A DNA stretch of 64,000 bases. Origin: Shouchella clausii (lineage in GTDB: Bacteria > Bacillota > Bacilli > Bacillales > Bacillaceae_D). This document shows, one piece after another, positions 1 through 64,000 of this stretch. The position numbers and the translations under genes are program-made. Positions within the stretch are counted from its first letter, which is position 1. Each line of letters opens with the position of its first letter. The DNA is taken from assembly GCF_001598215.1 (NCBI RefSeq), contig NZ_BCXJ01000001.1:1-64000 (forward strand), written 5' to 3'. The notes below the pieces were generated by a model. It saw nothing but the letters and a program-made list of their open reading frames with translations. It was not told the DNA's origin and made no database searches.

Positions 1-107
1 AAGTTGTGGCTCACTATCATTCATTGACGAGATACCTTGTATCTCTTTTACGCTTGGCTTTTGTTCAGTTTTCAAAGGACTCGTTTGCGCCGTTCTCTCT
101 TGGCGAC
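1..107 (-). other. 16S rRNA transcript leader (rRNA gene outside window)
   Basis: Read on the minus strand this stretch lies downstream of a strong promoter. It holds the TTTGAAAACTGAACAAA motif (about 60-76) that Bacillus rrn operons carry in the leader and spacers. A perfect inverted repeat GAGATAC-CTT-GTATCTC sits at 29-45. B. subtilis has an rrn operon after gyrA in the same orientation, so a 16S gene should begin just left of position 1. The 16S itself is not visible here. Confidence 0.7.
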
Positions 108-113
108 TCAATT

Positions 114-142
114 AATATATCATGTTTGTTAAATAGCGTCAA
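114..142 (-). promoter_or_regulatory. Strong sigma-A promoter of an rRNA operon
   Basis: On the minus strand a -35 TTGACG (137-142) and a -10 TATATT (114-119) are separated by exactly 17 bp. An A/T-rich stretch resembling an UP element lies upstream (about 143-185). The 16S leader motif follows downstream, which is why I assign it to an rrn operon. Confidence 0.8.
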
Positions 143-191
143 CTATTTCAGGAAAATAATTTGTGGTTTTTTAAAGTAATGCTTGTAAACT

Positions 192-234
192 ATAAAAGAC
201 GGCCTTAGCTGTACTTAGTTGGAACTGGCCGTCC
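192..234 (-). terminator. Intrinsic terminator after the PAP2 phosphatase gene
   Basis: GACGGCC (198-204) and GGCCGTC (227-233) form a stem. On the minus strand the stem is followed by TTTTAT. It lies 35 bp beyond the phosphatase stop codon and separates that gene from the rrn promoter. Confidence 0.65.
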
Positions 235-268
235 GTATAGTTACTTCTCAATATCTTAATATCTTAGC

Positions 269-868
269 TTATAATTCTTTAGATTTTTCCCTAGTAGGTA
301 AAAACTGTTGTTCCCGTTTTTCATAAAACCATAGTAATTTCCTTACAAATTTAAGACGAGGGACCATAAAAGAAACCATTAAAGCTGAAACGATACTAAT
401 TAGCGCCCCAACTAAGACATCTGCAGGATAGTGGACACCCACCCAAATACGAGAAAGGCCAACAAAAAAAGCAACCGTCATCCATATGTAACTCCATCTT
501 TTTCGATATATGCAGAAAGTTGTACAAAACGCAAAGAATAAAATGGTATGGTCACTCGGAAAGGAATTATCTACTGCTTTCTCTATTAATTGATTTACAT
601 TAGACAATTCCGCAAATGGTTGATTATTTGCATGTAATTTCCCAGCAATTTTCCCGATAACCTCGGCAACAATAAAGGCTATAATAGCCGAAATTATCAT
701 CATCCTATTTTCCCTTATCCTAGTAAACCAGAATATTAAAACAATTAAAGCAAGAACAAAAACCATATATTCAGCTATAAATATAAAAGTATCGTTTAGA
801 TATGTATGTTCTTTACCAAAATCATTAATTAGTCTAAACAAATCAACATTCATTTGAAATAAATCCAT
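269..868 (-). CDS. bcrC: PAP2-family phosphatase, likely undecaprenyl-diphosphatase BcrC
   Basis: A 199-residue membrane protein with several hydrophobic segments. It resembles BcrC, which dephosphorylates undecaprenyl diphosphate on the outer face of the membrane to recycle the cell-wall lipid carrier and gives bacitracin resistance. The PAP2 motifs PSDHT (about residues 104-108) and SRIWVGVHYPADV (about 138-150) are clear, with their catalytic histidines. The first PAP2 motif, usually ending in RP, reads NNQPF, so the arginine is replaced. Start chosen by a GGAGAGG ribosome site 8-9 bases upstream. It is a single gene with its own terminator. Another PAP2 phosphatase of the same family is the main alternative. 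Confidence 0.8.
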   Translation of the reverse strand: MDLFQMNVDLFRLINDFGKEHTYLNDTFIFIAEYMVFVLALIVLIFWFTRIRENRMMIISAIIAFIVAEVIGKIAGKLHANNQPFAELSNVNQLIEKAVDNSFPSDHTILFFAFCTTFCIYRKRWSYIWMTVAFFVGLSRIWVGVHYPADVLVGALISIVSALMVSFMVPRLKFVRKLLWFYEKREQQFLPTREKSKEL

Positions 869-947
869 GATTTATGCCTCTCCTTGAATTTTATATTGAT
901 ATAGGAGAAGTATAAGCCATGTGTTGTTAGTTAATAATCGATTTTCC

Positions 948-996
948 TTACGTAAACCTTACAATTATGCAATACTACTCTTACAATTATGTAATA
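948..996. promoter_or_regulatory. Phased TTAC repeats upstream of the bcrC-like gene
   Basis: Two 17-bp direct repeats, CTTACAATTATGCAATA (958-974) and CTTACAATTATGTAATA (980-996), differ at one base and are offset by 22 bp. A third TTAC starts at 948, again 11 bp before the first repeat. Helical phasing suggests binding of a dimeric response regulator. The rest of the 297-bp gap (869-1164) holds no gene that I can support. Confidence 0.4.
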
Positions 997-1164
997 AAAT
1001 TTAAGTTATTTTTTTCTTACACTATTTTGCTTCTTCGCTTAATGACATATCTATCTAAAAAAGAGACCGTTGTTTTCAACATCCTCCAACAGTCCCCATA
1101 AAATTTAGTTTAATGTATTCATGCAGCTCGTACAGTTTCCTAGACTAGACAGGAAGCTTTTGCT

Positions 1165-2145
1165 TTACGAATTCGTCGATTGCCCGCCATCTACATGGAG
1201 AACTTGCCCTGTCACAAACCGGGAATCGTCAGATGCCAAATAGACGTAAGTCGGCGCTAATTCAAATGGCTGCCCTACTCGATTAAAAACATTATCCCCT
1301 GGAAGGGCATTATTGTCAGCCGAGAAACTAGCGGGAATAAGCGGCGTCCATATTTTCCCTGGAGCGACGGCGTTTACGCGAATCCCTTTATCGCCAATTT
1401 GTTTGGCAAGTGCACGGGTCCATCCGACAATCGCCCCTTTTGTCGCCGTATAATCAACAAGCTGAGGCTCTCCGACATAGGTAACGACCGATGTCGTTCC
1501 AATAATGGAACTGCCTGCCTTTAAATGTGGAAGAGCGGCACGTGTTAAATAAAAGTGGGAGTAAAAATTGACTTTAAATGTATGGTCAAACTGTTCATCG
1601 GTAATATCGACAATGGAGTGTTGTGGAAATTGGATGCCAACGTTATTGCAAAGAATATCGATTTTCCCAAATGCTTCGAGCGTTTTCGCAACAATTGTTT
1701 CACACATCTGCTTTTCACTAACATCGCCAGGCACAAGCAAACAATGTTGCCCCAATTCCTCAATTCGTTTTTTCGTGCGCTGGGCATCTTCATGTTCATC
1801 CAAATAGCTAATCACCACATCTGCGCCTTCTTTGGCAAAAGCAATTGCTGCCGCAGCGCCGATGCCGCTGTCGCCACCAGTGATGATTGCCGTTTTCCCT
1901 GTTAATTTTCCACTTCCTTGTACATTCGGGTTTTCAATGATTGGTTTTGGTACCATTAAACGTTCAACGCCAGGGTGCTTTAATTGCCTTTGTTCTGGAG
2001 CAGCCAGTGGAATGTCTTCGTAACGGGTAATTTTTCCGTAGTATGGATATTGGGGATAGGGTTTTGTTTGCTTATGGCGTTCAAACCAGTCTTGTAGCGC
2101 TTTTATTTCCTTTTCCTTAAAGTCGCCGTCATTTTTGCTTGCCAT
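1165..2145 (-). CDS. SDR-family NAD(P)-dependent oxidoreductase (YhdF/YhxC type)
   Basis: A 326-residue short-chain dehydrogenase with an N-terminal extension of about 80 residues, typical of the Bacillus general-stress YhdF/YhxC/YdaD group. The cofactor motif TGGDSGIG (about 89-96), NNVG (about 167-170) and the catalytic Ser...YTATK (about 232-236) are all present, so the fold should be active. The substrate is unknown; family members are often annotated as glucose dehydrogenase-like. A GGAGAGG ribosome site precedes the ATG. It stands alone between bcrC and a small plus-strand ORF. Confidence 0.85.
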
Positions 2146-2280
2146 TTGCCTCTCCTCCGTCCCTTTTTAGCTATTGCCACCGTATGTATAGGCAGGCGCC
2201 GTGGTGCCCGTCTTCGCTAAAAAAGGATAGGCTCATAAATAAAATGCTTGCGTACAGTAAAGAAAAAGGGGTGTTTTCGC

Positions 2281-2442
2281 TTGTATACATTTTATCCTGA
2301 AGTAACTTTGCTATTGGATAAGGACCTCAATCAAAAAGAACGGATGTTTTATTTAAAGGACTCTTGGCTTGTCCCTAAAATCGGTCCTCGCCCGCCTTTT
2401 TACGCCTATCCTCGTTATGGGCCTTCCTACCCCATTATTTAA
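2281..2442 (+). CDS. Small Pro/Tyr-rich hypothetical protein
   Basis: A 53-residue ORF starting with TTG, 7-8 bases after an AAAAAGGGGTG ribosome-binding site (2263-2273). An earlier ATG at 2248 has no such site. The C-terminus is rich in Pro and Tyr (PRPPFYAYPRYGPSYP). I do not recognise the family. It lies opposite to the flanking genes and ends just before a bidirectional terminator shared with gyrA, which supports its being expressed. No transmembrane segment or known motif is seen. Confidence 0.5.
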   Translation: MYTFYPEVTLLLDKDLNQKERMFYLKDSWLVPKIGPRPPFYAYPRYGPSYPII

Positions 2443-2464
2443 GTAAACGTTTCAGGTTTACACG

Positions 2465-2505
2465 AAAAAAACCAGCTAGCTCAATACGATGCTAACTGGT
2501 TTTTT
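2465..2505. terminator. Bidirectional terminator between the small ORF and gyrA
   Basis: AAAAAACCAG and CTGGTTTTTT arms with an inner CTAGC/GCTA pairing flank a roughly 10-base loop. T-runs occur on both strands, so it can stop gyrA transcription leftward and the small ORF rightward. Confidence 0.8.
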
Positions 2506-2511
2506 GCTTTT

Positions 2512-5004
2512 TTATTCTGCGGCCTCATCTGATGTCGGTTGCTCTGGCTCATCATCGTCTTCTAAGTCATCGACTTCGTCGTCGTTAATGTTCACACGGG
2601 CGACTGTCGCTACTTCTTCTCCTTCGCCGACTCGAATCAACGTCACGCCTTGAGTATTTCGGCCAGTCGTCGAAATGCCGTCTACGTTGGTGCGAATAAT
2701 TATCCCATTGGCGGTAACAATCATAATGTCATCTTCGTCAGCCACCATTTTCAAAGAGACAAGAGGGCCGTTTTTATCGGTAATGTTGCATGTTTTAATT
2801 CCTTTGCCGCCGCGACTTTGGACTCGGTATTCCTCAAGTGGCGTCCGTTTGCCGTAGCCTTTCTCGGTAACGACGAGAACGCTTTGGTTTTCATCAACTA
2901 CGTCCATGCCGACAACCCCGTCATTTTCAGAGAGCGTAATGCCTTTGACACCGCCTGCGGTACGTCCCATTAGGCGGACATCTGTTTCTGGAAAACGGAT
3001 TGCCATTCCCTGTTTCGTCCCGATCATGACTTCACGGTTGCCATCGGTTAAGCGTACGCCATGGAGCGAATCGCCTTCCCTTAAATTGATCGCGAATAAA
3101 CCACCTTTACGGATATTCGCAAATGCAGACAACTTTGTTCGTTTGGCGATGCCATGCTCTGTTACGAAAAACAAATACGAGTCGTCATCAAAGCATTCAA
3201 TCGGGATGACTGTACTAATCGCTTCGCCTGGATCAAACGGTAACAAATTAATCGCAGGAATGCCTTTTGCTGTTCGACCTAGTTCAGGGATTTCATACCC
3301 TTTTAAGCGATAGGCTTTCCCTTTGTTCGTAAAGACTAACACAGTATGGTGCGTGTTGGTCGTAAACAAGTGTTGGACAAAGTCGTCATCGTTCGTACCC
3401 ATGCCCTGTACACCTTTCCCGCCGCGTTTTTGAGCACGGTATGTGGAAATAGGTAGGCGTTTAATATAGCCATTATGGGTAATGGTAATAACGATATTTT
3501 GCCGTGGAATTAAATCCTCATCTTCCAAATGTTCTTCGCTCGCCGAAATGACCGTCCGCCGTTCGTCATTAAATTTCTCTTTAATGGCAAGGATTTCTTC
3601 TTGGATGACGGCAATGACTTTCTCGTCACTAGCCAAAATGGCACGGAGTTCAGCAATTCGCGCCAACACGTCGTTGTATTCTTGTTCAAGCTTATCCCGT
3701 TCCAAACCAGTTAACCGTTGCAAACGCATATCGAGAATCGCTTGTGCTTGGTCATAGCTGAGTTCGAATCGCTCGATTAAGCCGTTTCTAGCGATTTCTG
3801 CTGTTTCCGAACCACGGATTAAGGCAATAATTTCATCAATATGGTCAAGGGCAATGCGCAATCCTTCCAAAATGTGGGCACGGGCTTCCGCTTTGTTTAG
3901 GTCAAACTGAGTGCGCCTGCGGATCACTTCTACTTGGTGAGCCAAATATTGTTCCAGCGTCTGTTTCAAGTTTAAGACTTCGGGCCGGCCGTTCACAAGG
4001 GCAAGCATATTAATGCCAAAGCTTGTTTGCAAGGCTGTCTGTTTAAACAAATTGTTCAAAATGACGTTAGGATTTGCGTCTCTACGCACATCGATGACAA
4101 TGTTCATGCCATTGCGGTCCGAAGAATCACGCAGTTCAGTAATGCCATCAATTTTCTTGTCACGCACTAGTTCCGCGATTTTTTCAATCAGACGCGCTTT
4201 ATTGACTTGGTATGGCAGTTCCGTGACGATAATCGACTGTTTGCCTTTGTTTTCAACAATTTCCGTTTTAGCCCGTACGGTAATCGAGCCTCGTCCTGTT
4301 GAATAGGCTTTGCGTATGCCAGAGCGGCCGAGGATCTCGCCGCCAGTTGGAAAATCAGGGCCTGGAATATATTCCATTAACTCAGGAATACTAATGTCAG
4401 GATTTTTTGCTAAAGCGAGTACTCCGTCAATCACTTCGCCTAATTGATGTGGCGGGATATTGGTTGCCATCCCGACTGCAATCCCCGACGTGCCATTGAC
4501 GAGCAAATTCGGAAAACGGGAAGGCAGCACTTTCGGTTCTCGCTCAGTGCCGTCATAGTTATCGATAAAATCAACGGTATCTTTGTTTAAATCTCGGACT
4601 AGCTCCATTGATATTTTGGACATTTTTGATTCTGTATAACGCATCGCCGCAGCAGAGTCGCCATCAATGGAACCAAAGTTGCCATGCCCGTTGACGAGCA
4701 TATAACGATAACTAAAATCTTGTGCCATTCGTACCATTGCGTCATATACAGAAGTATCGCCGTGTGGGTGGTACTTCCCAAGCACTTCGCCTACGATCCG
4801 CGCCGACTTTTTATATGGTTTGTCTGGTGTCATCCCAAGCTCAAACATGGCATACAGAATACGGCGATGCACGGGCTTCATGCCATCTCTTACGTCTGGC
4901 AGCGCCCGGCTGACAATGACGCTCATCGCGTAATCGATGAACGATTCTTTCATTTCCTCGTCTATTTGTCTTTCTCTTAGTCTTGGTACATCTTCTTCAG
5001 CCAT
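2512..5004 (-). CDS. gyrA: DNA gyrase subunit A
   Basis: An 830-residue breakage-reunion subunit of gyrase, which introduces negative supercoils with GyrB. The catalytic tyrosine is Tyr123 (AAMRYTES). The quinolone region reads GDTSVYDAM with Ser85, the usual drug-sensitive form. The GyrA box RGGKGVQG and the six-bladed C-terminal wrapping domain are present, followed by an acidic tail ([12 protein letters not shown]). The start was set at the second ATG (5004) because AACCTCC, a GGAGGTT ribosome site, lies 6 bases upstream and the N-terminus then aligns with B. subtilis. It follows gyrB by 48 bp and is the last gene of the yaaA-recF-remB-gyrB-gyrA run. Confidence 0.98.
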
Positions 5005-5052
5005 TCCGTAAACCTCCAGGGCAGCTGGCAATGATTTGCGTCAGCCGTTCTT

Positions 5053-6981
<1,929 letters not shown>

Positions 6982-7003
6982 TCACCTTCTCATCAGGGAT
7001 CGT

Positions 7004-7300
7004 CTACTCACTATCGCTTAAAAGCGCCTCCCCCAATTCATCATTTAGCAATTCCAATCCATCAGACATGGACCGGCGTTTTAACGTCTGCGATGAAACC
7101 GGGGAAAAATAGATGCAAGTATCGGTTACAATGACACTTTTCACTGAATCTTCTGATGCAATTTTTTTGCAATCGTGTTTCGTATCCCATTCGTGTAAAA
7201 AAACGGCTGTATCTTTTGCCAGTTCACCCTCGGCATAGGGCAAGATTGCGATAATTTGTGTGGCTGGCAAAATGACATCTCCACCGATGTGAATATACAT
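7004..7300 (-). CDS. remB: Extracellular matrix regulatory protein RemB (YaaB)
   Basis: A 98-residue DUF370 protein with the family start MYIHIGGDV and the SP(V/L)SSQTLKRR segment near residues 67-77. In B. subtilis RemB takes part in control of biofilm matrix genes together with its paralogue RemA. It lies 3 bp after recF and 25 bp before gyrB, as in other Bacillus. The C-terminal tail after about residue 80 is acidic and slightly longer than in B. subtilis. Confidence 0.9.
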   Translation of the reverse strand: MYIHIGGDVILPATQIIAILPYAEGELAKDTAVFLHEWDTKHDCKKIASEDSVKSVIVTDTCIYFSPVSSQTLKRRSMSDGLELLNDELGEALLSDSE

Positions 7301-7303
7301 ACT

Positions 7304-8422
7304 TTACTCCAATCGTTTCACTGTGCCTTGGTCTACGGAAAAGAGGCAAGCTTCAGCCAACACGCCATCGTCGAGTCCGCTTGTGGAAGTTGTCGTTACA
7401 AATGTTTGCACACGTGCCTGAATAGCCTCTAACAGATGCGATTGCCGATAATTGTCTAGTTCAGACAGTACATCGTCCAAGAGCAAAATCGGGTAATCGC
7501 CAATCTCCGCATAGATTAAATCGATTTCAGCTAGTTTGACAGACAGCGCCGTCGTCCTTTGTTGTCCTTGTGAGCCGTAGGATTGGACATCTAAACCATT
7601 GACAGAGAAAGAAACGTCATCACGGTGGGGCCCAAACAACGTTGTCCCCCTGCGTACCTCTGTTTCCCTTTTCGTTTCGTACGCTTTAAATAAGTCTTCT
7701 TTTATTTTCGACATATTCTCTATGTCTGATACCTCAATTGACGGGATATAGGAAAGAGTGAGCACTTCTTTACCGCGGCTAATGGATTGATGGATTGGCG
7801 TGGCCCAGTCTTCGAGCCGGCTAATAAATTCAGCCCGCTTTTTCATGACAAATGCCGCTTTGTCAATCAGCTGTTCGGTCAAGACATCAACCATTGCGTA
7901 ATTTTGCGAGCGTTTTTGTTGCATATTTTTCAAGAGCACATTCCGTTGCTTTAAGATTTTCCCGTACAAGGAGAGGTTGTTTAAATAGACTGGGCTGATC
8001 TGGCCAAGCTCCATGTCGATAAAGCGGCGCCTGACTTGCGGGCTGCCTTTTACTAAGTCAAGGTCTTCAGGAGCGAACATGACGACATTCAGCGTCCCTA
8101 CATAGTCGCTGAGGCGGCGCTGTTCAAGGCCGTTAATCTTCCCTTTTTTCCCTTTAGCCGACAAAATGATATCCAATTCGACCTCGCCTGTACGTTTTTC
8201 GGCTTTCGCGTGAATTCGTGCGAACGGCTCTTCAAAGCGAATCATTTCTTTGTCTTTTTGGGTGCGATGGGATTTGGCTAGTGATACCACATAAATCGCT
8301 TCCAGCAAGTTTGTCTTCCCCTGGGCATTTTCGCCGACAAAGACATTGATTTTTTCGCCAAAAACGACAGCCGTTTTGCTGTAATTACGGTAAGAGGACA
8401 GCTCAAGCGTGTGGATAATCAT
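7304..8422 (-). CDS. recF: DNA replication and repair protein RecF
   Basis: A 372-residue SMC-like ATPase that acts with RecO and RecR to load RecA at single-stranded gaps. Walker A is GENAQGKTN (about residues 30-38), the ABC signature region GSQGQQRT lies near 285, and Walker B is [13 protein letters not shown] near 312-324. Length is normal (370 in B. subtilis). It starts 2 bp after the yaaA stop codon, so translation is probably coupled. Confidence 0.97.
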
Positions 8423-8424
8423 CG

Positions 8425-8643
8425 TTATTCCTTTCCAACAATCGTCAATGTGCGCCCGTCGGCCAATTCAATCACATCCCCGTTTCGTAATTTGCGGCCG
8501 CGCCGGTTTTCTTCTTCGCTATTCACGCGCGGGGTGTGCTCGCTTAAATACCATTTTGCCATGCCTCCCGTATCAATAGCGCCAATTTCCTTCAAGAGCT
8601 GGCCAAGGGTAATATACTCCGTTCCAATTCGTATTTGTTCCAA
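8425..8643 (-). CDS. yaaA: S4-domain RNA-binding protein YaaA
   Basis: A 72-residue RNA-binding protein with the S4 core [29 protein letters not shown]. In B. subtilis YaaA/RlbA is involved in ribosome assembly. I chose the TTG at 8643 rather than the ATG at 8682, because TGAGGT lies 5 bases before it and the length then matches B. subtilis (71). It is the first gene of the recF-gyrBA run and has its own promoter in the gap after dnaN. Confidence 0.9.
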
Positions 8644-8757
8644 GGTATACCTCACAATCGGCTGGACGAAGGAAGACAGCATACTTTGCGAGAATGCTGC
8701 CTTTTTCGTTAGCCATATAGGTTTTCTTCCAAATCTCGTTTGTCCATCTTTTCTTAT

Positions 8758-8787
8758 ATTGTACTAAACGTTTGCACTGTTAGCCAA
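8758..8787 (-). promoter_or_regulatory. Candidate promoter for yaaA-recF-remB-gyrBA
   Basis: On the minus strand TTGGCT (82-87 in the 8700s) and TACAAT (8758-8763) are separated by 18 bp. The site lies in the gap between dnaN and yaaA. Confidence 0.5.
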
Positions 8788-8807
8788 CCTTTTTTCGCCC
8801 TAGTACT

Positions 8808-9950
8808 TTAATACGTTCTGACTGGCGAGAATAAATGCAAGTAGTGGTCTGAATCAATCGGACGAATAACGAAGGGGCTCATTGCACCTGTCAAAAAGAT
8901 TTGGACTTCATCGCTGTCAACCACTTTCAAAGCATCAAGGATATTTTTCCCATTAAACGAAATCCGTATTTCATCCCCTTCAAATTGGTCAGTGGCCATT
9001 TTTTCCGTCACTTTTCCAATCTCTTGTGATGTTGACGTAATTTCAATTTGGTTGTCGCCAAGTGTTTTGACATTAATGACATTGTTTTTTGCTTCCCTTG
9101 ACAACAACATTGCCCGTTCAAGCGTATGGACCAATTCTTTTGTTTTTACGACAAAGGACGTTTTGAACTGAGTCGGTATCATGCTCGACGTTACCGGATA
9201 CTTCCCTTCAAGCAGTCTTGAGAAAAACAACAAGTTTCCGAGTTTGAAAAGGATCTGATTCTCGGTTACAACAATTTCAGCCAAATCGCTTGTATCCTCC
9301 AAAATCTTGCTCAACTCTTGCAAGCTTTTTCCTGGGATAACGACATTTTTAAATTCTAGTCCCTCTTCTTGGCTGTCTATCTTTGTTTTCCGCATCGCCA
9401 ACCGATGGCTATCTGTTGCAGTACAGATAAGTTCCCCATTTTCCGTTTCAATGTTTACACCTGTCAACACGGGACGTGTTTCTTGAGTGGACACAGCAAA
9501 TACGGTTTGGCGAATGATGTTGCGCAACATATCTTGTGGCAAGCTAAAAATCAAGTCTTCCTTCAGTTGTGGCAGACGAGGATATTCCTCTGGATCAAGG
9601 CCGTTTAACGTAAAAACAGAAGAGCCAGAGCGAATGGTCGCTGCAAATTGGTCATGGACTTGGATTTCAATCGTTTCTCCAGGCAGTTTTTTAACAATCT
9701 CAGCAAAGTATTTTGATTGCAACACGATGCTTCCTGCTTGTTCGATTTGAACAATTTCACGTTCGTTTTCTTCTTTTGGGATAAACGATTCAATCGATAA
9801 GTCCGAGTCGCTCCCAGTAAGCGTTAAGCCATTTGCATCAGCAACCAATTTAATTCCCGTTAAAATCGGGATCGTTGTTCTTGATGAAACGGCTTTTGCA
9901 ACATGTTGGACATCGTGAACCATCCGATTCCGTTCAATAATGACATGCAT
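8808..9950 (-). CDS. dnaN: DNA polymerase III sliding clamp (beta subunit)
   Basis: A 380-residue protein with three repeats of the clamp fold. It dimerises into a ring around DNA and tethers polymerase III and repair enzymes. The C-terminal sequence DHYLHLFSPVRTY matches the family's PVR(T/L)Y ending. Length is normal (378 in B. subtilis). An AAAAGGAG ribosome site precedes the ATG. dnaN follows dnaA across the unwinding half of the origin, as in B. subtilis. Confidence 0.98.
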   Translation of the reverse strand: MHVIIERNRMVHDVQHVAKAVSSRTTIPILTGIKLVADANGLTLTGSDSDLSIESFIPKEENEREIVQIEQAGSIVLQSKYFAEIVKKLPGETIEIQVHDQFAATIRSGSSVFTLNGLDPEEYPRLPQLKEDLIFSLPQDMLRNIIRQTVFAVSTQETRPVLTGVNIETENGELICTATDSHRLAMRKTKIDSQEEGLEFKNVVIPGKSLQELSKILEDTSDLAEIVVTENQILFKLGNLLFFSRLLEGKYPVTSSMIPTQFKTSFVVKTKELVHTLERAMLLSREAKNNVINVKTLGDNQIEITSTSQEIGKVTEKMATDQFEGDEIRISFNGKNILDALKVVDSDEVQIFLTGAMSPFVIRPIDSDHYLHLFSPVRTY

Positions 9951-9965
9951 AATAAGAAACTCCTT

Positions 9966-10109
9966 TTCATAAATCTATATATAAGTCTTTTAATGTCGTA
10001 GTAATAGTACTAGGGCTTGTGCATTTGTGGATAAATGAGCGAAATGCGTAAAGAGACAGCCTATTCACATGTGGGTAGTTTGTGGATAGGCTTGTTTCTG
10101 TTATACACA
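9966..10109. other. oriC, unwinding region between dnaA and dnaN
   Basis: From left to right: an AT-rich stretch (9966-9994); five consecutive DnaA-trios TAG-TAA-TAG-TAC-TAG (9999-10013); a short GC-rich step; a perfect DnaA box TGTGGATAA (10026-10034); weaker boxes CTATTCACA (10061-10069) and TGTGGGTAG (10070-10078); TGTGGATAG (10081-10089); and TTATACACA (10101-10109). The order of box, GC-step, trios and AT-rich DNA is that known for the B. subtilis basal unwinding system. Confidence 0.85.
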
Positions 10110-10118
10110 TGTTCACAT

Positions 10119-11474
10119 CTACTGACGCAGCTGCTCGGTAATAGCTTGCACTTTTTGCTGTAATTCCTGGTCAGTGGCAAGCAGCTTTGAAATCTTTTCA
10201 TGAGCATGGATGACGGTTGTATGATCGCGGCCGCCAAATTCACTGCCGATTTTAGGCAACGAGGCGTCTGTCATTTCTCGGGATAAGTACATCGCTATTT
10301 GACGTGGGAAAGCGACTGATTTAGTTCGTTTCTTTGCTTTGAAATCTTCGAGTTTTACTTGGAAGTGTTCGCCGACAAGCTTTTGGATGTCTGTGATCGT
10401 AAGCGTTTTAGGCATCGCATTTGGAATGATGTCTTTTAATGCTTCAGCAGCAAGATCGGCATTCATATCTTGGTTAATTAAAGAAGAATAGGCAACAACA
10501 CGGATCAGCGCACCTTCTAGCTCACGAATGTTCGTATCAATCTGGTTGGCAATGTAAAGCATCACTTCATTAGGGATATCCAAGTTTTCTGCCTTCGCTT
10601 TTTTGCGCAAGATGGCAATACGCGTTTCCAAATCAGGCGGCGTTATATCGGTAATCAGGCCCCACTCAAAACGGGAGCGTAATCGGTCTTCCAGAGTCGG
10701 TATCTCTTTTGGAGGGCGGTCGCTTGAAATAACGATCTGCTTTGATTCTTCATGCAATGCATTAAAGGTATGGAAAAATTCTTCCTGTGTTTGGATTTTG
10801 CCAGCAATAAATTGGATGTCGTCAATGAGCAGTACATCAACATTGCGGTATTTGTTACGAAAATGAACAGCCTTGTTGTCTCGGATCGCGTTAATAAATT
10901 CATTTGTAAATTTTTCAGATGACAAATACACAACTTTCGCATTTGGGTTATGTTCCATTACATAATGGCCAATCGCATGCATTAAGTGGGTTTTTCCTAG
11001 GCCGACTCCTCCATAGATAAACAGAGGGTTATAGGCTCTTGCTGGAGCTTCCGCAACGGCTAATGAAGCTGCATGGGCAAAACGATTTCCAGATCCAATG
11101 ACAAATGTATTAAACGTGTATTTGTCGTTAAGCATCGTTTGCGACAGTGTTGATTGGCCAGCTCCATCTTTTTCCGGCGGTGTCTGAGGTGTTTGTTCAG
11201 GTAATGCTTCCTCTTCTTGGTTATGTTGAGGAATAACAAACTTTGGCGCCAATCGCGCACCTGTAAGCTGTTCAATAATGTCGGACGTCAGCCCTGAGTA
11301 ATGGTCTTCCAGCCAGTCACGGGCAAACTCATTTGGCGCAGTGACAATGATCGTGTCGTTATTTTGGAGCGCGTTTGCTTTTGTTGCTCTTAGCCACGTT
11401 TCATAACTAGGTTTGCTTACTTTCTTTTTCATTTCTTCAAGCACTTTGTTCCACAGATCATCAATATTTTCCAA
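10119..11474 (-). CDS. dnaA: Chromosomal replication initiator DnaA
   Basis: A 451-residue AAA+ initiator that binds DnaA boxes and opens oriC. Domain I starts [11 protein letters not shown]; Walker A is GGVGLGKT, Walker B LLIDDIQF; the domain IV helix-turn-helix has the signature [11 protein letters not shown]. The TTG at 11474 was chosen over an ATG at 11528 because GGGAGGGG lies about 7 bases upstream and the N-terminus then aligns with B. subtilis (MENILDLW). A linker rich in Glu, Pro and Thr ([17 protein letters not shown]) forms domain II. The gene is flanked on both sides by DnaA boxes, suggesting autoregulation. Confidence 0.98.
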
Positions 11475-11507
11475 AAAAACCCCTCCCTTATTGCGACATA
11501 AATAAGC

Positions 11508-11528
11508 TGTACAACATTTGTACAACAT
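11508..11528. repeat. Tandem TGTACAACAT repeat in the dnaA 5' region
   Basis: TGTACAACAT occurs at 11508-11517 and again at 11519-11528, an 11-bp period. It lies 34-54 bp upstream of the dnaA start codon, in the promoter or leader. No known regulator is recognised. Confidence 0.6.
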
Positions 11529-11621
11529 CTAAAATCAACACGAATAATTATGCGTGCACTGCATAGTTGTGTATAATAATTATTATAGTAGAAAAACGGA
11601 AATCCCCCTTATGCAGTACGT

Positions 11622-11892
11622 TGTGGATAAGAACGCCAACAGAAATAAAAAACCTGTCCACAACCTTACCCACAGGCTGTGGACAGGTTTTTTGATTAAG
11701 TCAATGTCCACGAAGGAAAACAACTTAATCATAGCAAAAATAACTAGATACCGCAATGGTTCTATGTACTTATCCACAAAACCCTGTATCTAGTGTTTTG
11801 TAGTTGTCCACAACACTAGATATGTGCAAAGGGTTGTCGATAACTTGTAGACAAGAAAAAATGGAGCGCGGATTTTATCCACAATTGTCGAA
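11622..11892. other. oriC, DnaA-box region upstream of dnaA
   Basis: Perfect boxes: TGTGGATAA (11622-11630), TTATCCACA (11770-11778) and TTATCCACA (11875-11883). One-mismatch boxes: TTACCCACA (11666-11674), TTGTCCACA (11804-11812) and TGTCGATAA (11835-11843). A Spo0A-type box TGTCGAA lies at 11886-11892, only 2 bp after a perfect DnaA box. A 10-bp inverted repeat ATCTAGTGTT/AACACTAGAT (11788-11797, 11812-11821) overlaps one box. No gene occurs between dnaA and rpmH. Confidence 0.85.
11647..11693. repeat. Perfect 16-bp inverted repeat containing DnaA-box-like arms
   Basis: AAAAAACCTGTCCACA (11647-11662) pairs with TGTGGACAGGTTTTTT (11678-11693) around a 15-base loop. The loop carries a third box, TTACCCACA. 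It looks like a bidirectional terminator and also like a DnaA-binding cruciform. Confidence 0.85.
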
Positions 11893-11926
11893 AAGAGGAA
11901 GAAGCAGTTGCCAATCGAACTATCTC

Positions 11927-11956
11927 TTGACAGAGGTAGTCTGTTGTCTATATAAT
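11927..11956 (+). promoter_or_regulatory. Consensus sigma-A promoter of rpmH
   Basis: A perfect TTGACA (11927-11932) and a perfect TATAAT (11951-11956) are 18 bp apart, about 50 bp before the rpmH start. Confidence 0.88.
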
Positions 11957-12004
11957 TTTTTAGAGTGTCTTACAGAGATACAATCCTCGAAGGAGGTGGA
12001 ATAA

Positions 12005-12142
12005 ATGGGAAAACCAACGTTCCAACCAAATAACCGCAAACGCAAAAAGAATCATGGCTTCCGTGCCCGCATGGCGACAAAAAACGGGCGTAAAGTGATT
12101 GCGCGCCGCCGTCAAAAAGGAAGAAAAGTATTGTCTGCATAG
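12005..12142 (+). CDS. rpmH: 50S ribosomal protein L34
   Basis: A 45-residue, very basic protein ([15 protein letters not shown]...[17 protein letters not shown]) that matches L34 from end to end. It is a small structural protein of the large ribosomal subunit. It starts 4-5 bases after a strong AAGGAGGTGG site and follows a consensus promoter. A terminator-like hairpin overlaps its stop codon, which probably sets the high ratio of rpmH to rnpA transcripts. Confidence 0.97.
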
Positions 12143-12167
12143 ACCACTGGCGCCAGTGGTCTTTTTC
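12142..12167 (+). terminator. Attenuating terminator between rpmH and rnpA
   Basis: GACCACTGGCGCCAGTGGTC (12142-12161) is a perfect palindrome followed by TTTTTC. Partial read-through would supply rnpA at a lower level than rpmH. Confidence 0.8.
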
Positions 12168-12206
12168 AAGTATGGGGAGCATTGCAGGCGAGAGGTCGTG
12201 GTCAGA

Positions 12207-12572
12207 TTGAAAAAAGAGCAACGAATTAAAAAGAACCGAGAGTTTTCAGCGGTCTTTAAAAAAGGGACTTCAATGGCGAATCGGCAGTTTGTTTTATATG
12301 TGTTGCCAAAAGAGGGACAAGACCGTTTCCGACTCGGCCTGTCCGTTTCAAAGCGTGTCGGGAATGCCGTTTGTCGAAATCGGATCAAGCGCCTTGTTCG
12401 CGTCGCTTTTCAGGAACTTGAAGGACGGCTTCGGCCAGACTGTGACTATGTAGTGATCGCGCGAAATCAAGCACGGGATCTTTCCTTTAAAGAAGTACGG
12501 AGCAGTTTGGAGCATGTTATGAAAAAAGCGAAAGTATTGGCCCCTTTATATGGAAGTAGTAAAGAAAGATAG
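12207..12572 (+). CDS. rnpA: Ribonuclease P protein component
   Basis: The basic protein subunit of RNase P, which helps the RNA subunit bind pre-tRNA for 5' end maturation. The signature RNRIKRLVR is present (about 56-64 from this start). The start is uncertain. The TTG at 12207 gives LKKEQRIKKNREF and about 121 residues; the GTG at 12198 would add three residues and match B. subtilis length better, but is very close to the AGAGG ribosome site. The upstream part of the long ORF overlaps rpmH and is not coding. Confidence 0.93.
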   Translation: MKKEQRIKKNREFSAVFKKGTSMANRQFVLYVLPKEGQDRFRLGLSVSKRVGNAVCRNRIKRLVRVAFQELEGRLRPDCDYVVIARNQARDLSFKEVRSSLEHVMKKAKVLAPLYGSSKER

Positions 12573-12600
12573 CTGATTGGTGGGAGGATGTCCGAGTTTG

Positions 12601-13455
12601 ATGAAAAAAACAGGCTGGCTAATTGTACTGGCGAGCATGCTGTTGTTTTTATCCGGCTGCTTTAGCGTCAATGAGCCCGTTACGGCTGACAGCGAAGGGA
12701 TATGGAATTCGTTTTTTGTGTATCCGTTATCACAGCTTATTATCCTGATTGCCGGCTGGGTCAGTAGCTATGGCTGGGCGATTATTGTTGTAACGGTTCT
12801 GTTTCGGGTCGTGCTTTTGCCATTAATGGTCAAGCAGACGAAAAGCATGAAAGCAATGCAGCAACTACAGCCCGAAATGCAAAAGCTCCGCGAAAAGTAC
12901 AGTGCAAAAGATAAGAACACGCAGTTGCAGTTAAATACAGAAATGCAGAAGTTGTTTTCCGAGCATAAAGTGAACCCATTTGCTGGTTGTTTGCCTTTGC
13001 TTGTGCAAATGCCGATTTTCCTGGCGATTTACCACGCGATTATGCGGACGCCTAATTTTCAAGGAGAATCGTTTGCTTGGTTTGTTCTAAATAACCCAGA
13101 CCCCTATTTTATCTTACCTGTTTTGGCATGTATTTTAACGTTTGTCCAGCAAAAAATGATGATGGTACAAGACAATCCGCAAATGAAAATTTTGTTGTAT
13201 GCAATGCCGATTATGATTTTGGTGGTTGGTATTTTCCTTCCTGCCGCTGTCATTTTGTACTGGGTTGTCGGAAACATTTTCATGATCTTGCAAACCTATT
13301 TTATTACCGGACCAAATGCTGGCAAACGGGGCCTCGAAGCAACTGTGCAGACAGCCGCTGCTTCAAAAGCGAAAGGAAACCAAGGTAGCCAACAGAAAAA
13401 CAACAAGAAAAAGCCAAATAAGAAAAAGAAAAAGCCGAAGAAAAAACGTAAATAA
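12601..13455 (+). CDS. yidC: Membrane protein insertase YidC (SpoIIIJ/OxaA1 type)
   Basis: A lipoprotein insertase of the YidC/Oxa1/Alb3 family, about 284 residues. The signal ends in a lipobox LSGC (about residue 19). Five transmembrane segments follow, with a cytoplasmic loop KQTKSMKAMQQLQPEMQKL and the conserved basic residue in the first core helix (VLFRVVLLPL). The C-terminus is an extreme Lys/Asn tract (from about residue 255), as in ribosome-binding YidC tails. The ATG at 12601 was preferred over an upstream TTG that precedes the GGGAGG site. It lies next to jag, the usual partner. Confidence 0.95.
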   Translation: MKKTGWLIVLASMLLFLSGCFSVNEPVTADSEGIWNSFFVYPLSQLIILIAGWVSSYGWAIIVVTVLFRVVLLPLMVKQTKSMKAMQQLQPEMQKLREKYSAKDKNTQLQLNTEMQKLFSEHKVNPFAGCLPLLVQMPIFLAIYHAIMRTPNFQGESFAWFVLNNPDPYFILPVLACILTFVQQKMMMVQDNPQMKILLYAMPIMILVVGIFLPAAVILYWVVGNIFMILQTYFITGPNAGKRGLEATVQTAAASKAKGNQGSQQKNNKKKPNKKKKKPKKKRK

Positions 13456-13470
13456 GAAAGGGGATTAAAA

Positions 13471-14103
13471 GTGGCGCATACGTTCAAAGGTCGGACGGTG
13501 GAAGAAGCAGTTGCCAATGCAGTGCAGCATTTGGATACTACGGAAGAACATTTAGTCTATGAAGTCATCGAACAACCACAAAAAGGGTTTTTCGGTTTGT
13601 TTGGCGGAAAACCAGCTGTAATTAAAGCACATGTGCCGCCAAGATCTGCAGACGTTGCCCGCTCCTTTCTTGAAGAAACCATTTCTTTAATGGGATTAAA
13701 AGCCGAACTTTCTGTTGAGCAAGTAGGCAAAGAAGCGTTTTTTTCGTTGCATACAGAAGAAAAGGATCAAGGGCGTTTGATTGGGCGCAAAGGGCAGACG
13801 CTCGACTCCTTAGAGTATTTAACGAATTTGGCTGCTTCCCATTCGCCTAGCACGGATTTCGTCAAAGTCCGCCTCGACGCCGGAGGCTACCGGCACAAAC
13901 GGGAAGAAACGCTTAAGCAGCTCGCATTGCGAATCAGCCACAAGGCAAAAGCGACAAAGGAACCGATTGTTCTTGAGCCAATGCCAGCTCGTGAACGAAA
14001 AGTCATCCATACAACTTTGGCAAACGAAGCCGGTGTGCAAACCTATTCGCAAGGCGAAGGAGCAAAACGGCATGTTGTGGTTGAGCCGAAGCAATCAGAC
14101 TGA
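13471..14103 (+). CDS. jag: RNA-binding protein Jag/KhpB
   Basis: A 210-residue protein with an N-terminal Jag-N domain (about 1-50, with KGFFGLFGGKPA), a KH domain (about 75-150, with IGRKGQTLDSLEYL) and an R3H domain (about 150-210, with RERKVIH). It is an RNA chaperone-like partner of KhpA and is linked to SpoIIIJ/YidC and envelope functions. It starts with GTG 9 bases after GAAAGGGG and follows yidC by 15 bp in the same operon. Confidence 0.95.
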   Translation: MAHTFKGRTVEEAVANAVQHLDTTEEHLVYEVIEQPQKGFFGLFGGKPAVIKAHVPPRSADVARSFLEETISLMGLKAELSVEQVGKEAFFSLHTEEKDQGRLIGRKGQTLDSLEYLTNLAASHSPSTDFVKVRLDAGGYRHKREETLKQLALRISHKAKATKEPIVLEPMPARERKVIHTTLANEAGVQTYSQGEGAKRHVVVEPKQSD

Positions 14104-14202
14104 GACGAGGAGTGCAGGCGAAGGAAGATGCGAATAGAACGGGTGTTTATGAGCATATGACTGGGGCAAACGACGACGCATGCGAGCGTTTGTCTACAGT
14201 CT

Positions 14203-14229
14203 GAAAGGAAGCAAATGCTTCCTTTTTCT
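14203..14229 (+). terminator. Terminator after jag
   Basis: AAAGGAAGC (14204-14212) and GCTTCCTTT (14217-14225) form a tight AAAT-loop hairpin followed by TTC. It splits rpmH-jag from mnmE. The remaining gap to mnmE (14104-14326) holds no gene. Confidence 0.75.
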
Positions 14230-14326
14230 TGTTGCTAAAAAAGCAGCCAATTTCAGGCGATAGCTTTTCACGTTTTCCTGTGCTATGCTTATATGTTGAA
14301 GATACTGCCTTAAGGAGGTGAAAACG

Positions 14327-15703
14327 ATGGAAATGGATACAATTGCAGCAATATCGACGGCACTTGGAGAAGGGGCGATTGGGATTGTCCGGCTGAGCGG
14401 AGATCAAGCAATTGCGATTGGCGATAAATTGTTTAAAGGGACAAAGCGTTTAGAAGACACGCCGAGTCACACGATTGTGTATGGCCATTTAATGGATGAT
14501 GCTAGTGAGGAAACGATTGAGGAAGCGATGGTCACGGTTATGAGAGCGCCGAGGACCTATACACGTGAAGACATTGTGGAAATCAATTGCCACGGTGGGC
14601 TTGTGTCTGTGAACCGTGTGCTTCAAGCTGTGCTGGCAAAGGGAGCTCGATTGGCTGAGCCGGGAGAATTCACAAAGCGCGCTTTCTTGAATGGCCGTAT
14701 TGATTTGTCGCAAGCTGAAGGAGTCATCGACTTAATCCGTTCAAAAACAGACCGGGCAATGAATGTCGCGTTGCGTCAAGTGGAAGGGCGTTTGTCCAAA
14801 AAAATTGGCAAATTGCGGCAAGATCTTTTAGAAACGATTGCTTCTATTGAGGTCAATATTGATTATCCAGAGTATGATGCGGAGACAATGACAGCTACGC
14901 TCATAAACGAAAAATTGACTATTGTTTTAGCAGAAATTGAAGCGTTACTCGCGACTGCAAAACAAGGGAAAGTGTTACGGGAAGGGCTCGCCACCGCTAT
15001 CATTGGCAGGCCAAATGTTGGCAAGTCTAGTTTGATGAACAGCCTCGTCCATGAAGCAAAAGCGATTGTGACCGATATACCTGGAACGACGAGAGACACG
15101 CTTGAAGAGTATGTCAATGTCCGCGGCGTTCCTCTTCGCCTTATTGATACAGCTGGTATTCGGGAAACGGAAGACATTGTTGAGCGAATTGGCGTTGAAC
15201 GGTCTCGGCAAGCGCTCAAAGAAGCCGACTTGATCTTGCTTGTTTTAAACTACGCAGAAGAGCTTTCAAAAGAGGATGAAGCTTTATTCGAAGCGGTTAA
15301 AGGACTGGATGTTGTCGTGATCGTAAATAAAATCGACCAAACAGGGCGGATTGATATGGAGCGTGTCCGCCAACTGGCAGAAGATAGGCCAGTCGTGGCG
15401 ACTTCCTTCCTCCAGGAAGAAGGAGTCGACCAACTAGAAGAAGCGATTAGTAGCTTGTTTTTTGCTGGCGGAGTGGAAGGTGCTGATTTGACGTATGTGT
15501 CAAATGCCCGTCATATTGGCTTGCTGAACCAAGCAAAAGCTCATGCTGAAGAGGCGATTGCTGCTAGTTTAACAGATGTTCCTGTTGATTTGATTCAAAT
15601 TGATGTGACACGGACGTGGGAATTATTAGGCGAAATTATTGGAGAAGATGTCCAAGATAGTTTAATTGACCAGTTGTTTTCGCAATTTTGTTTAGGAAAA
15701 TAA
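14327..15703 (+). CDS. mnmE: tRNA modification GTPase MnmE
   Basis: A 458-residue GTPase which, with MnmG, adds the 5-carboxymethylaminomethyl (or aminomethyl) group to wobble uridine 34 of several tRNAs. The N-terminal folate-binding domain starts [11 protein letters not shown]. The G domain near 220-375 has [14 protein letters not shown] and NKID. The C-terminal FCLGK carries the conserved cysteine. The ATG at 14327 sits 6 bases after AAGGAGGTG; the earlier GTG is inside that site. It is followed by mnmG. Confidence 0.97.
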
Positions 15704-15722
15704 ACACATTTTTTTGTGTAGA

Positions 15723-15764
15723 AAGGAAGGTAGGCTGCTAGGCAATTTAGCAGCCGCAGCCCAT
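15723..15764 (+). promoter_or_regulatory. Hairpin between ribosome site and start of mnmG
   Basis: A GGAAGG ribosome-binding sequence (15725-15730) lies 34 bases before the mnmG ATG, too far for normal use. A perfect 8-bp stem GGCTGCTA/TAGCAGCC (15733-15740, 15748-15755) with a 7-base loop lies between them. Folding would leave an effective spacing of about 11 bases. Confidence 0.5.
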
Positions 15765-17654
15765 ATGAGTTACCAAGGTGGAACGTTTGACGTTATTGTC
15801 ATCGGCGCAGGGCATGCGGGCGTAGAAGCTGGCCTTGCTGCTGCGAGAATGGGCGCAAACACGCTCATGTTGACGTTGAATCTAGATGCAGTTGCATTTA
15901 TGCCGTGCAACCCTTCTGTTGGAGGGCCGGCTAAAGGCATTGTTGTCCGTGAAATTGATGCTCTTGGCGGAGAAATGGGACGGAATATTGATAAAACCCA
16001 TATTCAAATGAGAATGCTTAACACGGGGAAAGGCCCAGCTGTTCGAGCACTGAGGGCGCAAGCGGATAAATTCCGTTATCAACAAGAGATGAAACGGACG
16101 ATTGAAGAGCAAGAAAATCTGCTTCTTCGCCAAGGAATGGTGGACCGTTTAATTATCGAAGAAGGAGAGTGCCGCGGCGTTATTACGAACACAGGGGCAC
16201 AATATCGGGCCAAAGCAGTTGTTGTTACAACAGGCACGTATTTGCGCGGAAAAATTATATTAGGAGAGCTTTCTTATGAGTCTGGGCCGAACAATATGCA
16301 ACCAAGCATTAAGCTGTCAGACCACTTGAAAGAGCTCGGTTTCGACATGGTTCGCTTTAAAACAGGAACGCCTCCTCGTGTCCATGGGAATACGATTGAT
16401 TACAAGAAAACAGAAATTCAGCCTGGAGATGACAAACCTCGCGCTTTTTCGTATGAGACGACAAAATTCATTACAGACCAGCTGCCGTGCTGGTTAACGT
16501 ATACGAGCGAAAATACTCATCAAATTATTTCTGCTAACCTTGGACGTTCCCCTATGTATTCCGGTATGATAGAAGGGACAGGACCAAGGTACTGCCCTTC
16601 GATTGAGGATAAAATTGTTCGTTTTAGCGATAAGCCAAGACATCAGATTTTCCTGGAGCCGGAAGGGCGCGATACAAGTGAAGTCTATGTACAAGGGTTG
16701 TCGACAAGTCTGCCAGAAGATGTCCAATTGTCGATGCTTAAAACGATTCCTGGCTTAGAAGAAGTCCGAATGATGCGGCCTGGCTATGCGATTGAATATG
16801 ACGCGATCGTGCCAACACAACTATGGCCAACATTAGAAACGAAGAAAATTAGCGGTTTGTTTACGGCGGGGCAAATCAATGGAACATCTGGCTATGAAGA
16901 AGCAGCCGGACAAGGGATTATCGCTGGCATTAATGCGGCCCAAAAGGCATTTGGCAAAGAAGGCGTGATTTTAGATCGTTCAGAGGCTTACATTGGCGTG
17001 TTGATTGACGACCTTGTAACCAAAGGGACGAATGAACCATACCGCTTGCTGACATCACGGGCTGAGTTTCGCTTAATTCTTCGCCATGACAATGCCGATT
17101 TGCGTTTGACGGAAAAAGGCTACGAGTTAGGATTAATTTCTGAAGAACGCTATGCCCGCTTTAAAGCAAAACAAGAAGCGATTGAACAGGAAAAACAACG
17201 AATTTCTGACCTGGTTGTAAAACCGTCAGACCAAGTCAACCAACTACTTGAACGTTTAGGTTCAAGGCCGATGACGGAAGCTTTAAAAGCGACAGCGGTG
17301 TTAAAACGGCCAGAAATGACTTACGACCATTTCCTGAAAATCATTCCGCGGCCAGACGTGGAGCTTGATGAAGAGGTATATGAACAAGTTGAAATTCAAA
17401 TCAAATACGAGGGTTATATTGAGAAACAGTGGCAACAAATTGAACGCTTGAAAAAGATGGAACGAAAACGAATTCCTGAGGATCTTGATTATGATGCAAT
17501 CCAAGGAATAGCGACAGAAGCGCGGCAAAAACTAAAACAAGTTCGGCCTCTTTCAGTAGGCCAGGCTTCCCGTGTTTCAGGCGTAAACCCAGCAGATATT
17601 TCGATTCTGCTTGTATATCTCGAACAAGGGCGGCTGGCAAAAACATCATCGTAA
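15765..17654 (+). CDS. mnmG: tRNA uridine-5-carboxymethylaminomethyl modification enzyme MnmG
   Basis: A 629-residue FAD protein that partners MnmE in wobble-uridine modification. The dinucleotide motif [10 protein letters not shown] is at about 12-21, and the family signatures [12 protein letters not shown] and [16 protein letters not shown] are present. The ATG at 15765 was chosen because [14 protein letters not shown] aligns with B. subtilis MGYEAGQYDVIVIG. There is no ribosome site directly upstream, only the distant one beyond a hairpin. The C-terminal helical domain ([18 protein letters not shown]) is complete. Confidence 0.96.
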
Positions 17655-17664
17655 GGAGGAGCAG

Positions 17665-18378
17665 ATGGGCGAAGAATTTTTCTCCTCGTTATTAGCGGAA
17701 CAAAAAATCGTCTTATCGTCCACTCAGCACGAGCAGTTCAAGCGCTATTTTGAACTGCTCGTTGAGTGGAACGAAAAGATGAATTTGACTGCTATTACCG
17801 AAAAAAAGGATGTATACTTAAAACATTTTTATGATTCAATCACGCCGAGTTTTTACTACCCGTTTACTGACCAAAAAATTGTTGATATCGGCGCTGGGGC
17901 TGGGTTTCCAAGCTTGCCGCTTAAAATCCTTTATCCCGACTTGCAAATTTCGATTATCGATTCTCTAAATAAGCGAATTGGGTTTTTAACCCATTTGGCT
18001 AATGAACTGGAATTAACAGGCGTTTCTTTTTACCATGACCGGGCGGAAATGGCCGGAAAAAGCAAGCTTCACCGTGAAGTTTATGATGTTGCAATCGCCA
18101 GGGCAGTCGCACGTATGTCCGTTTTAAGTGAACTTTGTTTGCCTTTTGTGAAAGTAGGCGGCGATTTTATAGCCTTAAAAGGGGCTGGCAGCAATGAAGA
18201 AGTGGCGGAAGGAAAAAAAGCGATTGCTGTTTTAGGCGGAGAACTTTCCGCTAGCCATTCATTCCAACTGCCGATTGAACATAGCGAAAGGCAAATTGTA
18301 CAGATAAAAAAGGCGAAAGCAACGCCAAATAAGTATCCTCGCAAGCCTGGGGTGCCCAATAAGCAGCCAATCACGTGA
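17665..18378 (+). CDS. rsmG: 16S rRNA (guanine527-N7)-methyltransferase RsmG
   Basis: A 237-residue SAM-dependent methyltransferase (formerly GidB) that methylates G527 of 16S rRNA; loss gives low-level streptomycin resistance. The SAM-binding motif [16 protein letters not shown] lies near residues 73-88 and NLTAITE near 40. The start is the ATG following AAGGAGGAGC; the longer frame upstream overlaps mnmG. It is the last gene before the parS site and noc. Confidence 0.96.
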
Positions 18379-18380
18379 AG

Positions 18381-18396
18381 TGTTCCACGTGAAACA
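18381..18396. other. parS site between rsmG and noc
   Basis: TGTTCCACGTGAAACA is a perfect 16-bp palindromic parS, the binding site of Spo0J/ParB used to load SMC and segregate origins. It starts 3 bp after the rsmG stop codon. Confidence 0.95.
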
Positions 18397-18484
18397 TATG
18401 TGAATTTCCAATGAGAAAAGGAATGCTGCGAATATATGTCGAATCAATTCAAATGGTTAAAAACAAAAGGTGGTGTCCGAGGCG

Positions 18485-19336
18485 ATGAAGCAATCGTTTT
18501 CACGCCTATTTGGCTTAAATGATAAAAACGACGATGCTGAATTAAATGCAAACGAAGAGGTACAGCAGCTTGCTATTAAAGATATCGTGCCGAATCGCTT
18601 CCAGCCTAGAACTTTATTTGATGAAGACCGGATTGCCGAGTTAGCGCAAACGATAAGGACGCATGGAGTCATACAGCCCATTGTCGTCCGTGTTCGCGAT
18701 GATAAATATGAAATCATTGCAGGAGAACGCAGATGGCGTGCTGTTACTTCGTTGCAATGGGAAACGATTCCTGCTATTGTCAAAGAATTTAATGATTCGC
18801 AAACAGCTTCGATTGCACTAATTGAAAATTTGCAGCGTGAAGGCTTAACTGCAATTGAAGAGGCAACCGCTTATGCAAAATTAATCGAAATCCACAACTT
18901 GACGCAGGAAAGTTTGGCACAACGCCTTGGCAAAGGCCAATCAACGATTGCAAACAAACTTCGATTGCTTCATTTGCCACAAGCTGTCCAAGATGCAATT
19001 TTAAATAGAGACATTTCAGAGCGTCATGCTCGCGCGTTAATTGCTTTAAAAGATGCTGAAGCCCAAGAAGCGGTTTTAAAACAAATCATTGAAGAACAGT
19101 TGAATGTGAAGCAGACGGAAGAACGGGTTAAAGCTTATTTTAAAGCAGCGGAAGAAGAAGCGCCAAAAAAGAAAAAGCCGAAACGAAAATCTTATCCGAA
19201 AGACATGCGGATTGCCATGAATACCATTCGTCAATCAGTTGATATGGTGATGAAAAGCGGCTTAAAAGTCGATACCGATGAAGAAGACAATGAAGAATTT
19301 TACCAATTTACGATTCGCATTCCGAAGAAAAAATGA
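18485..19336 (+). CDS. noc: Nucleoid occlusion protein Noc
   Basis: A 283-residue ParB-family CTP-binding protein that binds its own sites around the chromosome and stops division over the nucleoid. Its N-terminus [11 protein letters not shown] is the amphipathic membrane-targeting helix known for Noc. The ParB motifs GERRWRA and ENLQRE and the helix-turn-helix [19 protein letters not shown] follow. The start aligns exactly with B. subtilis (also 283 residues). It is told apart from Spo0J by this N-terminus and by position. Confidence 0.95.
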
Positions 19337-19363
19337 TCTATCAGCTTTGATAGGTCTTTTTTT
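19335..19363 (+). terminator. Terminator after noc
   Basis: GATCTATCA (19335-19343) pairs with TGATAGGTC (19348-19356), followed by TTTTTTT. Confidence 0.85.
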
Positions 19364-19396
19364 GTTGTTTTTTCCCTAAAATGGGTCTAATTCAGT

Positions 19397-19425
19397 TTCA
19401 CAAACTACAAGAAAAAATGTATAGT
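19397..19425 (+). promoter_or_regulatory. Candidate sigma-A promoter of soj-spo0J
   Basis: TTCACA (19397-19402) and TATAGT (19420-19425) are 17 bp apart, about 95 bp before the soj start. Confidence 0.55.
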
Positions 19426-19520
19426 AGAGTTAGACTATTAAAATCGCTCATTAAACACGTAAATTGTTTAACAATCGGATTGTTTGATGTTTTGCAGGAA
19501 AGCAGGAAAGAGGTGCCCAT

Positions 19521-20282
19521 GTGTCAAAAATCATCGCTATCGCAAATCAAAAAGGCGGTGTAGGGAAAACGACAACATCAGTCAATTTAGCTGCTTGTTT
19601 GGCTCACTTAGGAAAACGTGTGCTGCTCGTAGACATTGATCCCCAAGGCAATGCTACAAGTGGCGTTGGCATTGAAAAAGGCGACGTCGATGAATGTGTC
19701 TATGATTTGCTAATAGAGGATTTAGATGCACGCAAAGTTGTTAGGCAAACAGAAGTGGAGAATCTTGATGTTATACCGGCTACGATTCAGTTGTCAGGGG
19801 CTGAAATTGAACTAGTACCAACGATTTCAAGGGAAGTCCGTTTGAAAAAAGCATTGACGCCTTTGAAATCCCATTATGATTACATTTTTATTGATTGCCC
19901 TCCTTCACTTGGATTGTTAACCATTAATGCGTTAACCGCTTCAGATTCAGTTGTGATCCCTGTCCAATGTGAGTACTATGCACTGGAAGGGCTTAGCCAA
20001 TTGCTTAATACTGTTCGCCTCGTACAAAAACATTTAAATACGGACTTAGCGATCGAAGGCGTATTGTTAACGATGTTAGATGCGCGAACAAATTTAGGCA
20101 TTCAAGTGATTGAAGAAGTGAAAAAATATTTTCGTGATAAAGTATTTGATACCATTATTCCGAGAACTGTCCGTTTAGGGGAAGCGCCGAGCTATGGAAA
20201 ACCAATTATCGTGTATGATGCCAAGTCGCGTGGTGCCGAAGTATACATAGACTTAGCGAAGGAAGTGGTTGCGAATGGCTAG
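19521..20282 (+). CDS. soj: Chromosome partitioning ATPase Soj (ParA)
   Basis: A 253-residue ParA ATPase. The deviant Walker A NQKGGVGKTT (about 8-17) and Walker B IDCPPSLG (about 119-126) are intact. It controls DnaA activity and origin segregation with Spo0J. GTG start with AAAGAGGTG upstream. Its last codons overlap the spo0J start, so the two are co-translated. Confidence 0.97.
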   Translation: MSKIIAIANQKGGVGKTTTSVNLAACLAHLGKRVLLVDIDPQGNATSGVGIEKGDVDECVYDLLIEDLDARKVVRQTEVENLDVIPATIQLSGAEIELVPTISREVRLKKALTPLKSHYDYIFIDCPPSLGLLTINALTASDSVVIPVQCEYYALEGLSQLLNTVRLVQKHLNTDLAIEGVLLTMLDARTNLGIQVIEEVKKYFRDKVFDTIIPRTVRLGEAPSYGKPIIVYDAKSRGAEVYIDLAKEVVANG

Positions 20283-21144
20283 AACTGCAGGAAAAAAAGG
20301 GTTAGGAAAAGGGCTGCAAGCGTTCTTTCCGGAACAAGAAGATACGCAAGAAGAGCAAATTGTACAGGTTGATCTTGCAGACGTTAGGCCAAATCCGTAT
20401 CAACCTAGAAAAACATTTTCGGAAGAAGCATTAAAGGAATTGAGTAACTCGATTCGTGAACACGGAATTTTGCAGCCTGTTACTGTACGCAAAGCGATTA
20501 AAGGGTATGAAATTGTAATGGGCGAGCGGCGAGTAAAAGCGGCAAAACAAGCAGGATTAAAACAAATCCCTGTGATTGTCCAGGAACTTGATGAAAATAA
20601 AATGATGGAAATTGCTTTAATTGAGAACTTGCAGCGTGAAGATTTGAATCCAATCGAGGAAGCAATTGCTTACGAGAAATTGATGGAGCATACGAATAGC
20701 ACGCAAGAGCAGCTGGCGCAGCGCCTTGGAAAAAGCAGGCCGCATATTGCCAACCATATGCGCTTGTTGCAATTGCCAAAAGTTGTTCAAGAGTTCATTT
20801 CCGTTGGCAAACTCACAATGGGCCATGGACGTGCGCTTTTAGGGCTGCAAGACAAGCAAAAACTTTCACAGCTGTTAGAAAAAGTGCTGCAAGACAAGCT
20901 CAGCGTTCGGGAAGTCGAACAGCTCGTCCAGAGACTAAACGAACATGTTCCACGTGAAACAAAGCAAGTAAAAGTGAAGTTACCTCCGATTATTAAAGAA
21001 CAGCAAGAGCGTTTAAGAGATACGCTTGGTACATCTGTATTAATCAAGCCTGGAAAGAAAAAAGGCAAAATCGAAATTGACTATTTTTCCGAGGATGATT
21101 TGGAACGGATTTTATCATTATTGGTTCATACAGAAAAGGAATGA
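20275..21144 (+). CDS. spo0J: Chromosome partitioning protein Spo0J (ParB)
   Basis: A 289-residue ParB protein that binds parS, spreads as a CTP-dependent clamp and loads condensin. GERRVKAAKQ (the CTP-fold arginines) and ENLQREDLNPIEEA are present, with the helix-turn-helix LAQRLGKSRPHIANHMRLL. The ATG overlaps the soj stop codon. The gene contains a perfect parS in its own coding sequence, as in B. subtilis. Confidence 0.97.
   Translation: MARTAGKKGLGKGLQAFFPEQEDTQEEQIVQVDLADVRPNPYQPRKTFSEEALKELSNSIREHGILQPVTVRKAIKGYEIVMGERRVKAAKQAGLKQIPVIVQELDENKMMEIALIENLQREDLNPIEEAIAYEKLMEHTNSTQEQLAQRLGKSRPHIANHMRLLQLPKVVQEFISVGKLTMGHGRALLGLQDKQKLSQLLEKVLQDKLSVREVEQLVQRLNEHVPRETKQVKVKLPPIIKEQQERLRDTLGTSVLIKPGKKKGKIEIDYFSEDDLERILSLLVHTEKE
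20946..20961. other. parS site inside spo0J
   Basis: TGTTCCACGTGAAACA, identical to the copy at 18381, lies in frame within the 3' half of spo0J. Confidence 0.95.
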
Positions 21145-21183
21145 AGCTGTCGGCTGCGATGGCTTCTTTTTTAAAGGAGTGGG

Positions 21184-22338
21184 ATGATGCGGTATTTTGA
21201 TCAAGCGGCAACTTCTTTTCCGATGGCAAAAACAGTCGCTGATGCTGTTAGCGAAGCGATTCTTACCTATGGAGCGAATCCAGGAAGAGGAGGACATCAG
21301 TTAGCGAGGCAAGCAGCGGAAACGCTTTTTCAGGCAAGAAAACAGTTAGCAGCCTTTTTAGGCGCGCCAGGGCCTGAGCACATTTGGTTTTATCCGAATG
21401 CCACTTACGCGTTAAATCAAGCCATTCTTGGCTTCCCTTTGCAGCAAGGGGGTCGAGTAGTAAGCACAGCTTTTGAACATAATTCGGTTTTACGGCCATT
21501 GCATGTACTTGAAAAAGAAAAGCAGGCGACGATCGTGTATGCAAGCGGAAAAACGGGGAACGAGACAGCAGCAGCAGTCGTAGAAGCAATGACGCCAGGC
21601 ACGCGCCTTGTTGTTATCAATCATGCATCAAATGTAACAGGAGAAATCGTGCCTTTAAAACCAATTGCAACAAAAGCAAAAGAAATTGGTGCCGTCCTAC
21701 TTGTGGATGCCTCACAAACGGCTGGGAAAATCGCGATTGACATGGAACAAGACGGAATTGATCTGTTGGCGTGCCCAGGACATAAAGGCTTGTTAGGGCC
21801 ACAAGGAACAGGGTTGTTAGCAGCAGCGAGAGATGTTGGCTTGAAACCGCTCGTCCATGGCGGTACTGGCCATTTTTCCGAGCATCCAGAGCAGCCAGAT
21901 AAATGGCCTGAGCGCTATGAAGCTGGCACGGCCAATACACCAGGAATTGCAGGCTTGCTTGCAGGTTTGCAAGAGCTTGAACGTCTAGGAGGAGTGGATG
22001 CTGTGCATGCCCATGAAATGGAAGCAACACGTATCTTTTTAGAAGGGATTAGCAACCATGAGCATGTACATGTAGTCGGCTCTTTATCGACACAAGGAAG
22101 AGTAGCAGTTGTTTCTTTTGCAATTGACGGCGTAACCAGCCAAGAAACGGCCATGATTTTAGATGAACATTATAATATCGCTGTACGAGCAGGCCTTCAT
22201 TGCGCGCCAAAGCTGCACAATTGGTACAAGACAGCTGAAGATGGGCTCGTACGCGCCAGTTTTGGACCTTACACAAAACAAGAAGACGTTTCTGCTCTTG
22301 TGGATGCGATTACAGACATTGCCGACGCGTTCCGCTAA
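21184..22338 (+). CDS. Class V aminotransferase, cysteine desulfurase-like
   Basis: A 384-residue PLP enzyme of the NifS/SufS superfamily. It belongs with the 'cysteine desulfurase family protein' type (EF2568-like) rather than IscS or SufS proper. The PLP lysine lies in CPGHKGLLGPQGTG (about 194-207) and the active cysteine in RAGLHCAP (about 335-342), so desulfurase activity is plausible. AAAGGAGTGGG precedes the start; two ATG codons in tandem are possible. It is inserted between spo0J and yyaC, probably read together with spo0J. No sulfur-acceptor gene is next to it. Confidence 0.85.
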   Translation: MMRYFDQAATSFPMAKTVADAVSEAILTYGANPGRGGHQLARQAAETLFQARKQLAAFLGAPGPEHIWFYPNATYALNQAILGFPLQQGGRVVSTAFEHNSVLRPLHVLEKEKQATIVYASGKTGNETAAAVVEAMTPGTRLVVINHASNVTGEIVPLKPIATKAKEIGAVLLVDASQTAGKIAIDMEQDGIDLLACPGHKGLLGPQGTGLLAAARDVGLKPLVHGGTGHFSEHPEQPDKWPERYEAGTANTPGIAGLLAGLQELERLGGVDAVHAHEMEATRIFLEGISNHEHVHVVGSLSTQGRVAVVSFAIDGVTSQETAMILDEHYNIAVRAGLHCAPKLHNWYKTAEDGLVRASFGPYTKQEDVSALVDAITDIADAFR

Positions 22339-22383
22339 GATGTTAGGCAACTGGCTATTCCTTATTGGCGATCAACGATGGCG

Positions 22384-23016
22384 TTAAAGGGGCTCGGTCT
22401 TTGGCGGCAAAAAGGAATAGGCTTTTTTCGTTTTGGCAGTTTGCAGGGCGGTTAATTGTTGGTCAGCCGCAGCGACTGCTTTGCTTATTTTTTGGGCCAT
22501 GCTCATGACCACATGCAGCCTTGTGCTTTGCAGCATATAAAAATCCATCAGCCCTCCGACATTGACAATGCCTGTTAAGCAAATATCGCCAATTTCAGGT
22601 AAGTTTTTGCCCATTGCTGCCCCAGGTTTGAGTGGTTCTGCCGACAATGTAATATAGCCAACGTTTGCAGTCTTGCCAAGGCAGGCATCCAAGGCGACAA
22701 CAAATGCGTTAGGGTGTTTTTTATAAATGGAGGCAAGCCGTTTTTCCATGTTGGCGGCATGGATCGGTTCTGCTAATGTCCCATGCACGTGGAAATGGTT
22801 TAAGTTCTGTCCTTCTAATAAGTTTCCAACTAAAGGCCCTAACGAATCGCCAGTCGAACGGTCCGTACCGATGCAAATGAGCAAAAGGTCGCGATTGCCG
22901 CGGTGTTTGCAAAATTCGACAAGAGCGTGTGCGAGATCTTCCGTTAAAGATGCTTCTTCGGCATGGCAGCGAAAGGATGTCGGTCTTTTTTTAAAGGGCC
23001 ATAGGTTTGTACTCAT
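22384..23016 (-). CDS. yyaC: Sporulation protein YyaC (DUF1256, GPR-like fold)
   Basis: A 210-residue protein with the family motif GTDRSTGDSLGPLVG (about 50-64) and ALDACLG (about 108-114), which resemble the fold of the germination protease GPR. In B. subtilis YyaC is sporulation-linked, with no fully settled function. It is transcribed against its neighbours, as in B. subtilis. GGGAGGTGAG precedes the ATG. Its presence supports an endospore former. Confidence 0.9.
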   Translation of the reverse strand: MSTNLWPFKKRPTSFRCHAEEASLTEDLAHALVEFCKHRGNRDLLLICIGTDRSTGDSLGPLVGNLLEGQNLNHFHVHGTLAEPIHAANMEKRLASIYKKHPNAFVVALDACLGKTANVGYITLSAEPLKPGAAMGKNLPEIGDICLTGIVNVGGLMDFYMLQSTRLHVVMSMAQKISKAVAAADQQLTALQTAKTKKAYSFLPPKTEPL

Positions 23017-23101
23017 AAATAAAGCTCACCTCCCATAGTAGTAACAGTATAGTAGATTCTGCAAGAATCTATACATGACGGGGAAATTGAAGGTGACGAA
23101 A

Positions 23102-24130
23102 ATGTGGGGAAACGGACTAAAATGGATGTTTTTAATTGTAGGGACGGTGATTGGCGCTGGCTATGCTTCTGGACGGGAACTGTGGGAATTTTTCGGGGCA
23201 GAAAGCGGACTGGCTATCCTTTTGTTTGCGGTTTTGTTTACGATCAGCTGTTCTGTCATATTAACGATTGCCCGAAAAGAAAAGACGACTCATTATTTGC
23301 CGATACTTGAAAAGTTGCTTGGGCGGCGTTTAGCAAAAGCGTATGATTGGATGATTATTCTTTATTTATTTTCAGTAACGGTTATTATGCTTGCTGGAGC
23401 AGGGGCGACACTAGAAGTGTATAACATTCCTTTTTGGCTCGGTGTTGTCATCAATGCGGGATTGGTTGTGTTCATGTTTGCAAAGGATATGACAGGAATG
23501 ACTAAAGTAAACGCGTTTCTCATCCCAGTGCTCATTATTTGTTTAGTAGCGGTCTTACTTGTTTACCAATCATCAATCGGATTTTCGTTCACATTTGACA
23601 TTCATATGCAACATAATTGGCCGGCGGCAATGACGTTTACGTCGCTTAATATTTTGCCGATTGTCGCTGTTTTAAGTGCGGTCGGCAACCAAATAAAGCA
23701 TAAGGGTGAAATTTACATTGCCAGCATCGGCAGCGGGCTCTTACTCGGGACCATTTCCTATTTGTACAATGAGTCATTGCTTTCTGTTGCTCAAGAAATC
23801 ATTTTTTACGAGATTCCGCTGTTTGTGATCTTAAAACACTATCCGTCTATTATGGTTCTTGCGATTTCCTTATTATTGTGGCTAGCAATCTATACAACGG
23901 CGGCTTCAGGGGTTTTTGGGCTGATAGCGAGATTACGAACAAACGTACAGGGTGAGGCTTGGCTGATTGCATTATTGCTTGTTGCATGCATGGCGCCTAT
24001 GACGATGTTTGGCTTTTCAACATTAATTTCCATATTGTACCCGTTGTATGGCATCTTAAATTTGTTTATTCTGGCTTCACTCGTTCTTTACCCAATTGTC
24101 AAACATCCAGCAACGAAAAGCAAACAGTGA
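23102..24130 (+). CDS. YkvI-like membrane permease
   Basis: A membrane protein of about 342 residues with roughly ten hydrophobic segments. The N-terminus WMFLIVGTVIGAGYASGRELWEF resembles the first helix of APC-type transporters and matches the B. subtilis YkvI family. The substrate is unknown. I used the ATG at 23102, preceded by AAGGTGA, rather than the ATG at 23075, which has no ribosome site. It is divergent from yyaC and followed by the DUF951 gene. Confidence 0.8.
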   Translation: MWGNGLKWMFLIVGTVIGAGYASGRELWEFFGAESGLAILLFAVLFTISCSVILTIARKEKTTHYLPILEKLLGRRLAKAYDWMIILYLFSVTVIMLAGAGATLEVYNIPFWLGVVINAGLVVFMFAKDMTGMTKVNAFLIPVLIICLVAVLLVYQSSIGFSFTFDIHMQHNWPAAMTFTSLNILPIVAVLSAVGNQIKHKGEIYIASIGSGLLLGTISYLYNESLLSVAQEIIFYEIPLFVILKHYPSIMVLAISLLLWLAIYTTAASGVFGLIARLRTNVQGEAWLIALLLVACMAPMTMFGFSTLISILYPLYGILNLFILASLVLYPIVKHPATKSKQ

Positions 24131-24193
24131 CACTACAAACTCTTGCTTGGTTCATGTATAATACAAGCAGACGAGCTTGAGGAGGACGAAACG

Positions 24194-24388
24194 GTGGCAG
24201 CAGAAAAGGAATTTGCGTTAGGCGATGTGGTGGAAATGAAAAAACCACATCCTTGTGGGGAAAATCGATGGAAGATTATCCGCATGGGCATGGATGTCCG
24301 GATAAAATGCCTGGGTTGCCAACACAGCGTGATGCTACCACGCCGGGACTTTTCAAAAAAACTAAAAAAAGTATTAGGTTCCGAATAA
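24194..24388 (+). CDS. DUF951 protein (YyzM family)
   Basis: A 64-residue protein with VEMKKPHPCG, WKIIRMGMDVRIKCLGCQHSV and MLPRRDF, all hallmarks of DUF951. Three cysteines (PCG, CLGC) suggest a small zinc-binding fold. GTG start after GAGGAGG. The gene directly precedes ychF in many Firmicutes; its role is not known. Confidence 0.88.
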   Translation: MAAEKEFALGDVVEMKKPHPCGENRWKIIRMGMDVRIKCLGCQHSVMLPRRDFSKKLKKVLGSE

Positions 24389-24456
24389 CAAGGGAGGGTC
24401 GATACTCTACCTTGTTTTTGTGCGGGCCTGTACAAATAAAAAGGACGTGACAGGAA

Positions 24457-25557
24457 GTGGCTTTAACAACTGGAATAGTAGGGTTGCCAAACGTGGGAAA
24501 ATCAACGCTGTTCAACGCGATTACCCAAGCGGGTGCTGAATCGGCCAATTACCCGTTTTGTACGATTGATCCAAATGTAGGGATTGTCGAAGTGCCTGAC
24601 GTTCGGCTGGAAAAATTAACCGAACTGGTCAAACCGAAAAAAACGGTACCAACAGCGTTTGAATTTACAGATATAGCCGGGATTGTCGAAGGCGCCAGCA
24701 AAGGCGAAGGGCTTGGCAACCAGTTTTTGTCTCATATTCGTCAAGTAGATGCGATTTCCCATGTTGTCCGCTGTTTTGCTGATGAAAACATTACCCATGT
24801 TTCCGGTGGCGTCAATCCGTTGCGTGACATTGAAGTCATCAACCTAGAGTTGATTTTGGCTGACTTGGAATCAGTCGACAAGCGGATTGGCCGTGTCGCG
24901 AAGCTGGCGAAAGCAAAAGATAAAGCCGCTGTTGCTGAATTGCCTGTGCTAGAAGCATTAAAAGAGGCGTTTGAAAATGAAAAGCCTGCAAGAAGCATCG
25001 ATTTCGACGAAGACCAACTGAAAATTGTCAAACAGTTACACTTGCTTACAAGCAAACCTGTTCTTTATGTAGCCAATGTCGCTGAAGACGATTTGCTTGC
25101 TGGCGCTGATAATGACTATGTCAAACAAGTAAAAGCATTTGCGGAAGCGGAGAACAGCAATGTGATAGTCGTTTGCGCAAAGATCGAATCGGAAATTGCT
25201 GAGCTTGAAGGCGATGAAAAAGCGCTGTTTTTAGAAGAACTCGGCATCCAAGAATCAGGGCTTGACCAACTAATACGCGCAGCTTATTCTTTGCTAGGGT
25301 TGGAAACGTATTTTACAGCAGGAGAGCAGGAAGTCAGGGCCTGGACATACCGGCGGGGCACAAAAGCGCCACAAGCAGCTGGGATTATTCATACTGACTT
25401 TGAGCGTGGCTTTATCCGTGCTGAAGTTGTCGCCTATGAAGACTTGATTGCGGCTGGCGGCATGGTTGCCGCAAAAGAACGGGGCAAAGTTCGCCTGGAA
25501 GGAAAAGAGTACGTCGTTCAAGACGGAGATGTGATCCATTTTCGGTTTAATGTGTAA
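24457..25557 (+). CDS. ychF: Ribosome-binding ATPase YchF
   Basis: A 366-residue Obg-family P-loop protein (YyaF in B. subtilis) that prefers ATP and binds ribosomes. The G1 motif GLPNVGKST, DIAGIV and the altered G4 region are present, and the C-terminal TGS domain ends FRFNV. GTG start. It is followed by a terminator and then the rpsF promoter. Confidence 0.95.
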   Translation: MALTTGIVGLPNVGKSTLFNAITQAGAESANYPFCTIDPNVGIVEVPDVRLEKLTELVKPKKTVPTAFEFTDIAGIVEGASKGEGLGNQFLSHIRQVDAISHVVRCFADENITHVSGGVNPLRDIEVINLELILADLESVDKRIGRVAKLAKAKDKAAVAELPVLEALKEAFENEKPARSIDFDEDQLKIVKQLHLLTSKPVLYVANVAEDDLLAGADNDYVKQVKAFAEAENSNVIVVCAKIESEIAELEGDEKALFLEELGIQESGLDQLIRAAYSLLGLETYFTAGEQEVRAWTYRRGTKAPQAAGIIHTDFERGFIRAEVVAYEDLIAAGGMVAAKERGKVRLEGKEYVVQDGDVIHFRFNV

Positions 25558-25563
25558 AAGGGA

Positions 25564-25592
25564 GGGGCTGCAGCCAACGTTGTAGCCCCTTG
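25564..25592 (+). terminator. Terminator after ychF
   Basis: GGGGCTGCA (25564-25572) pairs with TGTAGCCCC (25581-25589), followed by a short TT. It lies just after the ychF stop. The rest of the gap to the rpsF promoter holds no gene. Confidence 0.6.
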
Positions 25593-25786
25593 ATTGTAGA
25601 AAAACGCTCCTGTCCTTCGTTGACTCATTTTGTCGAAAAAAATGCAAGAAAAAACAAGGAATTTGCGTTGTAAATAGCGTATATAGTTGATAACCCCTTT
25701 GAAAGCCCCCCTCACGTTTGCTCTTACATCTTGATTCCCATTGTCGTGACAATCTGAACAAAAGGCAGGTGTTGCTTCGATAATTC

Positions 25787-25815
25787 TTGAATAACGATCA
25801 TTTTAATGGTATACT
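25787..25815 (+). promoter_or_regulatory. Sigma-A promoter of rpsF-ssb-rpsR
   Basis: TTGAAT (25787-25792) and TATACT (25810-25815) are 17 bp apart, about 80 bp before rpsF. Confidence 0.7.
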
Positions 25816-25821
25816 CGTTCA

Positions 25822-25890
25822 ATGTGAGTGAATTGACTTTTGCTCCTTGCTCTGTGTAAACGGAGCCGCTTAGACCAAAAGGAGGTGACT
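25822..25890 (+). promoter_or_regulatory. Candidate S6:S18 autoregulatory leader of rpsF
   Basis: The roughly 70-base leader contains a GCTCC...GGAGC stem with a long loop, followed by CGCTTAGACC just before the AAAGGAGGTG site. Firmicute rpsF leaders are known to bind the S6:S18 complex. I infer this from position and the stem only. Confidence 0.35.
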
Positions 25891-25893
25891 GGA

Positions 25894-26181
25894 ATGCGTA
25901 AGTATGAAATTATGTACATTATCGCTCCAAACCTAGAAGAATCAGCAAACAAGGAAATCATTGAGCGTTACAACAAAGTGCTCACTGACAACGGCGCTGA
26001 AATTCTAAAGGTGGACGAGATCGGTAAAAAACGCCTAGCTTATGAAATCAACGATTTCAAAGATGGTTTCTATGTATTGCTAAGTGTACAAGCAAATACA
26101 GAAGCGATTAACGAGTTTAACCGTTTGATTAAAATCAACGACAACGTTATCCGCGTTCTCGTAACAAAAGACGAACAGTAA
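25894..26181 (+). CDS. rpsF: 30S ribosomal protein S6
   Basis: A 95-residue S6 protein ([16 protein letters not shown]...) that binds S18 and 16S rRNA helix 22-23. The ATG at 25894 follows AAAGGAGGTG at normal distance; the earlier in-frame start has none. First gene of the rpsF-ssb-rpsR operon. Confidence 0.97.
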
Positions 26182-26252
26182 GTCGAAATAGACATATTTT
26201 AACGGGCCCAGGACGAATATGGGACCACTTTAAAAGGCTGGGAGGGATCGCA

Positions 26253-26735
26253 TTGTTAAACCGTGTTGTTCTTGTCGGACGCTTAACGCGTGACCCTGAA
26301 TTGCGATTCACGCCAAACGGTGTAGCTGTAGCCAATTTTACGCTTGCAGTCAACCGTCCGTTTTCAAACCAGCAAGGAGAACGAGAAGCTGACTTCATTA
26401 ACTGTGTTGTCTGGCGCAAACCGGCTGAGAACGTCGCCAATTTCCTGAAAAAAGGGAGCCTTGCAGGAGTCGACGGCCGTGTGCAAACGCGAAGCTATGA
26501 CAATAATGAAGGCAGACGCGTTTTTGTAACGGAAGTCGTTGCTGAAAGCGTCCAATTTCTCGAACCTCGCAATAGTCAAAACCAATCCTCTGGGAATCCT
26601 GGTTTTGATAATTACGGCGCTGGCAACCAAGGTTCTGGCAACCAAACTGGTGGCAGCCGTTCTAATGGATATGACAACGATCCGTTCTCTAATGACGGTT
26701 CGATTGATATTTCCGATGATGATCTTCCATTTTAA
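26253..26735 (+). CDS. ssbA: Single-stranded DNA-binding protein SsbA
   Basis: A 160-residue SSB with an N-terminal OB fold ([20 protein letters not shown]), a Gly/Asn/Ser/Gln-rich linker (about 110-150) and the acidic tip ISDDDLPF that recruits replication partners. TTG start 6 bases after GGGAGGG. Placed between rpsF and rpsR, the standard housekeeping SSB locus. Confidence 0.96.
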
Positions 26736-26760
26736 TGTTTAAATGAAAGGAGTGAAACAG

Positions 26761-26994
26761 ATGGCACGTCGCGGTCGTCCTAAACGGAGAAAAGTATGCT
26801 TTTTTACTGCCAATAAAATTACCCATATTGACTACAAAGATGTTGATTTGCTAAAACGTTTCATTTCCGAACGTGGAAAAATTCTTCCACGCCGCGTAAC
26901 TGGAACTTCTGCAAAGTACCAACGTAAGCTGACTGTAGCGATTAAACGCGCTCGCCAAGTAGCATTGCTACCTTACGTCAACGATGTGAACTAA
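26761..26994 (+). CDS. rpsR: 30S ribosomal protein S18
   Basis: A 77-residue basic protein ([19 protein letters not shown]...), typical S18, partner of S6. The ATG at 26761 follows AAAGGAGTG. A large terminator closes the operon. Confidence 0.97.
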
Positions 26995-27003
26995 AGATTG
27001 GAT

Positions 27004-27057
27004 AAAGAGGGCGGACCGGGCCAAGCTAAGAAAAAGCTGGCTTGGTTGCCCTCTTTT
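27004..27057 (+). terminator. Terminator after rpsR
   Basis: AAAGAGGGC (27004-27012) pairs with GCCCTCTTT (27048-27056), and inside it CCAAGC pairs with GCTTGG. A T-rich tract follows. Confidence 0.8.
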
Positions 27058-27176
27058 CTTCTACTTGCTGGCGAATCGAGAGGCTCGCCTTTTACTTTAA
27101 AGGTAATTACGCTAAAATAGATGGGAACTGTGTGTAATGAGACGCGCTTGTTGAGCGTGTTAAATGAGGTGAGAAT

Positions 27177-28100
27177 TTGGAACACAGGAACCAGCTGATG
27201 AAGGGCCTACTATGCGGTGTGATTTACATTGCATTATTCATGATCTTTGCATTTAACATTCCGCTACTAAACATGTTCGCACTTGTCGCCATGCCGTTGC
27301 CAGTTGTTTATTTCACGGTAACTTTTGGGCCGAGGCCAGGGATGGTGTTAACAGCGGCTGTCGGTTTGCTTGGAACAATAGCGACTTTAAACCCTTTGGC
27401 AGCATTTGCTTTTGCCATTATTGGCTATGTGCTCGGCTACGCTCAGCATAAGCGCAGAAAAGGGGCTGAATTGTTGCTGGCAACGATTGTCGCATCGTTT
27501 GTCTTTCTTTCGGCTGCTTACATATTACTTACAGCCGTCACCGACCTATCCGTAATGCAATTTGTCCGGGAGTCTCTCCAAGAGACGCAACAGCTTCTGT
27601 CTGAATTAGGGATGGAAGCCTATGATGAAGCGTTTATAGAGGAATATGTTCAATTAATTGAATCGCTGATGACCTTTTTGTTGTTAATGATGGCTGCCAT
27701 CTATGCGTTTATGGTCTATGGGGCAGCGACCATGCTCTTTAAACGTGTCGATCTACCGTATCATAAGCTGCCAAAGTTTCGCGAATGGGCATTTCCACGT
27801 TTTTTCCTTTGGTTTTATTTTTCCCTATTGCTCCTGTCCTTTTTGCCGTTTGAACCTGGTTCCTATATGGCGGCCGTCACGCAAACTGGCATAAATTTGG
27901 TCAGTGTATTGCTTATCATCCAAGGGGTGTCACTTCTGTTTATGTATTTGCAGGCAAAGCGGCTTGCAAAAGGCGTCTCTGTTTTTATTATCATCATGGT
28001 TGTCATCAGTCTTTTACTCGTGCCATTTTTGTTGTGGGCCATGAAAATGATTGGCGTACTGGATATGGTTTTAAGAATTCGCGACCGTATGAAACTGTAA
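27177..28100 (+). CDS. yybS: YybS family membrane protein (DUF2232)
   Basis: A 307-residue integral membrane protein with about eight hydrophobic helices. It belongs to DUF2232 and always sits before gdpP in Bacillus. It resembles S-component-like transporters, but the substrate is unknown. TTG start after GAGGTGAG. A weak promoter, TTTACT (27091) and TAAAAT (27113), 16 bp apart, may drive yybS-gdpP-rplI. Confidence 0.88.
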   Translation: MEHRNQLMKGLLCGVIYIALFMIFAFNIPLLNMFALVAMPLPVVYFTVTFGPRPGMVLTAAVGLLGTIATLNPLAAFAFAIIGYVLGYAQHKRRKGAELLLATIVASFVFLSAAYILLTAVTDLSVMQFVRESLQETQQLLSELGMEAYDEAFIEEYVQLIESLMTFLLLMMAAIYAFMVYGAATMLFKRVDLPYHKLPKFREWAFPRFFLWFYFSLLLLSFLPFEPGSYMAAVTQTGINLVSVLLIIQGVSLLFMYLQAKRLAKGVSVFIIIMVVISLLLVPFLLWAMKMIGVLDMVLRIRDRMKL

Positions 28101-28129
28101 TTTCTGGATGACAGGTAGGAGATGACAAT

Positions 28130-30100
28130 ATGCCAAATTGGAAAAAGCAGTGGTGGCAACAGCTTCATGTCATCGCACTCTTTGCCATTGCCGTTGTGTC
28201 CATTGCTGTTCTCGCTTATTATCGCTTAGAAGCCGGCGCAGTTGCTGGCATTGCTCTGATCGTATGGATCGGTTTATTTCACCAATCCCATAAGCGCAAT
28301 GAACGGCAGTTGCACAAATATATTTCGACTTTATCATACCGTGTGAATCAGGCAGGGGAAGAAGCTGTCACCAAGCTGCCTGTAGGCATTGTCCTCTATA
28401 ATGAGGATGGGGTGATCGAGTGGACAAACCCGTTTGTTGATGAACGGTTTGGGACTGGGCTTATTGGCGAGTCCATTACCTGCATCCATGAAGAGCTTGG
28501 CGATTATGTAAACAAGGACGTTGCCAATGAAACGTTCCAAATGGAGTCCTCTTACTATTACATGACGTTTGAGCGCGACGAGCAACTTATTTATATTGTG
28601 GATGTAACCGAGAAAGAACAAACGCAAAAAAAGTACCAACATATGCTGCCGGTCATCGCGCATATTTACTTAGACAACTACGATGAAGTCACACAAAGCA
28701 TGGAAGATCAAGTTCGCAGCCGGTTGCTCGCTAAAGTAACAACAGCGTTGAACAATTGGGCGAGCGATTATGATATCTTTTTAAGAAGGACGTCATCAGA
28801 TCGGTTCTTGGCAGTGATGAACCATAAGACGCTATTGCTCCTAGAGGAGAACCGGTTTGAGTTGCTTGATGATATCCGTGAACGGACAGCGAGGGAGAAA
28901 GTGCCAATTACCCTTAGCATTGGGGTCGGCACGGAGGAAACATCATTAAAACAACTGGGCGTCTTGGCCCAATCAAGCTTAGATTTAGCACTTGGCCGCG
29001 GTGGCGACCAAGTGGCGATCAAAAAGAAAAATGGCCGCGTCCGCTTTTACGGCGGCAAGACCAATGCAATGGAAAAACGGACACGGGTACGCGCTCGTGT
29101 TATCTCCCATGCTTTGCGCGATTTTGTAAAAGAAAGCGAACGAGTGATTGTCATGGGCCACCAGCGTCCAGATATGGATGCGATTGGGGCAGCGATTGGC
29201 GTATTGAAAATTGCTGACTTAAATGACCGTGAAGGCTTTATTGTGCTCGATGTGGAGGATATTAACCCTGATGTGCAGCGGTTATTGGAAGAAACGGAGA
29301 AACACGACCATTTGTGGAGCCAGTTTGTTTCTCCAGAAGAAGCCTTGGATTTAGCTGATAAAGAGACGTTGCTCGTCGTGGTCGATACACACAAGCCATC
29401 GCTTGTCATTGAGCCGCGGCTATTGGAGATGATCGACCGCATCATTGTCATTGACCACCATCGCCGCAGCGAAGATTTTGTTGAAGATCCGGTGCTCGTT
29501 TATATGGAGCCGTATGCGTCATCGACGGCTGAGCTTGTGACCGAGCTGCTCGAATACCAGCCGATGCAGTTTAAAATGGACCGGCTTGAAGCGACGGCGC
29601 TTCTCGCTGGCATCATTGTCGATACAAGAAGTTTTGCTGTCCGCACTGGGGCGAGGACATTTGATGCAGCCTCTTTTTTACGGGCCAACGGCGCCGATAC
29701 AGCGCTCGTGCAAAAGCTATTAAAGGAAGACTTGGCGTCTTACGTAAAGCGTGCTAAGCTTGTAGAAAACGCCTATCTTTACCGAGAGGGCTATGCCATT
29801 GCTGTTGCCCCGGACGACCATGTTTACGATCAGCTCGTGATTGCCCAGGCTGCTGATACGTTGCTCACAATGAGCGGCGTGCTTGCATCTTTTGTCGTTT
29901 GTCGGCTTGCTGATGGACGAATCGGCATTAGCGCTCGTTCACTTGGCGACGTAAATGTCCAAGTCATTATGGAAAAGCTCGGCGGTGGCGGCCATCTCTC
30001 AAACGCAGCGACGCAGTTGCCTGACTTGACGCTGGAGGAAGGAAAACGTCAGCTCGAGGAGGCCATTGATGAAGTACGAGAAGGAGGAAGCGGAGCATGA
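28130..30100 (+). CDS. gdpP: Cyclic-di-AMP phosphodiesterase GdpP (YybT)
   Basis: A 656-residue membrane enzyme that hydrolyses c-di-AMP to pApA. Two N-terminal transmembrane helices (about 11-50), a PAS domain that binds haem in relatives, a degenerate GGDEF domain (about 170-300) and the DHH phosphodiesterase with the DHH triad at 442-444. The DHHA1 motif GGGGH is at 618-622. The gene overlaps rplI by 4 bases (ATGA), so the two are translationally coupled. In this genus c-di-AMP controls potassium and wall homeostasis. Confidence 0.95.
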
Positions 30101-30540
30101 AAGTCATTTTCACTGAAGATGTAAAAGGGAAGGGCAAAAAAGGCGAATTGAAAGACGTGTCAGAAGGCTATGCCCGCAACTATTTAATCCCTAAAAATTT
30201 AGCAGTGGCAGCTACGTCTGGAAATATAAAAGACCTTGAGGCGCAAGAAAAAAGCAAGCAAAAAAAGGCAGAAGCGGAACTTCAAAAAGCGAAAGCAATG
30301 AAAGAAGAGCTTGAAGCGCTCAAGATCGAGATTCCTGCCAAAGCTGGCGAAGGCGGCCGCCTGTTCGGGGCCGTGTCGACAAAGCAAATTGCCGAGGCAC
30401 TTGGGAAACAAGGCAAGAAAGTCGATAAACGCAAAATCCAATTGGATGAACCGATTCGTTCTCTCGGCTATACGAAAGTGCCTATAAAAATCCACCCAGA
30501 AGTGGTGGCAACGGCTACCGTCCACGTTGTAGAAGCATAG
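30097..30540 (+). CDS. rplI: 50S ribosomal protein L9
   Basis: A 147-residue L9 with the N-terminal RNA-binding domain ([33 protein letters not shown]), a long charged helix (about 45-75) and the C-terminal domain. Overlaps the gdpP stop codon. A strong terminator follows. Confidence 0.97.
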
Positions 30541-30544
30541 AAAC

Positions 30545-30582
30545 AAAAGGAAGCTGGCTCTCGCTTTGGCCAGCTTCCTTTT
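30545..30582 (+). terminator. Terminator after rplI
   Basis: AAAAGGAAGCTGGC pairs with GCCAGCTTCCTTTT, a 14-bp stem with a 10-base loop. Confidence 0.85.
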
Positions 30583-30610
30583 AAGTCAGTTGTAAGGGGG
30601 GGAGAAATGG

Positions 30611-31972
30611 ATGAGTGACCTGTTGTCAGAGCGGACGCCGCCGCAAAACATTGAAGCGGAGCAGGCTGTGTTAGGTGCGATTTTTCTTGCTGACCATGCG
30701 TTAACGACGGCGAGTGAGCGCCTGATGCCTGAAGATTTTTACCGTGCTAGCCACCAGCGGATTTATGAAGTGATGCTCGACCTCGGTGAAAAGGGAGAGC
30801 CTGTCGATTTAGTCACAGTCACCTCAGAGCTGCAAAACAGAGGGTGGCTTGATGATATTGGCGGCGTCGCCTATTTGGCTGATGTCGCCGAGTCTGTCCC
30901 TACTGCGGCCAATGTCGAGTATTACAGCCGCATCGTCGAGGAAAAATCGCTGTTACGGCGGCTCATCCGTGTGGCCACCAACATTGCAAAAGAAGGCTAT
31001 GCGAGCGAGGATGAAGTCGATGCGATCCTCGATCAAGCCGAGAAAACGATTCTCGAAGTCGCACAACGAAAAAATACAAGCAGCTTTGTTTCGATTAAAG
31101 ATGTGCTGCTTGAAACATATGACCAAATCGAAATGTTGCAGCAAACCCGTGGGGAAATTACGGGCATTGCGACTGGTTTTACGGAGCTAGATACAATGAC
31201 TGCCGGATTCCAGCGTAACGATCTTATTATCGTTGCAGCGCGCCCATCAGTCGGGAAAACCGCCTTTGCGCTTAACATTGCCCAAAACGTTGCTACAAAA
31301 ACCGATGAAACGGTTGCGATTTTCTCGCTGGAAATGGGAGCGAGCCAGCTTGTCACGCGGATGCTTTGTGCAGAAGGGAACATCGATGCCCAACGGATGC
31401 GGACAGGCGCCTTGGAGGAAGAGGATTGGCATAAACTATCGATGGCGATGGGGTCTTTGTCCAAAGCAGGCATTTACATCGATGACACCCCTGGTGTGAA
31501 AGTCGGCGAAATTCGCGCCAAATGCCGGCGCCTCAAGCAAGAGAAAGGGCTTGGCATGATTTTGATTGATTACTTGCAGCTCATTCAAGGGAACGGCCGC
31601 AGCGGTGAAAACCGCCAGCAAGAAGTATCGGAAATTTCACGGACGCTGAAAGCGATCGCCCGTGAGCTAGAAGTGCCGGTTATTGCCCTGTCCCAATTGT
31701 CACGGGGCGTCGAATCAAGGCAAGACAAACGCCCAATGATGTCAGACATCCGGGAATCAGGCAGTATTGAACAAGATGCCGATATTGTCGCTTTTCTCTA
31801 TCGTGATGATTACTATGATAAAGAAACCGAGAATAAAAATATTATCGAAATTATTATTGCCAAGCAGCGAAACGGCCCCGTTGGGACGGTAGAGCTAGCA
31901 TTTGTAAAAGAATACAATAAGTTCGTTAATTTGGACCGTCGCCATGACGAGAATGACATGCCTCCAGGTTAA
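30611..31972 (+). CDS. dnaC: Replicative DNA helicase (DnaB family)
   Basis: A 453-residue hexameric helicase; the DnaB homologue is called DnaC in B. subtilis. The N-terminal dimerisation domain starts PPQNIEAEQAVLGAIF; the RecA-like domain has Walker A ARPSVGKTAFALN, IFSLEMGASQL and LIDYLQLI. No intein is seen in the P-loop or elsewhere. Located between rplI and purA as in B. subtilis. Confidence 0.97.
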   Translation: MSDLLSERTPPQNIEAEQAVLGAIFLADHALTTASERLMPEDFYRASHQRIYEVMLDLGEKGEPVDLVTVTSELQNRGWLDDIGGVAYLADVAESVPTAANVEYYSRIVEEKSLLRRLIRVATNIAKEGYASEDEVDAILDQAEKTILEVAQRKNTSSFVSIKDVLLETYDQIEMLQQTRGEITGIATGFTELDTMTAGFQRNDLIIVAARPSVGKTAFALNIAQNVATKTDETVAIFSLEMGASQLVTRMLCAEGNIDAQRMRTGALEEEDWHKLSMAMGSLSKAGIYIDDTPGVKVGEIRAKCRRLKQEKGLGMILIDYLQLIQGNGRSGENRQQEVSEISRTLKAIARELEVPVIALSQLSRGVESRQDKRPMMSDIRESGSIEQDADIVAFLYRDDYYDKETENKNIIEIIIAKQRNGPVGTVELAFVKEYNKFVNLDRRHDENDMPPG

Positions 31973-31976
31973 CGGG

Positions 31977-32007
31977 AAAAGCTCTCTCGTATTTGGAGGG
32001 CTTTTTT
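31977..32007 (+). terminator. Terminator after dnaC
   Basis: AAAAGCTCTC pairs with GAGGGCTTTT (one wobble), followed by more T residues. Confidence 0.8.
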
Positions 32008-32010
32008 CGT

Positions 32011-32056
32011 TTTTATACGAATGTTGGAGATTTTTAGTATGGAAATGTTCGTGTCT
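32011..32056. promoter_or_regulatory. Candidate PurR operator (two PurBoxes) of purA
   Basis: CGAAT (32018-32022) and GTTCG (32047-32051) face each other with 24 bases between them, the geometry of the paired B. subtilis PurBoxes. The second sits in AATGTTCGTGTC, close to the inverse of the PurBox consensus. Both lie just upstream of the -35. Confidence 0.5.
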
Positions 32057-32058
32057 AA

Positions 32059-32088
32059 TTGACGCCCCATAGGCTGACCTGCTATACT
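32059..32088 (+). promoter_or_regulatory. Promoter of purA
   Basis: TTGACG (32059-32064) and TATACT (32083-32088) are 18 bp apart, with a TG one base before the -10 (extended -10). Confidence 0.75.
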
Positions 32089-32105
32089 TACAATGGTTTT
32101 TATAG

Positions 32106-33410
<1,305 letters not shown>

Positions 33411-33417
33411 ATGGCAA

Positions 33418-33453
33418 GGGGAAAATGCAGGGAAAGCGCCCCTGTATTTTCCC
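33418..33453 (+). terminator. Hairpin after purA
   Basis: GGGAAAATGCAGGG pairs with CCCTGTATTTTCCC (small mismatch). The T-run after it is poor, so the call is moderate. Confidence 0.5.
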
Positions 33454-33499
33454 GCTTCTCTTCCATTCAATCGCGCTAAAAAAACTTTTTAAAAAGTAG

Positions 33500-33528
33500 T
33501 TGCACACCTAGTTTTTATATGCTATTAT
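33500..33528 (+). promoter_or_regulatory. Promoter of the tRNA cluster
   Basis: TTGCAC (33500-33505) and TATTAT (33523-33528), 17 bp apart, about 70 bp before tRNA-Lys. Confidence 0.65.
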
Positions 33529-33554
33529 AAATCTTGTCGCCAAGGGATTTGGGG

Positions 33555-33596
33555 ACGAGCGGTTTGCTTTTCTGCACCGCCTGCTCGGCTTTTTTA
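33555..33596 (+). terminator. Terminator-like hairpin between tRNA promoter and tRNA-Lys
   Basis: GAGCGGT and ACCGC-CT-GCTC form a bulged GC-rich stem followed by GGCTTTTTT. It lies downstream of the promoter and only a few bases before the first tRNA. Confidence 0.5.
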
Positions 33597-33599
33597 GAG

Positions 33600-33675
33600 G
33601 AGCCATTAGCTCAGTTGGTAGAGCATCTGACTTTTAATCAGAGGGTCGAAGGTTCGAGTCCTTCATGGCTCACCA
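33600..33675 (+). tRNA. tRNA-Lys (anticodon TTT)
   Basis: 76 bases. Acceptor GAGCCAT/ATGGCTC, D-arm AGCTCAGTTGGTAGAGC, anticodon loop CTTTTAA, T-arm GGTTCGAGTCC, encoded CCA. Confidence 0.97.
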
Positions 33676-33685
33676 TGTTTACAGT

Positions 33686-33757
33686 GGCCCGTTGGTCAAG
33701 CGGTTAAGACACCGCCCTTTCACGGCGGTAACACGGGTTCGAATCCCGTACGGGTCA
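33686..33757 (+). tRNA. tRNA-Glu (anticodon TTC)
   Basis: 72 bases. Acceptor GGCCCGT/ACGGGTC, anticodon loop CTTTCAC within CCGCC/GGCGG, T-arm GGGTTCGAATCCC. No CCA is encoded. Confidence 0.96.
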
Positions 33758-33780
33758 CTTTTCATATAGATACATATTTT

Positions 33781-33857
33781 GGTCCGGTAGTTCAGTTGGT
33801 TAGAATGCCTGCCTGTCACGCAGGAGGTCGCGGGTTCGAGTCCCGTCCGGACCGCCA
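33781..33857 (+). tRNA. tRNA-Asp (anticodon GTC)
   Basis: 77 bases. Acceptor GGTCCGG/CCGGACC, anticodon stem CCTGC/GCAGG around TGTCAC, T-arm GGGTTCGAGTCCC, encoded CCA. Confidence 0.97.
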
Positions 33858-33893
33858 TTTACATCATGATAAAGAGTTAAAAGAAGCAAAAAT

Positions 33894-33969
<76 letters not shown>

Positions 33970-33972
33970 TTT

Positions 33973-34045
<73 letters not shown>

Positions 34046-34050
34046 TAGCG

Positions 34051-34090
34051 AAAGAACTTTATGTGCAAGTGCATATAAGGTTCTTTTTTT
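34051..34090 (+). terminator. Terminator of the tRNA cluster
   Basis: AAAGAACTTTATGTGC pairs with GCATATAAGGTTCTTT (few wobbles), followed by TTTT. Confidence 0.85.
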
Positions 34091-34214
34091 GCATTCTTCT
34101 TGACTTGCCCGTTTGTGGTAAACTAAGAGATAGGGCAAAACAATTGCCCGGGAAAGAATGTTGTTATTTCTAAATGAAGGATCTTAGAACGACGACCAAT
34201 CTAGGAGGATGAGG

Positions 34215-34925
34215 ATGGACAAACATATTCTCGTGGTAGATGATGAAAAGTCGATTGCTGATATATTAAAATTTAACTTGGAGAAGGAAGGCTTTGATGT
34301 TACTTGTGCTTATGATGGGAATGAAGCATTAGAGCGCGTCAAGGAACGGAAGCCTGATTTAATGCTCCTTGATATTATGCTCCCTTATAAAGATGGCATG
34401 GAAGTTTGCCGTGAAGTAAGGAAGCAATACGATTTGCCGATTATCATGTTAACGGCAAAAGACTCGGAAATTGATAAAGTGCTTGGCCTTGAGCTTGGCG
34501 CTGATGACTATGTCATCAAGCCGTTTAGCACGCGGGAACTGTTGGCACGTGTAAAGGCAAACTTGCGGCGCCAACAAGTCGCTTCAGACGACGCGCCAAC
34601 CACGCAAAAAGAAATCACAATTGGCGAGCTATCGATCCTTCCTGAAGCGTATCAAGTAAAAAAACGGGGCGAGCCAGTTGATTTAACCCATCGGGAATTT
34701 GAGTTGATCCATTATCTCGGCAAGCATTTAGGCCAAGTAATGACGCGTGAGCATTTGCTGCAAGCGGTGTGGGGCTATGATTATTTTGGCGATGTGCGCA
34801 CGGTGGACGTAACAGTGCGGCGCTTGCGTGAAAAAGTGGAAGACAACCCAAGCTATCCAAACTGGATTATGACGAGAAGGGGAGTCGGCTACTTCTTGTC
34901 GGCGCCAGAGGGCGAGCAACGGTAA
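34215..34925 (+). CDS. walR: Two-component response regulator WalR (YycF)
   Basis: A 236-residue OmpR-family regulator, essential in Bacillus, that controls cell-wall hydrolase genes. The receiver domain (about 1-120) has the acidic pocket VVDDE, phospho-acceptor in LLDIMLP and Lys in KPFST. The C-terminal winged helix (about 135-233) has the [15 protein letters not shown] recognition helix. The ATG at 34215 was chosen because AGGAGG lies 6 bases upstream; the ATG at 34209 abuts it. First gene of walRKHIJ. Confidence 0.97.
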
Positions 34926-36764
34926 ATGGAACGCAATGTCGGGTTTTTTAAATCCATTCGCTTTAAACTGATTATTATTTATGTGCTGTTGATTGTATTG
35001 GCGATGCAAATTGTCAGTGTGTACTTTTCCCGGGAACTGGAAAGAAATTTGCTTGAAAACTATGAAACACTGTTGAATGACCGCTTAAATGTACTGTCTT
35101 TAAGTGTCGGCCAAGAATTGCAAGAAGACCCAGAAGAACGGGACCTTGATACGCTTGTACGCAACGCTTTCCCGCAAAACGATGAGAATACACGCAAAGG
35201 GAAAGCGCAAGTGATTGGCTATAATAGCGTGGTGCTGGCAAGCTCTTCCGACGAAGACGCCAACATCATTGACCAACAGACTGACCAAACGATTGTTAAG
35301 CGCGCCCTAACCGGGACGCCGACGTATGAATTCCAAGAGCGGATCAACCAAGAAGACCAAGAGCGCTACATTATTAAAGCACACCCCGTTCGTTCCAATG
35401 AAAATGGCACTGGCGAAATTCTCGGTGCTGTCTACATTGAAGCGTCAATTGAGGGTGTCAGTAAGCAAGCACAAGCGATCAACCGCATTTTTATATCAGC
35501 GACAGGCATTGCAATGGTCTTGACGTTCTTAGTGGTCATTCTACTAGCCCGAACGATCACGATGCCGATTCTTGACATGCGTCGGCAAGCGCTCCGCATG
35601 AGCCATGGCGATTTTTCAAGGCAAGTCCGTGTCTACAGTACCGATGAGTTAGGCCAGCTTGCCACTGCGTTTAACGAGCTGACAAATAGGCTTCATGACA
35701 CGACGTTAATGAGGGACAGGGAGCAGAAGCGTTTGCGTTCGGTGTTGGCGCATATGACGGATGGCGTGATTGCGACAGACCAAAGCGGCTTGATTATTTT
35801 GATGAACCGCCGAGCCGAAGAACTGTTAGGCATCCCGTTAAAGCATGTGCTGCGCAGGCCGATTATGAACGTACTGCGCATGGAAGAGGAAGTGAGCATG
35901 TTTGAGCTCTACGAAAGGAACGAGCCGTTGCTCCTTGACTTGAGTACAGGCGAAGAGCCGATTGTGCTTGAAGTGAACTTTTCAGCGATCCAAGAAGACG
36001 AAGGCCCCTTTAATGGCTTGATTGCGGTTCTTCATGATGTAACTGAGAAAGAGAAGATTGAAAATGAACGGCGCGAGTTTGTCGCCAACGTGTCACATGA
36101 ATTGCGGACGCCGCTGACGACGATGAAAAGCTATCTGGAAGCGTTGGCAGACGGGGCGATGCAAGATGAGGACATTGCACCGCGCTTTTTAGAGGTAACG
36201 CAAAAAGAAACGGACCGGATGATCCGCCTTGTTAATGATTTGCTCCAACTGTCCAAAATCGACTCAAACGATTACCGTCTCGACTTGCATTGGGTGGAGC
36301 TCGGTGCCTTTTTGCATAGCATCGTCGAACGGTTTGAAATGGTCGTCAAGGACAAAAACATTGATTTTCACCGCCATATTGCGAAACAGCCAACTTACGT
36401 CAAAATTGACACCGATAAAATGACTCAAGTGCTGGACAACATTTTATCGAATGCCATTAAATATTCTCCGTCTGGGGGCAATGTGACCATCACCCTCCTC
36501 CATCAAGGAAACAAAGCACGGATTAGCATTGCCGATGAAGGGTTGGGCATTCCAACTGAGTCACAAGACAAGATTTTTGAGCGGTTCTATCGAGTGGACA
36601 AAGCTCGGGCGCGGAACGTTGGAGGGACAGGTCTCGGCCTTGCGATTGCGAGCGAGTATGTCCACGCCCATGAAGGCGATATTTGGGTCCACAGTGAATA
36701 CAATGAAGGCACGACCATTTATATTACGTTGCCTTACTCGACATTCAAAGGAGGAACAGTGTGA
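34926..36764 (+). CDS. walK: Two-component sensor histidine kinase WalK (YycG)
   Basis: A 612-residue membrane kinase, partner of WalR. Transmembrane helix 1 (about 14-33), an extracytoplasmic PAS-like domain, helix 2 (about 185-205), HAMP, a cytoplasmic PAS domain (about 265-370), HisKA with phospho-acceptor His391 in NVSHELRTPLTT, and the ATPase domain with NILSNAIKYSP and GTGLGLAIA. It starts directly after the walR stop codon. Confidence 0.97.
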   Translation: MERNVGFFKSIRFKLIIIYVLLIVLAMQIVSVYFSRELERNLLENYETLLNDRLNVLSLSVGQELQEDPEERDLDTLVRNAFPQNDENTRKGKAQVIGYNSVVLASSSDEDANIIDQQTDQTIVKRALTGTPTYEFQERINQEDQERYIIKAHPVRSNENGTGEILGAVYIEASIEGVSKQAQAINRIFISATGIAMVLTFLVVILLARTITMPILDMRRQALRMSHGDFSRQVRVYSTDELGQLATAFNELTNRLHDTTLMRDREQKRLRSVLAHMTDGVIATDQSGLIILMNRRAEELLGIPLKHVLRRPIMNVLRMEEEVSMFELYERNEPLLLDLSTGEEPIVLEVNFSAIQEDEGPFNGLIAVLHDVTEKEKIENERREFVANVSHELRTPLTTMKSYLEALADGAMQDEDIAPRFLEVTQKETDRMIRLVNDLLQLSKIDSNDYRLDLHWVELGAFLHSIVERFEMVVKDKNIDFHRHIAKQPTYVKIDTDKMTQVLDNILSNAIKYSPSGGNVTITLLHQGNKARISIADEGLGIPTESQDKIFERFYRVDKARARNVGGTGLGLAIASEYVHAHEGDIWVHSEYNEGTTIYITLPYSTFKGGTV

Positions 36765-38092
36765 GGTACGAACAGTTTAAAACTGTCGCGTTAATTGCCT
36801 TAATTGGTCTAAGTGTATTTTTCACGTACCAATTGTGGACATTCCAACCAAATATCGAAGCATTAGAAGATAGCTCCAACGTGCAAACCGAAGAAATGTT
36901 TGGCACAGAACGGGACCCAGTGGAGCTAATTGCTCCTGAACAAATCGTGCTGCACAGCTCTGAAGGGACGTATTCACTCGTAAAAAATGGCTCTTCGTAT
37001 TTTTCTCACGTAGTGGACCAATTGTTTGCCGAAGGGCAATTGCAATCGATCAACCGCGACTATGAAGATATCTCCGCCGTAAGCGGAATTGAGTTGATTT
37101 TTCCCGATGCAGTACCAAAAGAATTTGTGCTGAAACAATTCGGGATCGATCATGAAGACTTTCGCTTCAATTTAAGTGCCATCGATCGGATGTTTGTTTA
37201 CGTTAGCCCTTATGACGGCGGGGTCAACATCCAATTTGCTTCACTGGAAAATGAAAGCTTATTTACGGTTGGCTCTGCGATGGATCCTAATTTGCTTACT
37301 GATTTGCTCGAATCTGGAGAGGAAGCAGACATCGAAGAGGCTGTTATCGTGAAGCAGAAGGATGATGAGAACAAATTGCTGCAAAACCGGCTGTATGTCA
37401 GCAGTGAGCCACAAAAAGTAAGAGAAAAGCAGTATGAGCTTGCCCGTCTAGACATAGGGCAAATCAACCAGCGTTTGTTTAGCGGGGCTTCTGATGTTCC
37501 ACGGCAAAACCAGCTTGATGGGCAAAATGTCTACACCGATGGTAGCCGGATTGTCACGATTGACCAACGGCTACAGTATTTAAGCTACAGCTATCCGTTT
37601 GCAGCAGACGGCGTTGACACAAACAACCGCCACATTATTGAGACCGCGACTGAATTTGTCAATTTAAATGGCGGCTGGACTGATGACTATAAGGCGAGCA
37701 GTTGGGCGGCCAGGGATAATAGCGAAACCGTTGATTTTCGGATGATGATTGACGGCATTCCTGTTTTTGGCCGCAGCAGCAGCGACAACAAAGACAGGAT
37801 GAAAATAACTGTCAGCCGCTCAGGCACACAAGTGATCCAATTCGAACGGCCACTCTTTCATTTAGTCGGGGCGCCGCTGCAAGACCCTGAAGTGGAAGTG
37901 CCGTCAGGAGAGGCAGCTGCAGAAGCGTTAAAAAACGCAACTTCGGTCAACTGGGACGATGTCACGGACATCCAGCTTGGCTACAGGGCCGATATGGAAA
38001 ACAACTCAAATGCCAATTTTGTGCCGACATGGTATTATGAAAGCCAAAATACGTGGAAAAGAGTCCCGTTTGATGAGGAGTACAAACAATGA
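36761..38092 (+). CDS. walH: WalK accessory regulator WalH (YycH)
   Basis: A 443-residue protein with one N-terminal transmembrane helix (about 7-24) and a large extracytoplasmic part. In B. subtilis YycH and YycI bind WalK in the membrane and restrain its activity. GTG start overlapping the walK stop codon by 4 bases; GGAGGAAC precedes it. Its stop codon overlaps walI. Confidence 0.92.
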   Translation: MRYEQFKTVALIALIGLSVFFTYQLWTFQPNIEALEDSSNVQTEEMFGTERDPVELIAPEQIVLHSSEGTYSLVKNGSSYFSHVVDQLFAEGQLQSINRDYEDISAVSGIELIFPDAVPKEFVLKQFGIDHEDFRFNLSAIDRMFVYVSPYDGGVNIQFASLENESLFTVGSAMDPNLLTDLLESGEEADIEEAVIVKQKDDENKLLQNRLYVSSEPQKVREKQYELARLDIGQINQRLFSGASDVPRQNQLDGQNVYTDGSRIVTIDQRLQYLSYSYPFAADGVDTNNRHIIETATEFVNLNGGWTDDYKASSWAARDNSETVDFRMMIDGIPVFGRSSSDNKDRMKITVSRSGTQVIQFERPLFHLVGAPLQDPEVEVPSGEAAAEALKNATSVNWDDVTDIQLGYRADMENNSNANFVPTWYYESQNTWKRVPFDEEYKQ

Positions 38093-38985
38093 ACTGGAGC
38101 CGGGCCAAATCCATTTTTATTGTCACGTTTTTGCTGTTAAACGTCTTTTTAGGCATACAGTTGCTGGACAAAATCCAACAAGTACCTGATATTGAGCAAT
38201 CAAGCGACATCGAAAAGCGGCTTGCCGATAACAACATCTCTCTCCCGTCGAAAGAAATCAACATTGTTGGCGCGAAAGGCGTTGTCCTTGAAGGAAGATG
38301 GACAACCTTTTCAGAAGCAGAGCTAGACACTCTTACAGGGCAGACGGCGACGTTGTCCCAATCACGGGAATTGATTAAATCGGCTTTTGATGAACCGATT
38401 GACCTATCGGATATTCCTGGAAACGACAGCAACGAAACAGCGGAACAAACCGACTATGCTGCTTTTTTAGCCCAGCATATTTTGCACGGATATGACTATG
38501 TGTTTTCAAGGCGAGAAGGATCGTACCTTTATTTTAACCAGCAATATAACCAAAACGAAACGTTCGTCAACGAGGACGCGCCTCTCATTCTAGAACTCGA
38601 CGAAGAGGACAAGGTCATTGGCTACACACAGCGCCATTTCACCTTTGAAGAAAACCCAGATGAACGGAAAATGATCACGTACATGGAAGCGGTCGAAACG
38701 CTGCTAAACAACCATTTTATTAAAAGAAACAATAGCATTGTTGAAATTGATTTTGGCTATTATAGCCTAGCTGAACAAACGCCACGTTTCTTTTCGCCTA
38801 TGTGGGAAGTGACAGTGAAGCGCAACACCGATGAGGAAGACGATATACGCATTTATTTAGTGAATGCGATTTTAGGCGAACAACATCAGTGGTATCCCGA
38901 TGAAAACCAAGCGATGGATGGAGAAACGCCTGAATTACAAGAACCAAATGCAGATGAGATGAACGAAGCGGGCAGCACGCCTTAG
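38089..38985 (+). CDS. walI: WalK accessory regulator WalI (YycI)
   Basis: A 298-residue protein with one N-terminal helix (SIFIVTFLLLNVFLGIQLL) and an extracytoplasmic YycI domain. It works with WalH to modulate WalK. ATGA overlap with walH. The C-terminal tail from about 275 is acidic and of low complexity. Confidence 0.92.
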   Translation: MNWSRAKSIFIVTFLLLNVFLGIQLLDKIQQVPDIEQSSDIEKRLADNNISLPSKEINIVGAKGVVLEGRWTTFSEAELDTLTGQTATLSQSRELIKSAFDEPIDLSDIPGNDSNETAEQTDYAAFLAQHILHGYDYVFSRREGSYLYFNQQYNQNETFVNEDAPLILELDEEDKVIGYTQRHFTFEENPDERKMITYMEAVETLLNNHFIKRNNSIVEIDFGYYSLAEQTPRFFSPMWEVTVKRNTDEEDDIRIYLVNAILGEQHQWYPDENQAMDGETPELQEPNADEMNEAGSTP

Positions 38986-39009
38986 AGTGTGAATGAGGGG
39001 GGAAACTAG

Positions 39010-39804
39010 ATGAGTATGCGGTTCAGCGTGCTGGCCAGCGGCAGTACTGGAAACGCGATGTATGTAGAAACGGCATCACAGCGCCTTTTAATTGATGCTG
39101 GGTTAACCGGAAAAAAACTGGACGAGCTGTTCCAGAAAATTGACCGCAACCCAAAAGACATTGATGCGCTGCTTGTCACCCATGAGCATAGCGACCATAT
39201 TAAAGGTGTCGGCGTTTTTGCCAGAAAGCATCAAGTGCCGATCTATGCGAATGCAAAAACGTGGAAAGCGATGGAGAAACAGCTTGGGCAGTTGTCTCTT
39301 GAGCAAAAATTTGAGTTTAACCGCGGGACAGTCAAGCAGTTTGGCGACATAGAAGTCGAGTCATTTGGCGTCTCCCACGATGCAGCTGAACCGATGTTTT
39401 TTGTCTTCCGCCACGAAGGCAAAAAACTCGTTTTAGCAACAGATATGGGCTATGTGAGTGAACGAATTAAAAAGACGGTTGCAGGCGCCGATACGTACGT
39501 GTTTGAGTCCAACCATGATATGAACATGCTCCGTGTCGGCCGCTATCCGTGGAACGTCAAACGCCGGATTCTGAGCGATTTAGGCCATGTTTCCAACGAA
39601 GATGCTGCGATGGCGTTGGCGGATGTCGTCGAAGACAAACAAGCGAACATCTACTTAGCTCATTTAAGCCTCGATAACAACATGAAGGAATTAGCGCATA
39701 TGACAGTCAAGCAAGTGTTAGAGCAAGAAGGGCATAAAGTTGGTGAAACGCTGCGCCTTTACGATACGGACCCTTATCACCCTACCCCCCTCTCGATTGT
39801 TTAA
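39010..39804 (+). CDS. walJ: Metallo-beta-lactamase fold hydrolase WalJ (YycJ)
   Basis: A 264-residue MBL-fold protein, a putative 5'-3' exonuclease-type hydrolase linked to DNA repair and to coordination of division with replication. The metal motif THEHSDH (about 57-63), FGVSHDA and FESNHD supply further ligands. RBS GAGGGGGGAA. Last gene of the wal operon; no clear terminator follows. Confidence 0.94.
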
Positions 39805-39869
39805 AAAGGGACGAAAGCGTAAATAAATAGAAAGAACCTACAGTATTCGTTTTTTTATCAAACTTCAGC

Positions 39870-39889
39870 AACAGTTATCGATAATTGTT
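39870..39889. repeat. 20-bp near-perfect palindrome upstream of htrA
   Basis: AACAGTTATCGATAATTGTT is palindromic except for one pair. It lies about 60 bp upstream of the candidate -10 of the protease gene and could be an operator. Confidence 0.45.
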
Positions 39890-39928
39890 AAACGAAGGTC
39901 AAAAATCGTTGAAATGCCCGCAAATGCC

Positions 39929-39956
39929 TAGACCATCAGGTGAACAGGGGTATAAT
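39929..39956 (+). promoter_or_regulatory. Candidate promoter of the HtrA protease gene
   Basis: A perfect TATAAT (39951-39956) is preceded by a weak -35, TAGACC (39929-39934), at 16 bp. Confidence 0.5.
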
Positions 39957-40004
39957 AAAGATACATAGAACGAATACGACTGTTTAGAGGGAAGGGGTAT
40001 AATC

Positions 40005-41225
40005 ATGGGCTACTATGATGACCAGCAAGAAACGCGCTACCGCGAGCCAAATAAGAGCTCAAAAAAAGTGGCTGGTTTGTCCGCATTTGGCGGCGCCATC
40101 ATTGGCGGTGCGCTTGTATTAATCGCTTCACCAATTATGTCGAGCCTCGGCCTTGGCATAGATGATTCAGCAAGTGAAAACAACAACGCCAACACAGAAC
40201 CGAATACGGAACAAAACGCTGAAAATGTCATTAACCTCGACGTCAATTCAGCGGTCACGGACGTTGTGAGCAAAGTGTCCGATGCAGTCGTCGGCGTTAT
40301 TAACATGCAGCAAGCCAACATGTTCGGATCGAGTGAAACAGACGAAACAGGCACAGGTTCTGGTGTGGTTTATAAAAAAGAAGGCGACTCGGCATTCATC
40401 GTTACCAATAACCATGTAATTGAAGGCGCTTCGGAAATTGAAGTTGCCTTAACGGACGGCACCCGCGTTCCAGCAACGCTTGTAGGCCAAGATGAAATAA
40501 CGGACTTGGCTGTCCTTGAAATCGATGGGGAAAACGTCACAACCGTTGCCGAGTTCGGCAATTCCGATGAATTGAGCGTCGGCGAACCAGCGATTGCGAT
40601 AGGCAACCCACTTGGTCTTGAATTTGCCGGCAGCGTCACACAAGGCATTATCAGCGCAACAGAACGAAGCATTCCAGTCGATTTAAGCGGCAATGGCCAA
40701 ATTGATTGGAATGCAGAAGTACTGCAAACGGACGCAGCGATTAATCCCGGCAACAGTGGCGGTGCACTTATTAACATTAACGGCGAAGTCATCGGGATTA
40801 ATTCGATGAAAATTTCCGGCGTTGCAGAAGGGCTAGGCTTTGCAATCCCCGCGTCGATCGTACAGCCAACCATCAGCGATTTGGAACAATACGGGGAAGT
40901 ACGGCGCCCAACACTCGGCATCACATTGCGCTCACTCAATGAACTTCCAAGTTCCGCTCTCCAAGGAACGCTGAACTTGCCTGAAGACGTGACAGAGGGC
41001 GTTGTCATCGTCGGCGTCCAAAACGGCAGCGCTGCAGCCGATGCAGGCCTGCAAGAACGAGACGTCATCGTCGAAATTGACGGCGAAGCCATTGAAAACC
41101 CTCAAGACTTGCGCAAACTCTTATACGCTGAGCGCTCCATCGGCGACACCATTTCTGTCACACTCTACCGTGACGGCGACAAGCAAACAATCGATGTCAC
41201 CCTTGAAGAACAAAGCGACGTATAA
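40005..41225 (+). CDS. htrC: HtrA-like serine protease (YycK/HtrC type)
   Basis: A 406-residue membrane-anchored protease of the DegP/HtrA family, which handles misfolded proteins at the outer face of the membrane. One transmembrane helix (about 25-48), an acidic Asn-rich linker, then the trypsin domain with catalytic His in VTNNHVIEG, Asp in TDLAVLEI and Ser in PGNSGGAL. One PDZ domain (about 305-395). It follows walJ as in B. subtilis but has its own promoter. The third codon positions become unusually C-rich toward its end. YycK and YyxA are names used for this position. Confidence 0.92.
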   Translation: MGYYDDQQETRYREPNKSSKKVAGLSAFGGAIIGGALVLIASPIMSSLGLGIDDSASENNNANTEPNTEQNAENVINLDVNSAVTDVVSKVSDAVVGVINMQQANMFGSSETDETGTGSGVVYKKEGDSAFIVTNNHVIEGASEIEVALTDGTRVPATLVGQDEITDLAVLEIDGENVTTVAEFGNSDELSVGEPAIAIGNPLGLEFAGSVTQGIISATERSIPVDLSGNGQIDWNAEVLQTDAAINPGNSGGALININGEVIGINSMKISGVAEGLGFAIPASIVQPTISDLEQYGEVRRPTLGITLRSLNELPSSALQGTLNLPEDVTEGVVIVGVQNGSAAADAGLQERDVIVEIDGEAIENPQDLRKLLYAERSIGDTISVTLYRDGDKQTIDVTLEEQSDV

Positions 41226-41234
41226 ATAAATCCA

Positions 41235-41270
41235 CAGCTCCCGCGAACGACGCGCGGGAGCTGTTTTTTT
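41235..41270 (+). terminator. Terminator after htrC
   Basis: CAGCTCCCGCG (41235-41245) pairs with CGCGGGAGCTG (41253-41263), followed by TTTTTTT. Confidence 0.92.
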
Positions 41271-41274
41271 GCCT

Positions 41275-41586
41275 TGTGGATTGTGCAAAAGAAGCACTCG
41301 CTGTGGATAGCCAAGCCATGCTATAATAGCAAACGACGAAAGAAAGGACGGATTCAATTGCTTTACGCCTGCACAGAACATATCGAACTAGCCCTAGACG
41401 TCGCCGTAGACGAATGGGAAGTCGCACCCAAAATCGAAAAAACCACAGACGACAACGAAGCCACATGTAGCTACTGTGGAAACAAAGCCACATATACTGT
41501 GGCAAAATAATCAGATATACACACTGTTGATATGTGGATAAGTTATGTGGATAAACTGTTTGCATCTAAAAAAGGAGTTATACACA
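41275..41586. other. Cluster of DnaA boxes around the CxxH gene and rlmH start
   Basis: Two perfect boxes TGTGGATAA (41533-41541, 41546-41554) stand 13 bp apart. One-mismatch boxes are TGTGGATAG (41302-41310) and TTATACACA (41578-41586). Weaker ones are TGTGGATTG (41275-41283) and ATATACACA (41515-41523). The box at 41302 lies where the -35 of a promoter with TATAAT at 41322-41327 would be; the box at 41578 lies between the rlmH ribosome site and its start. Confidence 0.75.
41358..41510 (+). CDS. CxxH/CxxC small protein (BA_5709 family)
   Basis: A 50-residue protein starting with TTG 6 bases after AAAGGACGG. It has CTEHIELALDVAVDE near the start and CSYCGNKATYTV near the end, which together resemble the CxxH/CxxC small protein family found beside rlmH in Bacillus. 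The cysteines and histidine probably bind zinc. The longer upstream frame lacks a ribosome site. Function unknown. Confidence 0.82.
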   Translation: MLYACTEHIELALDVAVDEWEVAPKIEKTTDDNEATCSYCGNKATYTVAK

Positions 41587-41587
41587 A

Positions 41588-42067
41588 GTGAATATCACGA
41601 TTCTATCCGTCGGCAAACTAAAAGAAAAATACGTAAAACAAGGCATCGACGAATACAAAAAGCGCCTAAGCGCCTACGCCAAAATCCAAGAAATCGAAGT
41701 CGCCGACGAAAAAGCACCCGAACACTTAAGCACCGAAGACATGCGCCTCGTCAAGAAAAAAGAAGGCGAACGCCTCCTCGCCAAAATAAGCGCCGACAGC
41801 CACGTCATCGCTCTGGCAATCGAAGGCAACATGAAAACAAGCGAACAGCTCGCCAAAGGCATCGACCAACTCGCCCTCCACGGCAAAAGCAAACTCACAT
41901 TCGTCATCGGCGGCTCCCTCGGCCTATCCGAAGACGTCTATGCCCGCGCCGACGAACTGCTGTCATTCTCAAAAATGACATTCCCCCACCAACTGATGAA
42001 ACTCGTGCTATTTGAGCAGCTGTACCGGAGTTTTCGGATTATGAGGGGGGAGCCGTATCATAAGTAG
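41588..42067 (+). CDS. rlmH: 23S rRNA (pseudouridine1915-N3)-methyltransferase RlmH
   Basis: A 159-residue SPOUT methyltransferase that methylates pseudouridine 1915 of 23S rRNA. It has [27 protein letters not shown] and the C-terminal [18 protein letters not shown] start after AAAGGAG. This is orfX of staphylococci, where SCC elements insert at the 3' end. Most of the gene has strikingly C-rich third positions; the last 20 or so codons switch to G-rich usage. An AT-rich region begins right after the stop. Confidence 0.96.
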
Positions 42068-42155
42068 AGGCAAAAAAAGTTGTAAATAAGGATGGCATTT
42101 TGTTGTCGGAAGCGGATAACGGTTGTGAAGAATTAACTTCTTTATCCGTTTCACG

Positions 42156-42260
42156 TTACAACTTAAGTGTAAATGTTGTGGATCTGTTGACCTCTGTAAA
42201 ATCAAAGTCGAGTTCAATCTTATTAACCGTTCGTATACGTTCCTTTAATTGCTTAGTCAT
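42156..42260 (-). pseudogene. Decayed ORF fragment downstream of rlmH
   Basis: On the minus strand a short open stretch reads MTKQLKERIRTVNKIELDFDF and continues to a stop at 42156-42158. Upstream of it the same frame reads on as DTVIKKI after an in-frame stop, so it looks like the C-terminal remnant of a longer gene. I do not recognise the family with certainty. The rest of the 360-bp gap holds an inverted repeat CGGATAA/TTATCCG (42113-42148) and the next promoter. Confidence 0.25.
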
Positions 42261-42352
42261 AATTTTTTTAATCACAGTATCTTATACATCTGGATATCCC
42301 ATCACTCTTTGAATTAATCATTTAATAGAGAGTAAATAGGTAACTAATTGTA

Positions 42353-42404
42353 TTGACAAATTGTATGCGCTGTCATATGCTTAATATGTAGACCGTTTGG
42401 TATA
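42353..42404 (+). promoter_or_regulatory. Promoter and operator of the tetR gene
   Basis: TTGACA (42353-42358) and TATGCT (42376-42381) are 17 bp apart. Just downstream TGTAGACCGTTTGGTATA (42387-42404) is an imperfect palindrome sharing TGTAGACC with the perfect operator at 43008, so the repressor probably regulates itself. Confidence 0.7.
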
Positions 42405-42429
42405 AATAAAAAGCGAGGACTGTTATAAC

Positions 42430-42990
42430 GTGAAAAGAAATACTAGGGAAGAAATGATTAAGGCAACTGCAAAACTATTGCAAACCAAAGGTTACATAGG
42501 AACAGGAATGAATGATATCATTCAATTAAGTGGAGCACCAAAAGGGTCAATTTACTATCATTTCCCACAGGGAAAAGAGCAATTAGCGATTGAAGCTGTA
42601 AATTGGACAAGAGAGATGGTAACTAAGTATATCAAAGAAAAACTAACACTTTATAAGGACCCAGTTCAAGCGATACAACAATTTATCATGGAGAGTGCAG
42701 AACGTTTTGAGAAAGATAATTACTTTTTTGGTGTCCCTATTACTGCCTTAGTTCTAGAAACATCCTCAATTAGTGAGAACTTGAGAAAATCTTGCGAAGA
42801 GGTATTTGAAACTTGGGGTAATGAATTTTCTAATCTATTAATAGCAAACGGTTACGAAAGTGAGGAGGCATCTGAAATTGGGATGATTATAAACACAATG
42901 ATTCAAGGTGCGTTTGTTATATCTTTGTCCCGTAAAGATTCCACTGCATTAAAGGCAATAGCACATAAGATACCCTTAATCATGAAATAA
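42430..42990 (+). CDS. TetR-family transcriptional repressor (LmrA/YxaF type)
   Basis: A 186-residue regulator. The N-terminal helix-turn-helix (about 8-55, MIKATAKLLQTKGYIGTGMNDIIQLSGAPKGSIY... in short pieces typical of TetR) is followed by the YYHFPQGKEQL segment characteristic of the LmrA/YxaF subgroup. GTG start after GCGAGGA. It is the first gene of the nucleoside-salvage segment and its operator recurs before the phosphorylase gene. The ligand is presumably a nucleoside or related metabolite, by context only. Confidence 0.88.
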   Translation: MKRNTREEMIKATAKLLQTKGYIGTGMNDIIQLSGAPKGSIYYHFPQGKEQLAIEAVNWTREMVTKYIKEKLTLYKDPVQAIQQFIMESAERFEKDNYFFGVPITALVLETSSISENLRKSCEEVFETWGNEFSNLLIANGYESEEASEIGMIINTMIQGAFVISLSRKDSTALKAIAHKIPLIMK

Positions 42991-43007
42991 TTTTTTTATA
43001 ATCATTA

Positions 43008-43023
43008 TGTAGACCGGTCTACA
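43008..43023. promoter_or_regulatory. TetR-type operator before the phosphorylase gene
   Basis: TGTAGACCGGTCTACA is a perfect 16-bp palindrome. It starts 6 bp after a TATAAT (42997-43002), so a bound repressor would block the transcription start. It resembles LmrA/QdoR-type boxes. Confidence 0.8.
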
Positions 43024-43064
43024 AAAAATAGTTTGTTAAAAACATAAAAAATGGAGGTATTAAC

Positions 43065-43886
43065 ATGCATAAAACTGAAGATATTCTAAAAGCAAAGGAC
43101 TTTATATTAAGTAAGACAAACATTATTCCTGAAATTGGTATTATTCTTGGATCGGGTTTAGGTAATCTAGCTGATGAAATTGAAAGCGCTGTAGTTATTC
43201 CTTATGAAGATATTCCCCATTTCACAAAATCAGATGGAATCGGTGGTCATTCAAATGAATTAGTTATCGGGAAATTTCAAGGTAAAAATATAGTGGCAAT
43301 GAAAGGGCGTTATCACTATTATGAAGGCTATTCCCTAGATGAAGTGACTTTCCCAGTAAGGGTTATAAAAGCACTAGGAGCCGAAAATCTAATAATTACG
43401 AACTCATGTGGAGCAGTTAATACGGACTTTAAACCTGGCGAATTAATGTTAATTACGGATCACATAAACTTAGTAGGTACCAACCCCTTAATAGGGAAAA
43501 ATAATGATGATTTAGGTATGCGTTTCCCTGATGTTTCTGAGGTCTATAACCGTGAATTACGTAATTTAGCTTTACAAGTTGCTGAAGAAAATAACCTTAC
43601 ACTACAACAAGGTGTCTACGGTTGGTGGAGTGGTCCCGTTTATGAAACTCCTGCTGAAATTCGAATGATTCGTATTTTAGGTGGAGATGCAATTGGTATG
43701 TCTACTGTACCTGAAGCAACTGTTGCTATACATTCAGGTCTTAAGGTATTAGGTATCTCTTGCTTGACTAATATGGCTTGTGGCATTCTTGATCAACCAT
43801 TAAGCCACGAAGAAGTAATCGAAGTCGCTGGAAAGTCACGCTCTACATTTGTTCATCTTATTAAAAATATAATAAGTAAAATGTGA
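43065..43886 (+). CDS. punA: Purine-nucleoside phosphorylase (trimeric type)
   Basis: A 273-residue enzyme that splits inosine and guanosine with phosphate to base and ribose-1-phosphate. GSGLGNLADEIE near the start is the phosphate loop; GRYHYYEGY, TNSCGAVN and GMSTVPEATVAIHSG follow the PNP/MTAP family 2 pattern. A strong GGAGGT site precedes the ATG. Low GC compared with the core genes. Ribose-1-phosphate would feed the phosphopentomutase encoded downstream. Confidence 0.92.
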   Translation: MHKTEDILKAKDFILSKTNIIPEIGIILGSGLGNLADEIESAVVIPYEDIPHFTKSDGIGGHSNELVIGKFQGKNIVAMKGRYHYYEGYSLDEVTFPVRVIKALGAENLIITNSCGAVNTDFKPGELMLITDHINLVGTNPLIGKNNDDLGMRFPDVSEVYNRELRNLALQVAEENNLTLQQGVYGWWSGPVYETPAEIRMIRILGGDAIGMSTVPEATVAIHSGLKVLGISCLTNMACGILDQPLSHEEVIEVAGKSRSTFVHLIKNIISKM

Positions 43887-44040
43887 GCTCTCACAAGTTC
43901 TGGTATAGAAATAAAGAAGTTATAGAAAGGTCAGATTATTACTAATCTATAATTCTGATCTTTCCATTATTAACTGATACTTAATTAACCAAATTCCATA
44001 ATTAAACTTAAACTTGATATACAGGGGGGAACAATACAAA

Positions 44041-45270
44041 ATGAATATCATTTGGGGATTAGCGGGATGTAGCTTCATCATTTTATTGTGTTTTCTTTTA
44101 TCTGAAAACAAAAAATCAATTAATATCAAAACTGTTACAATAGGTTTTATTTTGCAAGCACTTTTTGGCTATATAGTTTTAAAATGGCAGTTTGGTAAGA
44201 ATCTTCTTTCAGCTGTATCAGATGGTATTAACGGTATCATTAATTATGGACGTACAGGACTAGAGTTTGTTTTCGGACCGTTAGCTGAGAGCGGTGGAGA
44301 AGTCGGGGTATTTGCGGTTACTGTACTTGGAATGATTATATTCTTAACCATTTTAATCGAGTTACTTTATCATTTTGGAATCATGCAAATAATAGTTCGA
44401 TATATAGGTGGATTTATTACCAAAATTATGGGCGTATCTTACTCGGAGTCGATAACTGCTGCTGCAAATATGTTTGTAGGAAATACTCAGGCACCTTTAA
44501 TCGTAAAACCGTATGTCAAAAACATGACAAGATCACAGTTATTTTCTGTTATGGTTGGTAGTTTAGCCTCTGTATCGGGAGCTGTAATGATTGGTTTAGC
44601 TGCAATGGGTATACCCTTAGATTATCTATTATCGGCTGCGGTAATGTCCGCACCTGCAGGTATTATGATAGCGAAATTTATTATACCAGAAAAAGATGTA
44701 GTAATGGAAGATGAATGGAAGCAAATCTCAGTCGATTCAGAAGAGAAAGAAAAAAAGAGAAACCTTATTGATGTTATCTCTGAAAGTTCGAGAGAAGGGT
44801 TGAGGTTCGCGGTTAACGTAGGTTTAATGCTCATAGCCTTTATAGGATTAATTTCACTCCTTAATGGTTTATTAGGGTGGGGCGGATCCTTAGTTGGATG
44901 GGATAATCTCTCTCTTGAACTGATTCTTGGTTATTTGTTTGCGCCAATTGCTTTTGTTATTGGAATTCCGTGGAGTGAAGCACTCATAGCGGGTAATATG
45001 CTTGCGCAAAAACTTTTACTGAATGAGTTTGTAGCGTTTGCTAACCTTTCTTCAATTCTTGATTCGGTATCTGAAAGAACGATTGCCGTCTTAACTTTCG
45101 CACTAAGTGGTTTTGCTAACTTCGGAGCTGCAGGAGGTATTGTTGCCATGCTGTCCGATATGGTACCACAAAAAAAGGTAATGATTCAAAAACTAATGAT
45201 GAAAGCTTTAATTGCAGCCACATTGGCAAATCTCTTAAATGGAGCAATTGTAACCATATTTATTTTATAG
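44041..45270 (+). CDS. nupC: NupC/CNT-family nucleoside transporter
   Basis: A 409-residue membrane protein of the concentrative nucleoside transporter family: N-terminal helices (FIILLCFLLSE), GVFAVTVLGMIIFLT, a gating region with AAANMFVGNTQAPLIVKPY, and C-terminal VRTI-like ALSGFANFGAAGGIVAMLSDM. It takes up nucleosides by proton or sodium symport. The ATG at 44041 follows AGGGGGGAA; the upstream in-frame ATG has no site. It lies 154 bp after punA, and the gap holds AT-rich DNA with no gene. Confidence 0.9.
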   Translation: MNIIWGLAGCSFIILLCFLLSENKKSINIKTVTIGFILQALFGYIVLKWQFGKNLLSAVSDGINGIINYGRTGLEFVFGPLAESGGEVGVFAVTVLGMIIFLTILIELLYHFGIMQIIVRYIGGFITKIMGVSYSESITAAANMFVGNTQAPLIVKPYVKNMTRSQLFSVMVGSLASVSGAVMIGLAAMGIPLDYLLSAAVMSAPAGIMIAKFIIPEKDVVMEDEWKQISVDSEEKEKKRNLIDVISESSREGLRFAVNVGLMLIAFIGLISLLNGLLGWGGSLVGWDNLSLELILGYLFAPIAFVIGIPWSEALIAGNMLAQKLLLNEFVAFANLSSILDSVSERTIAVLTFALSGFANFGAAGGIVAMLSDMVPQKKVMIQKLMMKALIAATLANLLNGAIVTIFIL

Positions 45271-45393
45271 TTTGAGAATAAGTTATTCTCATATTAGAGA
45301 AGGATGTTTTTATTCAAGCTGTAATCATTGTTTGATGACACATCCTATCTTTTTTGGTAATACGAAAATAATAATGAAAGAAGGTCTGTAATA

Positions 45394-46614
45394 ATGAAAA
45401 CACAACATATTGATAATAAAGGTCCAAAAAAATTACAGAACCTTATTTTAATAATTGGAATCGTATTAGTAGCTTTCAACTTACGACCCGCGATTAATTC
45501 AGTTGGCCCTTTAATTCGTTTAATTAGAGAGGATATTAATATAAGCAACGGAATTGCAGGTCTGTTAACTAGTTTACCGTTGATTGCATTTGCGACTGTT
45601 TCACCTATTGTTCCTAAAATAGCTAGGAAGCTTACTAATGAACGAGCACTGATTATCGGTTTAGTATTAATCATTCTAGGTATTGGAATACGTTCTGTTT
45701 CAATCCTCACTCTATTATTAATAGGGACCCTTATTATTGGTACTGGTATAGCGATATGCAATGTTTTACTACCTAGTATAATTAAAGATAATTTCCCGTT
45801 GAAAATTGCTTTTATGACAGGTCTATACACGACAGCTATGGGAGTATTTGCAGCTGCTGCTTCAGGACTAAGTTTTCCTTTTACAAAGATGTTAAACATC
45901 AATTGGCAGGCTTCCTTGCTCATATGGATGATACCTGCAATCATGGCTGTAGTTATTTGGATATATATCTATAGAAAGACCGATGTAAACAAAGAAAATA
46001 AATCAGAAATACCCGAAAATAATAATCCTGTTAATAATCGGATGTGGCATTCCGCTCTGGCATGGCAAGTTGCTGCACTCTTAGGCTTACAATCATTTTT
46101 ATTTTATGTGACTATCTCTTGGTTGCCGGAAATCCTTCATGATTATGGGGTGAGTTTGGCTACGGCAGGATGGATGCTATCTTTGGCCCAGATTATTGGA
46201 TTACCTGCCAGTTTTCTAGTCCCAATAATTGCCGGGAAACAGAAAACTCAAAGTTTTATCGCTGTATCAATGGGAGTTTCAGCTCTAATTGGTTATTCCG
46301 GACTCTTAGTAGGTAGTTCAATGGCGGTTATGGTTATTAGTATTATCTTAATTGGAATTACATTGAGCGGTGGTTTTGCATTAGCCTTGACTTTATTAGG
46401 ATTACGCGCAAAAACATCCGAGCAGGCTTCAGAACTATCAGGCATGGCCCAGTCTCTAGGGTATTTATTAGCTGCAATAGGTCCATTCGCTATAGGGTTG
46501 TTATTTGATTTAACAAATAGTTGGACTACCCCACTATTTGCTTTAATTTTAATATCTATATTAATAATGTTTTTCGGCTACAAAGCGGGAAGAGACAAGT
46601 ATGTATTAAATTAA
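45394..46614 (+). CDS. MFS transporter, CynX/NimT family
   Basis: A 406-residue twelve-helix transporter. FNLRPAINSVGPLIRLIRED near the start and WLPEILHDYGVSLATAGWMLSL in the second half match the CynX/NimT (YycB-like) family of cyanate or 2-nitroimidazole transporters. In this setting it may move a base or nucleoside; that is inference. Low GC like its neighbours. RBS AGAAGG. Confidence 0.85.
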   Translation: MKTQHIDNKGPKKLQNLILIIGIVLVAFNLRPAINSVGPLIRLIREDINISNGIAGLLTSLPLIAFATVSPIVPKIARKLTNERALIIGLVLIILGIGIRSVSILTLLLIGTLIIGTGIAICNVLLPSIIKDNFPLKIAFMTGLYTTAMGVFAAAASGLSFPFTKMLNINWQASLLIWMIPAIMAVVIWIYIYRKTDVNKENKSEIPENNNPVNNRMWHSALAWQVAALLGLQSFLFYVTISWLPEILHDYGVSLATAGWMLSLAQIIGLPASFLVPIIAGKQKTQSFIAVSMGVSALIGYSGLLVGSSMAVMVISIILIGITLSGGFALALTLLGLRAKTSEQASELSGMAQSLGYLLAAIGPFAIGLLFDLTNSWTTPLFALILISILIMFFGYKAGRDKYVLN

Positions 46615-46739
46615 TTAAAGCGAATCATCTTGAAATGTCCCAAAAAACCAGTGCAGAACTTTGCATTTAGAGAAGCTTACACTTTTCTTTTACACCTTTT
46701 TAAAAATTACTCCATTAACTTACATATAGCTATGTCAAC

Positions 46740-46878
46740 TGGATTCGCATATTCAGCCTTCTTAATTGATAAGAAAAATTATAGTATTATATTGATGTTC
46801 TAGCAGCAATTGCTATAGTAGCTATCGCATGTTTTTAGTTGGTCGTAAAATAAACAAATATACAAATAAAGGAAGATA
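46740..46878 (+). pseudogene. Remnant of a membrane-transporter C-terminus
   Basis: Between the MFS gene and deoB, three frames carry pieces that read as one decayed protein end: TGFAYSAFLIDKKNYSIILMF, then LAAIAIVAIACF, then [11 protein letters not shown]. The hydrophobic stretch followed by a basic tail looks like the last helix of an MFS protein. At least two frameshifts are needed. The remaining part of this 272-bp gap shows nothing else. Confidence 0.35.
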
Positions 46879-46886
46879 TATCCAAT

Positions 46887-48062
46887 ATGCAGTTTAAACG
46901 TATTCATTTAATCGTCATGGACTCAGTGGGAATCGGCGAAGCGAAAGATGCGGCCCAATTTAATGATGTTGGTGCGCATACCCTATTACACATCGCAGAG
47001 CATATGGATGGACTCCATTTGCCTAATCTAGCAAAATTAGGTCTATCTAATATTGAACAAATTAAAGGTGTTCCAAAAGCTGATAAACCATTTGCCTATT
47101 ATACAAAGTTACAAGAAAAGTCTGTTGGGAAAGATACTATGACAGGTCATTGGGAAATCATGGGCTTAAATATTGATAAACCATTTAATGTGTTTCCAAA
47201 TGGGTTCCCTCATAAATTAATTAAACAAATTGAAGAATTAACAGGCCGTAAAGTAGTTGGTAATAAACCAGCGAGTGGCACAGCTATTATTGATGAATAC
47301 GGCGAACACCAAATGAAAACAGGTGATTTGATTGTCTACACATCGTCAGATCCTGTTTTACAAATTGCAGCACATGAAGAAATCATCCCACTAGAGGAAC
47401 TGTATGACATTTGTGAAAAAGTTCGAGAGATTACGAAAGCCCCTGCCTATCTTATTGGTCGAATTATTTCAAGACCTTATATAGGTAAACCTGGGAACTT
47501 TACAAGAACTTCCAATCGACATGATTATGCATTAAAACCATTTAGCAAAACTGTCATGAATAGCCTGCAAGAAGGGGGCTACGATGTTATTGCCATTGGT
47601 AAAATTCATGATATTTTTGATGGTGAAGGTATTACAAAATCGGTCCGTACAAAAGACAACATGGATGGTATGGACAAATTACTCGAGATTATTAAGACAG
47701 ATTTCGCAGGATTGAGCTTCTTAAATTTAGTCGATTTTGATGCCTTATACGGGCATCGCCGTGATCCTGTTGGTTATGGAAAAGCATTAGAGGAGTTTGA
47801 TCAACGTTTAACTGAGGTATTTGATGCAATTTCTGAAGATGATTTATTCATTATTACAGCTGATCACGGGAATGATCCAACATTCCCTGGTACAGATCAT
47901 ACCCGTGAATACATTCCTTTATTAGCCTATTCTAAAAAGTTAACGGGAGCAGGTAAACTACCTGAAAATGATACATTTGCTGATATCGGAGCAACTATTG
48001 CAGATAATTTTAATGTTAGGATGCCAGAACACGGTACTTCTTTTTTAGGTTACTTAAAATAA
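46887..48062 (+). CDS. deoB: Phosphopentomutase
   Basis: A 391-residue alkaline-phosphatase-superfamily enzyme that interconverts ribose-1-phosphate and ribose-5-phosphate (and the deoxy forms). The metal and nucleophile motifs [17 protein letters not shown] (nucleophile Thr) and TADHGNDP...DHTREYIP are complete. It links nucleoside phosphorolysis to the pentose phosphate pathway. RBS AAAGGAAG. Same low GC as the island. A terminator follows. Confidence 0.95.
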
Positions 48063-48068
48063 TATGTG

Positions 48069-48112
48069 AAACATCAGGCAATTCCCAAATACGGCCGGAC
48101 TGCCTGATGTTT
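48069..48112 (+). terminator. Terminator after deoB
   Basis: AAACATCAGGCA (48069-48080) pairs perfectly with TGCCTGATGTTT (48101-48112) around a 20-base loop. Confidence 0.8.
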
Positions 48113-48123
48113 ATATTTACAAC

Positions 48124-48294
48124 CTACCTCTTCCCAAACTTTAATACCTCCAAACAAAGCATGACGAATACGACTGAAGTAAGCACCAAGAAAGAAATAA
48201 CCGCTCCTATCAAACTTTTCTCTATGTACTTTGAAAGAAGATACAAAGTCATACTCCCCACAACAAAATAGATAACATATCGTAGGTATTTCAT
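48124..48294 (-). CDS. Small two-helix membrane protein (hypothetical)
   Basis: A 56-residue ORF with two hydrophobic helices (about 4-20 and 28-50) separated by SKYIEKS and ending LKFGKR. GAGGGG lies about 12 bases upstream of the ATG. Other frames across 48074-48558 on the same strand are longer but lack membrane or domain features and look like shadows. I do not recognise the family. The 544-bp gap holds only this and the next promoter. Confidence 0.4.
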   Translation of the reverse strand: MKYLRYVIYFVVGSMTLYLLSKYIEKSLIGAVISFLVLTSVVFVMLCLEVLKFGKR

Positions 48295-48525
48295 TTAGTT
48301 GTATCAATCCCCTCGTTACTAAGAACCAATCGCGTCTATCGTTTCTAGGAATTTGAAGGCGCCAACACGATCCATTAACTGCTTCCCTCGCTCTCGTGTA
48401 ATTATATAATATCGCCAAACAAACAGGGCCACTTTTTGTACTGTCTTTTTCTTTTTGTAATGCCAAATGATTGCCAAGAAGTAACACTGGCGGACTTTCC
48501 TCCTCCCTCCCCCCAAACTTCCATA

Positions 48526-48590
48526 TTGACAAATCTGTGAACCACTGTTAAGCTCCAAATAGATTCAACTTAGATCTAAGTTAGATTCAT
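48526..48590 (+). promoter_or_regulatory. Promoter and operator of the acid-sugar operon
   Basis: TTGACA (48526-48531) and TAAGCT (48549-48554) are 17 bp apart. Downstream lies a perfect 16-bp palindrome AACTTAGATCTAAGTT (48567-48582), flanked on both sides by AGATTCA (48561-48567 and 48583-48589). It fits a dimeric GntR-type repressor, plausibly the one encoded in this operon. Confidence 0.6.
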
Positions 48591-48605
48591 GGTGGTGAAA
48601 AAAGA

Positions 48606-49943
48606 ATGAATCGGTTGTTGTTAGGCTTTTATGGAGACGATTTCACGGGTTCGACGGATGCAATGGAAGCGCTTGATCAGTATGGGTTAAAGACGATTCT
48701 GTTTTTAAGGATTCCGGATCAAGGAATGCTTAAGCACTTTGAAGATGTAGATTGTATTGGTGTGGCGGGAACGGCGCGAGCCAAGGGGAAAGCGGGGATG
48801 AAGGAGGAGTTAGAGCCTGTTTTTTCTTTCTTACGTGATCTTAATCCTTCCTTTGTCCATTATAAAGTGTGCTCGACGTTTGATTCGTCGCCTGAAACGG
48901 GGAGTATTGGATTTGCCAGTGATTTGGCGAGACGCTATTTTGAAAAAGGCAGCTATCCTTTGCTAGTGGCGGCGCCGAACTTAGGTAGGTATACGGTGTT
49001 TGGGCATCATTTTGCTGCTTTTAACAGTCAAGTTTTCCGATTGGATACACATCCGGTCATGTCTAGGCATCCTGTTACACCAATGGATGAAGCAGACTTA
49101 GCGAAGCATTTGCAGAAGCAAACGAAGCAACGTATTGCAAACGTCACCATTCTTGATTTGGAGGCAAAGTCTGCGTCGGAGATTGTGAATGACGAGTCGG
49201 AAGCGGGCCTTATCGTTTACGATGCCCTGAATCGTGGGCATATGGAAAAGGTTTCTGAAGTGTTATGGGAAAAAAGGGGCGAACGAGCTCAGTTTGTTGT
49301 TGGGTCTTCAGGTGTGGAGTATGCGCTTGGTGAGGCAATGAAGCGAGAAAGGCCGAATGGACGAACAGACAGGGTGAAGAAGCCGAGTAAAGCGGAGCGG
49401 ATTTTTGCCGTTTCTGGAAGCGTATCAGAAGTAACGAAAAACCAATTGCTTGCTGCTGAAGCGGCAGGGTTCCACGCTATTCAAATTCCGGTGGAGCTGT
49501 TTACAGATGAAGCGAAGGCAGAAGCGTTTTTAGCGGACGTTGCAGCGATGATTGCTGCGAAGAAAAAAGTTGTCATCTATACGGCTAAAGGGGCCGATGA
49601 CCCAATTATTATTGAAACAAGGAAGCATCTGAGCGAAAGTGGCGTAGCGAAAGAAGAGGTCGGCATTTTTATCGGTGAAAAGCTCGGTGCGTGGACGAAA
49701 TCGATTTTAGATCGTGTCGATGTTCGACGGGTGATTATTTCCGGTGGGGATACTTCTGGTTTTGTCACATCCAATCTCGACATTTATGGGTTAGAAGTAA
49801 TAGATTCTGTTGCGCCAGGGGCTCCTTTATGTTTAGCATATTCTGAGAGCGAGAAATTTGATGGACTGGAAATCGCCTTAAAAAGCGGTCAGCTTGGCGG
49901 CGAACATTTTTTTGAAAACGTTTATCAATCTGGCTCTAAATAA
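48606..49943 (+). CDS. Four-carbon acid sugar kinase family protein (DUF1537)
   Basis: A 445-residue kinase of the OtnK/DtnK/YgbK family. The N-terminal domain has GDDFTGSTDAMEAL (about 9-22); the C-terminal nucleotide-binding domain has SGSVSEVT (about 277-284) and ISGGDTSGFV (about 379-388). Family members phosphorylate 3-oxo- or 2-oxo-tetronates or D-threonate at O4. The actual substrate is unknown and would probably be an oxidised acid sugar produced by the neighbouring dehydrogenase. RBS GGTGGTG. Confidence 0.88.
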   Translation: MNRLLLGFYGDDFTGSTDAMEALDQYGLKTILFLRIPDQGMLKHFEDVDCIGVAGTARAKGKAGMKEELEPVFSFLRDLNPSFVHYKVCSTFDSSPETGSIGFASDLARRYFEKGSYPLLVAAPNLGRYTVFGHHFAAFNSQVFRLDTHPVMSRHPVTPMDEADLAKHLQKQTKQRIANVTILDLEAKSASEIVNDESEAGLIVYDALNRGHMEKVSEVLWEKRGERAQFVVGSSGVEYALGEAMKRERPNGRTDRVKKPSKAERIFAVSGSVSEVTKNQLLAAEAAGFHAIQIPVELFTDEAKAEAFLADVAAMIAAKKKVVIYTAKGADDPIIIETRKHLSESGVAKEEVGIFIGEKLGAWTKSILDRVDVRRVIISGGDTSGFVTSNLDIYGLEVIDSVAPGAPLCLAYSESEKFDGLEIALKSGQLGGEHFFENVYQSGSK

Positions 49944-49958
49944 ACTAAAGGAATGAAC

Positions 49959-50585
49959 ATGGACATGTTATTGAAAGATGTTGCTTATGAAAAAATTAAA
50001 GAAAAAATTTTAGAAGAGCATTACGAACCTGGCCAGTTTTTATCGGAGCGAACGTTAATCGATGAGCTTGGGATGAGCAAAACGCCCATTAAAAATGCAT
50101 TGGTGCGGCTTGAATCGGAAGGGTTTGTGACCGTTTCTTCCAAGCAAGGCATCATCGTTGTCGATATATCGATCGAACGGATCAATGATATTTACAATTT
50201 GCGGATTGCGTTAGAGACGTTTAATTGCCAGGAAATTTATAAGCGCATAACAGACGATCAAATTAGCGAATTAGAAGAGAATGTCGAAGCAACGAAAGTG
50301 GCTGCGGCTAATAGAGATGTGAAGGCATTTGCCACTTTAGATCATGAGTTTCATTTAGCGATAAGTGAGTTTGCTGGAAACAGTGAGATCACAAAAATTT
50401 TATTAAATTATCAGGATCATTTACGGAGAATTACGCTCCGGCATTTACGGAAAGACCCTGATCGAGTCAAAAAATTCTATACGGAGCATGTCGACATTTT
50501 AGATGCATTGAAAAACAAAAATGACAATTGCTCTGATTTGATGAAAAAACACTTGTACGAATCAAAGATGATGTATTTTCAATGA
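49959..50585 (+). CDS. GntR-family regulator (FCD/FadR subfamily)
   Basis: A 208-residue regulator with an N-terminal winged helix (about 10-75; SERTLIDELGMSKTPIKNALVRLESEGFV in short is the recognition region) and an all-helical FCD ligand domain (about 80-205) whose metal-binding Asp/His positions are present (DHEFHLAI, HVDILDALK). The ATG at 49959 has AAAGGA 6 bases upstream; the earlier ATG abuts it. It lies 15 bp after the kinase and is likely the local repressor, sensing an acid sugar. Confidence 0.88.
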   Translation: MDMLLKDVAYEKIKEKILEEHYEPGQFLSERTLIDELGMSKTPIKNALVRLESEGFVTVSSKQGIIVVDISIERINDIYNLRIALETFNCQEIYKRITDDQISELEENVEATKVAAANRDVKAFATLDHEFHLAISEFAGNSEITKILLNYQDHLRRITLRHLRKDPDRVKKFYTEHVDILDALKNKNDNCSDLMKKHLYESKMMYFQ

Positions 50586-50615
50586 TTGGTTGGTGCAATA
50601 AGGAGAGAAACGACG

Positions 50616-51650
50616 ATGAAAGCTGTTTTTGTAGACGATGCAGAAAAAATTAACATCAAAGAAATCGACATACCGGTAGTGAAGGACAATGACGTGCTAA
50701 TCAAAGTGGCCGCGGCCGGTATTTGTGGGTCGGACATTCATACGTATAAAGGATTGCACCCGTTTCGAAAACCGCCTGTCGTCATTGGTCATGAAGTGGC
50801 TGGCGAAGTTGTGAAAGTTGGCAAAGCGGTAAAAAACGTTCAAGTTGGAGACCGGGTAACGGTTGAACCGCAAATTGGTACGGGAGAGAGCGAAGGCGTG
50901 ATGACAGGCCAGGCGAACTTGTCCGATAAGCGTTTGGCTCCTGGAATGGGCGATTGGCTTGGGACAATGGCTGAATACTTCGTCTCCCCTGAGGCGCAAG
51001 TGATTAAGCTACCGGACACGGTCAGTTATGAAAAAGGGGTGCTAGTTGAGCCGTTGGCGGTTGGCGTCCATGCTGCACGTAAAGGGGATATCCAACCAGG
51101 GGACCGTGTCGCGATTTTAGGTGCTGGGCCGATTGGCTTGTTGACACTTATAGCGGTAAAAGCGAAAGGCGCTTCACACGTTGTTGTGACCGATGTGTTA
51201 GACTACTCTCTTGACGTTGCCAAACAAATGGGGGCAACGGTCGCGATTAATATAAAGGACAAGCCGAATTGGATTGAGGAAGCAAAGAGCAAAGTAGGCC
51301 GATCATTCGATAAAGTGCTGATTACAGCAGGCGTGCCGGGCATCATTAATGATTCATTGAATCTACTAAAAAAAGGGGGACGTGCTGTAACGGTCGCGAT
51401 GTTTCATGGCCAACAAGACTTTGATGTGGAGCAACTACAGCAAAATGAAAAAGAGCTTGTTGGCTGCATGACGTACAATCGTCCCGACACAGAAGAAGCA
51501 TTGGAAATTATCGCAAAAGCTGCCCTTCCAGTCGAAAAAGTAATTTCGCATCAATTGTCTTATGAGCAGGCTGGCAGAGGGTTTGAAATCGTCGATAAAA
51601 AGCTAGATAACTCTGTAAAAGTGATTGTTTCATTTGAACAGGAGGGCTAA
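50616..51650 (+). CDS. Zinc-type medium-chain dehydrogenase
   Basis: A 344-residue MDR enzyme related to sorbitol, threonine and L-idonate dehydrogenases. Catalytic zinc ligands Cys37 (GICGSDIH), His59 and Glu60 (IGHEVAGEV) and a later Glu (VEPLAVG) are present; the NAD motif GAGPIGLL is at about 170-177. The structural-zinc lobe, usually four cysteines, reads EPQIGTGESEGVMTGQ with none, so that site is lost. RBS AAGGAGAG. Expected to oxidise a secondary hydroxyl of the imported acid sugar; the substrate is not known. Confidence 0.9.
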   Translation: MKAVFVDDAEKINIKEIDIPVVKDNDVLIKVAAAGICGSDIHTYKGLHPFRKPPVVIGHEVAGEVVKVGKAVKNVQVGDRVTVEPQIGTGESEGVMTGQANLSDKRLAPGMGDWLGTMAEYFVSPEAQVIKLPDTVSYEKGVLVEPLAVGVHAARKGDIQPGDRVAILGAGPIGLLTLIAVKAKGASHVVVTDVLDYSLDVAKQMGATVAINIKDKPNWIEEAKSKVGRSFDKVLITAGVPGIINDSLNLLKKGGRAVTVAMFHGQQDFDVEQLQQNEKELVGCMTYNRPDTEEALEIIAKAALPVEKVISHQLSYEQAGRGFEIVDKKLDNSVKVIVSFEQEG

Positions 51651-51653
51651 AGG

Positions 51654-52643
51654 ATGACAAAAAAACAGTGGTTATGGCCTGTTGCAGCAATCGCCCTTGT
51701 CTTAACTGGCTGCAACGTTGGATATGCAGATGAAGGCGAGCCGAAAAAGCTACGCCTTGGCCATATTCAAAGTGAGTCGAATGCGTGGCATAAAGGCTCA
51801 CTCAAATTTGCCGAATTGGTGCATGAAAAAACAGGCGGTTCTGTCAAGGTAGAGGTTTATCCAAGCTCTACTCTTGGCGCCGACCGCGACCTGGTTGAAG
51901 GCATGCAAATTGGCTCAGTTGATTTTGCTTTAGTAGCTGGTGTTATGTCGAACTTTTATGAACCATACTCGATCTTAGAGCTCCCTTATCTATTCGAAGA
52001 TTTGGACCATTTAGAGGAATTTGTCTATGGAGAAGATGGTAAGCGATTGCAAGAGGAGACATTAGAAGCTACAGGAGTAAGAGGGCTGGAGTTTTGGCTC
52101 CGTGGGGCAAGGCAACTTACAACCAATAAGCTTGTTGAGTCACCTGAAGACCTCCGTGGCATAAAAATTCGTGTGCCAAACATTGAGGCGTCTGTAGAAG
52201 GCTGGCAGGCAATGGGGGCAAGCCCAACACCGATGAACTTTGGCGAAGTGTATTCCTCTTTACAGACAGGCGTGATTGACGCACAAGAAAATCCAATTGA
52301 GTTCACCGCAAGTGCGAGAATCCATGAAGTCCAAGACTATCTTGTGATGACGGACCACGTTTTTGGTTATGTGCAATTATTAATGAGTGACAAAACGTAC
52401 CAAGAGTTAACAAAGGACGAACAGCAAGCTGTCATGGAAGCGGCTGAAGAAGCTCGTATGTACCAAAATGAAATCGTTTCCGCAGAAGAAGAGAGCGCTT
52501 TGCAAATGATGCTCGATGAAGGCGTCGAGCAAATCGAAGTCGATCAGGAGCCGTTTCGTGAGTCTGTTCAACGTGTCAATGAGAGATTAGCTGATCAATA
52601 TGGGAGAGAACTTTACGACACGATTCAAGGGATGAGGGAGTAA
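51654..52643 (+). CDS. dctP: TRAP transporter solute-binding protein DctP
   Basis: A 329-residue binding lipoprotein. The signal ends in LTGC (Cys20), so it is lipid-anchored outside the membrane. The family core with carboxylate-binding Arg is seen in LRGARQLTTNK and the signature IRVPNIEASVEGWQAMG...GEVYSSLQTGVIDAQENP is complete. It belongs to the TIGR00787 (DctP) group. The ligand is likely an organic acid, probably a sugar acid given the operon. It starts 3 bp after the dehydrogenase. Confidence 0.92.
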   Translation: MTKKQWLWPVAAIALVLTGCNVGYADEGEPKKLRLGHIQSESNAWHKGSLKFAELVHEKTGGSVKVEVYPSSTLGADRDLVEGMQIGSVDFALVAGVMSNFYEPYSILELPYLFEDLDHLEEFVYGEDGKRLQEETLEATGVRGLEFWLRGARQLTTNKLVESPEDLRGIKIRVPNIEASVEGWQAMGASPTPMNFGEVYSSLQTGVIDAQENPIEFTASARIHEVQDYLVMTDHVFGYVQLLMSDKTYQELTKDEQQAVMEAAEEARMYQNEIVSAEEESALQMMLDEGVEQIEVDQEPFRESVQRVNERLADQYGRELYDTIQGMRE

Positions 52644-52648
52644 GGCGG

Positions 52649-53155
52649 ATGAATACGTACATTCGAATCATTGATGGTATTAATAATGGAGTTAAGTCGA
52701 TTGTATCTGTGATGTTGGCGCTCTTAGCGGTGCTCGTCGTTTTACAAGTAACAACACGGTTTGTCATTAATGTTCCACTAGCATGGACAGAAGAAATTGC
52801 TCGTTATCTAATGATTTATATTGTATTCCTAGGGTCAGGGTTAGCGACACGTCATAATCAGCATATTGCGATTGATTTTTTAGTAGAGGTCATCAACCAC
52901 AAAAACAAAGCGAGGTTGCAAACGGTTATTTTAGTGATTAGTGCTGTATTTTTCCTCATTTTAGCCTATTGTGGAGCACAGTTAACGTTCATGGTTATTG
53001 GTCAGTCGACCCCTACATTGCAATATTCAATGGCGTGGGCATATGCAGCGATCCCTCTTGGCGCCGTATTAATGCTATTAAATACTGTTGCCTTGCTTTT
53101 GAAGACGAAAAAAGTTGCAGGCAGCATAGACAGAATAGTTGGTGAGAGCAAATGA
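52649..53155 (+). CDS. dctQ: TRAP transporter small permease DctQ
   Basis: A 168-residue membrane protein with four helices. The motif VPLAWTEEIARYLMIYIVFLG is the DctQ hallmark. It pairs with DctM and overlaps its start by 4 bases. Confidence 0.92.
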   Translation: MNTYIRIIDGINNGVKSIVSVMLALLAVLVVLQVTTRFVINVPLAWTEEIARYLMIYIVFLGSGLATRHNQHIAIDFLVEVINHKNKARLQTVILVISAVFFLILAYCGAQLTFMVIGQSTPTLQYSMAWAYAAIPLGAVLMLLNTVALLLKTKKVAGSIDRIVGESK

Positions 53156-54426
53156 TCATTGTATTGCTTATATCGTTACTCGTTCTCTTCTTTATCGGTG
53201 TGCCGGTAGCCATTTCACTTGGCTTATCGACAAGTATTGCGATCATTGTAGCAGGCGATATTCCACTATTAACGCTTGCACAGCGAGCGTTTGTGTCCCT
53301 TGACTCGTTTCCTTTACTGGCGATTCCGTTATTTGTTTTAGCTGGTGTTATGATGGAATATGGCGGAATTTCACAACGGCTCATTAACCTGGCCAATGCG
53401 ATTACTGGCCATTTAACAGGAGGACTCGCTGTTGTGACGGTTGTGACGACGATGTTTTTTGCCGCTATATCAGGATCAAGTGTGGCCGCGACGGCTGCTT
53501 TAGGTGCGATTTTAGTACCGGCAATGATTAGCAGAGGGTATGAAAAAGAATTTTCAGGAGGCGTGCAAGCTGTATCAGGAACACTTGGCATTATTATACC
53601 GCCGAGCATCCCGTTGATTTTGTATGGAACAGCAGTCGGAGCATCGATTGGCGATTTGTTTATTGCCGGGATGGTACCTGGGATCATTATTGGGATTGGC
53701 CTGATTACGACTGTTTATATTATTGCCAAAAAACGGAATTATTCAAAAGAAGAAAAGAAAAGCGGGAAAGAGATTGGCGGGGCTTTTGTAAAAGCCGTGC
53801 CAGCCTTAATTATGCCCGTTATTATTCTAGGCGGAATCTACTCAGGTGTGTTTACAGCAACAGAGGCCGCTGGTGTAGCTGTCGCTTATGCAATCATTGT
53901 TGGTGTGTTTGTTTATAAAACCATTACGTTCGCGAAAATTAGAACCATTTTGTCTCAAGCATCGGTAACGACAGCTACAATCATGCTTATTTTAGCGGCA
54001 GCAGGCTTGTTTAGTTGGATTTTAACAATTGAGAACGTACCGCAGCAAGTGGCCAGCGTCATTACGTCCATTTCCGAAAATCCGTTGGTATTTCTTAGTA
54101 TTGTTGTTCTATTACTCCTCCTCGTAGGGATGTTTATGGAAACAAACGCATCGATTATTATTTTGGCACCGATTCTTGTACCCGTCGCATCGGAATTAGG
54201 GATTGACCCTGTTCACTTCGGCATCGTCATGATTGTCACACTTGCAGTTGGCATGGTCACGCCGCCACTTGGGTTAAATCTCTTTGTTGTATCGAAAATT
54301 GCCAACTTAAGAATGGATCGATTAACAGTAAGCCTTATCCCATTTTACATCGCTATATTGATCTGCTTATTCATTGTCACATTTATTCCTTCTCTCACAA
54401 TGACGGTTGTAGAGTGGATGAAATGA
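53152..54426 (+). CDS. dctM: TRAP transporter large permease DctM
   Basis: A 424-residue transporter subunit of about 12 helices that uses a sodium gradient in relatives. GSSVAATAALGAILVPAM, IPPSIPLILYG and VTPPLGLNLFV are DctM signatures. With DctP and DctQ it makes a complete tripartite importer. Use of sodium would suit an alkaliphile. Confidence 0.94.
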   Translation: MIIVLLISLLVLFFIGVPVAISLGLSTSIAIIVAGDIPLLTLAQRAFVSLDSFPLLAIPLFVLAGVMMEYGGISQRLINLANAITGHLTGGLAVVTVVTTMFFAAISGSSVAATAALGAILVPAMISRGYEKEFSGGVQAVSGTLGIIIPPSIPLILYGTAVGASIGDLFIAGMVPGIIIGIGLITTVYIIAKKRNYSKEEKKSGKEIGGAFVKAVPALIMPVIILGGIYSGVFTATEAAGVAVAYAIIVGVFVYKTITFAKIRTILSQASVTTATIMLILAAAGLFSWILTIENVPQQVASVITSISENPLVFLSIVVLLLLLVGMFMETNASIIILAPILVPVASELGIDPVHFGIVMIVTLAVGMVTPPLGLNLFVVSKIANLRMDRLTVSLIPFYIAILICLFIVTFIPSLTMTVVEWMK

Positions 54427-54451
54427 TCAAAGCGAAAAAGGAGCGTTAGAT

Positions 54452-55108
54452 ATGGAAAACCATTCGATTTTGCAAGACTTGCAAAAGACAGGAACGTTTA
54501 TGATGGAGAAAGACCTCGCTTGGGGAACGGCAGGGAACATTAGTGCAAGATGTGAAGAAGGCTATTTGATCTCCGCTACTGGCACGTACTTGGGCGAATT
54601 AGAAGCAGAGGATTTTGCATATTGCCAAGGAGGAGAGCACCTTGCTGGCAAAAAGCCTTCAAAAGAATATGTAATGCATGAAGGCATTTACGAACAGAGG
54701 CCAGAAATCGGGGCTGTGCTCCATTCATCCCCGTTTTACAGCACATTGATCGCCAATACCGACCTTCGTTTGCCAGCGAACTACTTTGTCGAGTCGATGT
54801 ATTATCTGGAGAGAATCGTGCGTATTCCTTACTATCAGCCAGGCAGTAAAGAGCTAGCCCAAGCCGTTAAGGAGAAAGCAAAAGAGGCAAACGTCTTTCT
54901 GTTAGAGAATCACGGCATTATCGTTTGCGATGTGAATTTGAAAGAAGCACGCACCGCATTGCAAACGCTTGAATACACAGCGCGCATGCATATAACAGCA
55001 TTAGAGAAAGGCATAATCATCAACGGTTTAAGTGACGATACAGTCCATCAGTTTCTTCATCACTCCGGCTATAAACCGGTGAGACAGTGGGGAGAAACCA
55101 AACAATAA
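54452..55108 (+). CDS. Class II aldolase-like protein with altered metal site
   Basis: A 218-residue member of the class II aldolase/adducin (AraD/FucA) family. Phosphate-binding GTAGNISAR (about 25-33) and SATG (41-44), the catalytic-Glu region PSKEYVMHEGIY and the third zinc histidine in ENHGIIV are present. The usual HxH pair of zinc ligands reads H91-S-S93, so one histidine is missing. A related enzyme (OtnC/YgbL) cleaves or decarboxylates 3-oxo-tetronate phosphate. Activity here may use another metal geometry or be lost. Last gene of the operon; RBS AAAGGAG. Confidence 0.82.
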   Translation: MENHSILQDLQKTGTFMMEKDLAWGTAGNISARCEEGYLISATGTYLGELEAEDFAYCQGGEHLAGKKPSKEYVMHEGIYEQRPEIGAVLHSSPFYSTLIANTDLRLPANYFVESMYYLERIVRIPYYQPGSKELAQAVKEKAKEANVFLLENHGIIVCDVNLKEARTALQTLEYTARMHITALEKGIIINGLSDDTVHQFLHHSGYKPVRQWGETKQ

Positions 55109-55113
55109 ATGTT

Positions 55114-55143
55114 AAACAGGTTGCATGAAGCAGCCTGTTTTTT
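55114..55143. terminator. Terminator after the acid-sugar operon
   Basis: AAACAGGTTGC pairs with GCAGCCTGTTT (one G-U), followed by TTT. It may also end the minus-strand gene on the right. Confidence 0.75.
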
Positions 55144-55203
55144 GATGTTTTAGCGTATAGAATAAAAAGAAATTATTAAAACCCTCGCAACCTACCCCTC
55201 CAA

Positions 55204-55656
55204 TTACCATAGCGTTATTTGCCAAAACTCCCTATCTGCTAACACAAGGTCATAAGGTGTTTCTATATCGGTCCAGTCAACAGTTTTCGTTCTCGAAATA
55301 GGCTTATCCTCTTGCCCGTTCACACTAGTAAAATACTCGATTATACGGCTCGTATGGATAGCCGCTTCTAAATAATCGTACAAGATCGTTAAGCATTTTT
55401 CTTCGACTGGCTTATTTGTGCATTCTCCTTTTAGTGGAATGGCATTATCATACGCAGCTACTTGATGCTTAAACGAAAAGTGTTGGGAATAGGTAAAGCG
55501 CTTTTTCCGTTCATTATCGTAATTTCTTTCAAAAAACAGATGAGTAAAATCGAGTTCATCTTTAAATATGTGGGGCTTATCCTTTGAAATAGGTTTTTGG
55601 CCGTAACCACCTTGTGGCAATTTCAGCGGAGAAGCGATGTATATGTATTGAGTCAT
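55204..55656 (-). CDS. Hypothetical protein
   Basis: A 150-residue soluble protein (from MTQYIYIASPLKLPQGGYG) with no signal, membrane segment or motif that I recognise. The ATG at 55656 has AAGGAGAT upstream; an ATG 7 codons earlier lacks one. The many Tyr/Phe and charged residues and the even composition suggest a real gene. It stands alone between two terminators. Function unknown. Confidence 0.6.
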   Translation of the reverse strand: MTQYIYIASPLKLPQGGYGQKPISKDKPHIFKDELDFTHLFFERNYDNERKKRFTYSQHFSFKHQVAAYDNAIPLKGECTNKPVEEKCLTILYDYLEAAIHTSRIIEYFTSVNGQEDKPISRTKTVDWTDIETPYDLVLADREFWQITLW

Positions 55657-55872
55657 AAAGATCTCCTTGTTAGCCATTTTTTAATTTAGTAGATTTGATA
55701 ACCGCTATCTGATGAAATTCTTAAAAAGTTGCTGCAACGGTTATGGATCTACGTTAATCTAATAGTAAGTCATTTCAACATTGGCTGTTCGCCAACGTCA
55801 TTCCGGGGATCTGGAAGTGGCTTTTTTCTTTTATATTAGTATACAGACTTACTCGTGAAAGTAGGGTGTGCG

Positions 55873-56676
55873 GTGCTCATTTCGATCATTCTTTATTCAT
55901 TAATCGGGATTTTGATTGGCATACTTTCAAGTTTATTTGGCTTTGGGGGAGGGTTTGTAGTTGTCCCTGTATTGGTTGCATTCTTGCCTGACTCCATTCC
56001 ACCAGATTATTTGATGCATACGGCTGTGGGCACTTCTCTTGCTGTAATGATCATTAACTCGCTCAATTCCACGTTCAACCACGCGAAAAAAGGCAATGTG
56101 AAGTGGTTTGTTTTTAGAGGGCTGGTTTTCTATATTGCCATCGGTTCTTTAATAGGAGGAGTTAGTGCCGTTTATATCAATAGCGATTTTCTAAGGTTTG
56201 CCTTTATCGGTTTATTGTTGTACGTCATTGTAAGCAATCTATTTAAAAAAACATTTACTGCCCATGTGGAAGACCAAGATTTTCGGATGCCAAGTCGGAA
56301 ATCAAGGGGACCAGTAGGTGTTGTCATCGGGTTGATATCAACGATGTTGGGTGTTGGCGGCAGTGTCATGACGATTCCTTATTTAAGAAAGCAAGGGATG
56401 CGGATGTTGAATGCGGTTGCCCTTGCTACACCGCTAGGCTTGCCGATTGCGATTGTGGGGGCCTTCACTTTTTTAATCACAGGTTTGCAAATAGAGGGGA
56501 TGCCTGGCTCCACGCTTGGCTTTATCTTTATTCCGGCTTTGTGTGGATTTACAATCGGTGGGTTTATTGGCGTACCGTTGGGGCGGTCGTGGGCGCAAAA
56601 GATCCCCGATGCTGTCTATTCCAAAGTGTACTTAATCTTACTGATCATTGTCGTCATCATGATGATGTTAGAATAG
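55873..56676 (+). CDS. TauE/SafE-family membrane permease (TSUP)
   Basis: A roughly 267-residue membrane protein with about eight helices. GILSSLFGFGGGFVVVPVL (first half) and ISTMLGVGGSVMTIPYL (second half) form the repeated TSUP signature, and GFIGVPLGRSWAQKIP the C-terminal one. The family exports or imports sulfite, sulfonates or other organosulfur anions; the substrate here is unknown. The GTG at 55873 lies after TAGGGTG; an alternative GTG is at 55855. Single gene with terminator. Confidence 0.85.
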   Translation: MLISIILYSLIGILIGILSSLFGFGGGFVVVPVLVAFLPDSIPPDYLMHTAVGTSLAVMIINSLNSTFNHAKKGNVKWFVFRGLVFYIAIGSLIGGVSAVYINSDFLRFAFIGLLLYVIVSNLFKKTFTAHVEDQDFRMPSRKSRGPVGVVIGLISTMLGVGGSVMTIPYLRKQGMRMLNAVALATPLGLPIAIVGAFTFLITGLQIEGMPGSTLGFIFIPALCGFTIGGFIGVPLGRSWAQKIPDAVYSKVYLILLIIVVIMMMLE

Positions 56677-56686
56677 CGTAAACGTG

Positions 56687-56725
56687 CCGCCTTTAAGAAA
56701 GGATATACTCTTAAAGGCGGTTTGT
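56687..56725 (+). terminator. Terminator after the TSUP gene
   Basis: CCGCCTTTAAGA (56687-56698) pairs with TCTTAAAGGCGG (56709-56720), then TTTG. Confidence 0.78.
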
Positions 56726-56808
56726 CTGTATATAAAGCACGGTAGGGGTTAAAGGGAGAGACCATACATATGACTGTTTGGCGTGAGTGCGGTATCATTT
56801 ATCAGCGC

Positions 56809-56994
56809 TTAAATAACAAAAGCAATAATCACAACGACGATAACAGAAATCGGCACAATTAAAAAATAGAGCCACGTAAAGGTCTTTAAGCTTTTTTCGC
56901 TGCTGTATGAAGCATCGGTGGATTTCATAGCGAATAACGATACAATTAAACCAATTAAACAAATCAATCCAATAATGATATAGAGCGCAATCAT
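56809..56994 (-). CDS. Small two-helix membrane protein (hypothetical)
   Basis: A 61-residue protein with two strong hydrophobic helices (about 2-23 and 41-60) joined by a polar loop KSTDASYSSEKSLK. AGGGGGA precedes the ATG at good distance. No family is recognised. Transcribed toward the TSUP gene. Confidence 0.6.
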   Translation of the reverse strand: MIALYIIIGLICLIGLIVSLFAMKSTDASYSSEKSLKTFTWLYFLIVPISVIVVVIIAFVI

Positions 56995-57449
56995 GCTGAT
57001 CCCCCTAGTCGGTCATTTCAGTAAACGTTCTATAGTGGCTAACGATTTTACCGTACCATATTAGAGTGCCGTTTGGAATAAATCCGCTGTTTTTGTTCAT
57101 GTAGAATTGTTCAAAATACCCTCTTATTTAGCCACTTAGGGGTTTTACCAAGCGGTCCTCCTTAAAGGATCATCACGCCATTCTCTAAAATCCCTATCTC
57201 CTACGTTGTTAAGGAAATAGTCCTATCCTCTTCTCTATCGACATAAACATGGTTTTAAGGGGGATTCCTATCTCCATTTTACAAGTTAATCGTTCGTGTT
57301 TGCAGGCGAGAATATTTAATTGAATTTTCTTTTTATTCATAGGGAGTGATAGAAAATGGGTATACTTATAAAATTGGGTTGACTTATAGGAATTATATGT
57401 TTTAATAAGACTTAGTTTACGTTGAAAAATTCGTGAAGGAGGAGTTCGA
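56995..57449. other. Gene-free stretch with promoter of the ABC operon
   Basis: No convincing gene in 455 bp. The minus strand has broken frames with many stops and a repeated GGAGATAGG, perhaps a decayed gene of unknown kind. On the plus strand TTGACT (57379-57384) and TAATAA (57403-57408), 18 bp apart, are a likely promoter for the downstream ABC operon. Confidence 0.4.
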
Positions 57450-59183
57450 TTGGTTTTAAGACAAAAATGGCTCTACCCTGGTTTTCTTACAGTGGCATTG
57501 TTAGGCGCTTGCAATACGGAGATGGGCGCAGATGATTCAACCCGTTCTTTAGAGGAGAACGACGAAAACCAAGAGGAATCAACGGTTGTAGAAGATGTAA
57601 AGGTAAAAGCGGCTGATCCATCCTCCTCACCTGCATTAGCAAGCAATCGAGGGAATACGGTTGTTGTCGGTTTACAGGAGCCAGGAGGCATCTTTACGCC
57701 GCATTTTAATACAAGTGGCTATGATGGAAATGTGCAAGCTGTCATGTTCCCTCCCCTTGTTGACATAAACGAAAAGGGGGAGCCATTCGGGAGGCTTGCA
57801 GAGGATTGGGACATCTCGGAAGATGAATTAACCTATACATATTATTTACGGGATGACCTAAAATTTGATGACGGCTCGCCTCTTACTGCAAATGATGTGG
57901 CTTTTACGGTAACGCTTTTGTTTGATCCTGATTATCCAGGAACGACGGATTTGACAGAAACCAACTTGGTTGGCGGCCTTGAATATAAGGAAGGCGATGC
58001 TGACAGCATTGCCGGCATTCATGTAATTGACGATCAAACGATTGAATTTCAGCTAGAAGAACCAAATGCGCGAGCGTTGACTATGCTTGGCGGCACTGTG
58101 CTTAGTGAAAAATATTATGGAGAGAAATACGAAAAAGGCGACTTGGATTATATGAGTGACTATCATTTAAAACCACTTGGGGCAGGTCCGTTTAAATTTG
58201 AGGCGTACCATCCTGGAGAAGAGATTCGGTTCTCGGCCAATGAGCATTATTATAACGGCAAACCAGACGTCGATACATTTGTGTACCGAACGACTGAAGG
58301 GGACTCGCAACAATTTTTCCAAACTGGGGAATTGGATTACAGCGGTTTTGTCGCTACGAAAGATAATTTTGAACTGTTGGAGTCAATGGAGTTTGCCAAT
58401 ATTGATCTGTATACTTCGTCGAATTACAGTTATATCGCCTTTAACCATGAGTCCGAGGTGTTTAAAGATCCGAATGTTCGGATTGCTTTTAATTTGGGGC
58501 TAGATCGGCAAGCGTACATTGACGCTCGGTTTCAAGGATACGCACAGCTAGCCAATGTCCCAGTGTCGCCTATTTCTTGGGCCTATACAGACGAAGTAGA
58601 GGCGTTTCCATATGATCCTGAAGAAGCGAAGCGGCTTCTAGACGAGGCGGGATGGAAGGAAGGACCTGACGGCATAAGAGAAAAAGACGGGCAGAAGTTA
58701 ACGGTCTATTTCTTTACAACGGATGGCAGCGGCAGCAATGACATTTTCGTGACGCTTGCGCAAGAAAACTATAAAGACATTGGCGTCGATTTTCAAATTG
58801 AACAAATGGATTTTAATGCGTTGCTGGCGCGTGTTGACAACGGCGATCATGATCTCGTGTCTTTCTCGACAACGATGCAGCCAGATCCACATATCGGCGT
58901 GCAAGCATTTCATTCAAGCCATACTGGCAATACATTTAGAGGGTACAAAAATGAGGAAATTGATCGTTTAATTGAAGCTTCCGTAGCTGTAAGTGATCTT
59001 GATGCTAGGGCGGAAGCCTACCATGAGCTTTATGAAAAGTTAAAAGAAGATCCCCCTATCATTCTGCTCAATTACAACAAATCCCTTGCGGCAACCAATG
59101 CACGTGTAGAAGGGTTTGAACCGAATGGGTTTCGAGGCATTAGCTTGAGTTTAGAAAACTTGCGGGTGGTAGACACACCTTAA
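57450..59183 (+). CDS. ABC transporter substrate-binding lipoprotein (family 5)
   Basis: A 577-residue extracellular binding protein of the OppA/DppA/NikA family. The signal ends LLGAC (Cys about 21), so it is a lipoprotein. An acidic linker (about 28-50) precedes the binding domain, which starts near VVVGLQEPGGIFTPHFN. The SBP_bac_5 fold is recognisable in DDLKFDDGSPLTANDVAFTVTLL in parts. TTG start after AAGGAGGAG. The ligand is probably a peptide; nickel or another ligand is possible. Confidence 0.92.
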   Translation: MVLRQKWLYPGFLTVALLGACNTEMGADDSTRSLEENDENQEESTVVEDVKVKAADPSSSPALASNRGNTVVVGLQEPGGIFTPHFNTSGYDGNVQAVMFPPLVDINEKGEPFGRLAEDWDISEDELTYTYYLRDDLKFDDGSPLTANDVAFTVTLLFDPDYPGTTDLTETNLVGGLEYKEGDADSIAGIHVIDDQTIEFQLEEPNARALTMLGGTVLSEKYYGEKYEKGDLDYMSDYHLKPLGAGPFKFEAYHPGEEIRFSANEHYYNGKPDVDTFVYRTTEGDSQQFFQTGELDYSGFVATKDNFELLESMEFANIDLYTSSNYSYIAFNHESEVFKDPNVRIAFNLGLDRQAYIDARFQGYAQLANVPVSPISWAYTDEVEAFPYDPEEAKRLLDEAGWKEGPDGIREKDGQKLTVYFFTTDGSGSNDIFVTLAQENYKDIGVDFQIEQMDFNALLARVDNGDHDLVSFSTTMQPDPHIGVQAFHSSHTGNTFRGYKNEEIDRLIEASVAVSDLDARAEAYHELYEKLKEDPPIILLNYNKSLAATNARVEGFEPNGFRGISLSLENLRVVDTP

Positions 59184-59237
59184 AAAGAGGGGTGTCTATC
59201 CCCCTCTTTTTAACGTTTCTGGCAAGGAGGGGTGGCA

Positions 59238-60194
59238 TTGGGGAATTATTTTATAAAACGGCTATTGTACTTAATACCAACGTTAATTGGGGCATCGATC
59301 TTGATCTTCTTTTTATATTCCATGATCCCTGGCAATTTTATTGACTCTGATCCGAATTTGACTGCTGAACGAAAAGCAGAGTTATACGCGCTGTATGGGT
59401 TTGACCAACCGACAATTGTTCGTTATTTTGTATGGGTTGGAAACCTGTTGAAAGGGGATCTAGGCTATTCGCTTCAATTCCAGCGTCCTGTCAGTGAGGT
59501 GCTTGGAAATTACATATGGAGCTCTTTTATTGTCGCCGGGGCGTCGCTCATTCTTACATGGGGGATCGCTTTAATTGTTGGCGTTGTCTCCGCGACCAAA
59601 CAGTACTCTTTCTATGATGCGGCCATTACTGTTCTTGTTTTTGCGGCGATGGCCACGCCGTCCTTTTTTCTCGGCTTGATTGTGATTAAAATTTTTGCAG
59701 TGGATTTCGGCTGGTTTCCTGCCGGTGGAATGACGACGTCCGGCGTTGAGTACAGTGGATTTGCTTATATTAAAGACGTATTAGAACATATGATCTTGCC
59801 GGTCCTTGTGCTCACGATGCTCGGGATTGGCGGGTTAACGCGGTACTTTCGCACCAATATGCTAGAGGTGATTAAACAGGATTTCATTCGTACAGCCCGT
59901 GCGAAAGGGTTAAGAGAAAAAGTGGTTGTTTATAAACATGCATTAAGAAATGCACTGCTTCCTGCGATCACGTTGTTTGCGTTTGAGTTGCCTGCACTTT
60001 TTAGCGGCGCCATTATTACAGAACAAATTTTTAACTGGCCAGGGATAGGGGCGATTTACATGCAGGCTTTTTCCGTCAGGGATTATCCGCTCTTAATGGG
60101 ATTTACGATGTTTATCGCTGTCCTGACGGTGATTAGCAATTTAATCGCCGATTTGCTTTATGGAGTCGCCGATCCCCGCGTCCGTGTTAAGTAG
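59238..60194 (+). CDS. ABC transporter permease (OppB/DppB type)
   Basis: A 318-residue permease with six helices. The N-terminus YFIKRLLYLIPTLIGASILIFFLYS is classic for DppB/OppB and the EAA loop FIRTARAKGLREKVVVYKHALRNALLP couples to the ATPases. The TTG at 59238 was chosen because GTG at 59232 lies inside the AAGGAGGGG ribosome site. It follows a 48-bp gap after the binding protein. Confidence 0.92.
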   Translation: MGNYFIKRLLYLIPTLIGASILIFFLYSMIPGNFIDSDPNLTAERKAELYALYGFDQPTIVRYFVWVGNLLKGDLGYSLQFQRPVSEVLGNYIWSSFIVAGASLILTWGIALIVGVVSATKQYSFYDAAITVLVFAAMATPSFFLGLIVIKIFAVDFGWFPAGGMTTSGVEYSGFAYIKDVLEHMILPVLVLTMLGIGGLTRYFRTNMLEVIKQDFIRTARAKGLREKVVVYKHALRNALLPAITLFAFELPALFSGAIITEQIFNWPGIGAIYMQAFSVRDYPLLMGFTMFIAVLTVISNLIADLLYGVADPRVRVK

Positions 60195-60207
60195 GAAGGA
60201 GGACAGC

Positions 60208-61137
60208 ATGGAACAGCAACCAAATATTCGCTCAACGACTCCTCTTCCTAAAGGCAGCAGTAAGAGGTCGTCGCTATGGAAAGAAGTGGGCAGGCGATTT
60301 ATTAAGAAGAAAATGGCGTTGTTTGGCTTAATTGTCCTAATCATTGTTTTTTTATTTAGCTTTGTCGGTCCGTTTTTTTCTCCTTACACGACAGTTGGGA
60401 CGAATACGCAGGCGATTCATCAGGCTCCTAGTCTTTCTCATTGGTTAGGAACCGATCATTTAGGCCGCGATGTGCTGACGCGTTTGATGTTGGCTGGGCG
60501 CATTTCGCTGACAGTCGGACTTGGCGCCATGGCACTGGCAGTGACGATTGGCGGCATTCTAGGGATTTTGGCTGGTTATTACAGAGGGATTGTCGATCAA
60601 GTCATTATGAGACTAGCAGATGTGTTAATGACACTGCCTGGCTTGCCGTTGTTGTTTATTATGGCGGCTGTTATGTCAGAGTGGCGGGTGCCGGCGGAAC
60701 AACGGCTCTATATCGTCATGGTGATGTTAAGCCTCGTAAATTGGCCAGGCTTGGCACGCCTCGTGCGAAGTCAAGTACTCAGCTTAAGGGAACGGGAATT
60801 TATGCAAGCAACAGACGCGCTAGGTTTAAGAGACAGAAGAAAAGTGTTTAACCACTTGCTGCCGAATGTAGTGCCCTTATTAATCGTAACAGCGACGTTA
60901 AGTGTAGGTGGAGCGATCTTAAGTGAATCGGTGCTTAGTTTTTTCGGTTTAGGTGTCGTTCCCCCTACTGCTTCTTGGGGGAATATGATTAACACAGCGA
61001 ATACGCTAATCGATTTTACAAACAGGCCTTGGCTCTGGGTTCCTCCTGGGTTAGCTATTTTTATCACAGTCATAGCTGTAAACCTCCTAGGCGACGGGCT
61101 TCGTGATGCGATTGATCCAAATATGAAAAGCAGGTGA
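60208..61137 (+). CDS. ABC transporter permease (OppC/DppC type)
   Basis: A 309-residue permease with a basic N-terminus (about 1-35) before the first helix, as in OppC. HWLGTDHLGRDVLTRLM and the EAA loop REFMQATDALGLRDRRKVFNHLLPNV are typical. The ATG at 60208 follows AGGAAGGAGG. It lies 13 bp after the first permease. Confidence 0.92.
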   Translation: MEQQPNIRSTTPLPKGSSKRSSLWKEVGRRFIKKKMALFGLIVLIIVFLFSFVGPFFSPYTTVGTNTQAIHQAPSLSHWLGTDHLGRDVLTRLMLAGRISLTVGLGAMALAVTIGGILGILAGYYRGIVDQVIMRLADVLMTLPGLPLLFIMAAVMSEWRVPAEQRLYIVMVMLSLVNWPGLARLVRSQVLSLREREFMQATDALGLRDRRKVFNHLLPNVVPLLIVTATLSVGGAILSESVLSFFGLGVVPPTASWGNMINTANTLIDFTNRPWLWVPPGLAIFITVIAVNLLGDGLRDAIDPNMKSR

Positions 61138-61142
61138 GGGGT

Positions 61143-62123
61143 ATGGTTAAGCCAATACTGCAAGTAAGCAATTTGCGCACGTATTTTCAAACAGACGAAG
61201 GCACTGTAAAAGCCGTTGATGATATAAGTTTTTCTGTAAAACAAGGAGAAACCGTTTGTCTTGTAGGTGAATCAGGATGTGGGAAGAGTGTGACAGCGAT
61301 GTCAATTATGGGATTGCTTCAAGGCCAAGCTTCTGTAACAGGGAGGATTGAGTTGGCTGGAAACGAATTAACAAAGCTGTCTAAGGGCGAGATGAGGCGG
61401 TTGCGTGGCAACGAATTGGCCATGATCTTCCAAGAACCGATGACTTCGTTAAATCCTGTCTTGACGATTGGTGAACAAATGACAGAAGTCTTATTAGAAC
61501 ATAAATCGATCTCAAAGAAACAGGCAAAGGTGAAAGCACTTGAACTCATCAAGCGAGTCGGGATTGGGCGAGAAGAGCAAGTGCTGAAATCGTATCCACA
61601 TCAAATGAGTGGCGGCATGCTGCAACGAATTATGATTGCGATTGCCCTCGCATGTGAGCCAAAAATGCTTATTGCCGATGAACCAACGACGGCACTCGAT
61701 GTCACGATCCAAGCGCAAATTCTTGAATTGTTAAAACAGCTGAAAGACAGGCAAGGGATGTCAATGTTGTTAATTACTCATGATTTAGGGGTTGTCGCGG
61801 AAGTCGCCGATTATGTTGTTGTGATGTATGCCGGTAAAATCATCGAACAAGGATCGGTAGACGAGATTTTCTTTAACCCGAAGCACCCATATACGAAAGG
61901 GTTGCTCCAAGCGAAACCTGTCATCGGGCAAAGGAAAAAGAAACTTTATACCATCCCAGGGCAAGTTCCGCCTTTAATTGATTTGAAGCCCTCTTGCTAC
62001 TTTGCTGATCGTTGCGATCATTGCATGGACATATGCCTCGATCAAGCACCCTCCCTCATCAATGATGGCGATCAGAAGGATCATCGCGTAGCTTGCTGGT
62101 TATACGAGAAGGTGGCGCAATGA
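61143..62123 (+). CDS. ABC transporter ATP-binding protein (OppD/DppD type)
   Basis: A 326-residue ATPase. Walker [10 protein letters not shown], signature [12 protein letters not shown] and Walker [13 protein letters not shown] are intact. The C-terminal oligopeptide/dipeptide domain has the four-cysteine pattern [14 protein letters not shown], an iron-sulfur-type motif common in OppD. The ATG at 61143 lies just past the OppC stop codon. Stop overlaps the next gene (ATGA). Confidence 0.94.
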
Positions 62124-63091
62124 CAAACAAGCCAGTCGTCATGGAAGTGAATCGATTAAAGAAGTACTATGAGACAAAAGCTCCTTTTTTTAATCGCCAA
62201 TCAGAGCTTGTAAAAGCTGTCGATGATGTTAGTTTCGTCATCCATGAAGGAGAAACGTTTGGCTTGGTCGGTGAGTCAGGGAGCGGCAAGAGCACAATTG
62301 GGAAATCGATTCTTAACTTGCAGCCGTTATCAGCAGGAGAAGTCGTTTATAGAGGAAAAAACCTCCATCGTTTAAGCAAAGAAGAAATGAGAAAGTTAAG
62401 GCCCCATATTCAGTTTGTGTTTCAAGATCCATTCAGTTCGTTAAATCCCCGTTTACGGATTGGCGATGCTTTAGCAGAACCGTTATTGGATCATGGCCTC
62501 GCGACGAAAAAAACGGTCAGGCAAAAAGTATTGGAAACAATGGAACTTTGTGGACTGCCGTCCTACCATGTGAATAAATTCCCACATGAATTTAGTGGTG
62601 GGCAACGCCAGCGGATTGGCATCGCCCGTGCAGTCATTATGGAGCCTGATTTTATTGTAGCCGATGAGCCCGTTTCAGCATTAGACGTATCCATTCAAGC
62701 ACAAATCATTAATTTGTTTAAAGAACTTCAAGAAAAGAAAAAGTTGGCATTTCTATTTATATCACATGATTTAAGCGTTGTTGAACATCTATGTTCGCGT
62801 ATTGGTGTGCTCTACTTAGGGACAATGATGGAGCTGGCAAGCAGAGACCGGTTATATGAGAACCCATTGCATCCATACACAAAAGCATTGCTATCTGCTT
62901 TGCCTGTACCTGACCCTACCTACAAAAAAGAGAGAATTCTTTTAAAAGGCGACATACCAAATCCAGCATCGCCGCCAGCTGGGTGCAAATTTCATACGAG
63001 GTGTCCTATAGCAAAAGATCGTTGTAAGAAGGAAGTGCCCGCTTTTAGGGAAGCAGAGCAAGGCCATTTCGTTGCTTGCCATTTCGTTTAA
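62120..63091 (+). CDS. ABC transporter ATP-binding protein (OppF/DppF type)
   Basis: A 323-residue ATPase, second of the pair. Walker A GESGSGKST, signature FSGGQRQRIGIA, Walker B FIVADEPVSALD; the C-terminus has CKFHTRCPIAKDRC. ATGA overlap with the preceding gene. With the binding protein and two permeases it completes the importer. Confidence 0.94.
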   Translation: MTNKPVVMEVNRLKKYYETKAPFFNRQSELVKAVDDVSFVIHEGETFGLVGESGSGKSTIGKSILNLQPLSAGEVVYRGKNLHRLSKEEMRKLRPHIQFVFQDPFSSLNPRLRIGDALAEPLLDHGLATKKTVRQKVLETMELCGLPSYHVNKFPHEFSGGQRQRIGIARAVIMEPDFIVADEPVSALDVSIQAQIINLFKELQEKKKLAFLFISHDLSVVEHLCSRIGVLYLGTMMELASRDRLYENPLHPYTKALLSALPVPDPTYKKERILLKGDIPNPASPPAGCKFHTRCPIAKDRCKKEVPAFREAEQGHFVACHFV

Positions 63092-63113
63092 ATAGCGAGT
63101 ACGCCAACACAAG

Positions 63114-63157
63114 GAACACCGGCCAGCCCTTTTTGTACATAAGGCTGGCCGGTGTTC
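63114..63157. terminator. Bidirectional terminator after the ABC operon
   Basis: GAACACCGGCCAGCC (63114-63128) pairs perfectly with GGCTGGCCGGTGTTC (63143-63157). It lies between converging genes. Confidence 0.8.
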
Positions 63158-63164
63158 GTGGTCT

Positions 63165-64000
63165 TTAGTCCCCTAAGCCAAACAGCTGCAAAAAGCGTTG
63201 CCATAAGCTCAAGTTATCTTCGTTGTTGTCTTCTTCCGTTTGCGTTTCCTCAGGCAATGTTAGGCGCTCCGTTTGAAAGACGAATTGGACGTTTTCAATG
63301 ACGTCGTTGTTTTCTGGGGAGACGAAGGAAACAGGTTTGAAATCGGACTTGTCATACTGGGAAAGCATGTCGTCGATTTCGGCTTGCATTTGTTCTGGTA
63401 TGTCTGCTGTTGCTTCCTCCAGCTCTTCGGCGCCATGATGGATTTCCTCCATTCCGGACGACAATTCCGTCGACCCTTCTGCCGTTTCACCAATGCCCTC
63501 ATGAATGTGGGCATACGAGTCGTTTAATTGGGAAACGCCGCCGGTATAGTCAACCAACCCTTGGTGAAACTGGCTATATTGGCTGGCTACTTCGTCGATG
63601 CCTTCACTTAATTGGGCAAAGCCTTCGCCCATGTCGATCGTCCCTAACGCTTCCTGGAGCGAGCTGGCGAGCTCATCGATTCCAGCAGCGATATCCTCTA
63701 AGCCCGCTTTGCTTTCTTCTAAAACAGGCTGGACGGCGTCAAGGCCTTCTTTTACAGCTGCATAGGTGCCTTTTATTTCTTGCCCCGCTTGATAGTAAGC
63801 AACTAATTGGGCGAGTGTTTCTGAGTTAGGATTGCTTTCATAGAGCGTTTGGATGTCTTCTTCTGTTAAATCGCTCTCAGGGATGGACTCAACCGCTGCT
63901 TTCAAGGCTCCATAGGCTTCGCCGTAATGGGTGCCTAGCTCTCCTAAACCGGCCGCTACTTCGTTTATGCCCGCTGATAGTTCGTCAAAAGCTGCAAATA
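63165..64000 (-). CDS. LxxG-heptad-repeat protein, C-terminal part
   Basis: A partial CDS whose N-terminal part lies beyond the right edge; the frame stays open to position 64000 (AAFDELSAGINEVAAGLGEL). The visible 278 residues contain repeated L/I-x-x-G heptads (LEDIAAGIDELASS, FAQLSEGIDEVASQ, STELSSGMEEIHHG) forming a long coiled rod, then a folded end with FKPVSFVSPENND and an acidic, hydrophobic tip (WQRFLQLFGLGD). Such ends occur in MMPL/YdgH- and YhgE/Pip-type surface proteins. Which one it is cannot be decided here. Confidence 0.7.
   Translation of the reverse strand, partial: FAAFDELSAGINEVAAGLGELGTHYGEAYGALKAAVESIPESDLTEEDIQTLYESNPNSETLAQLVAYYQAGQEIKGTYAAVKEGLDAVQPVLEESKAGLEDIAAGIDELASSLQEALGTIDMGEGFAQLSEGIDEVASQYSQFHQGLVDYTGGVSQLNDSYAHIHEGIGETAEGSTELSSGMEEIHHGAEELEEATADIPEQMQAEIDDMLSQYDKSDFKPVSFVSPENNDVIENVQFVFQTERLTLPEETQTEEDNNEDNLSLWQRFLQLFGLGD

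What the first reader, a model, noticed from the sequence alone, without database searches (positions are those of the whole stretch)
48606..55108. Candidate undescribed acid-sugar catabolic operon
The order kinase (DUF1537)-GntR-zinc dehydrogenase-TRAP importer-class II aldolase is coherent: import, oxidation, phosphorylation, cleavage. Known tetronate pathways use a hydroxyisobutyrate-type dehydrogenase and often an isomerase or epimerase; here there is a medium-chain zinc dehydrogenase and none of the latter. This suggests a different substrate, or direct oxidation at C3 or C4.
Basis: partly seen in the sequence, partly recalled or inferred. Interest (0 to 1): 0.65.

Follow-up and report, generated by a model that had tools for sequence, protein, structure and literature searches.

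The report
Sugar-acid catabolic operon, direct-oxidation variant
This is a real, self-contained bacterial gene set that probably imports a short sugar acid and breaks it down by a shortcut that starts with a zinc alcohol dehydrogenase; its closest relatives carry a RuBisCO-like enzyme that this version lacks.

Summary
In detail: seven intact co-directional genes at 48606-55108 in a Shouchella genome, with a conserved palindromic operator in front and a terminator-like hairpin behind. The cassette occurs in 11 of 41 genomes of the family (one copy broken), in another family of the order and, with an extra gene, in Paenibacillus and relatives.

The kinase scores best with the 3-oxo-isoapionate (OiaK) model, not the tetronate models, and below every cut-off. 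In 34 of 36 related loci it lies with a RuBisCO-like protein (RLP, OiaX branch). Paenibacillus-type copies of this operon keep the RLP behind the same operator motif; the Shouchella clade lacks it. The aldolase clade has Ser or Thr at a zinc His of FucA/OtnC (19 of 19 aligned) and lies beside a DUF1537 kinase in 14 of 14 places in 398 Bacilli genomes.

Best reading: TRAP import, direct C3 oxidation, phosphorylation, decarboxylation to a DHAP-type product. Substrate open: a C4 tetronate (favoured) or a branched isoapionate-type acid. A Gly/Ser kinase rule I formed failed in 5 of 5 RLP-less haloarchaeal kinases. No activity was tested. New variant of a known kind.

The parts
48526..48531 (+). 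TTGACA, likely -35 element
   Evidence: Read from the sequence; conserved in the 8 upstream regions aligned. The promoter scanner did not list it, since the -10 candidate TAAGCT at 48549-48554 is poor.
48567..48582 (.). Likely operator, perfect palindrome AACTTAGATCTAAGTT
   Evidence: only exact copy in the genome. TAGATCTA copies also precede the first gene (RLP) of the six Paenibacillus-type operons. With 2 mismatches allowed the genome has 3 places against 8 for the reversed control pattern, so no wider regulon is shown.
48606..49943 (+). DUF1537 sugar-acid kinase, OiaK branch, Ser427 in motif LKSGQ
   Evidence: SBD_N and NBD_C; OiaK 425.5 bits against cut-off 700, OtnK 190.2 against 350, DtnK 97.6 against 450.
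49953..50585 (+). GntR/FCD transcriptional regulator, likely repressor of the operon
   Evidence: GntR and FCD domains; travels with the operator motif. Repression is inference.
50616..51650 (+). Zinc medium-chain dehydrogenase, likely C3 oxidase of the sugar acid
   Evidence: ADH_N, ADH_zinc_N; best NCBIfam L-threonine 3-dehydrogenase 202.8 bits against cut-off 380; C37, H59, E60, E145 and D193 invariant in 27 aligned rows, 22 of them distinct.
51654..52643 (+). TRAP solute-binding protein DctP (lipoprotein)
   Evidence: nearest solved chain 4pc9/4pcd, 234 bits, next 168.7.
52649..53155 (+). TRAP small permease DctQ
   Evidence: Pfam DctQ.
53152..54426 (+). TRAP large permease DctM
   Evidence: Pfam DctM, NCBIfam dctM over cut-off.
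54452..55108 (+). Class II aldolase homologue with altered metal site (H91, S93, H154, E72), likely decarboxylase or aldolase of the phosphorylated keto acid
   Evidence: Aldolase_II; OtnC 130.8 bits against cut-off 250; FucA alignment; 19-member alignment.
55114..55140 (+). Terminator-like hairpin followed by T-rich tail

Best explanation
A single regulated transcription unit for the uptake and degradation of a short sugar acid. The TRAP transporter (DctPQM) imports the acid. The zinc MDR dehydrogenase oxidises the C3 hydroxyl directly to a 3-oxo acid, so neither a C2 dehydrogenase nor the OtnI isomerase is needed. The DUF1537 kinase phosphorylates the terminal hydroxyl next to the new ketone. 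The class II aldolase homologue then cleaves the bond between the carboxyl-bearing carbon and the rest, most simply as an OtnC-like decarboxylase, giving CO2 and dihydroxyacetone phosphate if the acid is a C4 tetronate (favoured, about 0.45 of the total for the substrate). GntR represses from the palindrome until the acid is present. SHOWN: gene content, order, conservation, operator and terminator-like sites, family membership, intact catalytic zinc ligands of the MDR, altered metal site of the aldolase, absence of a close RLP from the genome. INFERRED: substrate, position of oxidation, order of steps, products, repression.
For: Seven-gene order in 11 of 41 family genomes and beyond. The aldolase clade lies beside a DUF1537 kinase in 14 of 14 places found in 398 Bacilli genomes, and beside the MDR in 11 of 14. 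In other loci the same aldolase clade and a kinase are paired with a different dehydrogenase: LtnD-like in L103, isocitrate/isopropylmalate type in L104, L110 and, by its sequence start, L120, which fits one slot, 'make the keto acid', filled by unrelated enzymes. The KARI_N/PGDH_C protein (c32, by recall the D-apionate oxidoisomerase type) and the MDR never share a locus in the sets. The MDR resembles L-threonine 3-dehydrogenase, a C3 oxidase, more than other curated models. Kinase Ser427 is Ser also in the solved 3dqq, 1yzy and 5dmh kinases and in an annotated OtnK (L123), while 48 of 48 readable RLP-associated kinases have Gly. No OtnI hit in the genome. The RLP is dispensable: absent from L108/G176 and from G000, G007 and G212 as whole genomes.
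Against: The kinase is OiaK-like, not OtnK-like, by score, and its relatives partner with an RLP, which points to branched acids. Five of 5 RLP-less haloarchaeal kinases have Gly at the 427 column, so the Ser/Gly signal is not a general marker of RLP absence. The aldolase lacks a zinc ligand that OtnC and FucA keep, so its chemistry may differ from OtnC. The nearest solved DctP (4pc9/4pcd) was, by recall, crystallised with six-carbon aldonates. A three-step route with C2 oxidation is known for L-threonate (PMC12540250), so the MDR could act at C2. No activity was tested.
Confidence: 0.5

Rival explanations
1. Branched-acid route: the imported acid is isoapionate-like (2-C-hydroxymethyl tetronate). 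The MDR oxidises it straight to 3-oxo-isoapionate, the OiaK-like kinase makes the 4-phosphate, and the aldolase homologue has taken over the decarboxylation done by the RLP in relatives, giving L-erythrulose 1-phosphate, or it cleaves that further.
For: Kinase model OiaK 425.5 bits. RLP of the OiaX branch in the same operon in L037, L038, L099-L102 and L081, behind the same operator motif in the first six. RLPs that decarboxylate or hydrolyse 3-oxo-isoapionate-4-phosphate are in print (PMC6302742 passage). Haloarchaea with a Gly427 kinase have either an RLP or a class II aldolase beside it: aldolase in L121, L125, L126, L127, RLP in L128, L129, L131, L132, neither in L130.
Against: Window kinase has Ser, not Gly, at 427. 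RLP and aldolase coexist in many operons (8 of 14 places), so simple replacement does not explain both. Importer and dehydrogenase of the RLP-less clade have mostly drifted further from the outgroup than those of the RLP-bearing clade, as a change of substrate would give; the MDR against G038 does not show it.
Confidence: 0.25
2. Linear C5 or C6 aldonate route: the MDR oxidises a hydroxyl of a longer aldonate, as L-idonate or L-galactonate 5-dehydrogenases do; the kinase phosphorylates the far end; the aldolase splits the product by a true retro-aldol step.
For: DctP nearest to 4pc9/4pcd, whose ligands by recall are D-mannonate and L-galactonate; aldolase also scores with FucA-type models, 108 bits; MDR scores with L-idonate 5-dehydrogenase, 160 bits.
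Against: DUF1537 kinases with known activity act on C4 acids or isoapionate (recalled; C4 part also). DctP similarity does not fix the ligand. Aldolase scores better with OtnC than with FucA.
Confidence: 0.13
3. Three-step C2 route: the MDR oxidises C2 of L-threonate or erythronate, the kinase acts on the 2-oxo acid and the aldolase homologue is a 2-OtnC.
For: Such a bypass of OtnI with 2-OtnK and 2-OtnC is described in PMC12540250 (passage). No OtnI found.
Against: Family resemblance of the MDR to a C3 oxidase and of the kinase to enzymes of 3-oxo acids.
Confidence: 0.09
4. Remnant of an apiose-type operon that lost its RLP and no longer works.
For: RLP missing; one relative (G037, L079/L014) has a broken copy.
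Against: All seven frames intact in the window and in nine other Shouchella-type copies, with 59-99 percent kinase identity and conserved catalytic residues and operator.
Confidence: 0.03

Closest known systems
L-threonate / D-erythronate pathway with LtnD or DenD, OtnI, OtnK, OtnC (Zhang et al. 2016, not held, recalled; pathway passage in PMC12540250; E. coli ygbJKLMN shown)
   Same: Acid import, dehydrogenase, DUF1537 kinase, class II aldolase homologue; no RLP; kinase Ser at column 427.
   Different: MDR instead of the hydroxyisobutyrate-type dehydrogenase; no OtnI; kinase in the OiaK branch; aldolase metal site HxS instead of HxH; scores below the OtnK and OtnC cut-offs.
D-apiose / 3-oxo-isoapionate pathway with OiaK and OiaX (Carter et al. 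2018, not held; passage about it in PMC6302742)
   Same: Kinase of the OiaK branch; relatives of the operon carry an OiaX-branch RLP.
   Different: No RLP, no lactonase and no c32-type oxidoisomerase in the window operon; TRAP rather than sugar ABC import; kinase 425 bits against the OiaK cut-off of 700.
D-threonate pathway with DtnK and PdxA2
   Same: DUF1537 kinase for a C4 acid; two such pairs are in the same genome (L071, L072).
   Different: No PdxA in the window operon; kinase 98 bits against the DtnK cut-off of 450.

Membership tests
OtnK/OtnC tetronate pathway | Kinase over the 3-oxo-tetronate kinase cut-off (350 bits) | tested here: not met
   190.2 bits.
OtnK/OtnC tetronate pathway | Decarboxylase over the OtnC cut-off (250 bits) | tested here: not met
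   130.8 bits.
OtnK/OtnC tetronate pathway | HxH zinc motif of the class II aldolase fold, as in YgbL | tested here: not met
   Window HSS; YgbL HLH.
OtnK/OtnC tetronate pathway | Hydroxyisobutyrate-type dehydrogenase and OtnI in the operon | tested here: not met
   Neither among the seven genes; no YgbM hit in the genome (no positive control).
OtnK/OtnC tetronate pathway | Activity on 3-oxo-tetronate and its 4-phosphate | not testable with these tools
   Needs enzymes.
OiaK/OiaX isoapionate pathway | Kinase over the OiaK cut-off (700 bits) | tested here: not met
   425.5 bits, the best of the three kinase models.
OiaK/OiaX isoapionate pathway | RuBisCO-like partner in the genome | tested here: not met
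   Only a 29 percent identical, distant homologue in the genome.
OiaK/OiaX isoapionate pathway | Common ancestry with RLP-partnered kinases | tested here: met
   Kinase tree groups the window clade with six RLP-bearing operons, support 97/91; deeper forks are unresolved and the outgroups are long.
OiaK/OiaX isoapionate pathway | Activity on 3-oxo-isoapionate | not testable with these tools
   Needs enzymes.
DUF1537 (four-carbon acid sugar kinase) family | SBD_N and NBD_C domains over cut-off | tested here: met
   177.5 and 117.8 bits.
Zinc MDR dehydrogenases | ADH_N and ADH_zinc_N domains with catalytic zinc ligands | tested here: met
   Domains; C37, H59, E60, E145 invariant.
L-threonine 3-dehydrogenase | Over the Tdh cut-off (380 bits) | tested here: not met
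   202.8 bits.

The most novel reading that the evidence does not exclude
The aldolase homologue is the founder of a new class II aldolase subfamily whose metal site has been rebuilt (zinc His to Ser, with a new conserved Glu114) for decarboxylating or cleaving phosphorylated 3-oxo acids. It works beside a RuBisCO-like enzyme in Paenibacillus-type operons and alone in Shouchella, where the RuBisCO-like step was dropped, leaving a minimal direct-C3-oxidation pathway from a sugar acid to a glycolytic intermediate.
Probability: 0.3. Interest if true: 0.65.

Novelty: new variant of a known kind. Interest (0 to 1): 0.47.

Why it matters
If right, it adds a shorter entry into the DUF1537 acid-sugar pathways: one zinc dehydrogenase does what a dehydrogenase plus an isomerase (or an oxidoisomerase) do elsewhere. 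The matched pair of operons, with and without the RuBisCO-like protein but with the same importer, regulator, dehydrogenase and aldolase, makes the job of an uncharacterised RuBisCO-like branch directly testable. The aldolase clade offers a natural change of a zinc ligand to study.

Tried and rejected
Simple rule that kinase Gly427 means RLP and Ser427 means no RLP: formed, tested on new loci. It held for 48 of 48 readable RLP-bearing rows (two rows, L080 and L042, are the same genome) and for 12 of 12 RLP-less Bacilli rows, but failed for 5 of 5 RLP-less haloarchaeal rows (L121, L125, L126, L127, L130), all Gly. L135 and L140, with no RLP in the stretch fetched but a c32 gene, are Gly too. 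Not readable or not aligned: L049 and L136 (bad ORF), L141 (no full kinase ORF); L070 and L079 were dropped before the alignment, and L040, L041, L044, L050, L065 and L069 gave no kinase ORF to it.

Faster kinase change after RLP loss: rejected. Against the f22 outgroup the kinase differs little (43.1 against 44.8 percent identity), while MDR (55.9 against 64.9), DctP (57.7 against 67.3, outgroup G038) and DctM (58.0 against 65.6, G038) differ more; the MDR against G038 shows no difference (49.6 against 48.6).

AlphaFold models of the aldolase and of DctP failed (mean pLDDT 41.7 and 43.7, four-row alignments), so no structural claim about the metal site rests on them. A fold comparison with the poor DctP model listed TRAP binding proteins with Z up to 9.6, 4pcd at Z 7.9; titles were cut off before the ligand, so it settled nothing. 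Searches for papers naming the ligand entries gave nothing relevant. Zhang 2016, Vetting 2015 and Carter 2018 are not held. No Rfam family reached its gathering score in 45000-57500. No wider regulon: looser operator matches were no more common than the control. A rpiB-type search (PF02502, three copies) did not bear on the question. The exact operator core was not found directly upstream of the kinase in L081. An early ORF count marked L051, L062 and L066 as RLP-less in the tree labels; tblastn showed the RLP in all three, and likewise the aldolase in L100. G105 was added to by mistake; it is not one of the cassette genomes.
Full report
WHAT IS THERE. The window comes from a Shouchella genome: its kinase is 99 percent identical to that of S. 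tritolerans FJAT-45399. Seven intact genes on the plus strand span 48606-55108: DUF1537 kinase, GntR/FCD regulator, zinc MDR dehydrogenase, DctP, DctQ, DctM, class II aldolase homologue (families). In front lie a TTGACA at 48526-48531 and a perfect palindrome AACTTAGATCTAAGTT at 48567-48582. In an alignment of eight upstream regions the TTGACA and the AGATCTAAG core are invariant. Behind the last gene is an 11-pair terminator-like hairpin at 55114-55140; the promoter scanner did not list the TTGACA site, and terminator-like sites in the region were no more numerous than in shuffles. No Rfam family reached its threshold in 45000-57500.

CONSERVATION. A kinase search of 41 genomes of the family, read with the neighbourhoods, gives the cassette in 11 of 41: G000, G039, G029, G035, G040, G033, G030, G034, G037 (broken by stops), G038 and G007 (another genus). 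G212, of another family in the order, has it as well. Two Paenibacillus loci (L037, L038) and four loci in unnamed Bacilli (L099-L102) have the same order preceded by an RLP gene. G038 (L081) has the RLP after the aldolase.

THE KINASE BELONGS TO THE OIAK BRANCH. NCBIfam gives OiaK 425.5 bits (cut-off 700), 3-oxo-tetronate kinase 190.2 (350) and D-threonate kinase 97.6 (450), so none is met. Of 36 loci found with the kinase in genome contigs, 34 carry an RLP in the stretch; the two without are the Shouchella loci L035 and L036. The RLPs scanned score 399-472 bits with OiaX (cut-off 700). [quoted passage not shown] In the kinase tree (51 rows) the RLP-less Shouchella-type clade (100/100) is sister to the six RLP-bearing Paenibacillus-type operons (97/91). 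Deeper forks are open and the outgroups are long. I infer loss of the RLP, by parsimony. No RLP of more than 33 percent identity to that of L037 is in the whole genomes G000, G039, G029, G035, G040, G033, G030, G034, G037, G007, G212 or G176, while G038, G281 and G210 have one of 57-68 percent. The distant homologue in G000 was not typed further.

THE RLP IS PART OF THE SAME UNIT WHERE PRESENT. TAGATCTA copies, mostly in tandem, lie just upstream of the RLP in 6 of 6 Paenibacillus-type operons and upstream of the kinase in the Shouchella-type ones. In L081 no exact copy lies directly upstream of the kinase.

THE ALDOLASE CLADE. A search of 398 Bacilli genomes at E <= 1e-25 found 14 places in 12 genomes. 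All 14 lie beside a DUF1537 kinase, 11 beside the MDR and 8 with an RLP. L108 (G176) is a second RLP-less MDR-kinase-aldolase set, with an MFS-sized gene where L105 has its MFS transporter. Partners differ elsewhere: L103 has an LtnD-like dehydrogenase and an OiaK-like kinase; L104 and L110 have an isocitrate/isopropylmalate-type dehydrogenase and a DtnK-like kinase. The alignment with FucA puts window H91, S93, H154 and E72 at the FucA positions that by recall are H92, H94, H155 and E73. Among 19 clade members aligned, position 93 is Ser in 18 and Thr in L081, never His; E. coli YgbL has His there. Niallia L120 also has Ser; the haloarchaeal aldolase of L121 has HTH. E114 is nearly invariant in the clade. 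Model OtnC scores 130.8 bits (cut-off 250), FucA-type 108.3.

THE DEHYDROGENASE. Best curated model L-threonine 3-dehydrogenase, 202.8 bits against cut-off 380; best solved relatives are ketose reductase, xylitol and sorbitol dehydrogenases. C37, H59, E60 and E145 (catalytic zinc) and D193 (by recall a mark of NAD preference) are invariant in 27 rows, 22 distinct. The ten Shouchella-type rows have lost the cysteine-rich loop that the other rows keep. The MDR and the c32 protein (PGDH_C with KARI_N similarity; by recall of the D-apionate oxidoisomerase kind) do not occur together in any locus.

SUBSTRATE. Signals for a tetronate: aldolase nearest OtnC; kinase Ser427, shared with 3dqq, 1yzy and 5dmh and an annotated OtnK (L123), against Gly in 48 of 48 readable RLP-associated kinases; RLP absent; no OtnI hit (no positive control); importer and, against one of two outgroups, dehydrogenase of the RLP-less clade more diverged. 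Signals for a branched acid: the OiaK branch and the RLP partnership of relatives. Against my Ser/Gly marker: 5 of 5 RLP-less haloarchaeal kinases are Gly, four of them beside a class II aldolase. Signal for C6 acids: nearest solved DctP 4pc9/4pcd, ligands recalled only. I give about 0.45 to a C4 tetronate, 0.3 to a branched acid and 0.25 to others.

KNOWN OR NEW. The pairing of DUF1537 kinases with class II aldolases for threonate and erythronate is known (Zhang et al. 2016, recalled; pathway passages in PMC12540250, which also describe a three-step route without OtnI). PMC7325909 (passages) cites the same work for RLPs in four-carbon acid degradation. I saw no description of the MDR variant in the searches, which cover only the open-licence part of the literature; of the papers listed there I read passages of four (PMC12540250, PMC11770544, PMC6302742, PMC7325909) and only the listings of the rest. 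I therefore file it as a new variant of a known kind. The same genome has three other DUF1537 kinases, two beside a PdxA homologue, which fits several non-redundant acid-sugar systems in one organism.

LIMITS. No activity, ligand or expression was measured. Both structure predictions failed.

Noticed in passing
L071, L072, L073 (G000:C3): Three further DUF1537 kinases in the same genome: two beside a PdxA homologue (D-threonate type) and one beside a 2-hydroxy-3-oxopropionate reductase-type dehydrogenase.
   Followed up: partly
window 50616-51650 and orthologues: Shouchella-type MDR proteins have lost the cysteine-rich (structural zinc) loop that the Paenibacillus-type and f22 relatives keep, while the catalytic zinc ligands remain.
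   Followed up: partly
L121, L125, L126, L127 (haloarchaeal plasmids): OiaK-branch kinases beside a class II aldolase and without an RLP; the aldolase of L121 has the ordinary HxH motif. Others (L128, L129, L131, L132) have an RLP instead.
   Followed up: partly
L104, L110, L120: The same aldolase clade beside isocitrate/isopropylmalate-type dehydrogenases, a DtnK-like kinase and an Asp/Glu-racemase-like protein, possibly another acid-sugar pathway (the L120 dehydrogenases judged by sequence start only).
   Followed up: no
L105:16014-17300: A LarA-like (lactate racemase N-terminal domain) protein follows the aldolase-MDR-RLP-MFS-kinase set, a possible C2 epimerase of the substrate.
   Followed up: no
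L079/L014 (G037:C42): A copy of the operon broken by stops in kinase, MDR and transporter genes, in a draft genome of 86 percent completeness.
   Followed up: no
L123 (Cupriavidus pinatubonensis plasmid p2): An OtnK-OtnC pair and an RLP-OiaK-branch pair with TRAP genes lie side by side.
   Followed up: no
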